From Luteibacter jiangsuensis (GTDB taxonomy: Bacteria > Pseudomonadota > Gammaproteobacteria > Xanthomonadales > Rhodanobacteraceae): DNA of 64,000 nt. Below, piece by piece: positions 1 to 64,000 of this stretch. A program made the translations under genes and the position numbers. The notes under the pieces are model-generated. The model searched no databases. It was given only the letters and a program-made list of their open reading frames with translations, and was not told the origin of the DNA. The stretch lies in contig NZ_JAAQQR010000006.1 of assembly GCF_011742555.1 (NCBI RefSeq), forward strand, positions 1 through 64,000, in the 5' to 3' direction. The stretch's first letter is position 1, and each line of letters starts with the position of its first letter.

Positions 1-53
1 TCGGCCTCACGCAGGAAGCCGATGATCTGCTCTTCGGAAAAGCGCTTCTTCAC
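1..53 (-). CDS. IS3-family transposase OrfA, N-terminus only
   Basis: The frame starts at GTG (53-51) and reads MKKRFSEEQIIGFLREAE before leaving the window. This is the typical opening of the OrfA helix-turn-helix protein of IS3-family elements, which binds the IS ends. With OrfB it normally forms the OrfAB transposase by frameshifting. Only about 17 residues are present, so the family call rests on this motif and on the IS-like end just upstream. The choice of GTG is supported by the position of the conserved KKRFSEEQI opening. Confidence 0.6.
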   Translation of the reverse strand, partial: MKKRFSEEQIIGFLREA

Positions 54-121
54 GTCCAATCTCCGTCAGTTGGGGGATTGGACTCCAAATCGCCGTGCTA
101 CTCAAAACTGGGGGGACGTCG
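1..121 (-). mobile_element. Right-cut end of an IS3-family insertion sequence
   Basis: Read on the minus strand, this stretch starts with a C-rich, IS3-like terminal sequence (CCCCCCAGTTTTGAGTAGCA at about 98-117). A short leader and the beginning of an OrfA-like transposase frame follow. The rest of the element lies left of the window, so intactness cannot be judged. The exact IS boundary is uncertain by a few bases because the second end and the target duplication are not visible. It lies at the outer side of the accessory island. Confidence 0.6.
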
Positions 122-162
122 GTGAAGCCCGACGTGAAGGACCCCTACAATGAAGCTGCCGC

Positions 163-669
163 CTATTTTACTGGCTCTCCGAGCCGAGCCTCGGTGACGG
201 CGCGCGACGCACTCCTCACAATGGCTCTAAATCTTTCTATGTCGGTGCTCCATCCGGTCACGTGTACAACCGCTTTACCCACCATGCCTTCCGTATCGCA
301 GGCCCCGTGGCTTTTCCTGTACGTGGCCTCCTCACACACCATCACCCATCCCTTGGTCTCCCACGATGCAGGCGGGATCAGGATGACAAGATGCTCAGGT
401 CCATTGATGACTTCAAAGTCTTTGTAGGTGACCTGAGGCTTGCCGGAGTTCGCCAGATACGGCTGAAGACTGCTCCAGTTCCTGTAAGTCTGATCAGTGA
501 GAGTCGATGTCACTAGCGCCTGACTCGGCGTCTGGCTGGAATCGATTGTGAATCCCACGGTCGCCGTGGTGGCCCGATCATCGACAACTCCCTGAGGTGC
601 CGACTCACAGCCCGCTACGAGTAGTCCGCAAAGCAACATTGCTGTACGGGCATTGGCTGCTGTTGACAT
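163..669 (-). CDS. Putative lipoprotein, unknown function
   Basis: This is a protein of about 168 residues starting at ATG 669 (a GTG at 681 in the same frame is an alternative). A hydrophobic N-terminus ends in a lipobox, LLVAGC, so export and lipidation at the cysteine are expected. The mature part is mostly hydrophilic with conserved-looking tryptophans and no family I recognise. It is the last gene of the minus-strand run of the island, next to the insertion-sequence end. The coding frame is intact (TAG stop at 163-165). A role in the envelope can be inferred from the signal only. Confidence 0.65.
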   Translation of the reverse strand: MSTAANARTAMLLCGLLVAGCESAPQGVVDDRATTATVGFTIDSSQTPSQALVTSTLTDQTYRNWSSLQPYLANSGKPQVTYKDFEVINGPEHLVILIPPASWETKGWVMVCEEATYRKSHGACDTEGMVGKAVVHVTGWSTDIERFRAIVRSASRAVTEARLGEPVK

Positions 670-1211
670 CAAGGCTGGCACCCCGGGGGGCCATTGACAG
701 GCCGGTCACCTGTATCCAGCGGCTTGCCATCCTGATTACCCATCACAAGCCCTCCGTCTTCGGCTGAAACTGATGCAGACATAGGTCGACAACGCATACG
801 CGCACGTCTAAGCCACCGGCGCCCGCATTTCCCTCGTGCTGAGCATCAAGGGAGTCATCCCAGAAAAGGACTGGATTTGCCTCTAGCATAATAGCCTTAT
901 ACGCCTTCGGCCCGTCATTTATGGCCGTCGAATCTCGCTCGAAAGAGACTCGACAGCCTCTCTCTCGAGGAGCAGCGCGCGAAGCTTTGGATACGCCAAA
1001 CGCTACATGCTATGTCTTTGCAAATGGGAACTGAGCGAAGACTGCAGTAGCGAGTTCCGCCGGGAGAAAAATGCTCAGCGAGACTACGAAAATGCCGTGC
1101 TGTCAGTCCAAAGCGAATGTCGGTGACGTGCTCCCCCGTGGCCACTCGTCTGCGGGGCCCGTTGGCCCATCACCGTGTGCTATCAGCTGAACCTGAAAAA
1201 CGCCAAGCAGC
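670..1211. other. 540-bp stretch without a supported gene
   Basis: Only short frames without a ribosome-binding site or recognisable motifs are present (for example 915-1145 minus). Base composition is intermediate and no strong hairpin or repeat stands out. It separates the terminal lipoprotein from the DUF2188 gene and may hold decayed island DNA. Confidence 0.4.
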
Positions 1212-1445
1212 TCAGGGAACCTTGTCCTTCGGCGGGTTCGGATCGTTCCCATAGCAGTCGGAATCGCGAATGCGACCGTCACGGCCATGTGTGACGAGCT
1301 CGACCTTATCGCGTTTCGCCTGGTCACGCCCCTGAACAAGCGCTTCGGCTTGCGTACGGTGGACAGAACGGGCCTTCTGATTACCCTCTTTAATTACCGC
1401 CCAACCATCCTTGTGCGGAACCACATGGATGTCTTTCTTCGTCAT
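1212..1445 (-). CDS. DUF2188 family small protein
   Basis: The 77-residue protein begins MTKKDIHVVPHKDGWAV. This matches the DUF2188 pattern: a short beta-rich domain with the HVVPH opening, a W-x-V core, a middle QAEAL segment and a C-terminal G-R-I-R-D-S-D-C-Y-G-N-D-P motif. Start choice rests on the AGGGGGAAAGCC leader directly before ATG 1445. The same frame stays open upstream to 1808, but that part lacks family similarity and overlaps the upstream lipoprotein gene. DUF2188 proteins are common on mobile elements and their function is unknown. Confidence 0.8.
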   Translation of the reverse strand: MTKKDIHVVPHKDGWAVIKEGNQKARSVHRTQAEALVQGRDQAKRDKVELVTHGRDGRIRDSDCYGNDPNPPKDKVP

Positions 1446-1753
1446 GGCTTTCCCCCTATGGTGGGACGACCTTCCCTCCTCGCCCCCTCGCCGAATGCCT
1501 GAGACCATAATTCTGTCTAAAGCATGCGTAATAATTCTCGGCACTTCAGTCAGGGCCAGGCGCTTGGCATTGAGACCAAGCCCGAGGAACAGAAACCCCG
1601 GCACATGCCAAACCGAGTCCATGACCACGAGGGCTTCAGGGGAGTGCACCTTCACCCGCTTGACAAGAAGGTGTTCGGCATACCTGAGCGTGTCGCCGGC
1701 CCGGTCAAAGATGGGGTCCAAGATGGAAGGAGCTGGCGTGACCGGTTCAACCT
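1446..1753. other. 308-bp gap between island genes
   Basis: The minus frame of the DUF2188 gene remains open through this stretch but has no recognisable domain, and the better start lies at 1445. No repeat, tRNA or strong terminator is visible. Confidence 0.35.
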
Positions 1754-2518
1754 TCACGGCTGGTCCGAGCGCATCGTATGGACAGGCTGGCAGCTTCCCC
1801 CGACACATTCCATGACAAGGTCAAAGGAATTGCAGGTGGCCCGGTAGCCCGTGCCATACCGGCGGACGTTGGAGCACTGCTGCTTGGCCGCCACGGCCTT
1901 CGCGCTCATGAGTTCCGCCGGGTCTCCATCCATGGTCTGGGCAGCTGCCGGACCTGCTGGAACAGGCGGTGCAGAGACAGGGGGCTGGGTCGCTGATACC
2001 CGAGTCGGGCTATCTACGCTCTTGCTAGTCGCCGGACCGGCCGCCGCCACCGCCCCGCCCTGGGGATGCTTGGTGTTCCAGGCATCCACGGCCGCTCGGA
2101 GGATGTTGCCGGCCATACCGGGGCCGACATCGTCCCGGGTGGTTTTCCCGAAGGCGTTCTGGTGCTCAATCCAGGTGTGGGCCGTAGCCAAGGTACCTTC
2201 CGGCGAATCGATGAAGGTCCACTGGTAATGGAAATCCGGGTTCGACGCGCCCCGCTGCTCGACAAGAAGCGCCCGGTACATGTTTTCCTTGAACGAATCG
2301 CCCATTGGCATGGTGCACTCGACCAGAGTCACCGTGTTGGTCACCAGCCGGCCACCTCCGGCTGCACAGGCGGTGGCCATGCGGGGCGCGATATAGGACG
2401 CCTGTCCCCCGGGGAAGATGAGCGAAGATGGCGGGGGCGGGCCACTCGGTGCCGTGGCGCAGGACGACAGAAAAAGGGGCAGCAGAACCGCCGCTCCCTG
2501 GCGAAGTCTCGAATGCAT
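1754..2518 (-). CDS. Putative lipoprotein with Pro/Ala-rich linker
   Basis: The 254-residue protein has a signal peptide ending in the lipobox LFLSSC (cysteine near residue 20). A first domain of about 120 residues carries paired cysteines, a Pro/Ala-rich linker spans roughly residues 155-200, and a cysteine-rich C-terminal segment has four cysteines. The linker suggests two envelope-exposed domains. The leader before the ATG reads ACAGGGGAAAACC, much like those of kwaA and the DUF3892 gene. I do not recognise the family. It lies in the same orientation as the Kiwa genes and could be co-transcribed with them, which is inference. Confidence 0.7.
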   Translation of the reverse strand: MHSRLRQGAAVLLPLFLSSCATAPSGPPPPSSLIFPGGQASYIAPRMATACAAGGGRLVTNTVTLVECTMPMGDSFKENMYRALLVEQRGASNPDFHYQWTFIDSPEGTLATAHTWIEHQNAFGKTTRDDVGPGMAGNILRAAVDAWNTKHPQGGAVAAAGPATSKSVDSPTRVSATQPPVSAPPVPAGPAAAQTMDGDPAELMSAKAVAAKQQCSNVRRYGTGYRATCNSFDLVMECVGGSCQPVHTMRSDQP

Positions 2519-2588
2519 GGTTTTCCCCTGTATCCGCCCAGAGCCGGCGGCGGGGTCAGTTTACCCCGGTCCGCCGGCAAACCCGTCG

Positions 2589-2765
2589 TTATTTACTCCA
2601 GTGTCCTAGGACCCACTCCCAACGATGGGTCCCGTAGTCCCACCGCCAGTGGGCCCGGACCCACTTGGTTTTGCCGATGGGGCGAACGGTCTGGATGTTC
2701 TGGATGCGGTCCGGTGGCTTCGGAGGCCGGGGTGGACGCGGTGGCTGCGGTCGGCGGATGGCCAT
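2589..2765 (-). CDS. Small tryptophan-rich protein (58 aa)
   Basis: The protein has a Pro/Arg-rich N-terminus (PQPPRPPRPPKPP) and an aromatic C-terminus with several W residues, ending in WVLGHWSK. That end recalls the W-x-x-G-x-W motifs of small envelope proteins. A clear Shine-Dalgarno (GGAGGAAG) precedes ATG 2765 and lies just past the stop of the DUF3892 gene, so the two are probably translated from one message. Too short for the usual domain models. The function is unknown. Confidence 0.6.
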   Translation of the reverse strand: MAIRRPQPPRPPRPPKPPDRIQNIQTVRPIGKTKWVRAHWRWDYGTHRWEWVLGHWSK

Positions 2766-2778
2766 TGGGCTTCCTCCG

Positions 2779-3078
2779 TCACTCGATGACTGGAAGCGCC
2801 CCGCACTGGGGAAGCGCCAGCAGATTGTCGTTCCAGTACCCATCCGCGTGGGTTTGCAGATAGGGGGCTTTGCCTGTGTCGTGCCGGACACCAATCAGCG
2901 CCCTTTTTCCAGTGTTCCGGTCGACGACAACGAAGGTGTCTTGCCCACTTTCTATCCGCCGGATGACGGCCTCGCGGGTCCTCCGCCAGTTCCCCTGTGA
3001 ATTGCCCACATGGGTAATGTGCTCGTAGCGGCTTTCCGGGTGTGGCTTGGTGATACAGGTCACCTGGTATTCGGTCAT
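2779..3078 (-). CDS. DUF3892 domain-containing protein
   Basis: The 99-residue protein starts MTEYQVTCITKPHPESRYEH. It shows the DUF3892 signature: YQVTCI plus a histidine near the start, an I-x-HVG segment, a VI-x-x-I-x-x-G helix, and a C-terminal PYLQTHADG then W-x-DNLL-x-LPQC. The leader CAGGGGGAGTACAAC precedes ATG 3078. The frame is open further upstream, but family similarity starts here. DUF3892 proteins are frequent on plasmids and islands and have no established function. It is followed 13 bp later by the small tryptophan-rich gene. Confidence 0.82.
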   Translation of the reverse strand: MTEYQVTCITKPHPESRYEHITHVGNSQGNWRRTREAVIRRIESGQDTFVVVDRNTGKRALIGVRHDTGKAPYLQTHADGYWNDNLLALPQCGALPVIE

Positions 3079-3251
3079 GTTGTACTCCCCCTGTCGGATT
3101 TGCGCTCGCCATCCGGCAACCCTCGGAGCGGCATTCGCCGCAAGGGTCACCGGTCTGACAGCGGGAAAGAGGATGGGCCCGGGAAGGACCGTTTGTCTGT
3201 CAGCTTTCACCTACGCCGAATGATATAGACGCTGCGCTGCCTGCAAGTTCC

Positions 3252-4169
3252 TTAAACCACGACCTGCCCGTCCGGCACGTCATACATTTTGAGAGTAACC
3301 TCGCTGAGCAGCCGCTGGTCCAGAAGAATCTTTAGGATGACCCCGACAGTTTCGGGCTCCGGGATAATCTTGCCGTCATCGCTAAACTTAATAGGCCAGT
3401 TCCGCTTCTTGCACACCTCCCGGACCGATGGCATGAACTTGTCATCTCCGTAGAGGTTCTTTTCCTGGATGACCGCCATCCGCCTGAGCTGGGTGGAGTT
3501 CGCGCCGACAGCGTCGACCAGAATCTGCATGTCCGAAAATAGGGCGATGAATTCCGGTTTGTTTTGCATCTGCGAAAACGCTTCGACGTACCCCGTCTTG
3601 TACTGCATCACAGACTCGAAGCCTTTCTTGTTGGCGATGAACGCCATCCCGTCGTAGCAAAACAGGTCGAAATGAGGGTCGAGCGAAAAATCCTTCTCCT
3701 CTACGGCAGACAGCTCCCCATTCCTGAAAGCCATGTTGATGACCCGGCCCTTTTGATGTTTTGTCTTCCAGGACTGCGGTGACCGACGGGTTGCGTAGAC
3801 GGTTTGCCCGTCGTGTTCAAACCGGACAACGTACCCAGTCACGCCGACCAGATGCTTGCGCTGGGTGGCCTGGTGCTCCTGCGGGGGCAGGTCAACCGCC
3901 GCTTGCAGGAAAGCGAAATTGGTCTCGTCCACGCTGACGGCAAGACATCCGTTCTCGTTGACCTGGGATAGATAGCTGTAGGGCAAGAATTCCGTGATGC
4001 GCTCGATTTCCGACATTGCAAACTCTTTAAGGAGGCCATCGAGTTCCGCATCGGTGCGGACCGACAACGCCTTGAATTTGCGGTCGGTTGTCGACTGGCG
4101 GAAAACCCATAGCTGCACATTGGCAGCGCCGAAATCGAAAGCCCGGAACGCGTCAAACTTGTCCTTCAT
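3252..4169 (-). CDS. kwaB: KwaB, Kiwa anti-phage defence protein (DUF4868)
   Basis: The 305-residue soluble protein matches the KwaB/DUF4868 family in length, in its partner gene and in the conserved C-terminal half (FESVMQYKTGYVEAF and a run ending in the RRMAVIQEKNLYGDD region). Kiwa is an established two-gene defence system in which membrane KwaA and cytosolic KwaB act together to stop phage development. KwaB is reported to bind DNA. Start ATG 4169 has GGAGAGGG just upstream and overlaps the end of kwaA by 17 bp, so the two are translationally linked. No frameshift or truncation is seen. Confidence 0.85.
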   Translation of the reverse strand: MKDKFDAFRAFDFGAANVQLWVFRQSTTDRKFKALSVRTDAELDGLLKEFAMSEIERITEFLPYSYLSQVNENGCLAVSVDETNFAFLQAAVDLPPQEHQATQRKHLVGVTGYVVRFEHDGQTVYATRRSPQSWKTKHQKGRVINMAFRNGELSAVEEKDFSLDPHFDLFCYDGMAFIANKKGFESVMQYKTGYVEAFSQMQNKPEFIALFSDMQILVDAVGANSTQLRRMAVIQEKNLYGDDKFMPSVREVCKKRNWPIKFSDDGKIIPEPETVGVILKILLDQRLLSEVTLKMYDVPDGQVVV

Positions 4170-4752
4170 TGTCCCTCTCCACAAAATAGAAGTCCTGCAC
4201 AAGCTCTCCCCTCACCGGCCCATGGTGCAGCGCCCCCTGTCTCAGTATCCGGACGGTTCTCTCCTGACCGGACGTGCGGATTTTCGCCTCGTAGAGCTGC
4301 CATCCGAAGAGAAGAAGTAAAGGGTTCAACACTATCTGTCCGGAGCGGTAGGTGATGGCAAAAAGCCATGCGAGGAATACGGCAAAACCGGCGAGTTTCT
4401 GGTCCTCTCCGTACGACAAACCCATAAAGGAAACGACGTAGGGAAAAACATAGTTGATGAGGTCGTTGGGGACGGGTTTGGACTCAAGCACCTCAAGGGA
4501 ATAACGGAACCGGAGATGGCGCATGACCAAGGCGGAGAACAGAACGGCAAACATCGTCAGCCCGACCATCGACAAGGCAACGCCGGGATGAGCGAAGACA
4601 GAAAACGAACAACTTCCGATGCCGTGGGACCACGGGCGGCAGAACGACGTCTGCCAGACAGCCGGTTTGATATCCTGGACCAGAAGGACCAGTGACAACG
4701 GCAGGTATGAGCCGATGAAGATAACCAGGGCGGCGAGAAACCTGGGCTGCAT
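4153..4752 (-). CDS. kwaA: KwaA, Kiwa membrane component
   Basis: The 199-residue integral membrane protein has about four hydrophobic segments: residues 5-26, 55-75, 97-115 and a long one around 122-150. A hydrophilic C-terminal tail follows. Size, topology and the overlapping kwaB gene identify it as KwaA, the envelope-embedded part of the Kiwa defence complex that senses infection. Start ATG 4752 has the leader ACAGGGGAACAAAT. The gene sits between the ankyrin-like gene (84 bp upstream) and kwaB, all in one direction. Confidence 0.83.
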   Translation of the reverse strand: MQPRFLAALVIFIGSYLPLSLVLLVQDIKPAVWQTSFCRPWSHGIGSCSFSVFAHPGVALSMVGLTMFAVLFSALVMRHLRFRYSLEVLESKPVPNDLINYVFPYVVSFMGLSYGEDQKLAGFAVFLAWLFAITYRSGQIVLNPLLLLFGWQLYEAKIRTSGQERTVRILRQGALHHGPVRGELVQDFYFVERDNEGQV

Positions 4753-4836
4753 ATTTGTTCCCCTGTCATCCTTGCCGTCCCCCTGACGGCAAGGCAGCCG
4801 AATACCTTCTGGCTTTGCCGCAACAATACCACTGGC

Positions 4837-5220
4837 TTATGGCCCTGCGGCAGCCCCCGCAACCGCGTCTGCCCGTCTATGAGCAAGCGCCTCTCTTGAC
4901 CAGTTCGGCAACGCATCCCACTCCCACGTCTCCCACGAGGTTGTGTCAGACCATCGAGCAAGGAGTCGTAGACACCGGAGATGCCCGGGCTTGCGGCCCT
5001 TGGCTGCACGTTGAAGCGCCTCGGAACGGCGCGCATTGGGGTCACTGACCGGCAGGAGCAGCTCGACACACCGCAGATGGCCTCTATGCGCGGTATGGAG
5101 CAAGGCGGCGGAGTGTTGCCCCGCCGGGTCGACCTCCGGATGGTCGATGAGCGCGGCGACTGACAGGTGGTCGCCGTCCCAGGCAGCATCCTGGAGCTGA
5201 CGTTGAAGTTCATGATTCAT
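4837..5220 (-). CDS. Ankyrin-repeat-like protein
   Basis: The 127-residue protein begins MNHELQRQLQDAAWDGDHLS. The pattern of short helix pairs (L-x-x-AAWDGDHLSVAALI, then ALLHTAHRGHLRCVELLL, then ALQRAAKGRKPGHLRCLRLL) is that of three degenerate ankyrin repeats. The C-terminus is rich in Ala and Trp. ATG 5220 has a good AAGGAGG site. Ankyrin repeats mediate protein-protein contact. Its position 84 bp before kwaA in the same direction suggests it may be part of the same transcript, as an accessory of Kiwa or an independent cargo gene. No catalytic motif is seen. Confidence 0.65.
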   Translation of the reverse strand: MNHELQRQLQDAAWDGDHLSVAALIDHPEVDPAGQHSAALLHTAHRGHLRCVELLLPVSDPNARRSEALQRAAKGRKPGHLRCLRLLARWSDTTSWETWEWDALPNWSREALAHRRADAVAGAAAGP

Positions 5221-5488
5221 GGATTGGGCCTCCTTGCCCGAGTCGGTGCCGGGCAAAAAAGCCCCGCTGCGACATCCTGGACAACGATGTCCGGGAAGCC
5301 GGGGTGAGGAGCGCATCCCGAGGAAGGGCCCGGTGCCCAAGCGGGGGACGTATAAGCCGACGGCGGGGGGCGGTGGTGGGCAAGGTAGGAAAAACGAGGT
5401 CCAAGGTCATGACGGTGCCCTCTAATTGGGCCATCACAAGGAGTACCTGCGCTGGTAGGGTATCGCCGTATCCACGCAGGGATGACCC

Positions 5489-6574
5489 ATGACCGAACCG
5501 AAGGAACACCATTTCGTCCCCCAGTTCTACCTGAAGAAATTCGGCGAGGGAAAGTCTATCCGGCTCTTCAATTTCGAACGGCGGAGACACATCCCTGGAG
5601 CACCCATCAAAAGCCAGTGTGCGAGGCACAAGCTCCACGCCTTCAGTCCGGGGTTGGAGCAGAAGCTCTCTGTTCTCGAAGGGGCGGCGGCAAATGCCAT
5701 CCGCTCAATCCTGGACGAGGGGGCGGCGCCGGTGGCACGAAGTGAAACATGGCAGGATGCGCTAGGATTTCTGGTTCTCCAAAAGATGCGTACCGCCCGC
5801 TCGATGCAGTCAGTCGATACCCTCGCCGACTTCATGCTCGCTCATGCCCCTGAGCCCGGCGCGGCAGTCGAGGGACCTGACCGGGAACAACTGAAAGCGG
5901 CGATGGGCCATCCCTTGGCGCTTCTCTTCCAGTTTCTGGGAGAGGTGCTCGGCCATGCGACAGACCTCGGCATGCACCTCTTGGTCAACGGGACCACTGA
6001 AGGCTTCATCACCTGCGATGACCCCGTGGTATTCCATAACCAGTACTGCGAAGGGATTGACCATCATGGCGTCCTCGGCTGGCTCAACACCGGACTCCAA
6101 GCGTTCTTGCCGCTGTCTCCAAACGCAGTGTTGGTGCTCTACGACCAAACCGTCTACAAGGTTGCCGGTACCCGCCAGGGCTCAACGGCCTCGACGCTCA
6201 CGGATGTCCGCCACGTGCGGCAAATCAACGAACTCCAATTTCTCAATGCCGTGGAGAACGTCTACTACAAAGGCGAGCCAACAGAAGCCTTTCAGGGTAT
6301 TTGCGAAGCCATGGTCGGCAAGCGTGTCGGCGGACGGATAGCCCTTGTTGAAACAGAACCGGCAGCGCGGCCCGACGGAACAAGCTCCCAATTGCTCCAT
6401 ACCTTCGAACCACTCTTGCCGGTCAGGCTTTCGCTGCCCCAGATGGAAATCCGTCGCCGTGCCCGTCGTATCCCGCTTGAAGTCCGTGGACGGACATATA
6501 GGAACGGGACCGTAGCAGGGTCAGCACGGGGTCACGCGCAGACTTACCGGGTGCAGAACATCACCCACCGGTAA
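5489..6574 (+). CDS. DUF4238 domain-containing protein
   Basis: The 361-residue protein carries HHFVPQFYLKKF at residues 7-18, the hallmark of DUF4238. A helical middle follows, then a conserved block near residue 170 (GFITCDDPVVFHN) and a further conserved segment after LPLSPNAVLVLY. These proteins are widespread on mobile elements and in defence islands, with unknown biochemical activity. It is transcribed away from the ankyrin-kwaA-kwaB run; the 268-bp divergent gap should hold both promoters. The last 60 residues are basic and less conserved in character. Confidence 0.8.
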   Translation: MTEPKEHHFVPQFYLKKFGEGKSIRLFNFERRRHIPGAPIKSQCARHKLHAFSPGLEQKLSVLEGAAANAIRSILDEGAAPVARSETWQDALGFLVLQKMRTARSMQSVDTLADFMLAHAPEPGAAVEGPDREQLKAAMGHPLALLFQFLGEVLGHATDLGMHLLVNGTTEGFITCDDPVVFHNQYCEGIDHHGVLGWLNTGLQAFLPLSPNAVLVLYDQTVYKVAGTRQGSTASTLTDVRHVRQINELQFLNAVENVYYKGEPTEAFQGICEAMVGKRVGGRIALVETEPAARPDGTSSQLLHTFEPLLPVRLSLPQMEIRRRARRIPLEVRGRTYRNGTVAGSARGHAQTYRVQNITHR

Positions 6575-6575
6575 G

Positions 6576-6800
6576 TCAGGCCTTGGCTTTGCGGATGCGC
6601 TTTATGGTTTCCTTGGCGAACTCATCGAACGGAACCTCAAACACGTCGCAGAACTCCATGACCTGGAGCATGTCGACGCCCCGACGGTTCTTCTCGATAT
6701 CGGACACATAGGTCTGGGGACGGTCGAGGGCTTCGGCCACCTGAGCACGACTGTCAGCGAGGGTCAGCGCGAGACGCTGTGCCGATAAGACGTCGCGCAT
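6576..6800 (-). CDS. Small XRE-family helix-turn-helix regulator
   Basis: The 74-residue protein contains an HTH of the XRE type: a segment ending AQVAEALDRPQTYVSDIEKN forms the two HTH helices, followed by RRGVDMLQVMEFCDVFEVPF, the usual helices after the HTH. ATG 6800 is taken as start because family similarity begins near it. The frame is open to 6974 (MNAGRG), but that extension is unlike the family and runs close to the tRNA. No strong Shine-Dalgarno is visible. It lies between the DUF4238 gene, with which it converges, and the tRNA-Ser end, where island control genes often sit. Confidence 0.68.
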   Translation of the reverse strand: MRDVLSAQRLALTLADSRAQVAEALDRPQTYVSDIEKNRRGVDMLQVMEFCDVFEVPFDEFAKETIKRIRKAKA

Positions 6801-7004
6801 GTGCAGGGACTTCTTGAGGAACTGTTTTCCTAAAACGGCATGAGGTCGGAAGGCACCCTTTGTCGAAAATGCCAGATGCCGGTGGGCGAACAGTGCAGGT
6901 AATGGGGAAGTCGCATCGGGGTCTCGTGTGACCCGATTTGTGACCCGGTGACGCTGTCCCCGGCCAGCGTTCAAACCCTTGGAGGAACTGGGTTTTCAGG
7001 CTAC

Positions 7005-7094
7005 TGGCGGAGAGAGTGGGATTCGAACCCACGGTAGGCTTACACCTACGGCAGTTTTCAAGACTGCTGCCTTAAACCACTCGGCCATCTCTCC
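7005..7094 (-). tRNA. tRNA-Ser (UGA), including encoded CCA
   Basis: Read on the minus strand the 90-nt sequence folds as a class II tRNA. The acceptor stem is GGAGAGA/TCTCTCC and the D arm contains GAGTGGTTTAAGGC. The anticodon stem-loop is GCAGTCTTGAAAACTGC with anticodon TGA (7060-7058). It also has the long variable arm of serine tRNAs, the TGGGTTCGAATCCCA T arm, and GCCA at the 3' end. The accessory island 1-7004 abuts its 3' end, the classic integration site for tyrosine integrases. serS lies just upstream on the same strand. Confidence 0.95.
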
Positions 7095-7183
7095 GTATTT
7101 ACCGCACCGGCTGCGCATTGCACCCACCCGGCTTCCCGCGTCGAACGCGCCGGGGCCCCGGCCCCAGCGCGCCCGATTGTACC

Positions 7184-8467
<1,284 letters not shown>

Positions 8468-8564
8468 CTAGGCTTCCGTGGGTGTCGAATGCGGGATTAT
8501 CGCAAAACGGGGCGGAAGTCGCTGGGGGGCATTTCGGTGGGGATGCCTTCCACAAGCCGTGGGT

Positions 8565-8665
8565 GGGCGCTCTGTGCGCGACGTGTTTTTGCGCCAGCCT
8601 TCAAACTGGCGCGCCAGCTCCGGGGCACGGCCTCAAAACATGTCGCGCGCAGGGCGCGCTCCTAC
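8565..8665. repeat. Family A palindromic repeat, copy A1
   Basis: The right end reads ACATGTCGCGCGCAGGGCGCGCTCCTAC. The left end (GGGCGCTCTGTGCGCGACG) is a worn version of its reverse complement. The middle contains an imperfect palindrome around GCGCCAGC...GCTGGCGC-like words and GGCACGGCCTC. The CTA of its terminal CTCCTAC (8662-8664) is the TAG stop codon of the adjacent minus-strand membrane protein gene. Confidence 0.85.
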
Positions 8666-9240
8666 GGAGAGCGGGGCGTTTGACGGCCAAGCCACCATCC
8701 CATGGCCGCGCCGGCCAGCAGCCAGCCGAACGCCTGCTCCACCAGATACCCTGCCGTGAAGGCGCCGGGGAAGCGGTACCAGTTCCAGAACGGCACGCTC
8801 AGGGCCAGCCAGGAGAACACGCCGAAGGCCAGGCCGATGCACAGGCCGCGTACCAGGCCGAGGCCCGCGGCGCGGACCAGCACCAGGGCGACGAGCAAGG
8901 CGGCCAGGGTGTCGGAGAGCCATTGGTGGAATAGATTGCCGCCCATCGCCAGCGGGTCCTTGCCGTTCGGGGTGTAGACGATGAAGGCGTATGGATTGGC
9001 CTTCGCCTTTTCCGAATAGGCTTTCATCGCCTGCTCGCTGCCGTGCATGGATGGATCGAAGTGCGGCAGCACGTAGATCCCGTGCTCGGGCGGCAGGCCT
9101 TCGCGCAGGGCGGCCAGCACGCTGTCCTCGTTCGTGGGTGCGCGCATGGACAGCTCGCCCAGCGGCAGCACCATGTGCGCGAACGCGCCCCAGAAGAACA
9201 TCACCAGACCACCGATGAGTGTCGCAATGGCGATACGCAT
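8662..9240 (-). CDS. Conserved-looking membrane protein, unknown
   Basis: The 192-residue protein has an N-terminal hydrophobic helix (residues 3-24), a soluble, presumably periplasmic region of about 80 residues, and three further hydrophobic segments (about 112-135, 137-155 and 165-183). A tail GRQTPRSP follows. No catalytic motif or family name is recognised. The stop codon is supplied by the end of repeat A1. It is the first gene after serS going toward the accessory cluster and may belong to the conserved backbone. Confidence 0.75.
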   Translation of the reverse strand: MRIAIATLIGGLVMFFWGAFAHMVLPLGELSMRAPTNEDSVLAALREGLPPEHGIYVLPHFDPSMHGSEQAMKAYSEKAKANPYAFIVYTPNGKDPLAMGGNLFHQWLSDTLAALLVALVLVRAAGLGLVRGLCIGLAFGVFSWLALSVPFWNWYRFPGAFTAGYLVEQAFGWLLAGAAMGWWLGRQTPRSP

Positions 9241-9318
9241 GGCTCCTCTCCTCCCAGGATGGTGGCCCGAGCGTACGTCCGGGCCGCTGCCATCGGTATC
9301 GGCCTTTTGGCAGGGGGC

Positions 9319-9648
9319 TCAGGAGGCCGACGGTTCTTCCTGCCCTTCGGGCGGGGCCGCTGCGCGCCGGCTGCGAGAGGTTTGCCAGATCCGGAACACC
9401 AGCAGCCCGCCCGTTCCGAAATTCGCCACCAGTTCACCGGGCCACACATGGCCGTAGTCGATGTTCTGGAAGCCGAAGATGGCGCCGAGCATGCCCGCCA
9501 CGTTCACCAGCGCACCGGCGGCCAGCAACGCATGGCAGGCGCGCATCAGGCGGTGGAAGCGGCGGTCGGTGAGCAACCAGACGGCGCTGATGGCCACCAC
9601 CACGTTGCACGCCAGATTGCTGTACAGATAGAACGCGCCATCATTCAT
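9319..9648 (-). CDS. Small holin-like membrane protein 2
   Basis: The 109-residue protein starts at ATG 9648, overlapping the stop of the upstream membrane gene by 4 bp (ATGA). It has three hydrophobic stretches (about 7-27, 39-60 and 70-88) and a charged C-terminal tail with RSRR and Glu residues. That is the size and layout of phage-type holins or small holin partners. There is no enzymatic motif. As the last gene of the muramidase/DUF2589 run it probably acts with its neighbour in the inner membrane. The holin call is inference from topology and context. Confidence 0.6.
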   Translation of the reverse strand: MNDGAFYLYSNLACNVVVAISAVWLLTDRRFHRLMRACHALLAAGALVNVAGMLGAIFGFQNIDYGHVWPGELVANFGTGGLLVFRIWQTSRSRRAAAPPEGQEEPSAS

Positions 9649-9974
9649 GGGCGATTTCCTCCGGTAAAACGATCGATCACACGGTTGGCCAGGGATTCGC
9701 CCTGCGTGTCGATGAGCCGCTGCACGATCATCGTCACCCGCAGGCCGAAGCAGCCGATGAGGAAGGAAACGCCGGCGTGTATTTCCGCCGGCGAGTCCGG
9801 AAGGAAGCGTTCTTCCAGCGCGGGCGCGAGGAAGATCGCCAGCATGGCGCCGCACACCACTTGCACCACGGCGCGCTTGCGCGAAGGCTCGTTGCCGAGC
9901 GCCACCGGAAGGATGGCGCCGCCGATTGCCGCCAGCAGTAGCCAGAAGCGGGTGAAGAGCAGCACGGTGTCCAT
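9645..9974 (-). CDS. Small holin-like membrane protein 1
   Basis: The 109-residue protein has three predicted membrane helices (about residues 5-28, 37-54 and 68-82), a short basic loop (EPSRKRAVVQ) and a hydrophilic tail. The pattern resembles putative three-helix phage holins that open the inner membrane for an endolysin. ATG 9974 is preferred over a frame extension to 10064, which is Arg/Pro-rich and lacks similarity. A GH108 muramidase in the same run (12639-13199) would be the matching cell-wall enzyme. Confidence 0.62.
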   Translation of the reverse strand: MDTVLLFTRFWLLLAAIGGAILPVALGNEPSRKRAVVQVVCGAMLAIFLAPALEERFLPDSPAEIHAGVSFLIGCFGLRVTMIVQRLIDTQGESLANRVIDRFTGGNRP

Positions 9975-9984
9975 GGCGGCGGCC

Positions 9985-10395
9985 TCAGGGGCTCGGCTTC
10001 GACGCGGGACGCAGCTTGCCGGCCCACTTGCCCTTGCCAATCGTGCCGTTGGTGGCAAACGCAATGGCGAGAACCTTGCCGTCGGCGTCCGGCGTGAGCA
10101 CGAAGGTCACATCCTCCAGGCCCTGGCAGAACATGCCGCCGCCGGACGAGGTGCCGAAGGTGTAGGCCAGACTGGACGCGTCGGCGCCGCGGACGATGGG
10201 CACACTGCAGCGGTACGGCGACCCGAAATGCACGCTCGAGTCGCTGAATCGAACTTCCGCGTCCACGGTGTTGAGGTTCTCGCGCTTGAGCGTGCCCGCC
10301 CAGACACCCTCCGGGTCCTTGGCGAAGGCCGCGGCAGGCAAAAGCAGGCAGATCAGGGCGGCGGCGCCCAGGGCCTTTAGGTTACGCGTATACAT
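9985..10395 (-). CDS. Small secreted protein, unknown
   Basis: The 136-residue protein begins MYTRNLKALGAAALICLLL with a typical Sec signal peptide cleaved after AFA (about residue 25). The mature part is about 110 residues, beta-rich in appearance, with two cysteines that could form a disulfide and a KGKWAGKLRPASK end. ATG 10395 is chosen because the upstream frame extension has no signal peptide character. It lies between the single-pass membrane gene and the holin-like genes, so it may be an envelope partner or an exported product of the cluster. Confidence 0.65.
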   Translation of the reverse strand: MYTRNLKALGAAALICLLLPAAAFAKDPEGVWAGTLKRENLNTVDAEVRFSDSSVHFGSPYRCSVPIVRGADASSLAYTFGTSSGGGMFCQGLEDVTFVLTPDADGKVLAIAFATNGTIGKGKWAGKLRPASKPSP

Positions 10396-10426
10396 GGTGG
10401 TCTCCCTTACGTTGTGGATGGCACGG

Positions 10427-10606
10427 CTACACCGGAAGGCGCAGCCACACCGCGATGCCGGCAAGGCCGGCGAAAACGAGAAGAAGCAGCACGAAGCCGA
10501 GAATCCACGGACGGAGGCGGCCCGGCCGTTTCGGCGGTTCGTCCAGACAGGCGATGAGCGCGCGCTCCCATTCCGGCGATACGCGCAGGCGCGACAGGCG
10601 TTCCAT
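10427..10606 (-). CDS. Small single-pass membrane protein (59 aa)
   Basis: The protein has a charged N-terminal half and one C-terminal hydrophobic helix (about residues 34-54, ILGFVLLLLVFAGLAGIAVW). ATG 10606 overlaps the TGA of the upstream gene (TGATG), the usual sign of translational coupling, and is preferred over an Arg-rich extension to 10669. Single-pass small proteins next to holins often act as antiholins or spanin-like partners, but nothing in the sequence proves that here. Confidence 0.55.
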   Translation of the reverse strand: MERLSRLRVSPEWERALIACLDEPPKRPGRLRPWILGFVLLLLVFAGLAGIAVWLRLPV

Positions 10607-11046
10607 CAGCCGTTCCCCGCCAAGGGCAACGGCACGACGCGCCCGTCGATCGATACGTCCGGCTGCCACGCGTCACTGGCGCGGAAGGCCACGCGCATGC
10701 GATGCAGCGCCCTCCTCCGGAACCACGTGCGGCGCGACGGCGACAGGTCGATCACGAGGCCGCCGGTGCCGGTGCTGCCGCGCTCGTAGCGCAGGCGGCA
10801 ATCGAATTCCACGGACAGCTCGGTCACCAGCGGCACGTGCGGATCGCGGAACCAGTTCAGCGGAATCACCACCGATTCCAGCGGTGCGTCGAAGGCGGAA
10901 TCGCGCGGCACATCCACGTGCAGGGCCCGATCGCCTGCGTCGCTCGCCGCGTAGTGCATGAGGCGGCGCCGGCGCAATGCCTCGTTGGCCGCCTCAACGG
11001 ACACGCGCAGCGCGTACAGCAACTGGTCGAAGGTGCAGGTCGCCAT
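10606..11046 (-). CDS. Unknown protein, possibly DUF2589-like
   Basis: The 146-residue protein starts MATCTFDQLLYALRVSVEAA. An N-terminal amphipathic helix is followed by a central beta segment. Its layout (two small residues and a proline, IPLNWFRDPHVPLVTELSVEFDCRL split over residues about 61-85) parallels the VPLLAIVKVPNLSVTKVDITFD core of the DUF2589 gene at 11383. I therefore suspect a diverged third member, though the identity is low. A GGAGG site lies at the stop of the upstream 86-residue gene, so the genes are coupled. Confidence 0.55.
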   Translation of the reverse strand: MATCTFDQLLYALRVSVEAANEALRRRRLMHYAASDAGDRALHVDVPRDSAFDAPLESVVIPLNWFRDPHVPLVTELSVEFDCRLRYERGSTGTGGLVIDLSPSRRTWFRRRALHRMRVAFRASDAWQPDVSIDGRVVPLPLAGNG

Positions 11047-11052
11047 GGCCGC

Positions 11053-11313
11053 CTAGCCCTCCGCCAGCCACACGGGCTTGCGCGGGAATCCCACGTGGTA
11101 GCAGAGCCACTGCATCACCACCTGGTGTTCGCCCAGCTGCAGCACGTTGAAGCACTTTTCGATACCGATGATGCAGCCCTTCGGCGTGTCGGTAAGGCAG
11201 CGATTGAGCAGCTTGCGCGCATCCTCGATCTGCGCCTCGCTGCTCATCTGGTTCGGGTTGTCGCTGCCGACCACCACGCGTTTCACGAATTTCACATCCG
11301 TCAGGTCGAACAT
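11053..11313 (-). CDS. Small unknown protein (86 aa)
   Basis: The protein begins MFDLTDVKFVKRVVVGSDNP, has no signal peptide or membrane helix and includes four cysteines (two near CLTDTPKGCI, one in EKCF and one in WLCYH). ATG 11313 is preceded by GGGAGAAGAGG. It sits between the large DUF2589 gene and the 146-residue gene in the same direction with 6 bp to the next start, so it is part of the run. I do not recognise the family. Confidence 0.6.
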   Translation of the reverse strand: MFDLTDVKFVKRVVVGSDNPNQMSSEAQIEDARKLLNRCLTDTPKGCIIGIEKCFNVLQLGEHQVVMQWLCYHVGFPRKPVWLAEG

Positions 11314-11382
11314 CCTCTTCTCCCGGAAAGAATCGCGACGGCCGGATGGACGCCGCGACAGGTGCGTGGAGCGAAGCGCGGA

Positions 11383-12048
11383 TTAACCGCCGTTACCGGC
11401 TCCGTTCGGGGGAGGCGGCGTATCTTCGGCCGGCACCGCCTTCGGCGGGCTGACCCGACGGGGTGCGCAGGCGGTCTGCAGGATGTCCATGACGCGGGCA
11501 AGGCCTTCCGGCATGCCGTTGTCCTCGGCGTGAACTTCCACGTGGTACTTGGCCGAGTTGTCGGACGTGCGCGTGTTTTCCTTGTGGGTCGCGACCGAAC
11601 CGGACACGTGCGCGGTGGCCTTGAAGATGCCCCAGCCGATGGACATCTCGGCACCGAATTCGCCCTTCTTGTCTTCGCTTTCCACTTGGCTGAAGGACGA
11701 CTTCACTTCCATGTCGAAGGTGATGTCCACCTTCGTGACGCTGAGATTGGGCACCTTCACGATGGCGAGCAGCGGCACTTCCAGTTCCACGTCTTCTTCC
11801 GCGATGCCACCGGCATTGGTGGGATCGTCGACGGGGCGCTTGAAGCGGAACTGCGCGGTACGGGTGGCACCCACACCGTTGGGATCGTTCGCGGCCGGCG
11901 GCATGAAGCCGATGACCTTGATGAAATCCGCGGTGGCCTGGGCCAGCTTCACCTGCGCTTCGCACGCGGCGGTGAGTGGCGAGCCGATCAGGTCGCCCAT
12001 GGGCAGACCCTTGAACTGGCTGGATAGATTGACGAGTTCGTCAGCCAT
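11383..12048 (-). CDS. DUF2589 domain-containing protein 1
   Basis: The 221-residue protein shows the full DUF2589 layout. An N-terminal helix ends in LIGSPLTAACEAQVKLAQAT. A central VPLLAIVKVPNLSV and KVDITFDMEVK beta core follows, then a segment with HKENTRTSDNSAKYHVEVHA and the C-terminal DNGMPEGLARVMDIL helix. A low-complexity Pro-rich tail ends the protein. The family has no known function and usually occurs as pairs of genes. ATG 12048 has an AAGGAG site and replaces a longer frame start at 12087. It follows DUF2589 protein 2 with a 68-bp gap. Confidence 0.85.
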   Translation of the reverse strand: MADELVNLSSQFKGLPMGDLIGSPLTAACEAQVKLAQATADFIKVIGFMPPAANDPNGVGATRTAQFRFKRPVDDPTNAGGIAEEDVELEVPLLAIVKVPNLSVTKVDITFDMEVKSSFSQVESEDKKGEFGAEMSIGWGIFKATAHVSGSVATHKENTRTSDNSAKYHVEVHAEDNGMPEGLARVMDILQTACAPRRVSPPKAVPAEDTPPPPNGAGNGG

Positions 12049-12116
12049 GATGTGACTCCTTGCGATGTTTGACGCGACTTGCGACATGCACGCCGCGGTT
12101 CAGTGCGGTCGACCCC

Positions 12117-12635
12117 TCAGTCGCCCGGTGTGAACGTCTTGAAGACCCCTTGCGTCTGCGCAAGGTGGTTCATGAGGCGGGTGGCGCCGTCGGTGGGCTC
12201 ACTCCCTTCCACGCGCAGCACCACGTGCACGTTGCCGGTGCGGCGGTCCTTCCCGCCCGCGCTGGGGTCCACGCTCAGGTGCGGACGCGCGGCGGGTGGC
12301 TTGCCCTTCCAGTTGGGATCGATGTGCTCCTCGGCGGGCACCTCGCCTTCCACCAGCGGGCCAATGTCCGCGTCGAAGGTGATCTCCACGTCCTTGATGC
12401 GCAGCACGTTGGTCGATACCAGGGGCAGCAATGGCGCGCGGTAGAGGTCTTCGTCGGCCTCCCCCGCCTTGGGGTGCAGCGAAGGCATGCGGATCACCAC
12501 GCTCTTCGGCCGGTTGTCCTCGTCGAAGAAATCGCTCAAGCGAGACATCTGGTGCTGCTCGATGCGATCCTGGGCATCCACCACGGCGCCTGCGATGGCT
12601 TCGATCAGGGTGTTGAGTGAGGTCTGCGCGGCCAT
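12117..12635 (-). CDS. DUF2589 domain-containing protein 2
   Basis: The 172-residue protein opens MAAQTSLNTLIEAIAGAVVDAQ and carries the DUF2589-type core LLPLVSTNVLRIKDVEITFDAD near residues 68-90. A variable insert rich in Pro and Gly follows, then a second beta segment (TGNVHVVLRVEGSEPTDG) and a C-terminal helix. It is shorter than its neighbour and lacks the NTRTSDNSAKY motif, so the two may form unlike partners in one assembly. GGGAGG precedes the start, and the muramidase gene ends only 3 bp upstream of it. Confidence 0.75.
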   Translation of the reverse strand: MAAQTSLNTLIEAIAGAVVDAQDRIEQHQMSRLSDFFDEDNRPKSVVIRMPSLHPKAGEADEDLYRAPLLPLVSTNVLRIKDVEITFDADIGPLVEGEVPAEEHIDPNWKGKPPAARPHLSVDPSAGGKDRRTGNVHVVLRVEGSEPTDGATRLMNHLAQTQGVFKTFTPGD

Positions 12636-12638
12636 GGG

Positions 12639-13199
12639 TCACGCGCCTCCCTTCGGTGCGGACACGGTGTCCGGAAAGGAATCCACCCGCGCGAGCCAGC
12701 CCTTCAGGAACTTGCCCAGCGGTGGGCGCTGTGCCACGAGGTTGTTGTAGTAGTCCTTCCGGCCCTGCTTATAGGCGCTGTACAACTTCTGCGGATCGGC
12801 ACTGGCGACGGCCGCGAGTGTGCCGGGCCCGATGGCGCCGTCTACCGCGATCTGCGGTTTCGCGCCCAGGCTGTTGAGTACGCGTTGCAGCAGGCGCGAG
12901 GCATTGGCGCCCGCATTCACCTGGAAATCGAACACGATGTTCGCAAGTTCCTGCGGCTCCAACTTGTCGCCGCACACCTTGTCCCAGTAGAGCGCCTTAT
13001 AGATGGTGCCGGCCTGCGCGTCGGTGAGGTTGCGCAGGTTGTCGAGCGTGGGCGCGATGCCCAGCAGGCTTTGCGCGCACTGCTTGAACGTGGCAAGCGT
13101 CACGCCCTTGTTGGTCGCGCCACCGGGATCGACGGGGTCGTTGACGAAACCACCTTCGTGCTTGAGCAGTGTGGGAAAGAAGCTGTTGAAGTCGGCCAT
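12639..13199 (-). CDS. GH108 family muramidase with peptidoglycan-binding domain
   Basis: The 186-residue enzyme belongs to the phage-type lysozyme family GH108, which cuts the MurNAc-GlcNAc bond. The motif LLKHEGGFVNDPVDPGG at residues 10-26 contains the catalytic Glu in HEGG. The NKGVT and YWDKVCGDKL segments follow. The C-terminal part (DGAIGPGTLAAV to YYNNLV) matches the small peptidoglycan-binding domain. There is no signal peptide, so it needs a holin or another route to reach the wall. ATG 13199 has an AGGAG site. It heads the DUF2589 run and could be its endolysin. Confidence 0.88.
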   Translation of the reverse strand: MADFNSFFPTLLKHEGGFVNDPVDPGGATNKGVTLATFKQCAQSLLGIAPTLDNLRNLTDAQAGTIYKALYWDKVCGDKLEPQELANIVFDFQVNAGANASRLLQRVLNSLGAKPQIAVDGAIGPGTLAAVASADPQKLYSAYKQGRKDYYNNLVAQRPPLGKFLKGWLARVDSFPDTVSAPKGGA

Positions 13200-13344
13200 T
13201 GCGGTGCACTCCTGGTTCGGCGCGGTGGCGCCGGCCGGTGTACTTTCCGCTTGTTGCTGAGTTCGGAAGATCGGTGAAATGCTGATTAGGTTGCTTTGGC
13301 TTGCTGATTGGTAACGAGGTTTCCCGCGTGCCACAAAAGAGCCT

Positions 13345-13430
13345 CGTCATTCCCGCGAAGGCGGGAATCCAGTGACTCACGGCCGCGGTGGGGAACGAGG
13401 CACTGGATCCCTGCTTTCGCAGGGATGACG
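13345..13430. repeat. Family C palindromic repeat
   Basis: An 86-bp element starts CGTCATTCCCGCGAAGGCGG and ends with CTTTCGCAGGGATGACG. The outer 6 bp and the inner GGGAATCCAGTG/CACTGGATCCC words are inverted copies of each other. It lies between the response regulator and the muramidase gene. This word type is common in intergenic DNA of many proteobacteria. Only one copy is seen in the window. Confidence 0.8.
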
Positions 13431-13442
13431 TCGCGCTACGCG

Positions 13443-14096
13443 TCAGGGTTCCAGCGTCGTCAGGCCTTCACGCAGGGCGTAGCGCGTGAGTTGGGCGATA
13501 CCGCTGATGCCCAGCTTCGCCATGATGTGTTCCCGGTGCGTGCCCACCGTCTTCACGCTCACGTGCAGGCGTTCCGCAATATCCCGTGCACTCAAGCCTT
13601 CGGCGAACAGCTGGGTGACTTCCCGCTCCCGGGCGCTCAAGGCTTCACCTTGCGCGAACGCCGGCCCGTCGTTGCGACGCAGCCCGCCCACCAGGAGATG
13701 GGCGATGTCGGGGCTTATGAAGTAGCGTGAGCGCATCACGGCCTCAATGGCCTCGTTGAGCACGCCGAAGCCGTCGCGCTTCAGCACATAGGCATGTGCG
13801 CCGGCGTCGAAGGCCGCCTTCACCCAGCGCGCGTCTTCGTAAGCGGAGAGGCACAACAACCGTGTATGCGGACATCGCGGCGCGATGCGGCGGATGGCCT
13901 CGAGGCCGCTCAGGCCGCGCATGGCACAGTCGAACACGATAAGCCCCGGCTGGCAGCGCAGTGCACTGCGCACACAATCGCGTCCGTCGGCCGTGCTGCC
14001 GATCACTTCATAGCGTCCCGAGCCTGCCAGCAGCGAGGCCACGCCTTCGCGCAACAAGGCCTGTTCGTCGGCCAGAAGGACGGTCACCCGCATCAT
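13443..14096 (-). CDS. NarL/FixJ-type response regulator
   Basis: The 217-residue protein has a receiver domain (about residues 4-118) and a LuxR-type HTH (about 150-210). The receiver shows an acidic pocket near LLADE, the phospho-acceptor Asp in GLIVFDCAMRG and a conserved Lys in LKRDG. The HTH contains LSAREREVTQLFAEGLSARD and VKTVGTHREHIMAKLG. No histidine kinase lies next to it. The nearest candidate, on the other strand, is the one-piece sensor at 20498-23500. Its place beside the muramidase/DUF2589 run suggests it may control that run. Confidence 0.88.
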   Translation of the reverse strand: MMRVTVLLADEQALLREGVASLLAGSGRYEVIGSTADGRDCVRSALRCQPGLIVFDCAMRGLSGLEAIRRIAPRCPHTRLLCLSAYEDARWVKAAFDAGAHAYVLKRDGFGVLNEAIEAVMRSRYFISPDIAHLLVGGLRRNDGPAFAQGEALSAREREVTQLFAEGLSARDIAERLHVSVKTVGTHREHIMAKLGISGIAQLTRYALREGLTTLEP

Positions 14097-14233
14097 GCGG
14101 CGCCCTCTGCGAGCTGCGTCGCCGATACAAAACGGAAGCCACCGCCACGGATGGCGGTGGTGTGGTCTTGGGCATGCATCCTGGACCCCCTACCCTTGTC
14201 TGCTCCCAAGCCGGCAGCCCGCGCCGGCCCCCC

Positions 14234-14257
14234 GGCCGCCGGGCTCCCCCGGCGGCC
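14234..14257 (-). terminator. Strong GC hairpin after the caspase-like gene
   Basis: A perfect 10-bp stem (GGCCGCCGGG pairing with CCCGGCGGCC) with a 4-base loop lies about 20 bp beyond the stop of the minus-strand gene at 14278. There is no T-run, so it would act as a stabilising or Rho-assisted end rather than a classic intrinsic terminator. Confidence 0.5.
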
Positions 14258-14277
14258 GCCTCAAGGCGTCCCGTCCG

Positions 14278-14799
14278 TCAGAGGTTCCCGATGCCCTGGG
14301 TAATCTCGTCCACGTCGTCCTGCTTCCTGTATTCCCTCCACAGGGGGCTGGGATTGTTCGAGGGATTGATCCCGGTGATGCCGTGATCGCCCCCGGTAAA
14401 TCCGTACCCTTGGCCCACCTCGTCGAAGGTGAGGACACGGGTCGTGGCCAGCACCGCGGCACCGGTCGCATTGGCGAGCCGCTGTGCCGGAGACCAAAGC
14501 TCGTTGTGATCGCTGAGCGTGCCGCCGGTCTTCGTTGCGCCGCTGTGGCAGTTGGCCAGGATCACGAAATGGATACCGAGGCTGGTGACGCAACCGGCCA
14601 GGGCTTTCAGTGTGTCCTTTGCCTCGATCTCGTCGCGGTGCCCGACGACGATGAGCATGCCGAAATCCTTGGACGTCTCGCCGCCCAGCGCGGCGCCGTC
14701 TACACAGTGGGAAACGGGCTCGTAAAGCTTGTGCAGTTTCCTCGCTTCACGTTCGCCGTCGGCCGAACCGTGGGGCCAGGTAATCAGTGTCTTTGACAT
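14278..14799 (-). CDS. Caspase/C80-like His-Cys dyad protein
   Basis: The 173-residue protein has two beta-strand ends bearing VVGHRDE (His54) and ILANCHSG (Cys84). These are spaced and embedded like the catalytic dyad of clan CD cysteine peptidases (caspase, C80, CHAT). A LSDHNELWSPAQRLA stretch follows and may form the specificity region. No signal peptide is present. GAGGAGGAG precedes ATG 14799. It could be a self-processing or effector protease of the neighbouring cluster. The fold assignment rests on motif spacing alone and needs a structure comparison. Confidence 0.55.
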   Translation of the reverse strand: MSKTLITWPHGSADGEREARKLHKLYEPVSHCVDGAALGGETSKDFGMLIVVGHRDEIEAKDTLKALAGCVTSLGIHFVILANCHSGATKTGGTLSDHNELWSPAQRLANATGAAVLATTRVLTFDEVGQGYGFTGGDHGITGINPSNNPSPLWREYRKQDDVDEITQGIGNL

Positions 14800-14971
14800 G
14801 GTGGTCGCTCCTCCTCGAATGGAGGTGCCACGTTATGTCGGCGCCCGGCCGTACCGTATCGGCTAAATCCTGATTCTTGGCGCTGGCCTCGCGTAGTGCG
14901 GTGAACGTCACGCCCCGCGGTGAGGACACACGCCTGTCGTGCGCCCGGCAGCCTTCACATCCTGCGCGTTC

Positions 14972-16303
14972 TCACGCTTTCCGATCGCGGGCGGCCGCGC
15001 GGGCGGCACGCAGCGCATCGAGCTTCTCGCGCAGCTTCAGTTCCAGGCCGCGATCCACGGGCTCGTAGAACGTCGTGCCCACCAGTTCGTCGGGCAGGCA
15101 CTGCTGGTCGAGCGCCACCCCGCCGTCCACGTCGTGGTCGTACTGATATCCGCTGCCGTAACCCAGCCCCTTCATGAGCTTGGTGGGCGCATTGCGCAGG
15201 TGCATGGGAACGTCCAGGCTCCCCATCTGCTTCACGGTGGCGCGCGCCTTGTTGTAGGCCATGTACGCGGCATTGCTCTTCGGCGAGATGGCCAGCCAGA
15301 TCGCCAACTGCGCAAGGCCGAGTTCGCCTTCCGGGCTGCCGAGGCGCTCGTAGGTGTCCCAGGCGTCGAGGGCCATGCGCCATGCGCGCGGCTCGGCAAG
15401 GCCCACGTCTTCCACGGCCATGCGGGTCATGCGGCGGGCGAGGTAAAGCGGATCGCAACCGCCGTCCAGCATGCGCGTGAGCCAGTACACGGCGGCATCG
15501 GGGTCGGACGAACGCACCGACTTGTGCAGCGCGGATATCTGGTCGTAGAACTGTTCGCCGCTCTTGTCGAAGCGGCGGGTGCGGTCCGCCAGAACCTGTT
15601 CGAGGGTGGCGTCGTCGATGCGTCCGTCTTCCGCCAGCTCGGCGGCGATTTCCAGCAACGTGAGCGCGCGGCGCACGTCGCCGTCGGCGGCGCTCGCAAT
15701 GAGCTTCAACGACCCCTCATCCACGGAAAGGCCAAGATCGCCCAGGCCGCGTTCGCTGTCGGCAAGCGCGCGATGCAGCGCGGCCACGATGTCGTCGGCA
15801 CCCACCGCGTCGAGCACGTGCACGCGACAGCGCGACAACAGCGCGGAGTTGAGTTCGAACGACGGGTTTTCGGTGGTGGCGCCGACAAAGATGATGACGC
15901 CGCGTTCGATATAGGGCAGGAAGGCGTCCTGCTGCGCCTTGTTGAAGCGGTGCACCTCGTCCACGAACAGCACCGTCCGCCGTCCTTGCGCGAAGTTGCC
16001 TTCCGCTTCCGCCAGCGCCTTGCGCACATCCGGCAGGCCGCTCATCACCGCGGAAATGGCCCGGAAGTCGGCATCGGCATAGCGCGCGACAAGCAAGGCG
16101 AGCGTGGTCTTGCCGCAACCCGGCGGCCCCCACAGGATCATCGAATGCACCCGCCCGGCTTCGAGCGCGCGGCGTAACGGTTTGCCTTCGCCCACCACGC
16201 GCTGCTGGCCCACGATCTCGTCGAGCGCACGCGGACGCATGCGCTCGGCCAGGGGTTTCAGGGCTTCGGGTTCGGCAAAGAGACCGGGGGGCTGGAAGGA
16301 CAT
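14972..16303 (-). CDS. rarA: Replication-associated recombination AAA ATPase RarA
   Basis: The 443-residue AAA+ protein acts at stalled replication forks and relates to clamp-loader subunits. Walker A is GPPGCGKTT at residues 59-67, Walker B is VLFVDEVHRF at about 111-120, and an arginine finger lies in LLSRCRVHVL. The C-terminal tetramerisation region contains the conserved GYGSGYQYDHD and FYEPVDRG motifs. ATG 16303 (MSFQPPGLF) is preferred over a frame extension to 16363. In related genomes it commonly lies near lolA and serS. Here other genes separate it from both. Confidence 0.96.
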   Translation of the reverse strand: MSFQPPGLFAEPEALKPLAERMRPRALDEIVGQQRVVGEGKPLRRALEAGRVHSMILWGPPGCGKTTLALLVARYADADFRAISAVMSGLPDVRKALAEAEGNFAQGRRTVLFVDEVHRFNKAQQDAFLPYIERGVIIFVGATTENPSFELNSALLSRCRVHVLDAVGADDIVAALHRALADSERGLGDLGLSVDEGSLKLIASAADGDVRRALTLLEIAAELAEDGRIDDATLEQVLADRTRRFDKSGEQFYDQISALHKSVRSSDPDAAVYWLTRMLDGGCDPLYLARRMTRMAVEDVGLAEPRAWRMALDAWDTYERLGSPEGELGLAQLAIWLAISPKSNAAYMAYNKARATVKQMGSLDVPMHLRNAPTKLMKGLGYGSGYQYDHDVDGGVALDQQCLPDELVGTTFYEPVDRGLELKLREKLDALRAARAAARDRKA

Positions 16304-16369
16304 GGCGCCAGGATCAGTCGACAAGCGGCCATTATCGCCCTTCCGGCGTGCAGGGTGCCTCAACGGCCC

Positions 16370-17707
16370 TCAGGCCTTCGGTTTCCGCAGCAGACTCACG
16401 GCCATGGCCGCCACCGCGGCCGCGCCCAGCAACAGCACCACCCAGAGCAGCGGGCGGGTCCAGTCGAACGGCGCCGCGGCCGCATCCAGCGCCTTGCTGC
16501 CGTCGAGGATGCGCACGCTGGCGGTGGACGCCGGTTCGGGGCGCCAGGCCGGGCCACCCTCCTTGCGCAACGCCGCGATGGCGTCCGCGATCGGCCACGC
16601 CGCGCGCCGGCCCAGGTGGCTGCCCACCAGCAAGCGGTAAGGCGCGTCGCCTTCCGGAAGGAAAACCATGCGGTCCGCCTGCCATTCCACCAGCAGGTGG
16701 GGCGGCTCGCGCAGCGGCGTGGCGGAGTGCAGGCGCAGAACCTCGCGCCGGGCGCGCGCCACCTCCAGCGGACGGCCATCGCCGCCCTGCGAGGTGACCA
16801 CCAGGGTGCCCAGTTGCCGCCCGGTCATCGCGCCCTCGATGGCGATGGCATCGAAGCGTGCCACGGCATCGCCGTTGCCCAGCTTCGCGCGCAGCGCCGT
16901 CACCGGCAGTGCCGCCGGCAACCGGTAGTCGTAATCGACGCCCTGCCCGCTCTGCGTCGTGTTCGCTGCGGACAGTTCGAGCCAGCGGTGCGGCGCTTCG
17001 TCCTTGGCGGCGGCGTCTTCCACCGTGCCGGAGAGGGTCACCTTCGGTGTCGCGCCGGCCACCCACGGCGCCTCGCCGCGGGCCACGTGCACGCGGTAAT
17101 AGCGCGCCGGTGCACCTTGCAGTTTCACCACGCGCGCATCCACCGCGCCGTCGCCCTTGCCCAGCGTGACGACGGTGGCGCCGCGAACCAGGGGCATCCA
17201 ATCCTGGAGGTCGGAGCTGGCGTCGATGTCGATGCGCAGATCCGCGTCGCGGTCGAAGGGCGCGAACTCCAGCCGTTCGGCGGCGACAGGCTGGCGGGCA
17301 TCGAACAACCAGTCGCTCGGTGCCCCCGCGACGGCTGCGGCGCCGGGTTCGATCAGGATGTCGCCGTTGGTGCTTCGCTGGATGCGCGCGCCGGCCACGC
17401 CGCCGGCACTCGGCGGCACGGCAAGCAAAGGCGCATCCAGGGTCGTGGGATGCGCCGTGGGCGTGGCGGGAACGTACAAACCCGCGGCCACCTGGCGGTC
17501 ATGGGCGTCCACCACCACGACGTCGCCCAAGCCTGCATCGATGCTTGCCCAGGCGTAGGCGTCCTGTGGCAACTCCACGACGTATGCCTTTGCGCCCGGC
17601 CGCGCGTCGAGCGAATAGGCCACGGCGAACGACGGCGGTGTGTCCGCCCGCGCAGTGAAGACACCGAGGCCGACGATCAGCAGGCAGGCACGCCATTCAC
17701 GACGCAT
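16370..17707 (-). CDS. DUF3999 family envelope protein
   Basis: The 445-residue protein has an N-terminal signal peptide (MRREWRACLLIVGLGVF, cleaved near ARA). A long exported region of mixed beta segments follows, with one C-terminal membrane helix near residues 415-437 and an RKPKA tail. The gene overlaps the end of the DUF2339 gene by 11 bp. DUF3999 and DUF2339 genes are regularly paired, implying a joint envelope function that has not been defined. ATG 17707 gives a proper signal peptide, unlike the longer frame to 17788. Confidence 0.85.
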   Translation of the reverse strand: MRREWRACLLIVGLGVFTARADTPPSFAVAYSLDARPGAKAYVVELPQDAYAWASIDAGLGDVVVVDAHDRQVAAGLYVPATPTAHPTTLDAPLLAVPPSAGGVAGARIQRSTNGDILIEPGAAAVAGAPSDWLFDARQPVAAERLEFAPFDRDADLRIDIDASSDLQDWMPLVRGATVVTLGKGDGAVDARVVKLQGAPARYYRVHVARGEAPWVAGATPKVTLSGTVEDAAAKDEAPHRWLELSAANTTQSGQGVDYDYRLPAALPVTALRAKLGNGDAVARFDAIAIEGAMTGRQLGTLVVTSQGGDGRPLEVARARREVLRLHSATPLREPPHLLVEWQADRMVFLPEGDAPYRLLVGSHLGRRAAWPIADAIAALRKEGGPAWRPEPASTASVRILDGSKALDAAAAPFDWTRPLLWVVLLLGAAAVAAMAVSLLRKPKA

Positions 17708-20384
17708 GCGAAGACTCCGTGGGTTGCGCCGTCGCCTGCCGGGGCGGCGCGGGTGCGAGATAACCGATGACGGTGCAAAGCAGGCCATAGGCCATGAACG
17801 AACCGATGCCGAACAGATTGCCCAGGTGCTCGCGATCCACCAGCAGAAGCTTCAGCAGCACCAGCGCCATGGTCGCGGCACCGGCCAGCCAGAGCAGTCG
17901 CTGGCCACGCTTCGAACCCAGTACCCACGCCACCACGCCGATCGCGCTCCACACCACGGTAAGCGACAGCTCGGCGAGGCTCGATCCCGCCATCGCGCCG
18001 TTCCACGGTACGCCGCCGAGATGGTGCACGGCGCGCAAGGTCGTGCTGGTCGCCAGAACGAAGAAGATCGCGGCCAGCGCCGCCGGGCGCGCCGAGCGAA
18101 GGCCTCGCGGCAGGGCATCGTCCGACAGCGCGCGTGCCACGAAGAGCAGCACCGCCACCAGCAGAAGATCCACGGGATTGAGTACGGGAATGAAGGCAAG
18201 CGGCGCGGCACTTCCCGCCGCGCCGAGCGCGATGACAGCCACCACCAGCATGGCCAGTGCGGCCAGCGCGCCGACGGCATAACGAATGTCGCGCGCATGC
18301 ACCGCCAGCGACGACACCAGCACGCGCACGCCCCAGAACACCAGCGCCGCCAGCACGAGGGTCGGCAACGACTGCGCCAGCAGGTGCCAGCCGTCGCCGA
18401 GCCGAGCCGACGCGTCCAGCGCAAGGGCGATGGACACCGTGAACACGGCCAGCCAGCGTCCCCACCACAGCGTGCTGGACGCCACCGCCGCGAGACGGTG
18501 CGCAGCCACGCCGCGCAAGGCCAGCCAACCGGCGGCCGCCATGACCGCCACGCTGGCGAGCGGCCAGCCCGTCATCCACTGGACGCCCGCGTTCGCGGCC
18601 TGAAGGATCACGATCAATCCGCCGAACAGGAAGGCCGGCACGCCGAAGGCCAGCACCACGCCGAGGTCCAGCTTGCGCGCCGCCGGACACGCCAGGGCGA
18701 GCGGCACCGCCGTCACTGATAGCAAGGCGAGCCAGTATGCCGCTTCCGGCGCAGGCTGGAAGACGAAGGCATCGATCTCGTTCGCGAACGCCACCAGCCA
18801 CCAGAGCACGGCCCACGCCAGCAGGCCGATGCGCGCCACGCTGGACACGCCGCGCGAGGTGCCATGTTTGTCGAACTGCCACACGCCCGCGCTGGCGCCA
18901 GCCACAAGCAGCAATGCACCGATGAAGGACGCATTGAGCAGCGGCGTATCCTGTCGATGCACATCGAACACCGCGGCAATCACCCACGCCACGCCGGCGG
19001 CCAGTTGCAGGAACACGCCGGCCCAACGCGGCAGACGACGGCCCTGGCGGAATCCGAGCCAGATGAGGCCGGCACCCTCCAGCGCGAACACGCTGGCAGT
19101 GACGCTTGCGCTCAAGGCAAGCGGCACGGCGATGGTGGCGAACGCCACGGCCAACACCGCCCACGTTTCGCGCAGCAGCGACATGTCGTCGCACCGGCGC
19201 ACGGCGAACGCCACGGCCACGTAGATCACGGCGGCTACCAGTGCGGAGAACGCGAGCGGAAGCGGCCGCCAGTCGAGCAGCGCACCTTGCAGCAACAGGC
19301 AGGCGATCGGATTGCCAAACATCAGGCAGCCGTCGAGGATCGCGGCCCCCCGCTTCGGCGAGCGCAGCACGTGCAACCAGGGCACGGCGAGGTACAGGAG
19401 GAAATGCAGGACGAGGAAGGGCTCGGTGCTGGCGAACAATTCCGAGCGGTAGCGGAGTACGCCCCATGCGGTGCCGACACCGAACGTCGCCACGAACCCG
19501 AGCACGTTGAGCACTCGCCATGCGCGCTTCCACGCGATGCCGAGAATGCCGAGATTGAGCACGGCGTAATACGAGAACAACGCCACATGGTTGCCTTCGC
19601 CGGTGGAGGCGATGATCGGCGCGGCGAACCCGGCCACCAGTCCGAGAACGGCGAGCGCCATCGCATCCTGCAGCACCGCCAGCACGCCGAGCGCGCCGAC
19701 GAAGACGATCAGGAGGGCGAAGGTCCACCCGGCCGGCAGCAGGCCGTACATGCGATAGGCGGCGAAAACCGTCATCACGAGAATGCCGATCGCACCGCCC
19801 TGCAACGACAGCGCGAAGGCGCGCCGCGTGTCGCGCTGCCACCAGCCGAAGGCGACGCCGGCGGTGGCTGCCAGGGCCACGAGGGCCAGGCGCACGGAGA
19901 TCGGCACACGCAGAAGTCCGGTATCCGCTGCGTACTTGAGGAACGCGGCGATGCCGGCGAACAGCACCAGCATGCCCACCTTCACCGGCACGTTGCCCTC
20001 GGTGAACCAGCGCTTGATGCCGGCCGCCAGTCGCTCCGCGAACGTCGGGCCTGCAGGTACCACCGGCTGTGGCGGGGCTGCCGGGATGCTGACCCGCGCG
20101 GCTGCCGGCAGGGGAGGCATGGGAGAAACGGGAACAGGCGGGGCCGGCACCTCAGGCGTCGCCGCTTCGGGCTCGGGCTCCACCACGCGCTGCGGCGACG
20201 GCGGCGGCGCGACGGCCGCGGGGCGTAGCCCATCGAGCAGGCGCCGCGTGTCGTCGAGGTCGCGCCGCAGCTGCGATGTGCGCCCCCAAAGGAAGCCAAT
20301 GGCGAAACCGGCGATGCCGCCCGCGATGCCCTCCCCCACGAAGGCGCCGATCACCGCTCCGACGATAGCCCACACCAGATACAT
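17697..20384 (-). CDS. DUF2339 multi-spanning membrane protein
   Basis: The 895-residue protein starts MYLVWAIVGAVIGAFVGEGI. A first helix and coiled segment (SQLRRDLDDTRRLLD) lead into a Pro/Ala-rich linker (about residues 60-110). More than twenty hydrophobic helices follow. That is the layout of DUF2339 proteins, which are among the largest bacterial membrane proteins of unknown role. ATG 20384 is preferred over a frame start at 20492, since the family begins with this membrane helix. It is followed by its usual partner, the DUF3999 gene. Confidence 0.88.
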   Translation of the reverse strand: MYLVWAIVGAVIGAFVGEGIAGGIAGFAIGFLWGRTSQLRRDLDDTRRLLDGLRPAAVAPPPSPQRVVEPEPEAATPEVPAPPVPVSPMPPLPAAARVSIPAAPPQPVVPAGPTFAERLAAGIKRWFTEGNVPVKVGMLVLFAGIAAFLKYAADTGLLRVPISVRLALVALAATAGVAFGWWQRDTRRAFALSLQGGAIGILVMTVFAAYRMYGLLPAGWTFALLIVFVGALGVLAVLQDAMALAVLGLVAGFAAPIIASTGEGNHVALFSYYAVLNLGILGIAWKRAWRVLNVLGFVATFGVGTAWGVLRYRSELFASTEPFLVLHFLLYLAVPWLHVLRSPKRGAAILDGCLMFGNPIACLLLQGALLDWRPLPLAFSALVAAVIYVAVAFAVRRCDDMSLLRETWAVLAVAFATIAVPLALSASVTASVFALEGAGLIWLGFRQGRRLPRWAGVFLQLAAGVAWVIAAVFDVHRQDTPLLNASFIGALLLVAGASAGVWQFDKHGTSRGVSSVARIGLLAWAVLWWLVAFANEIDAFVFQPAPEAAYWLALLSVTAVPLALACPAARKLDLGVVLAFGVPAFLFGGLIVILQAANAGVQWMTGWPLASVAVMAAAGWLALRGVAAHRLAAVASSTLWWGRWLAVFTVSIALALDASARLGDGWHLLAQSLPTLVLAALVFWGVRVLVSSLAVHARDIRYAVGALAALAMLVVAVIALGAAGSAAPLAFIPVLNPVDLLLVAVLLFVARALSDDALPRGLRSARPAALAAIFFVLATSTTLRAVHHLGGVPWNGAMAGSSLAELSLTVVWSAIGVVAWVLGSKRGQRLLWLAGAATMALVLLKLLLVDREHLGNLFGIGSFMAYGLLCTVIGYLAPAPPRQATAQPTESSHAS

Positions 20385-20497
20385 GCCCTTGCTCCCCGAT
20401 ACGTCCGTTGTCGTGGCAGAGTCTGGCATGAACCGCCGCGACGTAGCAGCCGCGTCAGGTTCCTCGCCAACGACGAGCGAACACGCGATCATGCGTC

Positions 20498-23400
20498 ATG
20501 CCCTTCGTCTGCCGCTTCGCGTTCTTCATCGTTGCGCTGGTCTGCTGGAGCGCGACGGTACGCGCGACCGACCCGCAGCGCACGCTCGCGCAACTGCACC
20601 ACACCGCCTTGCGCGCCGAAGACGGTGCGCCCGGGGGCGCGACTCACATGGCGCAGACGGAAGACGGCTGGCTCTGGCTGAGCACGCGGATGGGCCTCTA
20701 TCGCTACGACGGCTTCGTCTTCGAGAAGATCGGCCTGCTGCCTCCGGGCGACAACGGCACCGAGGCCACCTGGGCCCTCTACGCCGCACCAGGCGGCGAC
20801 CTGTGGGTGAGCCGCGCCGACGGCGGTGCCGCGCGGGTTCGGCACGGGGGCGAGGTCACGCTGTACGGCGCTGCCGAGGGACTGCCCGACCATGTCGCCG
20901 TCGAGGGGTTCGCCAGCGACGGCGAGGGTCGTTTGTGGGCTGCGACGGAAACCGGCCTGTACAGGTTCGACGGCAGGCACTGGGACAACGTATCCGCGGC
21001 GTCGGGCATACCGGACGAAGTGGGCGAGTTCCTGGAAGACGCACGGGGGAACCTGTGGGTGGCAACGGAAAAAGCGCTCTACGTCCTGCGCAAGGGCGCC
21101 GCGCGCTTCGAGGACATCGGGGTAACGAACGTCTCCCCGGAACACCTGTTCAACCACCCTGACGGCAGCGTGTGGCTGCGAACGGAGACAGGCGTCCGTC
21201 CGCTCCCGAACGAGTGGGGCCAGCCCTTCCCGCACGACGCGCCCCGCCGCGCCAACAGCAGCACTACCGCATTCGACCGCGACGGCAATCTGTGGACGGT
21301 GGCCTGCCGGGCGAACCTGTGCCGTTTGGCGGGCAAGGACGTGACCGCCACCACGAGCGGCGAGGTGGGCGATCCGGGGGTGCAGGAATACAGCGACACC
21401 CTGGGCATGACCTCGCAGGCGACCATGAGCCTGATGGAAGATCGCGACGGTCACATGTGGGTCAGCACGAAGGTCGGCCTCGACACGTTCCGCGACAGCT
21501 GGATGTCGCGCGTGCGCTTCCCCAAGCTGGAGGTGTACTTCGCTCTGGTGGAGGACGGCCAGGGTCGCACCTGGACAGGCACGGCCGCGCGCAGTGCCAA
21601 CCCCGACAGACTCTGGCAGCTTACGCCCACCCCGGTGCCCCTGCCGGGGTTCGAAGGTACCGTGACCTCGGCTTACCGCGACACAGATGGCAATGTGTGG
21701 CTCGGCGGCAACGGCACGCTCTGGCACATGCGCGACGGCGTTCCCACCCGCGTCCCGCTCCCGGCCGACGTCGAGGCGCGCGGCACCATCGTCCAGGCGA
21801 TCGCGCGCGACGGCGCGGGCCGCCTCTGGATATCGCTGCGCCTTCGCGGGCTTTACATGCAAGCCGACAAGGGCTGGATTCCTGCCTCCACGGTGGCGGC
21901 ATTCCCTCCCCTCGCCCCCGCGACGATCCACATCGATCCTGCCGGCAGGGCATGGTTCGGCTACCTCGACGGCACGATCGCGATGCTCAACGGCACGACG
22001 CTGCGCCGCTTCGGTACCGCCGAAGGCTTGCGCCAGGGCCCGATCGTTTCCATCGCCACGATCGGCGGACGCACCGTCGTGGGCTCCGAACGCGGTCTGA
22101 CGATCTTCGACGGCGAACGGTTCCTGCCAGTGGCGGCGCAGCCGGGCGGGCGCCTCGATTCCATCGGAGGCATCGTGCAAAGCCAGGACGGTTGCGTCTG
22201 GGCGTACGGCATCGCCGGCGTCGTTCGCTTCAGCGAAGAGGCCTGGGCCGCCGTGCTGCGCGACCCGTCCGTGCCGGTCACCACGCGCCTGCTCACGATG
22301 GAGGACGGTGCGCCCGGCCCCGTGCAGCTGGTGCGCCCGTTGCCAACCGTCCTTGCCGCCAGCGATGGCCGCCTGTGGTTCGCGGGATCGCAAGGACTCG
22401 CATGGCTCGATCCGCGGCGGCAACCGCCACCACCGTCGCCACCGCCCGTGGTCATCCACTGGGCGGCAGCGGGCGGCACCGTGTTCCAGCCGGGTGCCCC
22501 CGTGAAACTGCGCCATAACCGCGACCTGCGCGTGGCCTACACGGCGCTCGCGCCGGGCCAGCCTCGCGGCCTTCTCTTCCGTTACCGCCTCGAAGGCAGC
22601 GATCCGGTCTACCAGGATGCCGGCACGCGGCGCGAAGCCATCTACACCGACCTACCGCCGGGCCAATACACCTTCCGTGCGGAGGCTTCTTACGACGGCA
22701 CGCACTGGAGCCGTTCGGATTCGCTCGCGGTGACGGTGGCCCCCCGCCTTTTCGAGCGCACCGGCTTCAAGGTGTTCTGCGCGGCGATGGTCGCCGTACT
22801 CGTCTGGCTTGCGCACCGTTGGCGGGTGCGACTGCTCACGCGACGTCTGCGTTGGCGCCTGCACGAACGCCACCGCGAGCGCGAGCGCATCGCCCGCGAA
22901 CTCCACGACACCCTGCTGCAAGGTGTGCAGGGCCTGATCCTGCGGTTCCAGGCCTTCGCCGATGCCCTCGCGAAAGAGGACCGCCACCGTGCGACGCTGG
23001 AACGAACTATCGAACGCGCGGAAGCGCTGCTGGTCGAGGGGCGCGACCGGGTGAAGGGGCTGCGCGACCATGCCGTGGACGAAGGTTCGCTCGAACAACG
23101 GCTCGCCACACTCGGCGAAGACATGGATCTGCCGCTGCACCTTTCGCCGCCTTCGGGCCTACGGCGTGCGCTGAATCCGGTCGTCGTGGATGAAGTGCAT
23201 GCCATCGTGCGCGAGGCCGTGCTCAATGCCGCGAAGCACGGCCGCGCCAGCTCGGTTCGCGTTACGGTCGAGTACGCGTTCCGCCACCTGCAGGTCTGGG
23301 TGCGCGACGACGGCGATGGATTCGACACCGCCGTGGCAGCGGGCGGCAATCACTTCGGTCTCGTGGGGATGCGCGAGCGTGCCGCACGCATCGGGGGCCG

Positions 23401-23500
23401 CCTTCGGGTCGTCTCGATGCCGCAGAAAGGCGTGGCGGTGCGGCTGAGGATTCCCGGCCGCATCGCGTTCGCACGGCGTCAGCAGACGAAGCCGGCATAG
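20498..23500 (+). CDS. One-piece sensor histidine kinase with beta-propeller sensor
   Basis: The 1000-residue protein has a signal peptide (residues 1-24), then about 690 residues of repeats with W-x-x-T/S-x-x-G-L words (two-component propeller type). A Y_Y_Y-type domain follows at about 660-745, then one membrane helix at about 758-775 and a HisKA_3 dimerisation helix with the phospho-accepting His in ELHDTLLQG (about residue 803). The HATPase end carries VLNAAKHG and DDGDGFD. Periplasmic ligand sensing feeding a NarL-type regulator is the known architecture. No regulator gene is adjacent. The gene at 13443 is one candidate partner. Confidence 0.92.
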   Translation: MPFVCRFAFFIVALVCWSATVRATDPQRTLAQLHHTALRAEDGAPGGATHMAQTEDGWLWLSTRMGLYRYDGFVFEKIGLLPPGDNGTEATWALYAAPGGDLWVSRADGGAARVRHGGEVTLYGAAEGLPDHVAVEGFASDGEGRLWAATETGLYRFDGRHWDNVSAASGIPDEVGEFLEDARGNLWVATEKALYVLRKGAARFEDIGVTNVSPEHLFNHPDGSVWLRTETGVRPLPNEWGQPFPHDAPRRANSSTTAFDRDGNLWTVACRANLCRLAGKDVTATTSGEVGDPGVQEYSDTLGMTSQATMSLMEDRDGHMWVSTKVGLDTFRDSWMSRVRFPKLEVYFALVEDGQGRTWTGTAARSANPDRLWQLTPTPVPLPGFEGTVTSAYRDTDGNVWLGGNGTLWHMRDGVPTRVPLPADVEARGTIVQAIARDGAGRLWISLRLRGLYMQADKGWIPASTVAAFPPLAPATIHIDPAGRAWFGYLDGTIAMLNGTTLRRFGTAEGLRQGPIVSIATIGGRTVVGSERGLTIFDGERFLPVAAQPGGRLDSIGGIVQSQDGCVWAYGIAGVVRFSEEAWAAVLRDPSVPVTTRLLTMEDGAPGPVQLVRPLPTVLAASDGRLWFAGSQGLAWLDPRRQPPPPSPPPVVIHWAAAGGTVFQPGAPVKLRHNRDLRVAYTALAPGQPRGLLFRYRLEGSDPVYQDAGTRREAIYTDLPPGQYTFRAEASYDGTHWSRSDSLAVTVAPRLFERTGFKVFCAAMVAVLVWLAHRWRVRLLTRRLRWRLHERHRERERIARELHDTLLQGVQGLILRFQAFADALAKEDRHRATLERTIERAEALLVEGRDRVKGLRDHAVDEGSLEQRLATLGEDMDLPLHLSPPSGLRRALNPVVVDEVHAIVREAVLNAAKHGRASSVRVTVEYAFRHLQVWVRDDGDGFDTAVAAGGNHFGLVGMRERAARIGGRLRVVSMPQKGVAVRLRIPGRIAFARRQQTKPA

Positions 23501-24402
23501 CCGTCGTTCGAGTCCTGGTCGAAGATGTCCTCGACGACCACGTGCGCCCGGTAACTACCGCGCAGGCCTGAGATATCCATCGTGACTTCGCGGACGTGCG
23601 GCACCCTCACCCGCTCCGTCGCCCAGATCCGCCTGTCCTCGTCTTCGATCCAGATGCGAGCGCCGAGTTGCGGTGGCGCGGAAGCGAGGATCGTCCAGCC
23701 CACCGTGAGTGCGCCCTCGTTGATAATCGCCGTCACGTGGGTGACCGTCGCGTTCGCGTCGGCGGGTTCGGGCTTGGCTTCCGATCGATCCAGCGGTTTT
23801 TCCCAGCCTTGCCCCGAGAGCATCCGGAAATGCCTGCAACAGGTGCCCGTAAGCTTGAGGTTCGCACCGCGCACGGCGACCGTCAGCCAGTGCATCCACA
23901 GAGCCTGTGCGTGGGAATAGATGAAGATCGCGCCGCGGGTAACGTCTTCCCACGGCGCATGCCATCGCCTGACTGCCAGCCCATACCATTGGCCAGGTGT
24001 CCATGGCATCGCAAGAGACGCGTACACGCCGAAGCCCTCGCCTCCGAAGGGCGAGCAGCGCAGCTGCGGAGCACCGTATTCGAGCTCGACCTCGGGCGGA
24101 AGCGATGGACACGCAAGCTTCCAGATGGAAGCGATCCGGTCGGGATCGAAAACGACACCGCCGATGACCATCCGCGCCTGAGGATGCAAACCCGGGCGAT
24201 CAACGCGCGTTTCGGTCGGGGCATCGCGCCCCAACCAGAAAATATGGGTGACGTCGCCCTGGATGGGAATCGCCTGCTCAACGTAGAGCAGGTCGGCGCC
24301 GTTTCGCGCGAACGTCGCCGTGCGGGCCGGATCGGATGCCGGAACCTGGGCGACCTGCGTTGCCACGGCGAACCTCGTCCCTGAAGTCGTTGCGCCGACC
24401 AT
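23479..24402 (-). CDS. Unknown protein, weak DUF3472-like signature
   Basis: The protein is about 307 residues (start ATG 24402, with an in-frame TTG at 24426 as an alternative). It has no clear signal peptide. A central segment with GGEGFGVYASLAMPWTPGQW recalls DUF3472 proteins, where a G-rich loop is followed by a Trp-rich beta sandwich. The C-terminal 90 residues look like a second beta domain. It lies 81 bp after lolA on the same strand, and its end overlaps the convergent sensor kinase by 22 bp. The family assignment is tentative. Confidence 0.6.
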   Translation of the reverse strand: MVGATTSGTRFAVATQVAQVPASDPARTATFARNGADLLYVEQAIPIQGDVTHIFWLGRDAPTETRVDRPGLHPQARMVIGGVVFDPDRIASIWKLACPSLPPEVELEYGAPQLRCSPFGGEGFGVYASLAMPWTPGQWYGLAVRRWHAPWEDVTRGAIFIYSHAQALWMHWLTVAVRGANLKLTGTCCRHFRMLSGQGWEKPLDRSEAKPEPADANATVTHVTAIINEGALTVGWTILASAPPQLGARIWIEDEDRRIWATERVRVPHVREVTMDISGLRGSYRAHVVVEDIFDQDSNDGYAGFVC

Positions 24403-24483
24403 AGAGCGCGTGGCACCGCCCCTCAAGGGCCGTCGCAGCGTCGTTACGGCAAGTTCGCTTCTCGCCGTCTGTCCTACCGACGA

Positions 24484-25131
24484 TTACTTCGCCGGCTGCG
24501 TCTGGAGCACGGGCGCGTCGCCGATCACATCCGTGCCCTGCGGCGGCACGAAGGTGAACGTGTCCGCTGGCAGATCGGCATTACGCTTCCAGCCCGCGAA
24601 ATCGATCCGCGTGGTGTTGCCCAGCTGGTCGCGGAACACCATGCGCGCGAGCCCGCCGGCGTCGAAGCCGAGATCGGCGTATTCGAACTGCGGGTCCTTG
24701 CCGGTGGAGGTGAGGCGCAGCCATTGCAGGCCGTCGCGCTCGCCCTGCTCCGACACCTTGAAGTCCTTGTCGAGCAGCGAGAGGTCGGTAAGCACGGTGA
24801 GCGGGCTTTGCGCTTCCTCGCTGCTCTGCTTGCGAACGGTGACCTGCTCAAGGTCCGGATCGTAGAGCCACACGCGACTGCCGTCGGCCACGATGGTCTG
24901 CTTGTACGGCGCGGTGGTTTCCCAGCGGAACTGCCGCGGCGCCTGCAACGCCATCGTGCCGGTGCTGGTCTTGCCCGGGTCGCCATTGGCGTTGGACATG
25001 GTCTGGCTGAAACGGCCCGTGAGCGAATGCATGCCCTTGGCGAACGCGTCGAGCCGGTCGCGCGCCGGGCCGGCGGCGAAGGCAGGCAGGCTGAGCAGGG
25101 AAAGCGTCGCGGCAAGCAGGAAGCGTTTCAT
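24484..25131 (-). CDS. lolA: Outer-membrane lipoprotein carrier LolA
   Basis: The 215-residue periplasmic chaperone ferries lipoproteins from LolCDE to LolB. It has a Sec signal peptide (residues 1-19, cleaved AFA/AG), the SLTGRFSQTM opening of the beta half-barrel, the QAPRQFRWETTAPYKQTI core and the conserved VWLYDPDLEQVTV strand. Length is normal for LolA. It follows ftsK and one small gene, as in many gammaproteobacteria where ftsK and lolA are neighbours. Confidence 0.95.
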   Translation of the reverse strand: MKRFLLAATLSLLSLPAFAAGPARDRLDAFAKGMHSLTGRFSQTMSNANGDPGKTSTGTMALQAPRQFRWETTAPYKQTIVADGSRVWLYDPDLEQVTVRKQSSEEAQSPLTVLTDLSLLDKDFKVSEQGERDGLQWLRLTSTGKDPQFEYADLGFDAGGLARMVFRDQLGNTTRIDFAGWKRNADLPADTFTFVPPQGTDVIGDAPVLQTQPAK

Positions 25132-25161
25132 GGGCGGGTTCCGTTGGGTTCGGCGCGATTG

Positions 25162-25590
25162 TCAGCGATCGGTTTCGAACAAAGACTTAAGCATGTCGAT
25201 GGCTTCGGAGGGCGTGATCTCGCCGGATTCCATTTTCTCGCTGATGTCGGCGATGGCCTTGCCGTCCTTGTGCCAGAACGGCGCGTCGCGGGTGGCGGTA
25301 TGCACGGGCCGGACGTCCTGCCCCAGCACGGCGATCTCCGCGATTTCCGGCTGCTCGGCGAAGATCACTTCCAGCGCGTCGTCCACGCCGGCCGTATGGC
25401 CGCTGGGATAATCGCGGGTGACGAAGCAGGCGCGGCCATCGTCGGCGCGCAGTTCCAGCCCGGGGATCGAAGGATTGAGCTCGAAGATACTTTCGACTTC
25501 GTCCAGCACCTCGGGGTTGGGCGCGAGGTCGCCGGTGACGAGCAGGCCCCAGGGGCGCTGACGGAGCGCGCCCGGCTTCATGGCGTTCAT
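25162..25590 (-). CDS. Unknown protein between ftsK and lolA
   Basis: The 142-residue soluble protein begins MNAMKPGALRQRPWGLLVTG (a second Met at residue 4 could also start it). It starts 6 bp after the ftsK stop and ends 30 bp before lolA, so it is in the same transcript. It has no signal peptide or membrane helix. The C-terminal 45 residues (DGKAIADISEKMESGEITPS) look like a helical pair with acidic character. I cannot name the family. Confidence 0.6.
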   Translation of the reverse strand: MNAMKPGALRQRPWGLLVTGDLAPNPEVLDEVESIFELNPSIPGLELRADDGRACFVTRDYPSGHTAGVDDALEVIFAEQPEIAEIAVLGQDVRPVHTATRDAPFWHKDGKAIADISEKMESGEITPSEAIDMLKSLFETDR

Positions 25591-25596
25591 GCGGAA

Positions 25597-27942
25597 TCAG
25601 TCCTTCGGGGGCGGCGGCGCAAGCACTTCGCGGTTGCCGTTGTGCTGCGGCGCGCTGACGATGCCGTCCTGCTCCATCTGCTCGACGAGGCGGGCGGCGC
25701 GGTTGTAGCCGATGCGCAGGTGGCGCTGCACGCCGGAGATGGATGCGCGGCGCGTTTCGGTGACCACGCGCACGGCGCGATCGTAGAGCGCGTTGTCGCT
25801 GTCGCCATCGCCGTCGGCATCCTGCGGCAGGCCGGCGTCGTTGATGATCTTGCCGTCGGCGGTGGACTGCACTTCTTCGAGCACGCCTTCGATGTAATTC
25901 GGCGAGCCCTGCGCGCGCAGCCATTCCACGACGTTGTGCACCTCGTGGTCGTCCACGAAGGCGCCGTGCACGCGTTCGGGCGTGGCGGTGCCCGGCGGCA
26001 GGTAGAGCATGTCGCCGTGGCCCAGCAGCGCTTCGGCGCCGGACTGGTCGAGAATGGTGCGCGAATCGATCTTCGAGGACACCTGGAAGGCGATACGCGT
26101 CGGGATGTTGGCCTTGATGAGACCGGTGATGACGTCCACCGAGGGTCGCTGCGTGGCGAGGATGAGATGCACACCCGCGGCGCGCGCCTTCTGCGCGAGA
26201 CGCGCGATCAGTTCTTCCACCTTCTTGCCGACGATCATCATCATGTCGGCGAATTCGTCGATGATGATGACGATGTGCGGCAGCGCTTCCAGTGGCTCGG
26301 CCACCATGCCCGGCATGTCGGGGTTGGCGCGGAACAGCGGATCGAGCAGCGGCTGGCCGTTGTTCTCGGCGTCCTTCACCTTCTTGTTGAAGCCGCCGAG
26401 GTTGCGCACGCCCACCGCCGCCATGAGCTTGTAGCGCCGTTCCATCTCGGCCACGCACCAGCGTAGCGCGTTGGCGGCTTCCTTCATGTCGGTGACCACC
26501 GGTGCCAGCAGATGCGGGATGCCTTCGTAAACCGAGAGCTCCAGCATCTTCGGATCGATCATGATCATCCGGACGTCTTTGGGGCTGGACTTGTACAGCA
26601 GGCTCAGCACCATGGCGTTCACCGCCACCGATTTACCGGAGCCGGTGGTACCCGCCACCAGCAGGTGGGGCATCTTCGCGAGATCGGTGACTACGGCCTT
26701 GCCGCCGATGTCCTTGCCCAGGGCGAGCGCCAGCGGCGACTTCACCTGGTCGTAGCGCTCGGAACGCAGGATCTCGGAAAGGTAGACGATCTGCTTCTTG
26801 GTGTTCGGGATTTCCAGGCCGATGACGTTCTTGCCCGGAATGACGTCGACCACGCGCACGCTGACCACGGAAAGGCCGCGTGCGATGTCCTTGTCCAGGC
26901 TGGACACCTGGCTGCCGCGCACGCCCGCGGCGGGTTCGAGTTCGAAACGGGTGATGACCGGGCCCGGATAGACGCCGACCACGCGCGCCTCGACACGGAA
27001 ATCCTTGAGCTTCAGCTCCACCTGCCGGGAAAGGACTTCGAGGGTTTCCTCGGAATAACCCGGCCCCTGCGGCGGCGCTTCGTCAAGTAGCGACAACGGC
27101 GGAATCTCGCCGTCCATCGATGCGCCCGTGAACAACGGAATCTGGTTCTCGCGCGTGGCGCGTTCGCTCTTGACCACCATAGGCGTGGGGGTTTCGATGC
27201 GCACGGGCTCGCGCTTGGCCTGCTTGACCGCCTCGGCCTTCTTCACCACCTCGCGCTCGGCGCGGGCGGACCGTGCGGCCATGACGTCCGGAGCGCGGCG
27301 CAGCTTGCCGCCGAACCAGCCACCGAAGCGCATGACCAGTTCGCCCGTGGCGTCCATCAGGCGGAACCACGAAAGCCCCGTGGCGAGGGTGATGGCGATG
27401 AGGCACACCGCCAGCAGCAGCAGCGGCGCGCCCTTGTCGCCGAAGGCGTTGTGCAGGCCGTGGCCCACCCACTTGCCCACGATGCCGCCGGGACCTTCCG
27501 GAAGCACCACCGAATCGACGTTCAGGTAGACCAGCGCCGGCGCGGTGATGAAGAAGAAGACGAAACCGATGAGCCGCAGCGACGGCTCCCAGGGTTGCAC
27601 GTTGCGCTCGCCGCGGTGGCGGATCACCTGGATGCCCAGCGCGAGGAGCAGCAACGGGAAGCCGTACGACACCAGGCCGAAGATGTACCTGAGCAGGTTG
27701 GCGATGTTCGCGCCGACTGCGCCACCGAAATTGGTGGCGTGGTCGGCGACGCCCATGTGGCCCCAGCTCGGGTCCTGGTCGTTGTAGCTGAGCAGGCAGA
27801 CGAGGAGGTAAAGGGCGAGCGGGAGCAGGAGCAAGGCCCCTGCTTCGCGCAGGCGGCGCTTGAGCTCGTCGCTCAGGCCCTCCCGCTGGGCCTTGACCTG
27901 CGCCCTCGCCTGCTTCTTTACGACTTTCGCGCTTCGCGCCAC
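25597..27942 (-). CDS. ftsK: DNA translocase FtsK
   Basis: The 781-residue protein moves chromosome DNA through the closing septum and activates XerCD at dif. It has four N-terminal membrane helices (within residues 30-190), a short linker, and the RecA-like motor. Walker A is [12 protein letters not shown] near residue 430. A C-terminal winged-helix gamma domain contains [21 protein letters not shown]. The linker is short compared with E. coli FtsK. Translation appears to start at GTG 27942. Downstream are the 142-residue gene and lolA. Confidence 0.97.
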
Positions 27943-27973
27943 TAACGAACGACCTCGGTCCCGGTTTTCGGCA

Positions 27974-29038
27974 TCATGCCATGCCCTGGAGGGCCGGGTG
28001 CACGATCTTGCCGTTCTCGATGTTGATGCCCGCGGCCAGCGGGGCGTAGTCGCGCCACTCGTTGCCGCCGGCCAGGCGCTGCACGTACGGCAGGATGGCG
28101 GCGGAAATGGCGGTGGAGGAGGTCTGCGGCACGGCGCCCGGCATGTTGGTGACGCAGAAATGCGTCACGCCGTGCACGTCGTAGGTCGGCTCCTTCCAGG
28201 TGGTGGGACGCGAGGTCTCGAAGCAGCCGCCCTGGTCGATCGAGATATCGACGAGCACGGAGCCCTTCTCCATCGTCTTCACCATGTCTTCGGTGACCAC
28301 GCGCGGCGCCTTGGCGCTTGGGATCAGCACGGCACCGACCACGATGTCGGCGTTGCGCACTTCCTCGGCCACCGACGACTCGTAGGCATACAGGGCGGTG
28401 ACGTTCGGGCCCAGGGCCATCATTTCGGCCATGCGGTCAGGACGCTTGTCGAACACCACCACGTTGGCACCGGCCGACGCGGCCAGTGCGGCAGCGTTGC
28501 CGCCGGCGGCGCCGGCGCCCAGCACCACCACCTTGCCGCGCGGCGTGGACGCCATGCCGCCCAGCAGCTTGCCCTTGCCGCCGTTCGGCTGATGCAGCAG
28601 CGTGGTGCCGATCTGGGTGGCGATGCGGCCGGCGATGACGGACATGGGCAGCAGCAGCGGCAGCGCGCCGTTCTCGTCGACGGACTCGAAAGCCACGCCG
28701 GTGAGGCCGATGTCGAGCAGGCTCTTGGTGAGCGCCGGCTCGGCGGCCAGGTGCAGGTAGCAGAACAGGAGGTGGTGCTTCTTCAGCAGCGCGAGGTCGC
28801 CCGCGATCGGCTCCTTGACCTTGACGATGAGCTCGCCCTTCTCGTAGACGGCGGCGGCGTCGGGCACCACGGTGACGCCCAGCGCGGCGTAGTCGGCATC
28901 CGCGTAGCCGCTCTTGGTGCCGGCACCGGCCTGGATGAACACGTCGTGCCCGCGGCGAACGAGATCGGCGGCGGCGGCCGGGATGAGGGCAACGCGGCCT
29001 TCGAGGGTCTTGGTTTCGGAGGGAATACCGATGCGCAT
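27974..29038 (-). CDS. ald: Alanine dehydrogenase
   Basis: The 354-residue enzyme converts L-alanine to pyruvate and ammonium with NAD. The N-terminus [20 protein letters not shown] is typical. The catalytic Lys lies in KVKEP (about residue 74) and the His in CYLHLAA (about 95). The Rossmann motif [14 protein letters not shown] lies near residue 168, and [16 protein letters not shown] near 270. ATG 29038 is used; an extension to 29203 has no similarity. It is divergent from trxB with a 174-bp shared upstream region. Confidence 0.95.
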
Positions 29039-29197
29039 CTTATGGAGGATCCTGAAAGTACAGAATAAAGCCGGCCCGTGGGGACGGACCGGCCGCCGTC
29101 GTTGAGGCGCACGTCTTGAATCGCACCCGCGTCTTCCCCATTCTCCCGGGTCGACAACGTCCCTCTCGGACCGATACGACTTAACGCGCCGCAGTAA

Positions 29198-30175
<978 letters not shown>

Positions 30176-30182
30176 CGGCATC

Positions 30183-30203
30183 GCCCCGCGCCCTGCGCGG
30201 GGC
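30183..30203. terminator. GC-rich hairpin after trxB
   Basis: A perfect 9-bp stem, GCCCCGCGC and its complement, with a CCT loop lies 7 bp past the trxB stop and 10 bp before the next start codon. Only a weak T-rich tail (TCTCG) follows, so it may attenuate rather than end transcription. Confidence 0.5.
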
Positions 30204-30212
30204 TCTCGCCGC

Positions 30213-31346
30213 ATGAACGGAATACGCTTCCTCGACAGCCTCGCCGGCATGCCGGCCGCCGACTGGGATGCGCTCGTACCCGACGGCAACCCCTTCGTGT
30301 CGCATGCCTTCCTCCACGGCATGGAGGCGAAGGGGTGTCTCCGTGAGGACTACGGCTGGCGGCCCTACCATCTGGGGCTGTTCGAGGGTGGCCGGCTGAT
30401 AGGAGCCGCCCCGACCTACCTCAAGGGCAATTCGCACGGCGAGTTCGTGTTCGACTGGAGCTGGGCGGCCGTCTGGGAGCGCGCCGGCGGCGACTATTAC
30501 CCGAAGCTGCTGGTCGCTTCGCCCTACTCGCCCGTGCCGGGTCCGCGTCTGCTGGTGCGCGACGGCGTCGAGGCCGAAGTCACGCGCAACCGCCTCACCG
30601 CTGCGCTGGTCGACGAGGCCGACCGGCTCGGCCTGTCGTCGGTGCACGCGAACTTCCTGCCCGAGGCCGATCTCGACGCCTTCGACGACCGCTGGCTGGC
30701 ACGCTCGGATGTTCAGTTCCACTGGCATAACCGCGGATACGCCGACTTCGACGCGTTCCTCGCCGCGCTCACCGCAAAGAAGCGGAAGAACATCCGGCAC
30801 GAACGCGCGCATGCGCATGCGGCCGGCCTCACGCTGGAGATGCGTGGCGGCGATACGTTCTCCGACGCCGAATGGCGGCAGATCCACGCCCTTTACGAAC
30901 TCACCTTCGACATGAAGGGCAACCACGCAGCGCTGACCGCGCGCTTCTTCCAGTATCTGGGCCGGACGATGGGCCCCGGCGTGCAGGTGGCGCTCGCGCG
31001 CGACGGCGACGACATCGTCGCCATGGCGCTGTTCCTGCGCAGCGGTGAGGCGTTGTACGGTCGCTACTGGGGCGCGAGCGTCGAGGTTTCGGGGCTGCAC
31101 TTCGAGCTGTGCTATTACCGCGGCATCGATTACGCCATCCGCGAGGGGCTCAGCCGATTCGAACCCGGCGCCCAGGGCGAACACAAGCTGGCCCGCGGCT
31201 TCCTGCCCACGCTCACGCATTCGCGCCATTACATCGCCCATGAAGGCTTTCGCCGTGCGGTGGCGGATGCGCTCCGGCAAGAGGCCGCGCATCGCGAGGC
31301 CTACCGGCAGGAACTCATGGCCCACTCGCCCTACGCCGAACGATGA
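30213..31346 (+). CDS. GNAT-fold / FemAB-like acyltransferase family protein
   Basis: The 377-residue protein starts MNGIRFLDSLAGMPAADWDAL. It matches the family of peptidoglycan-biosynthesis-like proteins (tandem GNAT domains related to FemA/FemX), with FVSHAFLHGMEAKGCL near residue 29, a positively charged TAKKRKNIRHERA in the middle and FEPGAQGEHKLARGF near 325. Its substrate is unknown. ATG 30213 is chosen over an in-frame start at 30135 that would overlap trxB. Its stop overlaps the aat start by 4 bp (ATGA), so the two form an operon. Confidence 0.85.
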   Translation: MNGIRFLDSLAGMPAADWDALVPDGNPFVSHAFLHGMEAKGCLREDYGWRPYHLGLFEGGRLIGAAPTYLKGNSHGEFVFDWSWAAVWERAGGDYYPKLLVASPYSPVPGPRLLVRDGVEAEVTRNRLTAALVDEADRLGLSSVHANFLPEADLDAFDDRWLARSDVQFHWHNRGYADFDAFLAALTAKKRKNIRHERAHAHAAGLTLEMRGGDTFSDAEWRQIHALYELTFDMKGNHAALTARFFQYLGRTMGPGVQVALARDGDDIVAMALFLRSGEALYGRYWGASVEVSGLHFELCYYRGIDYAIREGLSRFEPGAQGEHKLARGFLPTLTHSRHYIAHEGFRRAVADALRQEAAHREAYRQELMAHSPYAER

Positions 31347-32062
31347 TCAAGCTGCCGCAACTGCATCGCACTCGCGTGGGGCTGTTTCCGGACCCCGAGT
31401 CCGCGCTCGCGGAGCCGAACGGCCTGCTGGCATGGGGCGGCGATCTGTCGCCCGAGCGCCTGCTTGCGGCGTACAGCCAGGGCATCTTCCCGTGGTTCAA
31501 CGCGGACGAGCCGATCCTCTGGTGGTCGCCGGACCCGCGCTGTGTCTTCCGCACCGACGGCGTGCACATCAGCCGCAGCCTGCGCAAGCAGCTGCGCCGC
31601 TCGGGCTGGCGCGTCACCGCCGATACCTCGTTCGGCCGCGTAATGCGCGCATGCGCCGCCCCGCGCGCCGGCCAGCCCGGCACGTGGATCGGCAACGACA
31701 TGATCGCGGCCTACGAGGAACTGCATCGACGCGGCCATGCGCACAGCGTGGAAGTGTGGGACCGGGGCTCGCTGGTCGGCGGCATCTACGGCGTGGCGGT
31801 GGGTCGCCTGTTCTGTGGCGAATCCATGTTCAGCGCCCGCACCGGCGGCTCGAAGGCGGCCCTCGCCGCGCTATGCGGCCTGCTGCATGACTGGGGCTTC
31901 CCGTTGCTCGACGCGCAGGTGACGAACGACCACCTGCTCAGCATGGGCGCGATCGAAATCCCGCGTCGCGAATTCGTGGCGCAGGCGCGGCGTCTGGCGG
32001 CCATGCCGGGCGTCGTCGGGCCGTGGATAAGACACCCCCTTGCCCTGCCCGGTGACCTGTAG
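31343..32062 (+). CDS. aat: Leucyl/phenylalanyl-tRNA-protein transferase
   Basis: The 239-residue Aat adds Leu or Phe to N-terminal Arg or Lys of proteins, marking them for ClpAP (N-degron pathway). Family motifs include GLLAWGGDLSPERLLAAYSQ, GIFPWF, ILWWSPDPR and the catalytic-site region VGGIYGVAVGRLFCGESMFS. The stop codon TAG (32060-32062) is part of repeat A2. The ATG overlaps the preceding acyltransferase-like gene, an arrangement often seen near Aat. Confidence 0.96.
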   Translation: MIKLPQLHRTRVGLFPDPESALAEPNGLLAWGGDLSPERLLAAYSQGIFPWFNADEPILWWSPDPRCVFRTDGVHISRSLRKQLRRSGWRVTADTSFGRVMRACAAPRAGQPGTWIGNDMIAAYEELHRRGHAHSVEVWDRGSLVGGIYGVAVGRLFCGESMFSARTGGSKAALAALCGLLHDWGFPLLDAQVTNDHLLSMGAIEIPRREFVAQARRLAAMPGVVGPWIRHPLALPGDL

Positions 32063-32184
32063 GAGCGCGCCCTGCGCGTTTATGCCCGCGTCGGGTACGA
32101 CATGTTTTGAGGCCGTGTCCCGGAGCTGGCGCGCAGACTTGGTAACTGGCGCGAAAACATGTCGCGCGCAGGGCGCGCTCCTAC
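32059..32184. repeat. Family A palindromic repeat, copy A2
   Basis: This 126-bp copy starts GTAGGAGCGCGCCCTGCGCG and ends with the inverted end GGGCGCGCTCCTAC. The left arm contains an extra module (TTTATGCCCGCGTCGGGTAC) before ACATGTTTTGAGGCCGTG, as in copy A4. Its first TAG is the stop codon of aat. It lies between two convergently arranged genes (aat and an MFS gene). Confidence 0.92.
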
Positions 32185-32222
32185 GATGGGACCCGATGCC
32201 GTGGGCCCATACGTCGTTCGGC

Positions 32223-33647
32223 TCAGCGCGAACGATGCCCGCTCATCTCCGCACCCGCATTGCGCGGGAACAGCGCGCACACCGGCGCCGCGATCAGAGA
32301 GATGAGCGTGATCACCAGGAAGGCCGCGCTGAAGTCCGCCAGCTGCGAGCTTTCGTGGCCATGCCACGCCACCGAGGCGTGCAACGACGCGGCGGCCACG
32401 CAGATCCCGAGCGAAAGCATCAGCTGCTGGAATGTGGAATAGAAACTGGTGGCGGCGGAGAAGCGCTCGCTCGGCACATCGGCGTACGCCACCGTGTTGT
32501 ACGCGCTGAACTGCAGCGACTGGAAGAAGCCGCTCAGCAACAGCACCGCGTAGATCGTCCACAGCGGCCAGTCCGGCCTGAACGCCGCGCACAATGCCAC
32601 GCAGATCATCGACAACACGCCGTTCCACACCATCGTGTTGCGAAAACCCCACTTCCGCAGCACCGGCGAAGCGGTGGCCTTCATCAGCATTGCCCCGACC
32701 GCCGAAACGAAGGTGACCACGCCGCTGTGGGCGGCGGACAGACCAAACCCCAGCTGCATCATCAACGGCAGGAGGAACGGCATGCCGCCGGCTGTAATAC
32801 GGGTGAGCGAGCCGGCCACCACCGAGAGGCGGAACGTGGTGAAACGCATCAGCGACAGGTCGAGAATGGGATTTTCCACGCGCCGCGCGTGCCAGACATA
32901 CAGCGCACCGGTGACGATACCCGTCACGACGAGGCCGGTGGAACCATAGAGCGACGTGGCACCGTGGCTCGCCATTTCCAGGCCGAACACCAGGCAGGAA
33001 AGCGACGCACCCGACAGCACGAAACCCAGCTTGTCGAAGCGCACCTTCTCCGGCAGGCGGATGTCGGGCACATAGCGCGAAGCGAGCCACATGCCGGCGA
33101 TGCCGATGGGTACATTGATGTAGAAGATCCACCGCCACGATGCCCAGGTGACGATGAAGCCGCCCAGCGGCGGCCCCACCACGGGCCCGATCAGCGCCGG
33201 CACCAGCAGCCACGACATGGCCGCCACCAGCTCTGATTTCGGCACCGAACGGAGCAGCACCAGTCGCCCCACCGGCACCATCATCGCGCCGCCGATACCT
33301 TGCAGCAGGCGCGAAAGCACCAGCAGGGGCAGGTTTCCGGAGACGCCGCACAGCACGGAACCCAGCGTGAAAAGCGCTATGGCGGCGCGAAAGACGTTAC
33401 GCGAGCCGTAGCGGTCGGCGATGGCGCCACTGGCGGGAATGAAGACGGCGAGGCTGAGCATGTACGACGTGAGCGCCACGCTCATGTGCAGTGGCGACAC
33501 GTCGAAGGATTCCGCCATGGCCGGCAAGGCGGTGGCGAGAATGGTGCCGTCCAACTGTTCCATGAACATCGCGCTCGCGATGATCAGGGCAACGGTGCGG
33601 AAGCCTGGGGCGGCGTTCATCCGGGGACGGGCAACGAAGAAGCGCAT
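32223..33647 (-). CDS. DHA2-type MFS efflux transporter
   Basis: The protein of about 474 residues has fourteen predicted membrane helices. Motifs of the DHA2 drug exporters include FMEQLDGTILATALPAMAES in helix 1, IADRYGSR between helices 2 and 3, LLQGIGGAMMVPVGRL in helix 4 and PVVGPPLGGFIV in helix 5. The substrate is unknown. Two starts are possible (33647 and 33620), neither with a strong Shine-Dalgarno; the longer is given. It is related to the MFS gene at 59171 but not a tandem copy. Confidence 0.88.
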   Translation of the reverse strand: MRFFVARPRMNAAPGFRTVALIIASAMFMEQLDGTILATALPAMAESFDVSPLHMSVALTSYMLSLAVFIPASGAIADRYGSRNVFRAAIALFTLGSVLCGVSGNLPLLVLSRLLQGIGGAMMVPVGRLVLLRSVPKSELVAAMSWLLVPALIGPVVGPPLGGFIVTWASWRWIFYINVPIGIAGMWLASRYVPDIRLPEKVRFDKLGFVLSGASLSCLVFGLEMASHGATSLYGSTGLVVTGIVTGALYVWHARRVENPILDLSLMRFTTFRLSVVAGSLTRITAGGMPFLLPLMMQLGFGLSAAHSGVVTFVSAVGAMLMKATASPVLRKWGFRNTMVWNGVLSMICVALCAAFRPDWPLWTIYAVLLLSGFFQSLQFSAYNTVAYADVPSERFSAATSFYSTFQQLMLSLGICVAAASLHASVAWHGHESSQLADFSAAFLVITLISLIAAPVCALFPRNAGAEMSGHRSR

Positions 33648-33693
33648 AGTTTGCGCCCGTCCGTGTGAAAGGTCGATCCCCGTCGGCGCGCGT

Positions 33694-34554
33694 TTACACC
33701 TGGCGTTCGCTGCGGAACGTTCGCGGCTTGCCGGTGAACGGATCCTCGAAGCGAAGCTCGCGCGCCAGCAGGCGCAGGGGATGGGCGAAGCCTGAAGGCT
33801 CTTCACGCACCTCCGGATACACCGTGTCGCCGTCGATCGGGGCGCCCAGCGCGGCCATGTGCACGCGAAGCTGGTGCTTCCGCCCCGTGACCGGCTCGAG
33901 CCGATAGCGCCAGAGACCCTCGCCGCGCTCGATCACGTCGATTCGCGTGCAGGCGTTGGGCGATCCCGGCACCTCGCGCATGCGGAAGAAAGGCTCGCCG
34001 CGTTCGAGGCGGCTCTCGTACACGAATGGAAACGTGCGCTCGGGCAGCGGGGGCGCCACGGCCTCGTAGATCTTTGCGATGGCGCGTTCGCGGAACAAAC
34101 GCGTATAGGCATCGCGACTGGAAAGCCGGGCGGAGAAGACCACAAGCCCCGCCGTGGCCCGGTCGAGCCGGTGCAGCGCCACCAGGTCCGGATTTCCCAA
34201 GCGCCGTACCAGTCGCACCGAGAGCGTCTCTTCCACGTACCGGCCCGCGGGCATCACGGGAAGGAAATGCGGCTTGTCGGCCACCACCAGGTCGTCGTCG
34301 ATGTGGACGATCGATGCCTCGAATGGGATGCGTTCCTCGTCCTCGACCTCGCGGCGATACGCCACCACAGCACCCGGCCGGTAAGGCGCCAGCCGGTGCA
34401 CCGCGATCCCGTCCACCGTCACTGCCCCACGCGCCATCCGTCCGAGCCATGCCTCCCTGCCGACCGCCGGGAAGCGCTCGCAGAGGAAATCGAGCACCGA
34501 CGGCCAATTACCGGGCGGCAGTGCGACGCGGCTCGTGGGCAAGTGGGAGGCCAT
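33694..34554 (-). CDS. RluA-family pseudouridine synthase
   Basis: The protein of about 286 residues converts uridine to pseudouridine in rRNA or tRNA. It carries an S4-like N-terminal region (MARGAVTVDGIAVHRL) and the catalytic HRLDRATAGLVVF motif with Asp near residue 139. A conserved GRKHQLRVHMAALGAPIDGD follows near 235. Subfamily and target base cannot be fixed from sequence alone. ATG 34554 is used; an in-frame ATG at 34584 is the alternative. Neither has a clear ribosome-binding site. Confidence 0.9.
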   Translation of the reverse strand: MASHLPTSRVALPPGNWPSVLDFLCERFPAVGREAWLGRMARGAVTVDGIAVHRLAPYRPGAVVAYRREVEDEERIPFEASIVHIDDDLVVADKPHFLPVMPAGRYVEETLSVRLVRRLGNPDLVALHRLDRATAGLVVFSARLSSRDAYTRLFRERAIAKIYEAVAPPLPERTFPFVYESRLERGEPFFRMREVPGSPNACTRIDVIERGEGLWRYRLEPVTGRKHQLRVHMAALGAPIDGDTVYPEVREEPSGFAHPLRLLARELRFEDPFTGKPRTFRSERQV

Positions 34555-34733
34555 GCCGTATTGTGCAGTTCTCAGCACGCTCATGGAACGGCGAAACGTG
34601 CGCCACGGATGGGCGCGACAGACGTTCGCAGCTGAAAGATCCCCTGCTCCACGTGAGCGACCGCTGCAATCTCCACCGGGCGTCCGGCATATACTGAGGC
34701 CATCGTCCCCAACCCTCTGCCGGGAGCTCCCGC

Positions 34734-35780
34734 GTGATCGGCCGGTTCTTCAGGAAGTGGTTCGGCGCAGGCCGCAAGGCCGCCGGCGCGCAGGAGCGCA
34801 TCCAGCCACCCATGGCCTTGCCGCCCGTCGCCGTCGACCGGGCGATCCCCGGCGCCATGCCGGGCGACGACATCGAAGACGCCTTCTACCGCCTCGTCTT
34901 CGGCATCGGGCCGCCGCACGATCAGGGCCTGACGCCCGCGGAGCAGGCCACGCTACGCCGCGTGCGCGACGCCTTCGGCAGCGAACGGTTCGACGTCGGT
35001 TCCCTGCCCCGTCTCCCGGCGGTGGTGCCGCAGCTTATGCGCTCGCTGCGCAACGACGACACCGACACCCGCGCGCTGGCCGAGCAGATATCGCGCGACC
35101 CCGTGCTGGTGGGCGAAGTGATCCGCGTCGCCAACAGCGCCTATTTCCGCACCGCGCGTCCTGTTTCGGGCCTGCCGCAGGCCATCACGCTGCTGGGCCA
35201 CGACGGCCTGCGTCGCGTGGTGATGCAGATGGTGATGCGGCCGATCCTGCGGACCGATCACAGCGAAGCCGGCAAGCAGGCGGGCGAGCGTCTCTGGGAA
35301 CATGCCGAGCGTTGCGCCCGCGCCTGCGCGTTCCTGAGCCAGGGCGTGTGCGATCCGTTCGAGGCGTTTCTGGCCGGCATAGCGAGCCAGACCGGTGCGC
35401 AGGCGATCCTGCGGGAGGTCGAACGCGTGCCCGAGCCCGTGGCGCTGCCGTTCAGCCGCCCCTTCGTGGCGGCGCTGGGACAGCAGATCGAGCGCCTGTC
35501 GCTGCATGCGGCGCGGCATTGGAATTTTCCGTCGCGCGTGGTGCAGGCCCTGGCCGAGCGCGCCGACCCGGCAGATGCCGGCGCACGCACGCCGCTGGGG
35601 CGCGCGCTGCTCGCGGCGAGCCGCGTGGCGATGCTCGACGTGCTGGTGGCACGCGGCAAGGCCGATCCGGAGGCGGTGTTGCTGGCCACGCCGGCGCAGG
35701 GTTTCAGCCAGGAGCGGCTGCTGGCGTGTCGGGACGATCTGCGTTCCACCCACCTCGCGACCGAACTCGAAGACCGGTAG
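34734..35780 (+). CDS. HDOD domain protein
   Basis: The 348-residue protein starts at GTG 34734. An N-terminal positively charged segment (GRFFRKWFGAGRKAAG) precedes a HDOD domain (about residues 90-290). That domain has LPRLPAVVPQLMRSL, the ISRDPVLVGEVIRVANSAYF helix-loop and HDGLRRVVMQMVMRP. HDOD proteins are non-catalytic relatives of HD phosphohydrolases and act in signalling. The stop codon TAG overlaps the first bases of repeat A3. Confidence 0.9.
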   Translation: MIGRFFRKWFGAGRKAAGAQERIQPPMALPPVAVDRAIPGAMPGDDIEDAFYRLVFGIGPPHDQGLTPAEQATLRRVRDAFGSERFDVGSLPRLPAVVPQLMRSLRNDDTDTRALAEQISRDPVLVGEVIRVANSAYFRTARPVSGLPQAITLLGHDGLRRVVMQMVMRPILRTDHSEAGKQAGERLWEHAERCARACAFLSQGVCDPFEAFLAGIASQTGAQAILREVERVPEPVALPFSRPFVAALGQQIERLSLHAARHWNFPSRVVQALAERADPADAGARTPLGRALLAASRVAMLDVLVARGKADPEAVLLATPAQGFSQERLLACRDDLRSTHLATELEDR

Positions 35781-35883
35781 GAGCGCGCCCTGCGCGCGAC
35801 ATGTGTTGAGGCCGTGGCCCGGAGCTGGCGCGCAAGCTTGGGGACTGGCCCGAAAAGATGTCGCGCGCAAGGCGCGCTCCTAC
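35777..35883. repeat. Family A palindromic repeat, copy A3
   Basis: A 107-bp copy lacking the TTTATGCCCGCG module, with GTAGGAGCGCGCCCTGCGCG at its left end and AAGGCGCGCTCCTAC at its right end. The central portion GTTGAGGCCGTGGCCCGGAG matches the other copies. The left TAG (35778-35780) is the stop of the HDOD gene. The right end lies 12 bp from the end of the convergent lipoprotein gene. Confidence 0.92.
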
Positions 35884-35894
35884 ACCGGTCTGGG

Positions 35895-36425
35895 TCAGCG
35901 TCGTGCGGGCACCGGCACATCGGCCCAGAGCTTTTCCGCCAGCTCTTTCGACGCGGTCACCAGCAGCTTCGGCACCGCGGTGTCGAGATGCGGCGCCGCC
36001 GGATCGATCGTCGCCGACTGGCGAAGGCGGTACGACTTCGCCACCGCCGGGCCGCGCGCAACGATGCGGCAGTTCACAGCAAGGTCGAGGTTCGCGGTCG
36101 GTGGCGCGGCCTCGTCGTCCGCTTTCGCGGACACCTGCACCTCCAGCCCGGTGCAGTTGATCAGCAGGTCGGTGAAATAGCGCGGCTGCAGCAGTGTCCG
36201 CACGCGGGCCTGCACCACCGAAGCGACATCGGGGCTCACCTGCACATGGGCCTTCTGCTCCAGGCCGGTCACCGTGAGCACCGCGCCGCCGTTGCCTTCC
36301 ACGGTAAGCCACGGCGAGGACGGACTGGTCGCCACCACGCGGCTCATGTCGCTCTCGATCACCGCCTTGCCACCGCAGCCCGACAGCACCAGGGCCGCAG
36401 CCACAGCCCACACTTTCTTGCCCAC
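35895..36425 (-). CDS. Putative lipoprotein
   Basis: The 176-residue protein starts at GTG 36425 with a good upstream GGGGGA sequence. A signal peptide of about 17 residues ends with lipobox VLSGC, so it should be lipidated and sit in the envelope. The mature domain is beta-rich and ends with WADVPVPARR. I cannot name a family. It converges with repeat A3 and the HDOD gene, and is divergent from the Mrr-like gene. Confidence 0.75.
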   Translation of the reverse strand: MGKKVWAVAAALVLSGCGGKAVIESDMSRVVATSPSSPWLTVEGNGGAVLTVTGLEQKAHVQVSPDVASVVQARVRTLLQPRYFTDLLINCTGLEVQVSAKADDEAAPPTANLDLAVNCRIVARGPAVAKSYRLRQSATIDPAAPHLDTAVPKLLVTASKELAEKLWADVPVPARR

Positions 36426-36572
36426 GTCGTTCCCCCGGATTCCCCGAACACAAACGCCCAATGTAGCCGCAGGCCACGTGCACCGGCAATCGTCACGTAT
36501 ATGAACCGGCGCACGAATCGGAGGCGCGAGCGGTTATCATGGCGTTTTCGCCCTGGCAGGTATCACTGATCG

Positions 36573-37427
36573 ATGTTCTCGGCGCGACCGCCCTCGCCCG
36601 CTGGTACGGACGCACTCGCGCGGCTGAGCTGGCACGACTTCGAGCACCTGCTGGCCGAGTACTACCGTGACCAGGGCTGGCGCGTGGAATACCACGCGCC
36701 TCCGGCCTCGCTGAAACAACTCGATGGCGCCTTCGACCTGCGCCTGCATCGCGGCAACGAAACCGTCATCGTCCAGTGCAAGCACTGGGACGCCGTGCAG
36801 GTGGAACTGCAGGAAGTCAACGAACTCCTCGGCACCATGCTGCACGAGGCCGCCACACGCGGCATCCTGGTCACGCGCGGCGGATACAGCGCCGAGGCCC
36901 GCGCCGTGCCGCGGCGCCAGCCGCGCCTCCAGCTTATCGACGGCGACATTCTCCGCGTCATGCTGAAGCTGCAGGACCAGCGCGATACGTCGATTCCAGG
37001 CGTGGCGCTTCCCACGGTGGAGGCGCGCAAATCCGGCAAGGTGCGCCGCGCATCGGACGGCACGGGTTCGCGGCTGCTGCCGCTATTGCTCGTGGTCGTC
37101 ATCGCCGTGCTGCTCGGTATCTTCATCTGGCGCGCCATGTCGCGTCGTGCCGAGCCCGCGCCCATGCCAGCCGATACGAGCAGCAGCGCCTCGTCGGCGT
37201 CACCGCCGGTCGTGGCCGTGCCCACGCAGCCGCCCCCGCCACCACCGACCGCGACAGCGCCGGCGGCCGTTCCGCGCGGCGTGCCCTCAGCCACGCGTGA
37301 ACTCGAGGAACGCGCCCGCCTGCGCGGCACGTCCGAGTCCGCGCCTTCCCATGAATCGCGCCGGAAGGCCGAAGACGCCATCAAGGTGATGGAACGCAAC
37401 ACGCGCGAAGTCGGCTCGGCGGAATAA
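36573..37427 (+). CDS. Membrane-anchored Mrr-like restriction endonuclease
   Basis: The 284-residue protein has an N-terminal Mrr_cat/PD-(D/E)xK domain (about residues 18-130). It carries the conserved [19 protein letters not shown] helix, GAFDLRLH with the metal-binding Asp, and [11 protein letters not shown] containing the QxK catalytic pair. A single membrane helix follows at about residues 168-190. The C-terminal part is Pro/Ala/Ser-rich, with a short charged helix at the end. A nuclease tethered to the membrane could cut DNA as it enters or face the envelope; the sequence does not say which. No methylase is nearby. Confidence 0.85.
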
Positions 37428-37515
37428 CCCGCCCAAATCGCGACCGAATTTTTCACGCACGCCAAGTCCCCGACGTTCTACCCTGAAGGGCGACCCTGTC
37501 GCCTGGAAGCTCCCC

Positions 37516-39882
37516 ATGTCAGAGACACTCGCGCCCGACCTCCTTCGCCGCATGCACGCCTATTGGCGCGCCGCCAACTACCTCACCGTCGGGCAGATCT
37601 ACCTTCGCGACAACCCGCTGCTCGAAGAACCGCTACGCCGCGAGCACATCAAGCATCGCCTGCTCGGGCACTGGGGCACCACCACCGGCCTGAACTTCAT
37701 CTACACCCATCTCAACCGCGCGATCGTCGAGCGCGACCTCGACATGATCTACGTGATGGGTCCGGGCCACGGCGGCCCCGGCGCGGTGGCGCACACCTAT
37801 CTCGAAGGCTCGTATACCGAGGTGTACCCGCACATCGATCGCAGCGTCGCCGGCATGCGCGAACTGTTCCGCCAGTTCTCGTGGCCTTACGGCATCCCGA
37901 GCCATGTGGCCCCGGAAACCCCCGGCTCCATCCACGAAGGCGGCGAACTGGGTTATTCGCTGTCGCATGCCTTCGGCGCGGCGTTCGACAATCCCGATCT
38001 GGTGGTGGCCTGCATCGTGGGCGACGGCGAGGCGGAAACCGGTGCACTGGCCACGAGCTGGCATTCGAACAAGTTCCTCAACCCGGAACGCGACGGCGCC
38101 GTGCTGCCCATCCTGCACCTCAACGGCTTCAAGATCGCCAATCCCACCGTGCTCGCCCGCATCGAGCCGGAAGAGCTGCGCGACCTCATGCGCGGCTACG
38201 GCTACGAGCCGCACTTCGTCGAGGGGCACGAGTTCGAACCCATGCACCAGGCGTTCGCCGCCGCGCTCGACCGTTGCCTCGACGACATCGCGCGTATCCA
38301 GAAGGCGGCGCGCGAGGGCACTGCCGAGCAGGCCTCGCGGCCGCGCTGGCCGATGATCGTGTTCCGAAGCCCCAAGGGCTGGACGGGTCCGAAGGAAGTG
38401 GACGGCAAGCCGGTGGAAGGCACCTGGCGTGCGCATCAGGTGCCCATCGCCAACTTCGACAGCGACGAGCACGTGGCCATCCTCGAGCGCTGGATGAAGA
38501 GCTACGATCCGGAAGAACTGTTCGACGAGAGCGGACGCTTCCGCGAGGAATTCGCCTCGCTGGCGCCGAAGGGGCGCCGGCGCATGGGCATGAACCCGCA
38601 CGCGAACGGCGGGCTGCTGCTGAAGCAGTTGCACATGCCGCATTACTGCGATTTCGCCGAGGAAGTGACTTCGCCCGGCGACCACAAGGCAGAAGCCACC
38701 CGGGTGCTGGGCCGCTTCCTGCGCGAAGTGATGCGGCAGAACATGGAAACCTTCCGCCTCTTCGGCCCGGACGAAACGGCGTCGAACCGTCTCCAGGCCG
38801 TGTACGAGGCCAGCGGCAAGACCTGGCTGGCACGCACGGAAGCCGTGGACGAAGACCTCTCGCCGGCCGGGCGCGTGATGGAAGTGCTGAGCGAGCACCA
38901 GTGCCAGGGCTGGCTGGAGGGTTACCTGCTCACCGGCCGACACGGCTTCTTCTCCTGCTACGAAGCCTTCATCCACATCATCGACTCGATGTTCAACCAG
39001 CACGCCAAGTGGCTGAAGGTGACGCGGAAGATGTCGTGGCGCCCGCCCATCGCGTCGCTGAACTACCTGCTCAGCTCGCACGTGTGGCATCAGGACCACA
39101 ACGGCTTCTCGCACCAGGACCCTGGCTTCATCGACCACGTGGCCAACAAGAAGTCCGAGATCGTGCGCATCTATCTGCCGCCGGATGCCAACTGCCTGCT
39201 CTCGGTGGCCGACCATTGCCTGCGCAGCCGCCACTACGTGAACGTGATCGTCGCGGGCAAGCAGCCGGACTGGCAGTGGCTGGACATGGAAAGCGCCACG
39301 CGCCACTGCGCCGCGGGCGCGGGGATCTGGGAGTGGGCGGGCCGGGGCGGCGACGATCCGGACGTGGTGATGGCCTGCGCAGGCGACGCACCCACCGTGG
39401 AAACGCTGGCCGCTGTGATGCTCCTGCGCGAGTACGTGCCGGATATCCGCATCCGCGTGGTGAACGTGGTGGACCTGATGACGCTGGAGCCACCGGAAGA
39501 GCACCCGCACGGCATGGACGACGATCGCTTCGACGACCTGTTCACCAAGGACCGCCCGGTAATCTTCGCCTTTCACGGCTACCCCGGCATCGTGCACAAG
39601 CTCACCTACCGCCGCCACAACCACGACAACATCCACGTGCGCGGCTACAAGGAAGAAGGCACGACCACCACCGCGCTGGACATGATGGTGCTGAACAACA
39701 TGGACCGCTTCCAGCTCGCGCTCGACGCCATCAACCGCATCCCCCGTTTCGCGGGCGAACGCGCGAAGGCCGAGCAGCGCTACTGGGCCGACATTGAGCG
39801 GCACAAGCTCTACGTGAGCGAGCATGGTCAGGATCTGCCCGACGTGCGCAACTGGCAGTGGAAGGCCGAGGACGCCGCATGA
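37516..39882 (+). CDS. xfp: Xylulose-5-phosphate/fructose-6-phosphate phosphoketolase
   Basis: The 788-residue thiamine-diphosphate enzyme splits xylulose 5-P (or fructose 6-P) to acetyl phosphate. Family motifs include [20 protein letters not shown] near residue 76, the thiamine-binding [19 protein letters not shown] at about 172, and [18 protein letters not shown] near 520. A C-terminal domain follows. Length is normal. The stop overlaps the ackA start by 4 bp, so acetyl phosphate made here can be turned to acetate and ATP by the next gene product. Confidence 0.97.
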
Positions 39883-40916
39883 CGGCGTCGGGTCACGTGC
39901 TGGCGCTCAACGCCGGCTCGTCGTCGTTGAAGTACGGGCTCTACCACGTCGAAGGCGACCGCTGCGAGGAAAGGCTGGCCGCGCAGACGGAAGCCGGCCA
40001 CGCGGGAGAGGACCCGGTCGGAGCCATCGTGGCGGCGCTGCGCGAGCGCTCGCTTCCGGTGCCGGACGCCATCGGCCATCGCCTCGTGCACGGCGGCCCG
40101 AACGTGCGCGCACATGCGCTCATCGACCAGAGCCTCATGAAGCACCTGGATGAGGCAAAGGCATTCGCGCCGCTGCATGTGCCCATTGCCGTGGATATCG
40201 TGAAGCACGCGCAACGCGCCTTCCCGCGGGTGCCGCAGGTGGCGTGCTTCGACACGGCGTTCCACGCCACCCTGCCCGCCGTCGCCAGGACCCTGCCCCT
40301 TCCCGAGGATCTCCGTCGCGGCGGCATCGAGCGTTACGGGTTCCACGGCCTCTCGTACGAGTCCATCGTCCGGCAGCTGGGCAAGGCGATACCGGAGCGC
40401 ATGGTGATCGCGCACCTGGGCAATGGCGCCAGCCTTTGCGCGGTGCACGCGGGCAAATCGGTGGATACGACGATGGGCCTCACGCCAACCGGCGGCATCG
40501 TCATGGGCACGCGCCCCGGCGACCTCGATCCGGGCGTGTTGCTGTACCTGATGCGCGAACGCGGTTACGACGTGAAGCGGCTGGAAACGCTGGTGGATCG
40601 CGAATCCGGACTGAAAGGCCTTTCAGGAGGCACCAGCGACATGCGCAAGCTGCATGCGATGGACAACGAGGCTTCGCATCTTGCGCAAGACGTGTTCGTG
40701 CATGTGGCAAGGAAGCACGTGGCGGCGATGGCGACCTCGCTGGGCGGAATGGACCTGCTGGTGTTCACGGGCGGCATCGGGGAGAACGATGCCGTGACGC
40801 GCGACGCGATCGTGGACGGATTGCGCTGGATGGGGGCCTTCGACGTGCGCACGATGCGCACGGAAGAGGACGAGCAGATCGCGAGGCACACGTGGCGCCT
40901 CGCTCTCGCACCCTGA
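39879..40916 (+). CDS. ackA: Acetate kinase (short form)
   Basis: The 345-residue enzyme makes ATP and acetate from acetyl phosphate. Family signatures are all present: [13 protein letters not shown] near the start, GHRLVHGG near residue 68, [11 protein letters not shown] near 125, [12 protein letters not shown] near 150, [20 protein letters not shown] near 178, [20 protein letters not shown] near 199 and [15 protein letters not shown] near 290. It is about 55 residues shorter than E. coli AckA; loops appear trimmed with motifs retained. ATG 39879 overlaps the xfp stop. Confidence 0.93.
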
Positions 40917-40929
40917 CCGCTTGTCGGGC

Positions 40930-40987
40930 GCCGCTTCATGGCAGCCGCTTCATGGCAGCCGCTTCTGTGGGAGCCGCTTCTGTGGGA
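40930..40987 (+). repeat. Tandem copies of the family B outer word
   Basis: The word GCCGCTTC recurs four times at 14-15 bp spacing before the full element at 40981. Copies one and two are followed by ATGGCA, copies three and four by TGTGGGA. It looks like stepwise duplication of the end of repeat B1, either by slippage or by incomplete insertions. Confidence 0.75.
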
Positions 40988-41063
40988 GCCGCTTCAGCGG
41001 CGATCCCGCGGCAGCGGGCAATCTTGCCGCGAGCACCCATCGCCGCTGAAGCGGCTCCCACAC
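40981..41063. repeat. Family B palindromic repeat, copy B1
   Basis: TGTGGGAGCCGCTTCAGCGG and its inverse GCTGAAGCGGCTCCCACA flank a middle of GATCCCGCGGCAGCGGGCAA and TTGCCGCGAGCACCC. The long outer stem and a second inner stem would give a strong cruciform or RNA hairpin. It lies between the convergent ackA and fumarase genes. Confidence 0.92.
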
Positions 41064-41084
41064 AAAGCCACTAGCTCTGGGCGA

Positions 41085-42602
41085 TCAGACAACGACGACC
41101 GGAATCTTCCCGATCTTCGAGCGCCATTCCTTCGGCCCGGTTTCGTGCACCGAGGTGCCGGCGCTGTCCACCGCCACGGTCACGGGCATGTCCTTCACCT
41201 CGAATTCGTAGATCGCTTCCATGCCGAGGTCTTCGAACGCCAGCACGCGCGAGGCCTTGATCGCCTTCGATACGAGGTACGCCGACCCGCCCACCGCCAT
41301 GAGGTACACGGCCTTGTTGTCGCGAATGGCATCGATGGCCGCCGGGCCGCGCTCGGACTTGCCCACCATGCCCAGCAGGCCGGTGGACTCCAGCATCTGC
41401 CGGGTGAACTTGTCCATGCGCGTGGCCGTGGTCGGGCCCGCCGGACCCACCACCTCGTCGCGCACCGGGTCCACCGGGCCGACGTAGTAGATGAAGCGGT
41501 TGGTGAAGTCCACCGGCAGTGTCTCGCCGCGGTTCAACATGTCGATCATGCGCTTGTGCGCGGCATCGCGGCCCGTGAGCAGCTTGCCGTTGAGCAGGAT
41601 CGTCTCGCCCGGCTTCCAGGCTTGCACTTCCTCGCGCGTGATCGTGTCGAGGTTCACGCGACGCCCCTTGGAGGCGTCGTAGGTGAGCTTCGGCCAGTCT
41701 TCCAGCGAGGGCGGATCGAGCGCGACCGGGCCGGAGCCGTCGAGCACGAAGTGCGCATGACGCGTGGCGGCGCAGTTGGGGATCATCGCCACGGGGAGAT
41801 TGGCGGCGTGGGTCGGGTAATCCTTCACCTTGATGTCGAGCACGGTGGTCAGACCGCCCAGGCCCTGCGCACCGATGCCGAGCGCGTTCACCTTCTCGTA
41901 GAGTTCCAGGCGCAGTTCCTCGGCGCGGTTCGACGGGCCGCGCGCGATGAGGTCCACGATGTCGATGGGCTCCATCAGTGCTTCCTTCGCCAGCAGCATG
42001 GCCTTCTCGGCCGTGCCGCCGATGCCGATGCCGAGCATGCCCGGCGGGCACCAGCCGGCGCCCATGGTCGGCACGGTCTTCAGCACCCAGTCCACGATGG
42101 AGTCGGACGGGTTGAGCATGGCGAACTTCGACTTCGCTTCCGAACCGCCGCCCTTGGCAGCGACGATCACATCGACCTTGTCGCCCGGCACGATGGAGAC
42201 ATTGACCACCGCGGGCGTGTTGTCTCGCGTGTTCATGCGCTTGCCCGCCGGATCGGCCAGCACCGAGGCGCGCAGCTTGTTGTCCGGGTGGTTGTAGGCC
42301 CGGCGCACACCTTCGTTCACCATGTCTTCGACGCCCATGGTGGCATCGTCCCAGCGTACGTTCATGCCGATCTTCAGGAAGACGGTCACGATGCCGGTGT
42401 CCTGGCAGATGGGACGGTGACCTTCCGCGCACATGCGCGAGTTGATGAGGATCTGCGCGATGGCGTCCTTCGCGGCCGGGGATTCCTCGCGCTCGTAGGC
42501 GGCGGAGAGGTTCCGGATGTAGTCCACCGGGTGGTAGTACGAGATGTACTGGAGGGCGTCGGCGACGCTGGTGATGAGGTCGTCCTGCTTGATCGAGGTC
42601 AT
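41085..42602 (-). CDS. Class I fumarate hydratase ([4Fe-4S] type)
   Basis: The 505-residue single-chain enzyme interconverts fumarate and malate in the TCA cycle. The three cluster-ligand cysteines are seen in PICQDTGIV, GWCPPGMLG and IPNCAATRHAHF. The C-terminal beta domain includes ILLNGKLLTGRDAAHKRM and GPTTATRMDKF. Length and order match FumA/FumB (about 548 in E. coli) and related one-gene enzymes. ATG 42602 has homology starting at MTSIKQDDLI. Confidence 0.95.
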   Translation of the reverse strand: MTSIKQDDLITSVADALQYISYYHPVDYIRNLSAAYEREESPAAKDAIAQILINSRMCAEGHRPICQDTGIVTVFLKIGMNVRWDDATMGVEDMVNEGVRRAYNHPDNKLRASVLADPAGKRMNTRDNTPAVVNVSIVPGDKVDVIVAAKGGGSEAKSKFAMLNPSDSIVDWVLKTVPTMGAGWCPPGMLGIGIGGTAEKAMLLAKEALMEPIDIVDLIARGPSNRAEELRLELYEKVNALGIGAQGLGGLTTVLDIKVKDYPTHAANLPVAMIPNCAATRHAHFVLDGSGPVALDPPSLEDWPKLTYDASKGRRVNLDTITREEVQAWKPGETILLNGKLLTGRDAAHKRMIDMLNRGETLPVDFTNRFIYYVGPVDPVRDEVVGPAGPTTATRMDKFTRQMLESTGLLGMVGKSERGPAAIDAIRDNKAVYLMAVGGSAYLVSKAIKASRVLAFEDLGMEAIYEFEVKDMPVTVAVDSAGTSVHETGPKEWRSKIGKIPVVVV

Positions 42603-42718
42603 GGCGCTACGGCTGGCTCGCGGGGCTGGCAAACGTCAATTTTAGCGCACCGGGCCGATGTAAGGTGCCGGTGCCACGGCCGGTCTTGTTTCCATACCCC
42701 CGAGAACACGGAGTTTCC

Positions 42719-43687
42719 ATGCGCCACCCGTTCCGTCACGCCCTTCTCGCCTGCGTCCTCGCCCTCACGGCGCTGGGCGTGGTGCGGCCGGCAGCCGCCG
42801 CCCAGACCGCGCCGGAGTTCGCCGACATCGCCGCCTGGCACAACTCCAAGCCGCTGACCATGCGCCAGTTGCGCGGCAAGGTGGTCCTGATCGATTTCTG
42901 GGCGTATTCCTGCATCAACTGCCTGCGCACCCTGCCGCACGTCACCCGCTGGTACGACCAGTACAAGGACAAGGGCCTGGTGGTCGTGGGCGTGCATTCG
43001 CCGGAATTCCCGTTCGAGAAGCAGGAGGGGAACGTCCGCGACGCCATCGCGCGCTACGGCATCCATTACCCGGTGGCGCAGGACAACGATCTGGCCACCT
43101 GGGACGCCTGGCGCAACCAGTACTGGCCGGCGGAATACCTCGTGGACCAGCGCGGCAACGTCATCGCCCACCACTTCGGCGAGGGAAATTACCTGGAAAT
43201 GGAGAACGCCATCCGCACCCTGCTGGGCCTTCCGCGACTGACGGACGCCGCGACCGCGGACAAGGACGCCCCCGACTTCACCCAACTGGGCTCGCCGGAG
43301 ATGTATTTCGGCGCCGACCGCAGCCAGAACAATGCCAGCGCGGGCGGCGACCGCACCGGAACCCGTGATTTCACCGCGCCGTCCCGACTCGACCTCAATC
43401 GCTTCGCCCTCGTGGGCCGCTGGGAAATCGGCCGCCAGAACGCGAGCCTGGTCGGGCCCAGCGGCGAGATCCGTCTGCACTTCAAGGCGAAGAAGGTGCA
43501 CATCGTGGCCAGCGCCAACGACCCGGTCACCCTCGAAGTGCTGGTCGACGGCAAGCCCCAGGCGCCCGTGACCGTGCAGAAATCGATGCTCTACACGCTC
43601 TACAGCGGCGAGGACTACAAGGACCACGTGCTGACGATCCGCGTCCCGAAGGCGAATTTCCACGCGTTTACCTTCACGTTCGGGTAA
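42719..43687 (+). CDS. Exported thioredoxin-like protein (DipZ C-terminal type)
   Basis: The 322-residue protein has a signal peptide (residues 1-28, end AAAAQ). A redoxin/thioredoxin domain (about 30-180) with the redox pair in WAYSCINCLRTLPHV (CINC) and WPAEYLVDQRGNVIAHH follows. The C-terminal beta domain (about 215-322) is the type found at the end of DipZ, with YFGADRSQNNAS and LHFKAKKVHIVASAN-like strands. It likely works as a periplasmic thiol-disulfide protein. The CcdA-like membrane part of DipZ is absent here. Confidence 0.88.
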   Translation: MRHPFRHALLACVLALTALGVVRPAAAAQTAPEFADIAAWHNSKPLTMRQLRGKVVLIDFWAYSCINCLRTLPHVTRWYDQYKDKGLVVVGVHSPEFPFEKQEGNVRDAIARYGIHYPVAQDNDLATWDAWRNQYWPAEYLVDQRGNVIAHHFGEGNYLEMENAIRTLLGLPRLTDAATADKDAPDFTQLGSPEMYFGADRSQNNASAGGDRTGTRDFTAPSRLDLNRFALVGRWEIGRQNASLVGPSGEIRLHFKAKKVHIVASANDPVTLEVLVDGKPQAPVTVQKSMLYTLYSGEDYKDHVLTIRVPKANFHAFTFTFG

Positions 43688-43702
43688 GGATCCCAAGGCT
43701 TT

Positions 43703-43788
43703 GTGTGGGAGCCGCTTCAGCGGCGATGGGTGCTCGCGACAGGCTTGCCCGCTGCCGCGGGATCGCCGGCAAAGCCGGCTCCCACACA
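43703..43788. repeat. Family B palindromic repeat, copy B2
   Basis: It starts TGTGTGGGAGCCGCTTCAGC 15 bp after the thioredoxin-like gene and ends in the inverted form CCGGCTCCCACACA. The right arm uses GCCGGCAAAGCCGGC instead of GCCGCTGAAGCGGC, so the outer stem is partly mismatched while each arm keeps its own small palindrome. It may end the upstream transcript before the PadR promoter. Confidence 0.9.
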
Positions 43789-43842
43789 AGGCGGCTCCCG
43801 AAACGTCAGGGTGCCGGCAGGTCTTGCAAGAGTGTTTCTTAA

Positions 43843-43875
43843 GATATATCGTACGACCACTACGTACGATATATC
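43843..43875. promoter_or_regulatory. Palindromic operator upstream of the PadR gene
   Basis: A perfect 13-bp inverted repeat, GATATATCGTACG and its complement, is separated by 7 bp (ACCACTA) and ends 11 bp before the start codon of the PadR-like gene. Similar AT-rich ATAT-containing palindromes are typical of PadR operators, and the overlap with the ribosome-binding region (GGAGA follows it) suggests autorepression of the PadR-siderophore reductase operon. Confidence 0.85.
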
Positions 43876-43886
43876 GGAGAACACCC

Positions 43887-44507
43887 ATGCACTTCTTCCA
43901 CCACCACCATCACCACGCCCACCGCCGGTTCCACGACGAACAGCTGCACGCCATCGGCCGGGGCGGTGGCCGCTTCGGCGGCGGGCCGTTCGGCTTTGAC
44001 GATCGTGAGGGCATGCGCGGTGGCCGCGGCGGCGGCCGGTTCGGCGGTCGTATGTTCGGCAGCGGCGACCTGCGCCTCCTTCTCCTCGCGCTGATCGAGG
44101 AACAGCCCCGGCACGGTTACGAATTGATCCGCACCATCGAAGAGATGTTCGAGGGTCAGTACAGCCCCAGCCCCGGCGCCATCTACCCCACCCTCACCAT
44201 GCTCGAGGAACTGGGCTATGCCCGCGTCGAGGCCGAAACCGGCGGCAAGAAGCTCTACGCCATCACCGAGGCCGGACACGCGTTCCTCGAAGAAAACCGT
44301 GACAGCCTGGATGCGCTGACGGAGCGCCTGCAGGTGATGTCGCGCCACATGCGCCGGATGAGCGTGCCCAACCCCATCCGCGAGGCCATGCACGTGCTCA
44401 AGCACCAGTTGATGAACCACCACAAGGGCTGGGACGACGACGAGGTGCGGCGCGTCGCAAAACTCATCGAGGCCACGGCGCGTGCCGTCGCGGAGCGCGA
44501 GGCATGA
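43887..44507 (+). CDS. yqjI: PadR-family regulator, YqjI-like, with His-rich N-terminus
   Basis: The 206-residue regulator has a His-rich head (MHFFHHHHHHAHRRFHDEQ) and a Gly/Arg-rich stretch (residues about 26-55). A PadR winged helix follows (about 60-140) with LLLLALIEEQPRHGYELIRT, then YSPSPGAIYPTLTMLEELGY and a C-terminal helix. In E. coli, YqjI with a similar metal-binding head represses the ferric reductase gene yqjH in response to nickel/iron. Here the yqjH-like gene follows directly with a 4-bp overlap. ATG 43887 is right after the operator. Confidence 0.9.
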   Translation: MHFFHHHHHHAHRRFHDEQLHAIGRGGGRFGGGPFGFDDREGMRGGRGGGRFGGRMFGSGDLRLLLLALIEEQPRHGYELIRTIEEMFEGQYSPSPGAIYPTLTMLEELGYARVEAETGGKKLYAITEAGHAFLEENRDSLDALTERLQVMSRHMRRMSVPNPIREAMHVLKHQLMNHHKGWDDDEVRRVAKLIEATARAVAEREA

Positions 44508-45262
44508 CCGAACGTCACGCGATTGTGCGCGTGCGCCATGCGTTGAGGATGCGCCGGCTCCAGGTGTCGCGCGTGCGGCAACTCACGCCGCACATGGTTC
44601 GCGTGACCCTGGTGGGCCCGGATCTCGACGGCTTCGTGTCGGCCGCGCCGGACGACCACGTGAAAGTGTTCTTTCCCGTGGCGGACGGCGCGCTCAACCT
44701 GCCGACCCTGGGCCCCGAAGGCCCCGTTTATCCGGAGGGCGTCGAGCCCTCCCCCTCGCGCGACTACACTCCGCGCCGGTACGACGCGGCAGCGGGGGAA
44801 CTGGATATCGACTTCGTACTGCACGGGGAGGGTCCGGCGTCGAGCTGGGCGGAACGCGCAAAGCCCGGCGACATGCTCGGCGTCGGCGGTCCGCGTGGCT
44901 CGATGGTGGTTCCCGACGACTACGATCATTACGTGCTCGTGGGGGACGCCACCGCCCTGCCCGCCATCGGCCGCTGGCTGGAGCAGATGAGGCCGGACGC
45001 GAAGGCCACCGTGCTCGTCGAGGTTCCCTCGCTCGACGACCGCCAGGCGCTCGCCCGTGACGCGCAGTGGTTCGTCACCGGCACCTCCCCGGGGCTGGAC
45101 GAGGCGCTCGCCTCGCTTCCCATCCCCGAAGGCGACACCTTCTGGTGGGTGGCGGTCGAATCCTCGCGTGCCCGTGCGCTTCGTTCGCTGCTCGTGGAGC
45201 AACGCGGCATCGACAAGGACTGGGTAAAGGCCACGGGCTACTGGCAGGCAGACGCCCTGTAG
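44504..45262 (+). CDS. yqjH: Siderophore-interacting ferric reductase (YqjH/ViuB-like)
   Basis: The 252-residue FAD-dependent enzyme releases iron from ferric siderophores in the cytosol. The SIP family signatures include HMVRVTLVGPDLDGF near residue 30, the flavin-binding RDYTPRRYD at about 86, the ASSWAERAKPGDMLGVGGPRG segment at about 108-130 and LVGDATALPAIGRWLE near 146. It is co-transcribed with the PadR-like gene. The stop codon TAG (45260-45262) lies inside a single GTAGGAGCGCGC end of repeat family A. Confidence 0.93.
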   Translation: MTERHAIVRVRHALRMRRLQVSRVRQLTPHMVRVTLVGPDLDGFVSAAPDDHVKVFFPVADGALNLPTLGPEGPVYPEGVEPSPSRDYTPRRYDAAAGELDIDFVLHGEGPASSWAERAKPGDMLGVGGPRGSMVVPDDYDHYVLVGDATALPAIGRWLEQMRPDAKATVLVEVPSLDDRQALARDAQWFVTGTSPGLDEALASLPIPEGDTFWWVAVESSRARALRSLLVEQRGIDKDWVKATGYWQADAL

Positions 45263-45270
45263 GAGCGCGC
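45259..45270. repeat. Solitary half of family A repeat
   Basis: GTAGGAGCGCGC, identical to the outer 12 bp of full family A copies, appears alone at the end of the siderophore reductase gene and provides its TAG stop. No inverted partner is found before the next gene. Confidence 0.65.
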
Positions 45271-45368
45271 ATCACGATTCCTGCACGTCCCTTAATGCGG
45301 CCGTTGTCATGAACACATAACCTTGCCGCCGTTCACGATACCCCTAGGGCGACTCGGACGGAGGCGAC

Positions 45369-47519
45369 ATGATGCGGCGTGGCAGGAAAATACTGGCTTG
45401 GGTCCTCGGCATCCTTGTCCTGCTGATCGTGGCGATCGTGTTGTTCATCGCGTTCTTCGACTGGAACCGGCTGAAGCCCACCATCAACGAGAAGGTGTCG
45501 GAAGCCATCGGTCGGCCGTTCGCGATCAACGGCGACCTTTCGGCGCAGTGGTCGCGCGAGCCGGGCGAAGGTGGCCTGGTCGGGCTGATCCCGTGGCCGC
45601 ACTTCACAGCGCGCGACATCACGGTGGCAAATCCGGACTGGGCCAAGGACAAGCATTTCGCCACGCTGGATTCGATCCAGTTCCGGCTTTCGCCCTTTCC
45701 CTTGATCGCCCATCGCATCGTGGTACCCGAGATTCGCCTGGGCCAGCCGCATGTGGCGCTGCAACGGCAGAAGAACGGCGACAACACCTGGACGTTCAAG
45801 CTTCCGGAAAGCACCGGCCCCTCCGACTGGCAGCTCGAACTCAACGCCATCGCCTTCGATAAAGGGCACATCGACCTCACCGATGCGATGACCCAGATCG
45901 CCATGGGCATCGACGTGACGCCGCTGGGCAAGGGCATTCCGTTCGATCAGATCATGGCCGAACAGGAGAAGGACGCACGCGCTCAGGCGAAGAAGATCAC
46001 CGGGGCCAGCGCTAAGGCCCTCGCGAAGAGCGACGCGGACGAGAACGACCGCAAGGACGAGACCAAGAAGAAGCAGGTGTACTACTTCGCCTGGGATGCC
46101 AAGGGCACTTACAAGAAATCCACCGTAGCGGCCAAGGCCCGCACAGGCGGCGTGCTGGCGCTGCGCGATGCGGGCCGCCCGTTCCCCGTGCAGGCCGACG
46201 CCCGCTTCGGCGACACGCACATTGCTTTCGTCGGCACGCTTACCGACCCGCTGAACATGGGTGCGCTCGACGTTCGCCTCTGGTTCTCCGGCACGAGCAT
46301 GTCGCATCTCTACGACCTCACGGGCGTCACTCTGCCCGACACGCCGCCGTTCGCTACCGAGGGCCACCTCAAGGCGAACCTGAAAAAGGGCGCCAGCGTC
46401 TATACCTACGAGAACTTCACCGGGCGCGTCGGCGGCAGTGACCTCGGCGGCAGCCTCGTCTTCGACACGCATGGCCAGCGCCCGAGCCTCACCGGCACGC
46501 TGAAGTCGAACCGGTTGCTTTTCAGCGACCTCGCACCGCTCGTCGGCGGCGGCTCCAACGAAGAGAAGGCCGAGCGCGGCGACGTCACCCGGCAGCCGCC
46601 CGACAAGGTGCTGCCGGTGGAACCGTTCAAGACAGACCGCTGGGACGCCATGGACGCGGATGTGCGCTTCACCGGCGTGAAGATCGTCCACGGGGAACGG
46701 TTGCCGATCGACAACCTGTCGACGCACCTGATCATGAAGGACGCGGTGCTCACCCTCGACCCCCTGAAGTTCGGTGTGGCCGGCGGCACGGTCGGAAGCA
46801 ACATCCGCCTGGACGGCTCGAAAACCCCGATGAAAGGCGGTTTCAATCTCGGCGCGCGTCACCTGAAACTGAAGGAACTGTTCCCCACCTTCGAGCCGAT
46901 GCAGACGAGCTTCGGCGAACTGAACGGCGATGCGTCGCTCACTGCCGTGGGCAACTCGCCCGCGGCGCTGCTCGGCAGTTCGAATGGCGAAGTAAAGCTG
47001 CTGATCAACGACGGCGCGATCAGCAGTTCGCTGCTGGAACTGGCAGGCCTCAACGTGGGCAGCTACGCGGTGAACAAGCTGTTCGGCGACGAGGTGGTGA
47101 AGATCAACTGCATGGCGGCGGATCTCGTGACCACCAACGGCGTAATGGAGTCGAAGCTGTTCGCGTTCGACACGGAAAAGGCGCTGATCAACGTGAACGG
47201 CGACATCGACTTCCGCAGCGAGAAGCTCAACCTGGACATCGTTCCGCACACCAAGGGCTTCCGCATCTTCTCGCTGCGCTCGCCGTTGTACGTCCACGGG
47301 ACGATGAAGAACCCCTCCGTCGGTGTGCATGCCGGGCCGTTGATCCTGCGCGGCGGCGGCGCGGTGGCGCTGGCCGTGTTCGCGGCACCCATCGCGGCGC
47401 TCGCCCCGCTGGCGGTTCCGGAGAGCGGCAAGGCCGACGCCACGCAATGCAAGCCGCTGCTCGACGACCTGCGCAAGAACCCGCCGAAGGCGCCGCCGGC
47501 CGGCAAGAGCCGGGGCTGA
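45369..47519 (+). CDS. AsmA family protein
   Basis: The 716-residue protein has a single N-terminal membrane helix (about 8-30), then the AsmA N-domain with FDWNRLKPTINEKVSEAIGR and PFAINGDL. A long series of beta strands typical of bridge-like lipid-transfer proteins follows, and a C-terminal part has LNLDIVPHTKGF. AsmA-like proteins span the periplasm and affect outer-membrane lipid homeostasis. A second hydrophobic segment occurs near residue 660. ATG 45369 has a GGAGGCGAC site. Repeat B3 follows the gene. Confidence 0.9.
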   Translation: MMRRGRKILAWVLGILVLLIVAIVLFIAFFDWNRLKPTINEKVSEAIGRPFAINGDLSAQWSREPGEGGLVGLIPWPHFTARDITVANPDWAKDKHFATLDSIQFRLSPFPLIAHRIVVPEIRLGQPHVALQRQKNGDNTWTFKLPESTGPSDWQLELNAIAFDKGHIDLTDAMTQIAMGIDVTPLGKGIPFDQIMAEQEKDARAQAKKITGASAKALAKSDADENDRKDETKKKQVYYFAWDAKGTYKKSTVAAKARTGGVLALRDAGRPFPVQADARFGDTHIAFVGTLTDPLNMGALDVRLWFSGTSMSHLYDLTGVTLPDTPPFATEGHLKANLKKGASVYTYENFTGRVGGSDLGGSLVFDTHGQRPSLTGTLKSNRLLFSDLAPLVGGGSNEEKAERGDVTRQPPDKVLPVEPFKTDRWDAMDADVRFTGVKIVHGERLPIDNLSTHLIMKDAVLTLDPLKFGVAGGTVGSNIRLDGSKTPMKGGFNLGARHLKLKELFPTFEPMQTSFGELNGDASLTAVGNSPAALLGSSNGEVKLLINDGAISSSLLELAGLNVGSYAVNKLFGDEVVKINCMAADLVTTNGVMESKLFAFDTEKALINVNGDIDFRSEKLNLDIVPHTKGFRIFSLRSPLYVHGTMKNPSVGVHAGPLILRGGGAVALAVFAAPIAALAPLAVPESGKADATQCKPLLDDLRKNPPKAPPAGKSRG

Positions 47520-47555
47520 CGCTTGCCTTGAGAGAGCTTTCCCATCTGAGAGCCT

Positions 47556-47640
47556 GTGTGGGAGCCGGCTGTGCCGGCGATCCCGCGGCAGCGGGCAATC
47601 TTGCCGCGAGCCCCCATCGCCGCTGAAGCGGCTCCCACAT
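47556..47640. repeat. Family B palindromic repeat, copy B3
   Basis: It begins TGTGTGGGAGCCGGCTGTGC and ends CGCTGAAGCGGCTCCCACA. The left arm has GCCGGCTGTGCCGGC and the right arm GCCGCTGAAGCGGC, so the two arms use different small palindromes as in B2. It lies between the AsmA and EamA genes, which run in the same direction. Confidence 0.92.
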
Positions 47641-47717
47641 AGAGCGGCCCCCACAGTAGCGCGGACCGATCGCGCAGGCGGTACACAAGCCGCGCCGCTT
47701 CGGGCAAGCTTCGCCGC

Positions 47718-48614
47718 ATGTCGCCTTCCCGCAAAGCCCACCTGCATATCCACTTCTGCGTCCTGCTCTGGGGCTTCACCGCCATTCTCGGCAAACTCAT
47801 CGCCTTGCCGGCGTTGCCGCTGGTGTGGTGGCGCATGTTGCTGGTGTCGGCCACCCTGCTCTGCGTGCCGCGCGTGTGGCGCGGGCTGCGGGCCATGCCG
47901 CCGCGACTGCTGGTTGCCTACGCGGGTATCGGCGTCCTGGTGTCGCTGCACTGGCTCACGTTCTATGCCGCGATCAAGCTCGCGAACGCATCCGTCGCCG
48001 CCACCTGCATCGCGCTGTGTCCCGCCTTCCTCGCCCTGGTGGAACCGTGGGTGGCCGGGCGTCGTTTCGATGCGCGCGAACTCCTGATCGGCGCTGCCGT
48101 GGTTCCCGGCGTGGCGCTCGTGGCCGGCGGGCTTCCGGGCGACATGCGCCTGGGCCTGGCCGTGGGCGTGCTTTCCGCGGTGTTCGTGGCGTTTTTCAGC
48201 GCGCTGAACAAGCGGCTCGTCGACCGGGCCGATTCGCTCACGGTCACCTGCGTGGAACTGGGCAGCGGTACGCTTTTTCTCACCCTGTTGGCGCCGTTGT
48301 TCGCGTCCCCGGCGTTTCCGCTGCCCGATCTCCACGACGGTGCGCTGTTGCTGGTGCTGGCCTATGGCTGCACGCTGCTGCCGTTCGCGCTGGCCCTCGC
48401 GGCGCTGCGCCATCTCTCCGCCTTCGCGACACAGATGGTGACGAACCTCGAACCCGTTTACGCGATCGTGCTCGCCATTCCGTTACTCGGGGAACAGCGG
48501 GAACTCGGCTGGACGTTTTATGTGGGCGTGACGATCATCCTGCTCGCCGTGTTCGCGCATCCCTGGCTGCATCGCGGGGAGAAGGCGGAACCGGCGGATC
48601 TGGTCGCGCCCTGA
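47718..48614 (+). CDS. EamA/DMT-family transporter
   Basis: The 298-residue membrane protein has ten helices arranged as two EamA repeats: the first begins HIHFCVLLWGFTAILGKLI and the second near GVLSAVFVAFFSALNKRLVD. Conserved family words include WLTFYAAIKLANASVAATCI and LEPVYAIVLAIPLLGE. These carriers export small metabolites or drugs; the substrate is not determinable. Length is typical. The following 340 bp up to the oxygenase gene hold repeats, a small frame and a terminator. Confidence 0.92.
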   Translation: MSPSRKAHLHIHFCVLLWGFTAILGKLIALPALPLVWWRMLLVSATLLCVPRVWRGLRAMPPRLLVAYAGIGVLVSLHWLTFYAAIKLANASVAATCIALCPAFLALVEPWVAGRRFDARELLIGAAVVPGVALVAGGLPGDMRLGLAVGVLSAVFVAFFSALNKRLVDRADSLTVTCVELGSGTLFLTLLAPLFASPAFPLPDLHDGALLLVLAYGCTLLPFALALAALRHLSAFATQMVTNLEPVYAIVLAIPLLGEQRELGWTFYVGVTIILLAVFAHPWLHRGEKAEPADLVAP

Positions 48615-48623
48615 CCAACTTCT

Positions 48624-48708
48624 GTGTGGGAGCCGGCTATGCCGGCGATCCCGCGCAGCGGGCAAACTCGCCGCGAGCACCCATCGCCGCTGAAGCGGCT
48701 CCCACACA
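48624..48708. repeat. Family B palindromic repeat, copy B4, with a partial end nearby
   Basis: The copy begins GTGTGGGAGCCGGCTATGCC about 10 bp after the EamA stop and ends GCTGAAGCGGCTCCCACACA. A further partial end (GTGTGGGAGCGGCTCC at 48724-48739) follows, recalling the tandem partial ends next to copy B1. Confidence 0.9.
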
Positions 48709-48758
48709 AAGCAAGGCTGCTCCGTGTGGGAGCGGCTCCTGCAGAGACGACTCTTAGC

Positions 48759-48881
48759 TCAGGCGCGACCCCGGGCGCGCATCGTGCGCTGGCGGCGGGC
48801 GCGTTGGGCGGCGGAGCGGGTGGCGGGCTTTTTGCCGGGCGACGGGCGCCTGGCTCGCGAAGGCGGGCTGGAAGGATTCAC
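48759..48881 (-). CDS. Possible 40-residue very basic protein
   Basis: The minus frame from GTG 48881 gives a protein with an Arg/Ala-rich end (SAAQRARRQRTMRARGRA). A GGAG word lies about 8 bp before the start codon. Arg-rich composition can arise by chance in high-GC DNA and no homologue is recognised, so this is a marginal call. The terminator at 48903-48932 lies just upstream, so it would need its own promoter. Confidence 0.25.
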   Translation of the reverse strand: MNPSSPPSRARRPSPGKKPATRSAAQRARRQRTMRARGRA

Positions 48882-48902
48882 TGGGAAACTCCGGAAACGG
48901 AA

Positions 48903-48932
48903 CCGGGAGGGTCGATGCTCCGACCCTCCCGG
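48903..48932 (-). terminator. Strong stem-loop terminator of the 2OG-oxygenase gene
   Basis: A perfect 12-bp stem (CCGGGAGGGTCG and complement) with a 6-base loop lies 22 bp past the stop codon of the minus-strand oxygenase gene. The following bases on that strand (GTTTCCGTTTCC) are T-rich, which fits an intrinsic terminator. Confidence 0.75.
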
Positions 48933-48954
48933 TGAAGAACCCGCTAAAAGCGCG

Positions 48955-49890
48955 TCAGATGAGTTTGATTTCGCGCAGGCGTTCCTGCAGGTACTCGTGC
49001 GCCGTGATCGGCTCGGGGTACCGCTTCGGATTGTCCGGCGTGACGCACGACGGAAGCACATCCAGCACCACATCGGGATTCGGGTGCAGGAAGAACGGCA
49101 CCGAGTAGCGCGGCTTGCGGGCGTTGTCGTCCTGCGGATTCGTGACGCGGTGCGTGGTCGACGGATACACGTGGTTCGTGAGCCGCTGCAGCATGTCGCC
49201 GATGTTCACCACGATGGCATCGCCTTCGGTGGTGATCGGCAACCACTCGCCTTCGCGCGTAAGCACCTCGAGGCCCGCGGCACTGGCGCCGACCAGCAGC
49301 GTGATGAAATTGATGTCCTCGTGCGCACCGGCGCGCACGTTGGGTACGTCGGCCTGCTCGATAGGCGGGTAATGGATCGGACGCAGGATGGAGTTGCCCG
49401 AATCGATCTTGTCGTCGAAGAAGTGCTCCGGCAGGTCGATGTGCAGGGCCAGCGCCCGCAGCACGCGCGCGCCGAGCTGGTCCAGCGCCTCGTAGATGCC
49501 ATAGCCCTTTTCCTTGAAATCGGGCACTTCGCTGGGCCACACGTTCGGCGGCATCACGTCGGCGAATTTCGAGTCGCGCGGAATCTCGCGGCCGATGTGC
49601 CAGAACTCCTTCAGGTCGGCGAACTTGCTGTCCTTAGCGGTTTCCACCTTGAACGGCGTATACCCGCGCGCACCGCCGCCACCGGGAACGTGGTACTTGC
49701 GCTTCACCTCGTCCGGCAGCGCGAAGAAGCGCTGGAAAGCGTCGTACGCGCCGTCGATGGCTTCCTTCGGAATGCCATGGCCGCTGATGCAACAGAAGCC
49801 GAATTCGCGATAGGCCGCGCCCAGCTCGGCCACGAAGGCCTCGCGGTCGGTGTCGTAGCGGCGGATATCGAGGGTGGGAACCTTCTTCAT
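48955..49890 (-). CDS. Isopenicillin-N-synthase-like 2OG-Fe(II) oxygenase
   Basis: The 311-residue enzyme of the non-haem iron oxygenase superfamily opens with MKKVPTLDIRRYDTDREAFV and the DIOX_N-type FCCISGHGIP. Its iron ligands lie in AHEDINFITLL (HxD) and STTHRVTNP (His), with Arg of RYSVPFF as a candidate for binding oxoglutarate. Length matches plant and bacterial IPNS-like oxygenases; the substrate is unknown. A strong terminator follows. The glmM gene lies upstream in the same direction with a 67-bp gap. Confidence 0.92.
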   Translation of the reverse strand: MKKVPTLDIRRYDTDREAFVAELGAAYREFGFCCISGHGIPKEAIDGAYDAFQRFFALPDEVKRKYHVPGGGGARGYTPFKVETAKDSKFADLKEFWHIGREIPRDSKFADVMPPNVWPSEVPDFKEKGYGIYEALDQLGARVLRALALHIDLPEHFFDDKIDSGNSILRPIHYPPIEQADVPNVRAGAHEDINFITLLVGASAAGLEVLTREGEWLPITTEGDAIVVNIGDMLQRLTNHVYPSTTHRVTNPQDDNARKPRYSVPFFLHPNPDVVLDVLPSCVTPDNPKRYPEPITAHEYLQERLREIKLI

Positions 49891-49957
49891 GGCGTTTCCT
49901 GCAGGGAGGCGTGACGGAGCAGGCGCGCGGGGCGCGCCGCAACCCGTCGCTGGTGGT

Positions 49958-51361
49958 TCAGGCCGCGGCCTGGGCCGCCGATTTTACGGCGTCGGCCAGC
50001 TGCCCCGCCAGCCGATCCACTTCGGCCGCGTCGGCGGCCTCGATGGTCACGCGCACCAGGGGCTCCGTGCCCGAGGCGCGCAGCACCACGCGACCCCGCC
50101 CGTCGAGGGCAGCTTCCACCTCCGCCAGCGCCTGGCGGACGGTTTCCGTGCCGAGCGCGGCCTTGGCGCCCTCGACCCGGACGTTCACCATCGTCTGCGG
50201 CAGTTTGACCAGGCCCGCGCGTGCCTCGGCGAAGGTCTCGCCGGACTCGGCCAACACTTCGAGCAGGGCCAGCGCCGCGACGATACCGTCGCCGGTAGTG
50301 AAGCGGTCCAGGCACAGCACGTGGCCGGAGGTTTCCCCGCCCAGCACGCCGCCGTATTCCTTGAGCTGCTGCAGCACGTAGCGGTCGCCCACGTTGGCAC
50401 GCACGAACGGGATGTCCAGTTGTTTCAGGGCGCGCTGGAGACCGTAGTTGCTCATCAGCGTGCCGACCACCGGCCCGGGAAGCGAGGCCCGTTTCTTCCA
50501 GTGGCGCGCGATCACGTAGAGCATGTCGTCGCCGTCGGTAACGGTGCCGTCGCGGTCCACCAGCCGCACGCGGTCGCCGTCGCCGTCGAAGGCGATGCCG
50601 AGGTCGGCGCCGCGCTCGACCACCGCGCGGGCCAGGGCCTCGGGAGCGGTGGAACCGACGCCGCGGTTGATGTTGAGACCGTCCGGCTCGGTGCCGATGG
50701 TGGACACGTCGGCGCCGAGGTCGCGGAAGACCTTGGGCGCGACCTGATAGGTGGCGCCATGGGCGCAGTCCAGCACGAGGCGCATGCCTGCGAGGGAGAA
50801 ATCGTCCGACACCGTGGACTTGCAGAACTCGGCGTACCGCGTCACGGCGTCCTCGACGCGGCTGGCCTTGCCCAGCGCCTCGGAGGGCACCGTGGCGAAT
50901 TCGGCGTCGAGTTCGGCCTCGATCTCGGCTTCCAGGGCGTCGTCCAGCTTCTCGCCCTGCCCGGAGAAGAACTTGATGCCGTTGTCCTGGTGCGGGTTGT
51001 GCGAGGCGCTGATGACGATGCCCGCATCCGCGCGGAGGGAGCGGGTGAGATACGCCACCCCGGGGGTGGGCATCGGGCCGAGCAGGCGCACGTTCGCCCC
51101 GGAGGCGACGAGTCCGGCTTCCAGCGCGGATTCGAACATGTAACCGGACACGCGGGTGTCCTTGCCGATCACCACCGTGACCTTGCGGGTGTGATCGCGG
51201 CGGTCCACGCCGGCGCCGGCACCGCGAAGGTCGGCGGCGCGCCTGCGCGCCAGCACGGCACCCGCGGCACGGCCCAGGCGGAGGATGAAGTCGGCACTGA
51301 TCGGATAGGTGCCCACATGCCCGCGGATGCCGTCGGTGCCGAAATACTTGCGTTCGCTCAT
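49958..51361 (-). CDS. glmM: Phosphoglucosamine mutase
   Basis: The 467-residue enzyme makes glucosamine-1-phosphate for UDP-GlcNAc, the peptidoglycan precursor. It starts [18 protein letters not shown]. The active-site phosphoserine loop is [15 protein letters not shown], the metal loop [12 protein letters not shown], the sugar loop GGETSGH, and the phosphate-binding [11 protein letters not shown] near the C-terminus. It is about 20 residues longer than E. coli GlmM because of a short insertion near residues 35-55 ([18 protein letters not shown]). Confidence 0.97.
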
Positions 51362-51468
51362 GGTCTTGATTCGTTCCTTCCGGAGTGCGCCGAGGATACT
51401 CCGGCACGGTGAACGGGCCGGATATGTCCGACGCCTTAGCTAGCCTGCCTAAGTGCGATTGCCAGCCT

Positions 51469-51550
51469 TGTGGGAGCCGCTTCAGCGGCGATCCCGCGGC
51501 AGCGGGCAACGTCGCGCGAGCACCCATCGCCGCTGAAGCGGCTCCCACAC
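51469..51550. repeat. Family B palindromic repeat, copy B5
   Basis: TGTGGGAGCCGCTTCAGCGG and its inverse flank GATCCCGCGGCAGCGGGCAA and GCGCGAGCACCC. It ends only 8 bp before the folP stop codon on the minus strand, so it would act as the folP terminator. Confidence 0.92.
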
Positions 51551-51557
51551 AAGGATT

Positions 51558-52463
51558 TCAATCGTCGTCGGGCCAGCGGGGCATGGCCGGCTTGTCGTTG
51601 CGGGGGGCGGTGTCCCCCGCCTTCACCGCGGCCCAGACGGCCAGGGCGTCGACGGTCGGGGCCACGTCGTGGACGCGAACCATCAGCGCGCCGCGCTGCA
51701 CCGCGATCATGGCGGCCGCCACGGAGCCGTGGACACGGGCGGCCGGCTCGGTCCGCCCCGTGAGCGTGCCGATCATGCCCTTGCGGGAGGCGCCCACATA
51801 GGCCCCCGCGCCAAGCTCGGCGAAGCGCGCCGTGGCGCGCAGCAGCGCGAGGTTGTGTTCCAGCGTCTTGCCGAAACCCAGCCCCGGATCCACCAGCACC
51901 CGTCGCCGCTCGATGCCGGCGAGTTCGCAGGCGAAAAGGCGGTCGGTGAGGAAGCGATGGACTTCGCCGACCACGTCGTCGTACTCGGGCGCCTGCTGCA
52001 TCGTGCGCGGTTCGCCCAGCATGTGCACCAGGCACACCGGCACGCGAAGTTCGGCCGCGGCATCCAGCGCGCCTTCGCGGCGCAGCGCGTACACGTCGTT
52101 GATCATGCCCGCGCCCGCGCCGACAGCGGCCCGCATCACCTCGGGCTTCGACGTGTCGACGGAGATCGGCAGGGTGGTGGCTGCCGCCAGGCGCTCGATG
52201 AGCGGAACGACCCGCCGGATCTCCTCTTCGACCGGAACCTCTTCGGCACCCGGGCGCGTGGATTCGCCGCCGACGTCGAGCATGTCGGCTCCCTCTTCTG
52301 CCAGCCTCATCGCATGCGCATAGGCGGCTTCGAGCGAGGCGTGCTGCCCGCCGTCGGAGAACGAGTCGGGCGTGGCGTTGACGATGCCGACGACGCGCGG
52401 ACGGTCGAGGGCGAGCGAGCGGCCGTTGCAGTCCAGCACCGTGGCGAACGGATCGAAATTCAT
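51558..52463 (-). CDS. folP: Dihydropteroate synthase
   Basis: The 301-residue enzyme condenses p-aminobenzoate with the pterin diphosphate in folate synthesis, the target of sulfonamides. Signatures are [61 protein letters not shown] and the ASRKGMIG region. ATG 52463 overlaps the orn stop by 4 bp. It carries a C-terminal tail of about 15 residues beyond the usual end. In many gammaproteobacteria folP precedes glmM, and here glmM is the next gene downstream on the same strand. Confidence 0.97.
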
Positions 52464-53032
52464 GCCGAACCCGGCTGCTGCCCGCCGATCGCGCCCATGA
52501 AACGCCGGTAATAGCGCAATTCGTCGATGGAATCGCGGATATCGGAAAGCGCTGTATGCGCCGAGTCCTTCGCGAACCCGCGGGCGATCTCCGGCGACCA
52601 GCGCCGCGAGAGCTCCTTCAGCGTGGACACGTCCAGGTTGCGGTAGTGGAAATAGCGTTCGAGCTTCGGCATCTCGCGGTGCATGAAGCGGCGGTCCTGA
52701 CAGATGGAGTTGCCGCACATGGGCGACTTGCCGACGGGCACCCACTCGCGCAGGAAGGCGATGGTGGCTTCCTCGGCCTGTTCGGGCGAGGTGTCCGACT
52801 CCACGGCCCGGCCCCACAGGCCCGAGCGCATGTGCTGGTTGCGGTTCCAGGCATCCATCTGCTGCAGGCGGGCGTCCGAGTGCGATATGGCGAAGACCGG
52901 CCCCTCGGCGAGCACGTTCAGATCCTTGTCCGTCACGATGGTGGCGATTTCGAGGATGGAATCGTTGTCGGTGTCCAGACCGGTCATTTCCAGATCGATC
53001 CAGATGAGGTTGTCGTCGTTCGCAGGCGTCAT
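52460..53032 (-). CDS. orn: Oligoribonuclease
   Basis: The 190-residue DEDDh exonuclease degrades two-to-five-nucleotide RNAs, including pGpG from cyclic-di-GMP turnover. Catalytic residues are seen in [36 protein letters not shown] and [18 protein letters not shown] 53032 has GGGAG at normal spacing and is preferred over an in-frame GTG at 53038. Its stop overlaps the folP start. Confidence 0.97.
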
Positions 53033-53091
53033 GGGCACTCCCTTCTGTCAAGGGAGTCTAACCTGCCCGGGTATCGTGAGAACATGGCGGG

Positions 53092-54516
53092 ATGGCCGAA
53101 CCGACATTCTTCTGGCACGACTACGAAACCTTCGGTGCCGACCCGCGCCGCGACCGTCCCAGCCAGTTCGCCGGCATCCGCACCGATGCCAACCTGGAAG
53201 TGGTGGGCGAGCCGCTGATGATCTACTGCAAGCCGCCGCGGGACATGCCCCCGCAGCCGGCGGCCTGCCTGATCACCGGCATCGCCCCGCAGCTGGCCGA
53301 GCGCGAGGGCCTTCGGGAAGCGGATTTCGCGGCCGCGATCCACGAACAGATCGCCCTCCCCGGCACCTGCACCGTGGGCTACAACTCGCTTCGCTTCGAC
53401 GACGAGTTCACCCGTCACCTGCTGTACCGCAATTTCTACGATCCGTATGGGCGGGAGTGGGAGAACGGCAATTCGCGCTGGGACCTCATCGACCTCGTGC
53501 GCATGTGCCAGGCGCTACGGCCGGAAGGCATCGTCTGGCCTACGCGCGAAGACGGCACGCCCAGCTTCAAACTGGAGCACCTGGCCACGGCCAACGGCCT
53601 GAAGCAGGAGCGCGCGCACGATGCGCTGTCCGACGTCGAAGCCCTGATCGCCCTGGCCCGCCTGATCCGCGGCAGGCAGCCCAAGCTATGGGACTGGTAT
53701 TTCGCCCTGCGCCGCAAGCAGCGGGTGTTCGAATTGCTCGACGTGGCGGCCATGACGCCCGTGGTCCATGTGTCCTCGCGCTACCCGGCCAGCCGGCAGT
53801 GCCTCGCGGTGATCGTGCCGCTCGCCGCGCACCCCTCGCGTCCGGCGGAAGTGATCGTCTACGACCTCTCCGCCGATCCGGCCGATCTGCTGGCGCTGGA
53901 CGATGAGGACGTGGCGGATCGCGTCTTCACCTCGCGCGCCGATCTGCCGGAAGGCGTGGAGCGCATCGCGCTGCGCACCGTCCGCGCGAACCACGCCCCG
54001 GCCCTGGCGCCGTTGTCGGTACTGAAGGACGTGGACCATGCCCGGCTCGGCCTCGACATGAACGCTGTGGAGCGGCACCTGGGCGCGCTGCGGCATGCCA
54101 GCGGGCTTGCGGAGAAGCTGCGGCGGATCTACGCGCGCGCCGGGGACATGCCGCCGGCCGAAGATCCCGAACTCGCGCTCTACGGTGGCTTCCTGCCCGA
54201 CGCCGACCGCCGCCTGCTGGCCGACGTGCGTGCCACGCCGCCGGAGCAACTGGGCAGCCGCGCCTTTCCTTTCCGCGATCCGCGCTATCCGGAACTGCTG
54301 TTCCGCTACCGGGCACGCAACTGGCCGCAGACGCTCAGCCTCGAAGAGCAGCAGCGCTGGGAAGCCTTCCGCACGGACCGCCTGACCCGCCACGGCCCCC
54401 TCACCACCCTCACCCTCGACGACTACGACAACGAACTCGCCGCCCTGCGCGCCCTTCCGGGCGCCCCGCTCGCCCTGCTCGACGAGCTGGAAGCCTGGGG
54501 CCGCGAACTGCGCTGA
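53092..54516 (+). CDS. sbcB: Exodeoxyribonuclease I
   Basis: The 474-residue enzyme digests single-stranded DNA 3' to 5' and suppresses recombination by-products. It has the ExoI catalytic domain with FFWHDYETFGADPRRDRPSQ, the ExoIII-motif NSLRFDDEFTRHLLYRNFYD and RAHDALSDVEALIALA. The SH3-like and C-terminal helical domains follow (LSLEEQQRWEAFRTDRL). Length is normal. It is divergent from orn. Confidence 0.95.
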   Translation: MAEPTFFWHDYETFGADPRRDRPSQFAGIRTDANLEVVGEPLMIYCKPPRDMPPQPAACLITGIAPQLAEREGLREADFAAAIHEQIALPGTCTVGYNSLRFDDEFTRHLLYRNFYDPYGREWENGNSRWDLIDLVRMCQALRPEGIVWPTREDGTPSFKLEHLATANGLKQERAHDALSDVEALIALARLIRGRQPKLWDWYFALRRKQRVFELLDVAAMTPVVHVSSRYPASRQCLAVIVPLAAHPSRPAEVIVYDLSADPADLLALDDEDVADRVFTSRADLPEGVERIALRTVRANHAPALAPLSVLKDVDHARLGLDMNAVERHLGALRHASGLAEKLRRIYARAGDMPPAEDPELALYGGFLPDADRRLLADVRATPPEQLGSRAFPFRDPRYPELLFRYRARNWPQTLSLEEQQRWEAFRTDRLTRHGPLTTLTLDDYDNELAALRALPGAPLALLDELEAWGRELR

Positions 54517-54522
54517 CCGACC

Positions 54523-55209
54523 ATGCCCAAGACCTATTTCACGCCTTCCACTTTCCGCTTCTTCAAGTCGCTGGTTCGCAACAACAACCGCGAATGGTTC
54601 CAGGCGCACAAGGACGATTACGAGCGCCACGTGCGCGAGCCGTTCCTGGCCCTGATCGGCGATCTGGCCGCGCCGTTGCAGAAGATCAGCCCGCATTTCC
54701 GCGCCGACACGCGCAAGGTGGGCGGATCGCTCTACCGCATCCACCGCGACACGCGTTTCGCCAACGACAAGCAGCCGTACAAGGGCTGGCAGGGCTCGCG
54801 CTTCTTCCATGAGCGCCGCCACGAGATCCAGGCGCCCGGCTTCTACCTGCACATCCAGCCGGGCGAATGTTTCGTGGGTGGCGGCATGTGGCATCCGGAG
54901 CCGCCCGTGCTGAAGAAACTGCGGGAGTTCCTGGCCGACAATCCGGGGGCGTGGAAGCGCGCCACGCATTCGAAGGCGTTCGTGGAGCGCTTCACGTTCT
55001 GGGGCGAGAGCCTGTCGCGACCGCCGCGCGGTTTCGACGCGAACCACGAGCTGATCGAGGATCTGAAGCGAAAGAACTTCGCGGCCGGGCAGGATTTCGA
55101 CGAGGCTCTGGCGTGTTCTTCCGAGTTGCTTCCGTTCGTGGTGGACAATTTCAAGCGTTTGGCGCCGATGGTGGATTACCTGTGTGCGGCGCAGGAGTTG
55201 GAGTTTTGA
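54523..55209 (+). CDS. DUF2461 (TIGR02453) family protein
   Basis: The 228-residue protein starts MPKTYFTPSTFRFFKSLVRN and has the family motifs NNREWFQAHKDDYERHVREP and DTRFANDKQPYKGWQG. GGGMWHPEPPVLKKLREFLA and FVVDNFKRLAPMVDYL follow near the end. The family is conserved in bacteria and fungi with no known activity. It begins 7 bp after sbcB and is probably co-transcribed. Repeat A4 starts 14 bp after its stop. Confidence 0.9.
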   Translation: MPKTYFTPSTFRFFKSLVRNNNREWFQAHKDDYERHVREPFLALIGDLAAPLQKISPHFRADTRKVGGSLYRIHRDTRFANDKQPYKGWQGSRFFHERRHEIQAPGFYLHIQPGECFVGGGMWHPEPPVLKKLREFLADNPGAWKRATHSKAFVERFTFWGESLSRPPRGFDANHELIEDLKRKNFAAGQDFDEALACSSELLPFVVDNFKRLAPMVDYLCAAQELEF

Positions 55210-55222
55210 GGGCACGCCCAGC

Positions 55223-55348
55223 GTAGGAGCGCGCCCTGCGCGTTTATGCCCGCGTCGGGTACGACATCCTTTCGGGCCAGTCTCCACGCTTGCGCGCCAG
55301 CTCCAGGTCACGGCCTCAACACATGTCGCGCGCAGGGCGCGCTCCTAC
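55223..55348. repeat. Family A palindromic repeat, copy A4
   Basis: A 126-bp copy with the TTTATGCCCGCGTCGGGTAC module next to its left end, as in A2, while the middle (GGGCCAGTCTCCACGCTTGC) differs. The right end GGGCGCGCTCCTAC contributes the CTA (55345-55347) that is the TAG stop of the minus-strand VOC gene. Confidence 0.92.
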
Positions 55349-55728
55349 CGTTCGTAAAGCTCGATCGGCAAATCGTCCGGGTCTGCGAAGAACGTGAACC
55401 GTCGCCCCGTGTACTCGTCCACACGAATGGGCTCGCAGGTGACACCACGGTCCGCCAGTTTCGCCACCACAGCGTCGATGTCGCGCACGGAAAAAGCCAG
55501 GTGACGCAACCCCTGTGCCTCCGGTCGCGACGGCCGCTTCGGCGGCGATGGGAAGGAGAACAGTTCCAGCTGCACGCCGGGGCTCACTTCGAGGTCGAGC
55601 TTCCACGAATCGCGTGCCTCGCGGTATGCCTCGTGGATTACCTTCAACCCCAGCACTTCCGTATAGAACGCTTTCGACCGCTCGTAATCGGAGCAGATCA
55701 GCGCCACATGATGGATGGCTTCGAGCAC
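55345..55728 (-). CDS. VOC (glyoxalase/bleomycin-resistance) family protein
   Basis: The 127-residue protein is taken to start at GTG 55728 (VLEAIHHVALI), as in the YaeR-like subfamily that opens with an HH-containing strand. The metal-binding fold is suggested by IHHVALICSDYERSKAFYTE, LRHLAFSVRDIDAVV and FADPDDLPIELYE at the end. The substrate is unknown. Its stop is provided by repeat A4. It ends the ligA-epmA-VOC run. Confidence 0.85.
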   Translation of the reverse strand: MLEAIHHVALICSDYERSKAFYTEVLGLKVIHEAYREARDSWKLDLEVSPGVQLELFSFPSPPKRPSRPEAQGLRHLAFSVRDIDAVVAKLADRGVTCEPIRVDEYTGRRFTFFADPDDLPIELYER

Positions 55729-55732
55729 CAGG

Positions 55733-59154
<3,422 letters not shown>

Positions 59155-59170
59155 CTACAATCACCAGGCT

Positions 59171-60643
59171 ATGCCTTTACAAGACGTCAGCAGCCGTACC
59201 GACCCCATCGACGTCCCAGCCCTTCCATCCGACCGACCGGCCCTCGCGCCCGCGGAGCCCTCCAGCAAGGCGCGCTACCGCGGCCTCATCTGGCTGGTTT
59301 CGGCCGCATTCTTCATGCAGGCGCTGGATTCGACGATCGTGAACACGGCCGTGCCCGCCATCGCGGGCGCGCTCGACGTCACGCCGCTCAGCATGCGCAC
59401 GGCGCTCACGAGCTACGTGCTGACGCTGGCGGTGTTCATTCCCATGAGCCCATGGCTCTGCGACCGCTTCGGCACACGCCGCGTGTTCGCCGGCGCGATC
59501 CTCGTGTTCGCGCTCGGCTCGTTGTTGTGCGGCATGGCGCAGACACTGCCGCAGCTCGTGGTGTCGCGCATCGTTCAGGGCCTGGGCGGCGCCGCGCTCA
59601 TGCCGGTAGGCCGGTACGTGCTGGTGCGCAGTATCGACCGCCGGGAGTTCGTCAGCTCGATGACCACGGTGGCTACCTTCGGGCTGCTCGGCTCCGTGTT
59701 CGGCCCCCTGCTCGGCGGCCTGCTGGTGGAGTTCACCAACTGGCGCCTCATCTTCCTCATCAACGTGCCGGTGGGCCTCGTCGGGTTGCTCCTCAACCGG
59801 CGCGAAATGCCCGACTACCGGCTCGACCACGCGCATCGTTTCGACACCTTCGGCTTCCTCCTCTTCGCCGGCGCTTCCGCGCTGTGCCTTCTGGCCGCGG
59901 AATCGGTGGGCGCGAAGGGCCATGCGGTCACCGTTGCAGGCTATGCGCTGGGCGCCCTGGCGCTGGCGGCGCTCTACGTGCGGCACAGCCGGCGCACGGA
60001 TCATCCGGTCACCGACCTGTCGCTGTTGAAGGTGCGCAGTCTATGGGTGGCGCTGGCGGGAAACCTGTTCACGCGCCTCGGCGTGTCGGGCATGTACCTG
60101 CTGCTGGTGCTGTTCCTGCAGATCGGCTGTGGCTGGTCGCCCCTGGCCGCCGGCCTGATGATGGTGCCGCAAGCCATCGGCTCCATTACGGTGAAGCCGT
60201 TCATCGACCGGCTGCTCACGCACTTCGGCTACCGCAAGCTGTTGCTCGGCAACACCATTGCCGTGTCGGCGGTGCTCTGCGCGTTCGCGCTGCTTTCGCC
60301 GGGCACGCCACCCTGGATCGTTGCCGGCTTCGTCTTCGTCTACGGCGCGGTCATGTCGCTTCAGTACACGTCGATGAACACGCTGGCGTACGTCGACCTC
60401 GACGTGAAGCACGCTTCCATGGCGTCGTCGATGGCCTCCACGGCGCAATACCTGGCAATGAGCTTCGGCATCGCGCTCGCATCGCTGCTCATGGCAGGAT
60501 TCCTCGGCTCGCACGATGCCCACAGCTATGTCTGGGCCTTCCGCTGGTCCGTGATCGTGCTGGGCATGGTCACGCTGGCGGCCAGCTGGATATTCGGCCG
60601 CCTTCGCGATCCACGCTCGCGGGTGGCCGACTCCCCGGCCTGA
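59171..60643 (+). CDS. DHA2-type MFS efflux transporter
   Basis: The 490-residue membrane protein has a hydrophilic head of about 38 residues and about fourteen helices. FMQALDSTIVNTAVPAIAGA, LCDRFGTRRVF, IVQGLGGAALMPVGRYVLV and FGPLLGGLLVEFTNW are the typical DHA2 words. It is related to the exporter at 32223-33647, sharing helix order but with a different middle. The substrate is unknown. It is divergent from ligA and convergent with the photolyase gene. Confidence 0.9.
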   Translation: MPLQDVSSRTDPIDVPALPSDRPALAPAEPSSKARYRGLIWLVSAAFFMQALDSTIVNTAVPAIAGALDVTPLSMRTALTSYVLTLAVFIPMSPWLCDRFGTRRVFAGAILVFALGSLLCGMAQTLPQLVVSRIVQGLGGAALMPVGRYVLVRSIDRREFVSSMTTVATFGLLGSVFGPLLGGLLVEFTNWRLIFLINVPVGLVGLLLNRREMPDYRLDHAHRFDTFGFLLFAGASALCLLAAESVGAKGHAVTVAGYALGALALAALYVRHSRRTDHPVTDLSLLKVRSLWVALAGNLFTRLGVSGMYLLLVLFLQIGCGWSPLAAGLMMVPQAIGSITVKPFIDRLLTHFGYRKLLLGNTIAVSAVLCAFALLSPGTPPWIVAGFVFVYGAVMSLQYTSMNTLAYVDLDVKHASMASSMASTAQYLAMSFGIALASLLMAGFLGSHDAHSYVWAFRWSVIVLGMVTLAASWIFGRLRDPRSRVADSPA

Positions 60644-60668
60644 ACGGCCCGCCCATTCACAGCCATGG

Positions 60669-62117
60669 TCACGCCGCCGGTTCCCCCGCCGTTTCTGCAG
60701 GTGCGTGGCGCAGGTTCCGGTACGCCGTAAGAGCCGCCTCGCGCGACGTCTTGAGGTCCACAAGGGGCAGCGGGTAGCCCGACGCTTTCAGGAAGGCGGG
60801 ATCTTCCCAGGGCGCGTGCACCAGGCGGCCCGGCGCGTCGGCCAGCTCGGGCACCCAGCGGCGGATGTACGCGCCGTCGGGGTCGAACTTCTCCGACTGC
60901 GATACGGGGTTGAATATCCGGAAATACGGCGCGGCGTCCGCGCCGCTTCCCGCCACCCACTGCCAGCCCATCACGTTGTTCGCCAGATCGGCATCCACCA
61001 GCGTGTCGCGGAACCAGCGCTCGCCCAGCGTCCAGTGCTGCCGCAGGTTCTTGGTGAGGAGGCTGGCCACCAGCATGCGCACGCGATTGTGCATCCACCC
61101 CGTGGCCCACAGTTCGCGCATGCCGGCGTCCACGATGGGAATGCCGGTGCGTCCCTCCTTCCATCGCCGCAACGCGTGGGCGTCGCGACGGGCCCAGCGG
61201 AACGCGTCGAACGCGGGGTTGAAGTTTTTCCGGGTGGTCGTCGGGAAGTGATAGAGCAGGTATTGCGAGAATTCCCGCCAGCCCAACTGGCGCAGAAAGG
61301 GCTCCGGATCGGCACCGTTCCGCCGCTTCGCGGCGCGTTCGCGCAGGAACGCGGCGATCTGAATGGGCGAGATCTCGCCCCAATGCAGGTGGGGCGACAG
61401 GCGCGAGGTGCCATGCCGCGCGGGCAGGTCGCGCCCTTCCGTGTAGTGCGCCAGCGCGTCGTCGGCGAACAGTTCCAGCATCCCGCGCGCGCCACGTTCG
61501 CCGGGTGTCCATTCGGCGAAGCCTTTCGCCCAATCCAGCGTGGGCAGGAGTGCCAGCGAGTCGATCGGCACGAGTCCGGGAAGGTCATCACTCACCGGGT
61601 ACAGGGAAAGTCGCGGCACCTCCCATGGCGCGCGGTCTTCCACGTGCGTGCGCAGCACGCGCCAGAACGGCGTGAACACCTTGTACGGGCCGCCCTGCTT
61701 CGTGACGATCGCATCCGGTTCGGACCATAGCGATCCGTTGAACGATTGCACCGCGATGCCTTCGGCTTCCAGTGCCTTCCGCACCTTCGCATCGCGCCGG
61801 ACGAGGTGTGGTTCGTAAATCCGGTTGAGATACACCGCCTCGGCGCCCGTGGCCGCGATCAGCGCGCGCAGGGCGTCGAGGCTGGACCCGGCAACCACCG
61901 TCAGTTGCCCACCCCTGGCGCGAAGCGAGGCGTCCAGCGCGGCCAGCGAGTGGTGGAGCCACCAGCGCCCGGCAGCGCCGGGAGCCCCCTGCCCCTCTTC
62001 TTCGGGTGCATGCACGTAAAGGGCGACGATACGATCGTGCGCTGCCGCCGCGGCATGAAGGGCGGGATGGTCGGCAAGACGAAGGTCGCGACGGAACCAG
62101 ACGATGGCTGTACTCAT
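60669..62117 (-). CDS. phr: Deoxyribodipyrimidine photolyase (class I CPD type)
   Basis: The 482-residue light-driven enzyme repairs cyclobutane dimers with FAD and an antenna chromophore. It begins MSTAIVWFRRDLRLADHPAL. The FAD-binding region includes RLSPHLHWGEISPIQI, GWREFSQYLLYHFP, GIPIVDAGMRELWATGWMHN and WQWVAGSGADAAPYFRIFNP. Length is as in E. coli PhrB (472). ATG 62117 is used; a frame extension to 62162 is unsupported. Confidence 0.96.
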   Translation of the reverse strand: MSTAIVWFRRDLRLADHPALHAAAAAHDRIVALYVHAPEEEGQGAPGAAGRWWLHHSLAALDASLRARGGQLTVVAGSSLDALRALIAATGAEAVYLNRIYEPHLVRRDAKVRKALEAEGIAVQSFNGSLWSEPDAIVTKQGGPYKVFTPFWRVLRTHVEDRAPWEVPRLSLYPVSDDLPGLVPIDSLALLPTLDWAKGFAEWTPGERGARGMLELFADDALAHYTEGRDLPARHGTSRLSPHLHWGEISPIQIAAFLRERAAKRRNGADPEPFLRQLGWREFSQYLLYHFPTTTRKNFNPAFDAFRWARRDAHALRRWKEGRTGIPIVDAGMRELWATGWMHNRVRMLVASLLTKNLRQHWTLGERWFRDTLVDADLANNVMGWQWVAGSGADAAPYFRIFNPVSQSEKFDPDGAYIRRWVPELADAPGRLVHAPWEDPAFLKASGYPLPLVDLKTSREAALTAYRNLRHAPAETAGEPAA

Positions 62118-62233
62118 CGGCAAAGTATCCACAAAGCGCGTGAAATGAGAATCGCGCTCCATCTGCGTTCAGTGAACGGGCTTAGACTGTGTCGGCAGAC
62201 GGCCACCTTCAAGGTCGTCCCCAAGGAGCCTCC

Positions 62234-62683
62234 ATGAATATCAAGACCGTCCTCGGCCTCCCCCTGGCCGCCCTGCTCGCCACGGCGATGGCCGCCCCCG
62301 CATCGGCGGCCGTGCTGACGCGCAGCGACGGCATCTACGTGCGCTGCGACCAGTGTGGCGTGGTGCAGAGCATCGAACACAACGTCACCGCCGGACGCGA
62401 GCATGGCACCGCCGGCGCGGTGATCGGCGCCATCGCCGGCGGCGTCCTCGGCAACCAGGTCGGCAAGGGCAAGGGCCGCACCCTCGCCACGGTCGGCGGC
62501 GCGGTGGGCGGCGGCTTCGCCGGCAACGCCATCGGCAAGGGCGGCGGCAGCGACAGCTACACGCTGCGCCTGAAGATGGGCACCGGTGGCTACACCAATG
62601 TCCAGGTGAAGGACGCTTCGGCCATCCGCGAAGGCGACATCGTGGTCGTGGACGACCAGGGCAACGTGTCGCGCGTGCAGTAA
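62234..62683 (+). CDS. Glycine-zipper 2TM protein, exported
   Basis: The 149-residue protein has a signal peptide (residues 1-25, PASAA). A short Cys-containing segment YVRCDQCG follows. A glycine-zipper 2TM region (AVIGAIAGGVLGNQVGKG, then AVGGGFAGNAIGKGGG) and a C-terminal beta segment come next. Such proteins are outer-membrane-associated or periplasmic and of undefined function; the type resembles SlyB/RcnB-neighbour small envelope proteins. ATG 62234 has AAGGAG at proper spacing. Repeat B6 follows the gene. Confidence 0.88.
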   Translation: MNIKTVLGLPLAALLATAMAAPASAAVLTRSDGIYVRCDQCGVVQSIEHNVTAGREHGTAGAVIGAIAGGVLGNQVGKGKGRTLATVGGAVGGGFAGNAIGKGGGSDSYTLRLKMGTGGYTNVQVKDASAIREGDIVVVDDQGNVSRVQ

Positions 62684-62698
62684 GCCGCCAGGAAGAAA

Positions 62699-62770
62699 TG
62701 TGGGAGCCGCTTCAGCGGCGATAGGTGCTTGCCCGCTGCCGCGGGATCGCCGCTGAAGCGGCTCCCACAC
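62699..62770. repeat. Family B palindromic repeat, copy B6
   Basis: TGTGGGAGCCGCTTCAGCGG and its inverse GCTGAAGCGGCTCCCACA form a near-complete long stem with inner GCTGCCGCGGGATCGC. It lies between the convergent glycine-zipper gene and pncB, 15 bp and 9 bp away, and would serve both as terminator. Confidence 0.92.
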
Positions 62771-62779
62771 AGACAAAAA

Positions 62780-63961
62780 TTACGCGGCCGGCAGTTCGAA
62801 CACCCTGCGCAGGTAGGCGATGTAGTCGGGATCTTCCCCACCCATGCTCTTCCCCGGCGAATCCGACAGCTTCGCCACGGGCTGACCGTTGCAGCGGGTC
62901 ATCTTGATGACGATGTTGATGGGCGTCGGCCCCACGTCGTTGGTGAGATTGGTGCCCACGCCGAACGAAAGCAGGCACCGCCCGGCGAAATGCCGGTAGA
63001 GCTCCATGACGCGCGGTATGTCCAGGCTGTCGCTGAAAACCAGCGTCTTTGTGCGCGGGTCCACCCGGTTCTTCTCGTAATGCGCGATCACCCGGTCGCC
63101 CCACACGATGGGGTCGCCGGAATCGTGCCGCGCGCCGTCGAACAGCTTGCAGAAGTACATGTCGAAATCGCGCAGGAACGCATCCAGGCCGTAGACGTCG
63201 GACAGCGCGATGCCCAGGTCTCCCCGGTACTCGCGCGCCCAGGCTTCCAGCGCTGCGGTCTGCGAATCGCGCAGGCGCGGGCCCAGCGACTGGAAGGCCT
63301 GCAGGTACTCGTGCGCCATGCTGCCGATGGGTACCAGCCCCTGGCGCATCGCCAGCCAGACGTTGCTGGTGCCGGCCAGCTGCGGGCCCAGTTCGTTGCG
63401 CAGGATGCCGAGCATCTCTTCATGCCAATCGCGCGAAAAGCGGCGGCGTGTGCCGTAATCGGCGATGCGCACGCTTTCGTACCCTGGCGTGTCGCGCAGC
63501 AGCGCGATCTTCGCGCGCAGGCGCGCCCTGCCCTCGTCCAGATCGATGTCCGGACAGGTCGCCCGGAAATACAGTTCGTTCACGATGGCGAGCAGCGGCA
63601 CCTCGAACATGATGGTGTGCAGCCACGGGCCGGCGATCACGATCTCGATCTCGCCTTCCGCTTTCGTCGACGGTTGGATCGTCACGTACTTCGCGTTGAG
63701 CTGGAACAGGCCGAGGAAATCGACGAAGTCGCTGTCGATGAAGCGAAGGCTGCCCAGGTAGGCCAGCTCCTCCTCGGTGAAGCGCAGGCTGCACAGTGCC
63801 TTCAGTTCCTCGCGGATGCTGTCGATCAGCGGCACGAGGTTCACGCCGGGGGTGCGGCAGCGGAACCGGTACTCGACCTGCGCGGCCGGGTACTGGTGCA
63901 GCACCACCTGCATCATCGTGAACTTGTAGAGGTCGGTGTCGAGCAGCGATTGCACAATCAT
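62780..63961 (-). CDS. pncB: Nicotinate phosphoribosyltransferase
   Basis: The 393-residue enzyme makes nicotinate mononucleotide from nicotinate and PRPP in NAD salvage. It begins [20 protein letters not shown] with family words [13 protein letters not shown] and [14 protein letters not shown]. Later come GNALF-type [14 protein letters not shown] strands, a GTSNVWLAM loop, and [18 protein letters not shown] plus [11 protein letters not shown] in the phosphoribosyl site. ATG 63961 overlaps the end of an upstream frame by ATGA, so it is likely the second gene of a NAD-salvage operon. Confidence 0.96.
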
Positions 63962-64000
63962 GCGCTGGCGCCCGTGGCGGCGATCTGCCGGTTCACCGCG
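63958..64000 (-). CDS. C-terminal end of an upstream gene (partial)
   Basis: Thirteen residues ([13 protein letters not shown]) and a TGA stop overlap the pncB start as ATGA. The rest is outside the window. A nicotinamidase (PncA) would fit the pathway and the coupling, but this short tail cannot prove it. Confidence 0.35.

Follow-up and report, generated by a model that had tools for sequence, protein, structure and literature searches.

The closest described counterparts of the locus reported here are the type 10 secretion systems (T10SS), for which the Serratia chiWXYZ genes, the Salmonella chitinase operon and TtsA, and Yersinia entomophaga YenLC served as our reference. According to passages of PMC13284979, the Salmonella chitinase operon holds a holin, a leaderless hydrolase, a regulator and the cargo together, and some T10SS have no spanins. 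Their layouts vary, with no holin identified for TtsA, and YenLC located apart from its toxin genes, as stated in parts of PMC13284979 and PMC10847048.

The window analyzed here, i.e., a stretch of 64,000 nucleotides of Luteibacter jiangsuensis DNA, contains a minus-strand cassette that extends from 14096 to 9319 and encodes, in order of transcription, a response regulator (RR), a GH108 muramidase, DUF2589-A, DUF2589-B, p4, p5, p6, p7, p8 and p9 (Table 1). The original prediction, based on the DNA letters, had placed the nine genes from GH108 to p9 in this order and on this strand, and all of them were confirmed as open frames. Its end at 9319 held, but its start at 13199 had to be moved, since the unit begins with the RR gene at 14096. 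RR adjoins the cassette in both of its copies here and in the remaining 24 found in the genus, and is its probable regulator; no sensor gene was seen adjoining RR. The cassette is flanked by rarA and serS, and relatives show unoccupied sites at this position. The next gene, at 8662-9240, was rejected as a further cassette member, since it belongs to the rarA-serS site.

Table 1. Genes of the DUF2589 cassette, in order of transcription
Gene	Position	Strand	Description	Evidence
RR	13443..14096	-	LuxR/NarL-type response regulator	PF00072 9.1e-17, PF00196 4.1e-17
GH108	12639..13199	-	GH108 muramidase with PG_binding_3 domain	PF05838 7.4e-26, PF09374 3e-18
DUF2589-A	12117..12635	-	DUF2589 protein, 172 aa	PF11655 8.5e-27
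DUF2589-B	11383..12048	-	DUF2589 protein, 221 aa	PF11655 2.6e-49
p4	11053..11313	-	Conserved, 86 aa, not in any Pfam family	Usual third core gene
p5	10606..11046	-	Third DUF2589-like protein	hhalign vs DUF2589-A profile
p6	10427..10606	-	59 aa, one transmembrane segment (TM)	Hydropathy
p7	9985..10395	-	Putatively exported eight-stranded beta-barrel, two invariant Cys	
p8	9645..9974	-	Three-TM holin-family protein	phrog_2359
p9	9319..9648	-	Membrane protein, possible p8 partner	Open reading frame

A second copy of the cassette in the same genome keeps the gene order, and this order is also conserved across loci of other genomes; the possibility that the genes are unrelated elsewhere was thus not borne out. 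Of the 23 genomes examined from the genus, 20 contain DUF2589, which is patchy elsewhere, with nine carriers among 398 genomes of the phylum in a sample not selected by context. When compared with five relatives, dN/dS values were 0-0.27 for RR, GH108, DUF2589-A, DUF2589-B, p4 and p8, 0.11-0.45 for p5, 0.22-0.35 for p6 and 0.09-0.49 for p9, and the cassette genes are under purifying selection.

The GH108 family and PG_binding_3 domain assignments were confirmed by Pfam, with a GH108 score of 90.9 bits against a cut-off of 21.2. The protein carries an EGGF motif, whose EGG Glu is presumably catalytic in GH108. Of the 50 called GH108 genes, 48 contain EGG; the exceptions are one in L053 and one likely miscalled frame in L067. 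It matches the phrog_315 endolysin (3.2e-42) and, among solved structures, 2nr7 (1.1e-25), 7dnp (6.3e-18) and Sen1395 (6v40/6v3z, 2.4e-9/4.6e-9), which we take to belong with TtsA. The match to the holin-associated N-acetylmuramidase model NF040573 has an E-value of 7.2e-35 over most of the model, but its score of 120.6 bits falls short of the required 240, so the protein does not count as a member of that family. The predicted lack of a signal peptide was upheld by a simple test, in which no N-terminal hydrophobic segment was found in the window GH108, in any of 77 called GH108, GH19, PG_binding_1-type and VgrG3-type genes, or in nine others. The GH19 protein of L129 has an internal hydrophobic stretch. 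Both GH108 genes of this genome adjoin its only two DUF2589 pairs. GH108 is absent from 5 of 26 same-genus cassettes, and four of the five genomes with a GH108-less cassette have no GH108 at all.

The DUF2589 pair with p4 is the usual core of the cassette, and eight Pfam hydrolase families adjoin it: GH108, GH19, GH24, PF11860, CHAP, Amidase_3, pesticin and VgrG3-C with LysM. We take GH19, GH24, GH108 and pesticin to form one lysozyme superfamily, so the eight families are not eight folds, although there are unrelated ones among them. Most of the hydrolases checked belong to phage endolysin or lysis families. A hydrolase-type gene lies in the inner flank at 68/96 loci, eight of which count through PG_binding_1-type or L134-type seeds and one (L140) through a single weak seed match of 96 bits, and at 60/96 once types without a recognized catalytic part are left out; both the 96-locus set and the 117-locus set used below repeat genomes (e.g., L126 and L171 are on equally long contigs, and several of L063-L138 repeat L036-L060). 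Hydrolase-type matches numbered 69 in 643 kb of inner flank versus 2 in 823 kb of outer flank, a contrast inflated to an unknown degree by the origin of all 15 seeds from inner positions. The inner zone had no hydrolase match at 28/96 loci, several of them cut by contig ends; among the 28, L086 has a GH24 gene at 5.06 kb, and an endopeptidase was noticed afterwards in L173. On the DUF2589-B tree, ten hydrolase labels require 12 changes, the least possible being 9, although this tree is a quick one with 22/55 inner branches weakly supported, on which L173 and L140 carry the label 'none', their hydrolases having come to notice later. In the 398-genome sample, six of the eight DUF2589 genomes other than the window's own have an adjoining hydrolase, five by Pfam and one by a match to solved-structure L-Ala-D-Glu endopeptidases (E 4.5e-5). 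Sphingomonas-type cassettes have an astacin-like protease in the hydrolase's place. The replacement of one hydrolase by another at the same core implies that wall cutting is part of the role of the system, and suggests that the cell breaches its own wall so that a protein assembly can be released or deployed.

Of the two holins originally proposed, p8 stands, matching the phrog_2359 holin (3.2e-12), as does its second genomic copy (1.5e-11), while p9 is a membrane protein with no holin-family match. Their frames overlap as predicted, sharing four bases (9645-9648). Each was found in 36 of the 117 loci, in Xanthomonadales only; other lineages have a different three-TM protein (15 loci) or none recognized. 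No spanin family was found among the Pfam and PHROG matches of p5-p9. With respect to the proposed logic of holin-dependent secretion, hydrolase exchange beside the DUF2589 core makes the tie between lysin and DUF2589 stronger, and the holin half is weaker given the restricted occurrence of p8 and p9. We give about an even chance to the reading that the cassette is a regulated phage-type lysis module which, in the manner of T10SS, releases or deploys an assembly of DUF2589 proteins; these could then be cargo or assembly components, as originally proposed.

Both DUF2589 assignments were confirmed, DUF2589-A with 94.8 bits and DUF2589-B with 168 bits exceeding the curated PF11655 cut-off of 23. 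No function is on record for DUF2589 (PF11655); in PMC3949148, the one paper among those searched that mentions DUF2589, AF0414-AF0417 are reported to be up-regulated in growth with lactate. The AlphaFold2 model of DUF2589-B was poor (pLDDT 67.8, pTM 0.45), and its alignment comprised 57 sequences. The third DUF2589-like protein, p5, has no Pfam match, and its relationship was corroborated by hhalign, in which its profile scored 98.2% (E 2.8e-14) with that of DUF2589-A versus 0.2% and 0.6% with two control profiles. p4 is present in 106/117 loci and has a nearly invariant C39 (n=51). No export signal is visible in DUF2589-A, DUF2589-B or p4. In L086, L104, L118 and L124, p5 carries a C-terminal TM, to which p6 corresponds. 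An N-terminal hydrophobic segment was present in 31 of 65 called p7 proteins. The p5 TM and the p7 segment, together with three DUF2589-type proteins in one operon, would also fit a standing envelope machine with p5 and p6 in the inner membrane and p7 outside it, in which the hydrolase only gaps the wall locally for assembly, and neither release nor lysis takes place. We consider this explanation rather unlikely, because the hydrolases checked belong mostly to endolysin families and have no export segment, p8 belongs to a holin family, and p5, p6 or p7 was not found in some cassettes that retain the DUF2589 pair and p4 (the gene caller behind the locus maps misses some genes).

The barrel protein p7 had dN/dS of 0.09-0.91 against the five relatives (no match in one), and evolves fast against three of the four in which it was matched. 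MliC-type lysozyme inhibitors are eight-stranded barrels as well, and in L127 an LprI lysozyme-inhibitor gene sits between p7 and GH108. Given these resemblances, the two invariant Cys of p7 and a pesticin-family enzyme among the exchanged hydrolases, the cassette may serve antagonism or self-lysis, with the hydrolase as effector, p7-like exported partners shielding the producer, and DUF2589 carrying or controlling the hydrolase. However, the hydrolase that occurs together with p7 varies, and next to GH19 in Burkholderiales loci no p7 was found; no other toxin class was recognized in the hydrolase's place, the Sphingomonas-type protease aside; and PADLOC anti-phage defense models gave no match for ten proteins (eight of the cassette) at E 0.1. 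This makes such a role quite improbable.

The membership of p8 and most hydrolases checked in phage lysis families raises the question of whether the cassette is what remains of a decayed prophage, or else a set of phage lysis genes acquired without any particular link to DUF2589. In one distant locus, L143 (a 19.9-kb IMG/VR record), GH108, DUF2589-A, DUF2589-B and p4 lie at the contig end, and a virus-like element follows after ~0.8 kb, so that the cassette may be inside or beside it. The neighbouring genes encode a repressor-like protein, a replication protein with matches in 324 phage records and a packaging-type ATPase resembling the one in Vibrio phage NO16; what else the record contains looks virus-like by eye, and seven more IMG/VR loci have DUF2589 pairs. 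Nevertheless, the L143 virus proteins are absent from the other collected loci, save one weak match; DUF2589 has no PHROG match, and DUF2589-B matches one of 50,697 phage records. No phage structural genes were noticed at the window's cassette, where the PHROGs search covered nine proteins of the cassette plus the gene at 8662-9240, and no phage genes were seen next to the cassette in close relatives. The near absence of DUF2589 from phage records, the rarA-serS site that relatives leave unoccupied, the purifying selection and the recurrence of the same core with different hydrolases make either phage origin very unlikely.

If the cassette is indeed a release module, the RR would switch the operon on; DUF2589-A, DUF2589-B and p4 would probably assemble in the cytoplasm, p5 could tether some of what they form to the inner membrane via p6, and p7 would be exported. 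p8, possibly with p9, would then give the leaderless muramidase access to the wall, which would open either locally or over the whole cell and so release or deploy the assembly. Hydrolase-less cassettes, lineage-restricted p8/p9, the Sphingomonas-type protease, L143, the internal hydrophobic stretch of the L129 GH19 protein, the poor DUF2589-B model and the failure to recognize a spanin are points against such a module. DUF2589, so far without a function, gains a testable role: its release would mean that holin/lysin-dependent export reaches far beyond the few pathogens studied, into environmental Xanthomonadales, Burkholderiales, Desulfobacterota-type lineages and an acidobacterium, and if it is not released, a new envelope machine would be indicated.

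Lysis cassettes are found in phages, and tailocins and gene transfer agents have them too. Holin-family and endolysin-family genes are common to phage lysis cassettes and the present one, whose partners are instead DUF2589 proteins; head and tail genes were not noticed next to the window's cassette. The endolysin of L124 scored 148.9 bits against the NCBIfam Bartonella-type gene transfer agent endolysin, below the cut-off of 315. T10SS are resembled in the holin-family protein p8, the adjoining regulator and a seemingly leaderless hydrolase at a non-prophage site, which is less clear for L143. Spanins are present in the Serratia and Yersinia systems and absent in Salmonella; among the Pfam and PHROG matches of p5-p9, none was recognized. 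A difference is that the DUF2589 pair and p4 are the stable part here while the hydrolase varies. We offer, as a tentative proposal that is possible but not probable, that DUF2589-A, DUF2589-B and p4 form the core of an undescribed assembly in several phyla, which recruits whichever phage-type hydrolase is available to leave or breach the cell, and which would constitute a new class of lysin-coupled machine and not merely another T10SS cargo.

In the window, ten minus-strand genes form the DUF2589 cassette, with intergenic gaps of at most 69 bases throughout the run from GH108 to p9 and a spacing of 243 bases between the response regulator (RR) gene and GH108. The original prediction had listed the nine genes from GH108 to p9, and this list was borne out. 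Profile comparison indicated that p5 is related to DUF2589 (98.2%, E 2.8e-14), with two controls at 0.2% and 0.6%. A REP-like palindromic element located between RR and GH108 folds better than shuffles (z -3.0), and its core pattern has 13 copies genome-wide at ≤2 mismatches versus 0 for the reversed control.

Features of the DUF2589 cassette and of related loci
Feature	Location	Coordinates	Strand
Cassette, ten genes	window	14096 to 9319	-
RR, LuxR-type response regulator	first gene of cassette		-
GH108 muramidase	second gene of cassette		-
DUF2589-A and DUF2589-B, two DUF2589 proteins	after GH108		-
p4, 86-aa protein	after DUF2589-B		-
p5, third DUF2589-like protein (profile comparison)	after p4		-
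p6, 59-aa one-TM protein	after p5		-
p7, exported protein	after p6		-
p8, holin-family protein	after p7		-
p9, membrane protein	last, 4-base overlap with p8		-
REP-like element	window	13320-13442	
173-aa gene	window, upstream of RR	14278-14799	
Gene directly past p9	window	8662-9240	
Lone response regulator	L181 (G021)	5439-6080	
Second GH108 gene	L053 (G009), past p9	4605-5150	
LprI-family gene	L127 (Desulforhopalus)	3439-3843	
Virus-like element	L143	1-6541	

A census by gene labels covered 117 collected DUF2589 loci, with some genomes represented more than once. All 117 contained DUF2589-B, followed by DUF2589-A (112/117) and p4 (106/117); counts for the other genes were 65 for p7, 61 for the RR family, 49 for GH108, 41 for p5, 36 each for p8 and p9, and 18 for GH19. 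In 15 loci, including those of Xanthomonas and Azospirillum, another three-TM family was recognized. Since p5 carries a C-terminal TM helix in L086, L104, L118 and L124, p5 and p6 of the window correspond to one tail-anchored protein there. Cassette regulators vary among loci (LuxR-type response regulators, AraC-type, GerE), and in the Desulforhopalus cassette a gene of the LprI lysozyme-inhibitor family lies between p7 and GH108.

The hydrolases adjoining the DUF2589 core include GH108, GH19, GH24, N-acetylmuramidase (PF11860), CHAP, Amidase_3, pesticin and LysM + VgrG3-C. Also next to the core are PG_binding_1 proteins, in which the catalytic family of the C-terminal part was not recognized, and a protein matching solved L-Ala-D-Glu endopeptidase structures (E 4.5e-5 and 1.2e-4). 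Several of these families belong to the lysozyme superfamily, with CHAP, Amidase_3 and the endopeptidase outside it. Some are encoded on the opposite strand, namely GH24 of L109, L115 and L120, GH108 of L111, pesticin of L168 and VgrG3-C of L128. When the inner zone (-3 to +4 kb of DUF2589-B) was searched in 96 loci, 68 had a hydrolase match, or 60 without the PG_binding_1-type and L134-type seeds. Matches numbered 69 in 643 kb of inner versus 2 in 823 kb of outer sequence, a contrast inflated by the origin of all seeds from inner positions. With ten hydrolase labels mapped onto a tree built from 58 DUF2589-B proteins, a minimum of 12 changes is required, against a lowest possible value of 9; the labels cluster strongly, which fits inheritance with occasional exchange of the hydrolase.

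DUF2589 was detected in 9 of 398 genomes of the phylum sample (own genome counted), and six of the eight others have a hydrolase next to it; none was seen in L169 and L171. The sole GH19 gene of G226 and of G219 adjoins DUF2589, as does one of the four GH24 matches of G389. Within the genus, 20 of 23 genomes encode DUF2589, six of them with four matches, compared with 1/14 other genomes of the family and 1/24 of the order. The window's genome contains two DUF2589 pairs (four matches) and two GH108 genes, one next to each pair. Its second cassette, L005, has the same gene order, with 56–71% identity for RR, GH108, DUF2589-A, DUF2589-B and p4, and 28–48% for p5, p7, p8 and p9; p6 had no match in L005. 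Eleven other same-genus genomes gave eight GH108 matches in all (none in six of them). Six of the matches occupy the cassette position, another lies just past p9 of the G009 cassette (L053), and the last is in G012, which lacks DUF2589. Of the L053 GH108 genes, the one in which no EGG motif was seen appears to be this second G009 copy, and the enzyme is thus likely inactive.

The cassette is flanked upstream by a rarA-type gene and downstream by serS. Seven stretches around rarA from relatives, three of them same-genus genomes without DUF2589 (G012, G015, G020), contained no GH108 or DUF2589-B match. Six of the seven keep a homologue of the gene directly past p9 between rarA and serS (absent in G025), and thus this gene is part of the site and not of the cassette. 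Loci L041 and L053 have the cassette on the opposite side of this gene. The lone response regulator of L181, 87% like the cassette RR, is flanked by rarA and the serS-side gene with no cassette there, and is possibly a relic of a lost copy. The 173-aa gene upstream of RR, of no assigned family, had no match in five compared cassettes; its relatives adjoin the cassettes of L046 and L055 (42% and 67% identity).

A steady core with a swappable wall-cutting enzyme is expected if the enzyme serves the core. From gene content, we infer that a leaderless hydrolase would open the wall for a DUF2589 assembly, which would then be released or deployed; this is the most likely reading, with chances that we consider nearly balanced. 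To reach the wall, a leaderless hydrolase depends on a holin, on lysis or on some other path.

Several observations argue against a release module. Hydrolase-free cassettes occur within the genus (5/26 cassettes lack GH108) and outside, p8 and p9 were found in Xanthomonadales only, and Sphingomonas-type cassettes carry an astacin-like protease, for which the Pfam cut-off was passed in L133 and missed in L131. DUF2589 pairs in seven IMG/VR loci had no inner-zone hydrolase match, and the cassette of the eighth, L143, adjoins virus-like genes.

The seven pairs (L144–L150) are on contigs of 28–201 kb with no p4 or hydrolase recognized nearby, and a comparison of the 526-aa DUF2589 neighbour in L150 with phage records gave no match. 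In L143, a 19.9-kb record, GH108, DUF2589-A, DUF2589-B and p4 occupy one end; the genes near them encode an ATPase resembling the one in Vibrio phage NO16 (E 4e-18) and a replication protein that matches 324 phage records. For one further gene, no notable phage or PDB match was obtained, and the remaining genes are virus-like by eye only. The virus proteins gave one weak match at most among the other collected DUF2589 loci. The virus-like element next to this GH108-DUF2589-p4 cassette (L143 1-6541 and L186) also encodes small membrane proteins resembling, by eye, those of a filamentous phage. On Vibrio plasmids, an annotated DUF2589 gene is next to the DUF2589-B match; a peptidoglycan-binding protein is encoded nearby on the opposite strand in V. 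tubiashii, and none is annotated there in Vibrio sp. 16, whose annotation is known to be incomplete. The latter plasmid (L184) carries an AbiEi/AbiEii toxin-antitoxin pair a few kb from the DUF2589 gene.

Our literature search found no link of the DUF2589 family to lysins; among 5.39 million papers the word DUF2589 occurs in one, PMC3949148, whose excerpt concerns expression alone. For the type 10 secretion system (T10SS), excerpts of PMC13284979 and PMC10847048 present the lytic nature of release as disputed, the holin of TtsA as not identified, and YenLC as encoded separately from its toxin genes. The same excerpts describe the chitinase operon of Salmonella as combining holin, leaderless hydrolase, regulator and cargo.
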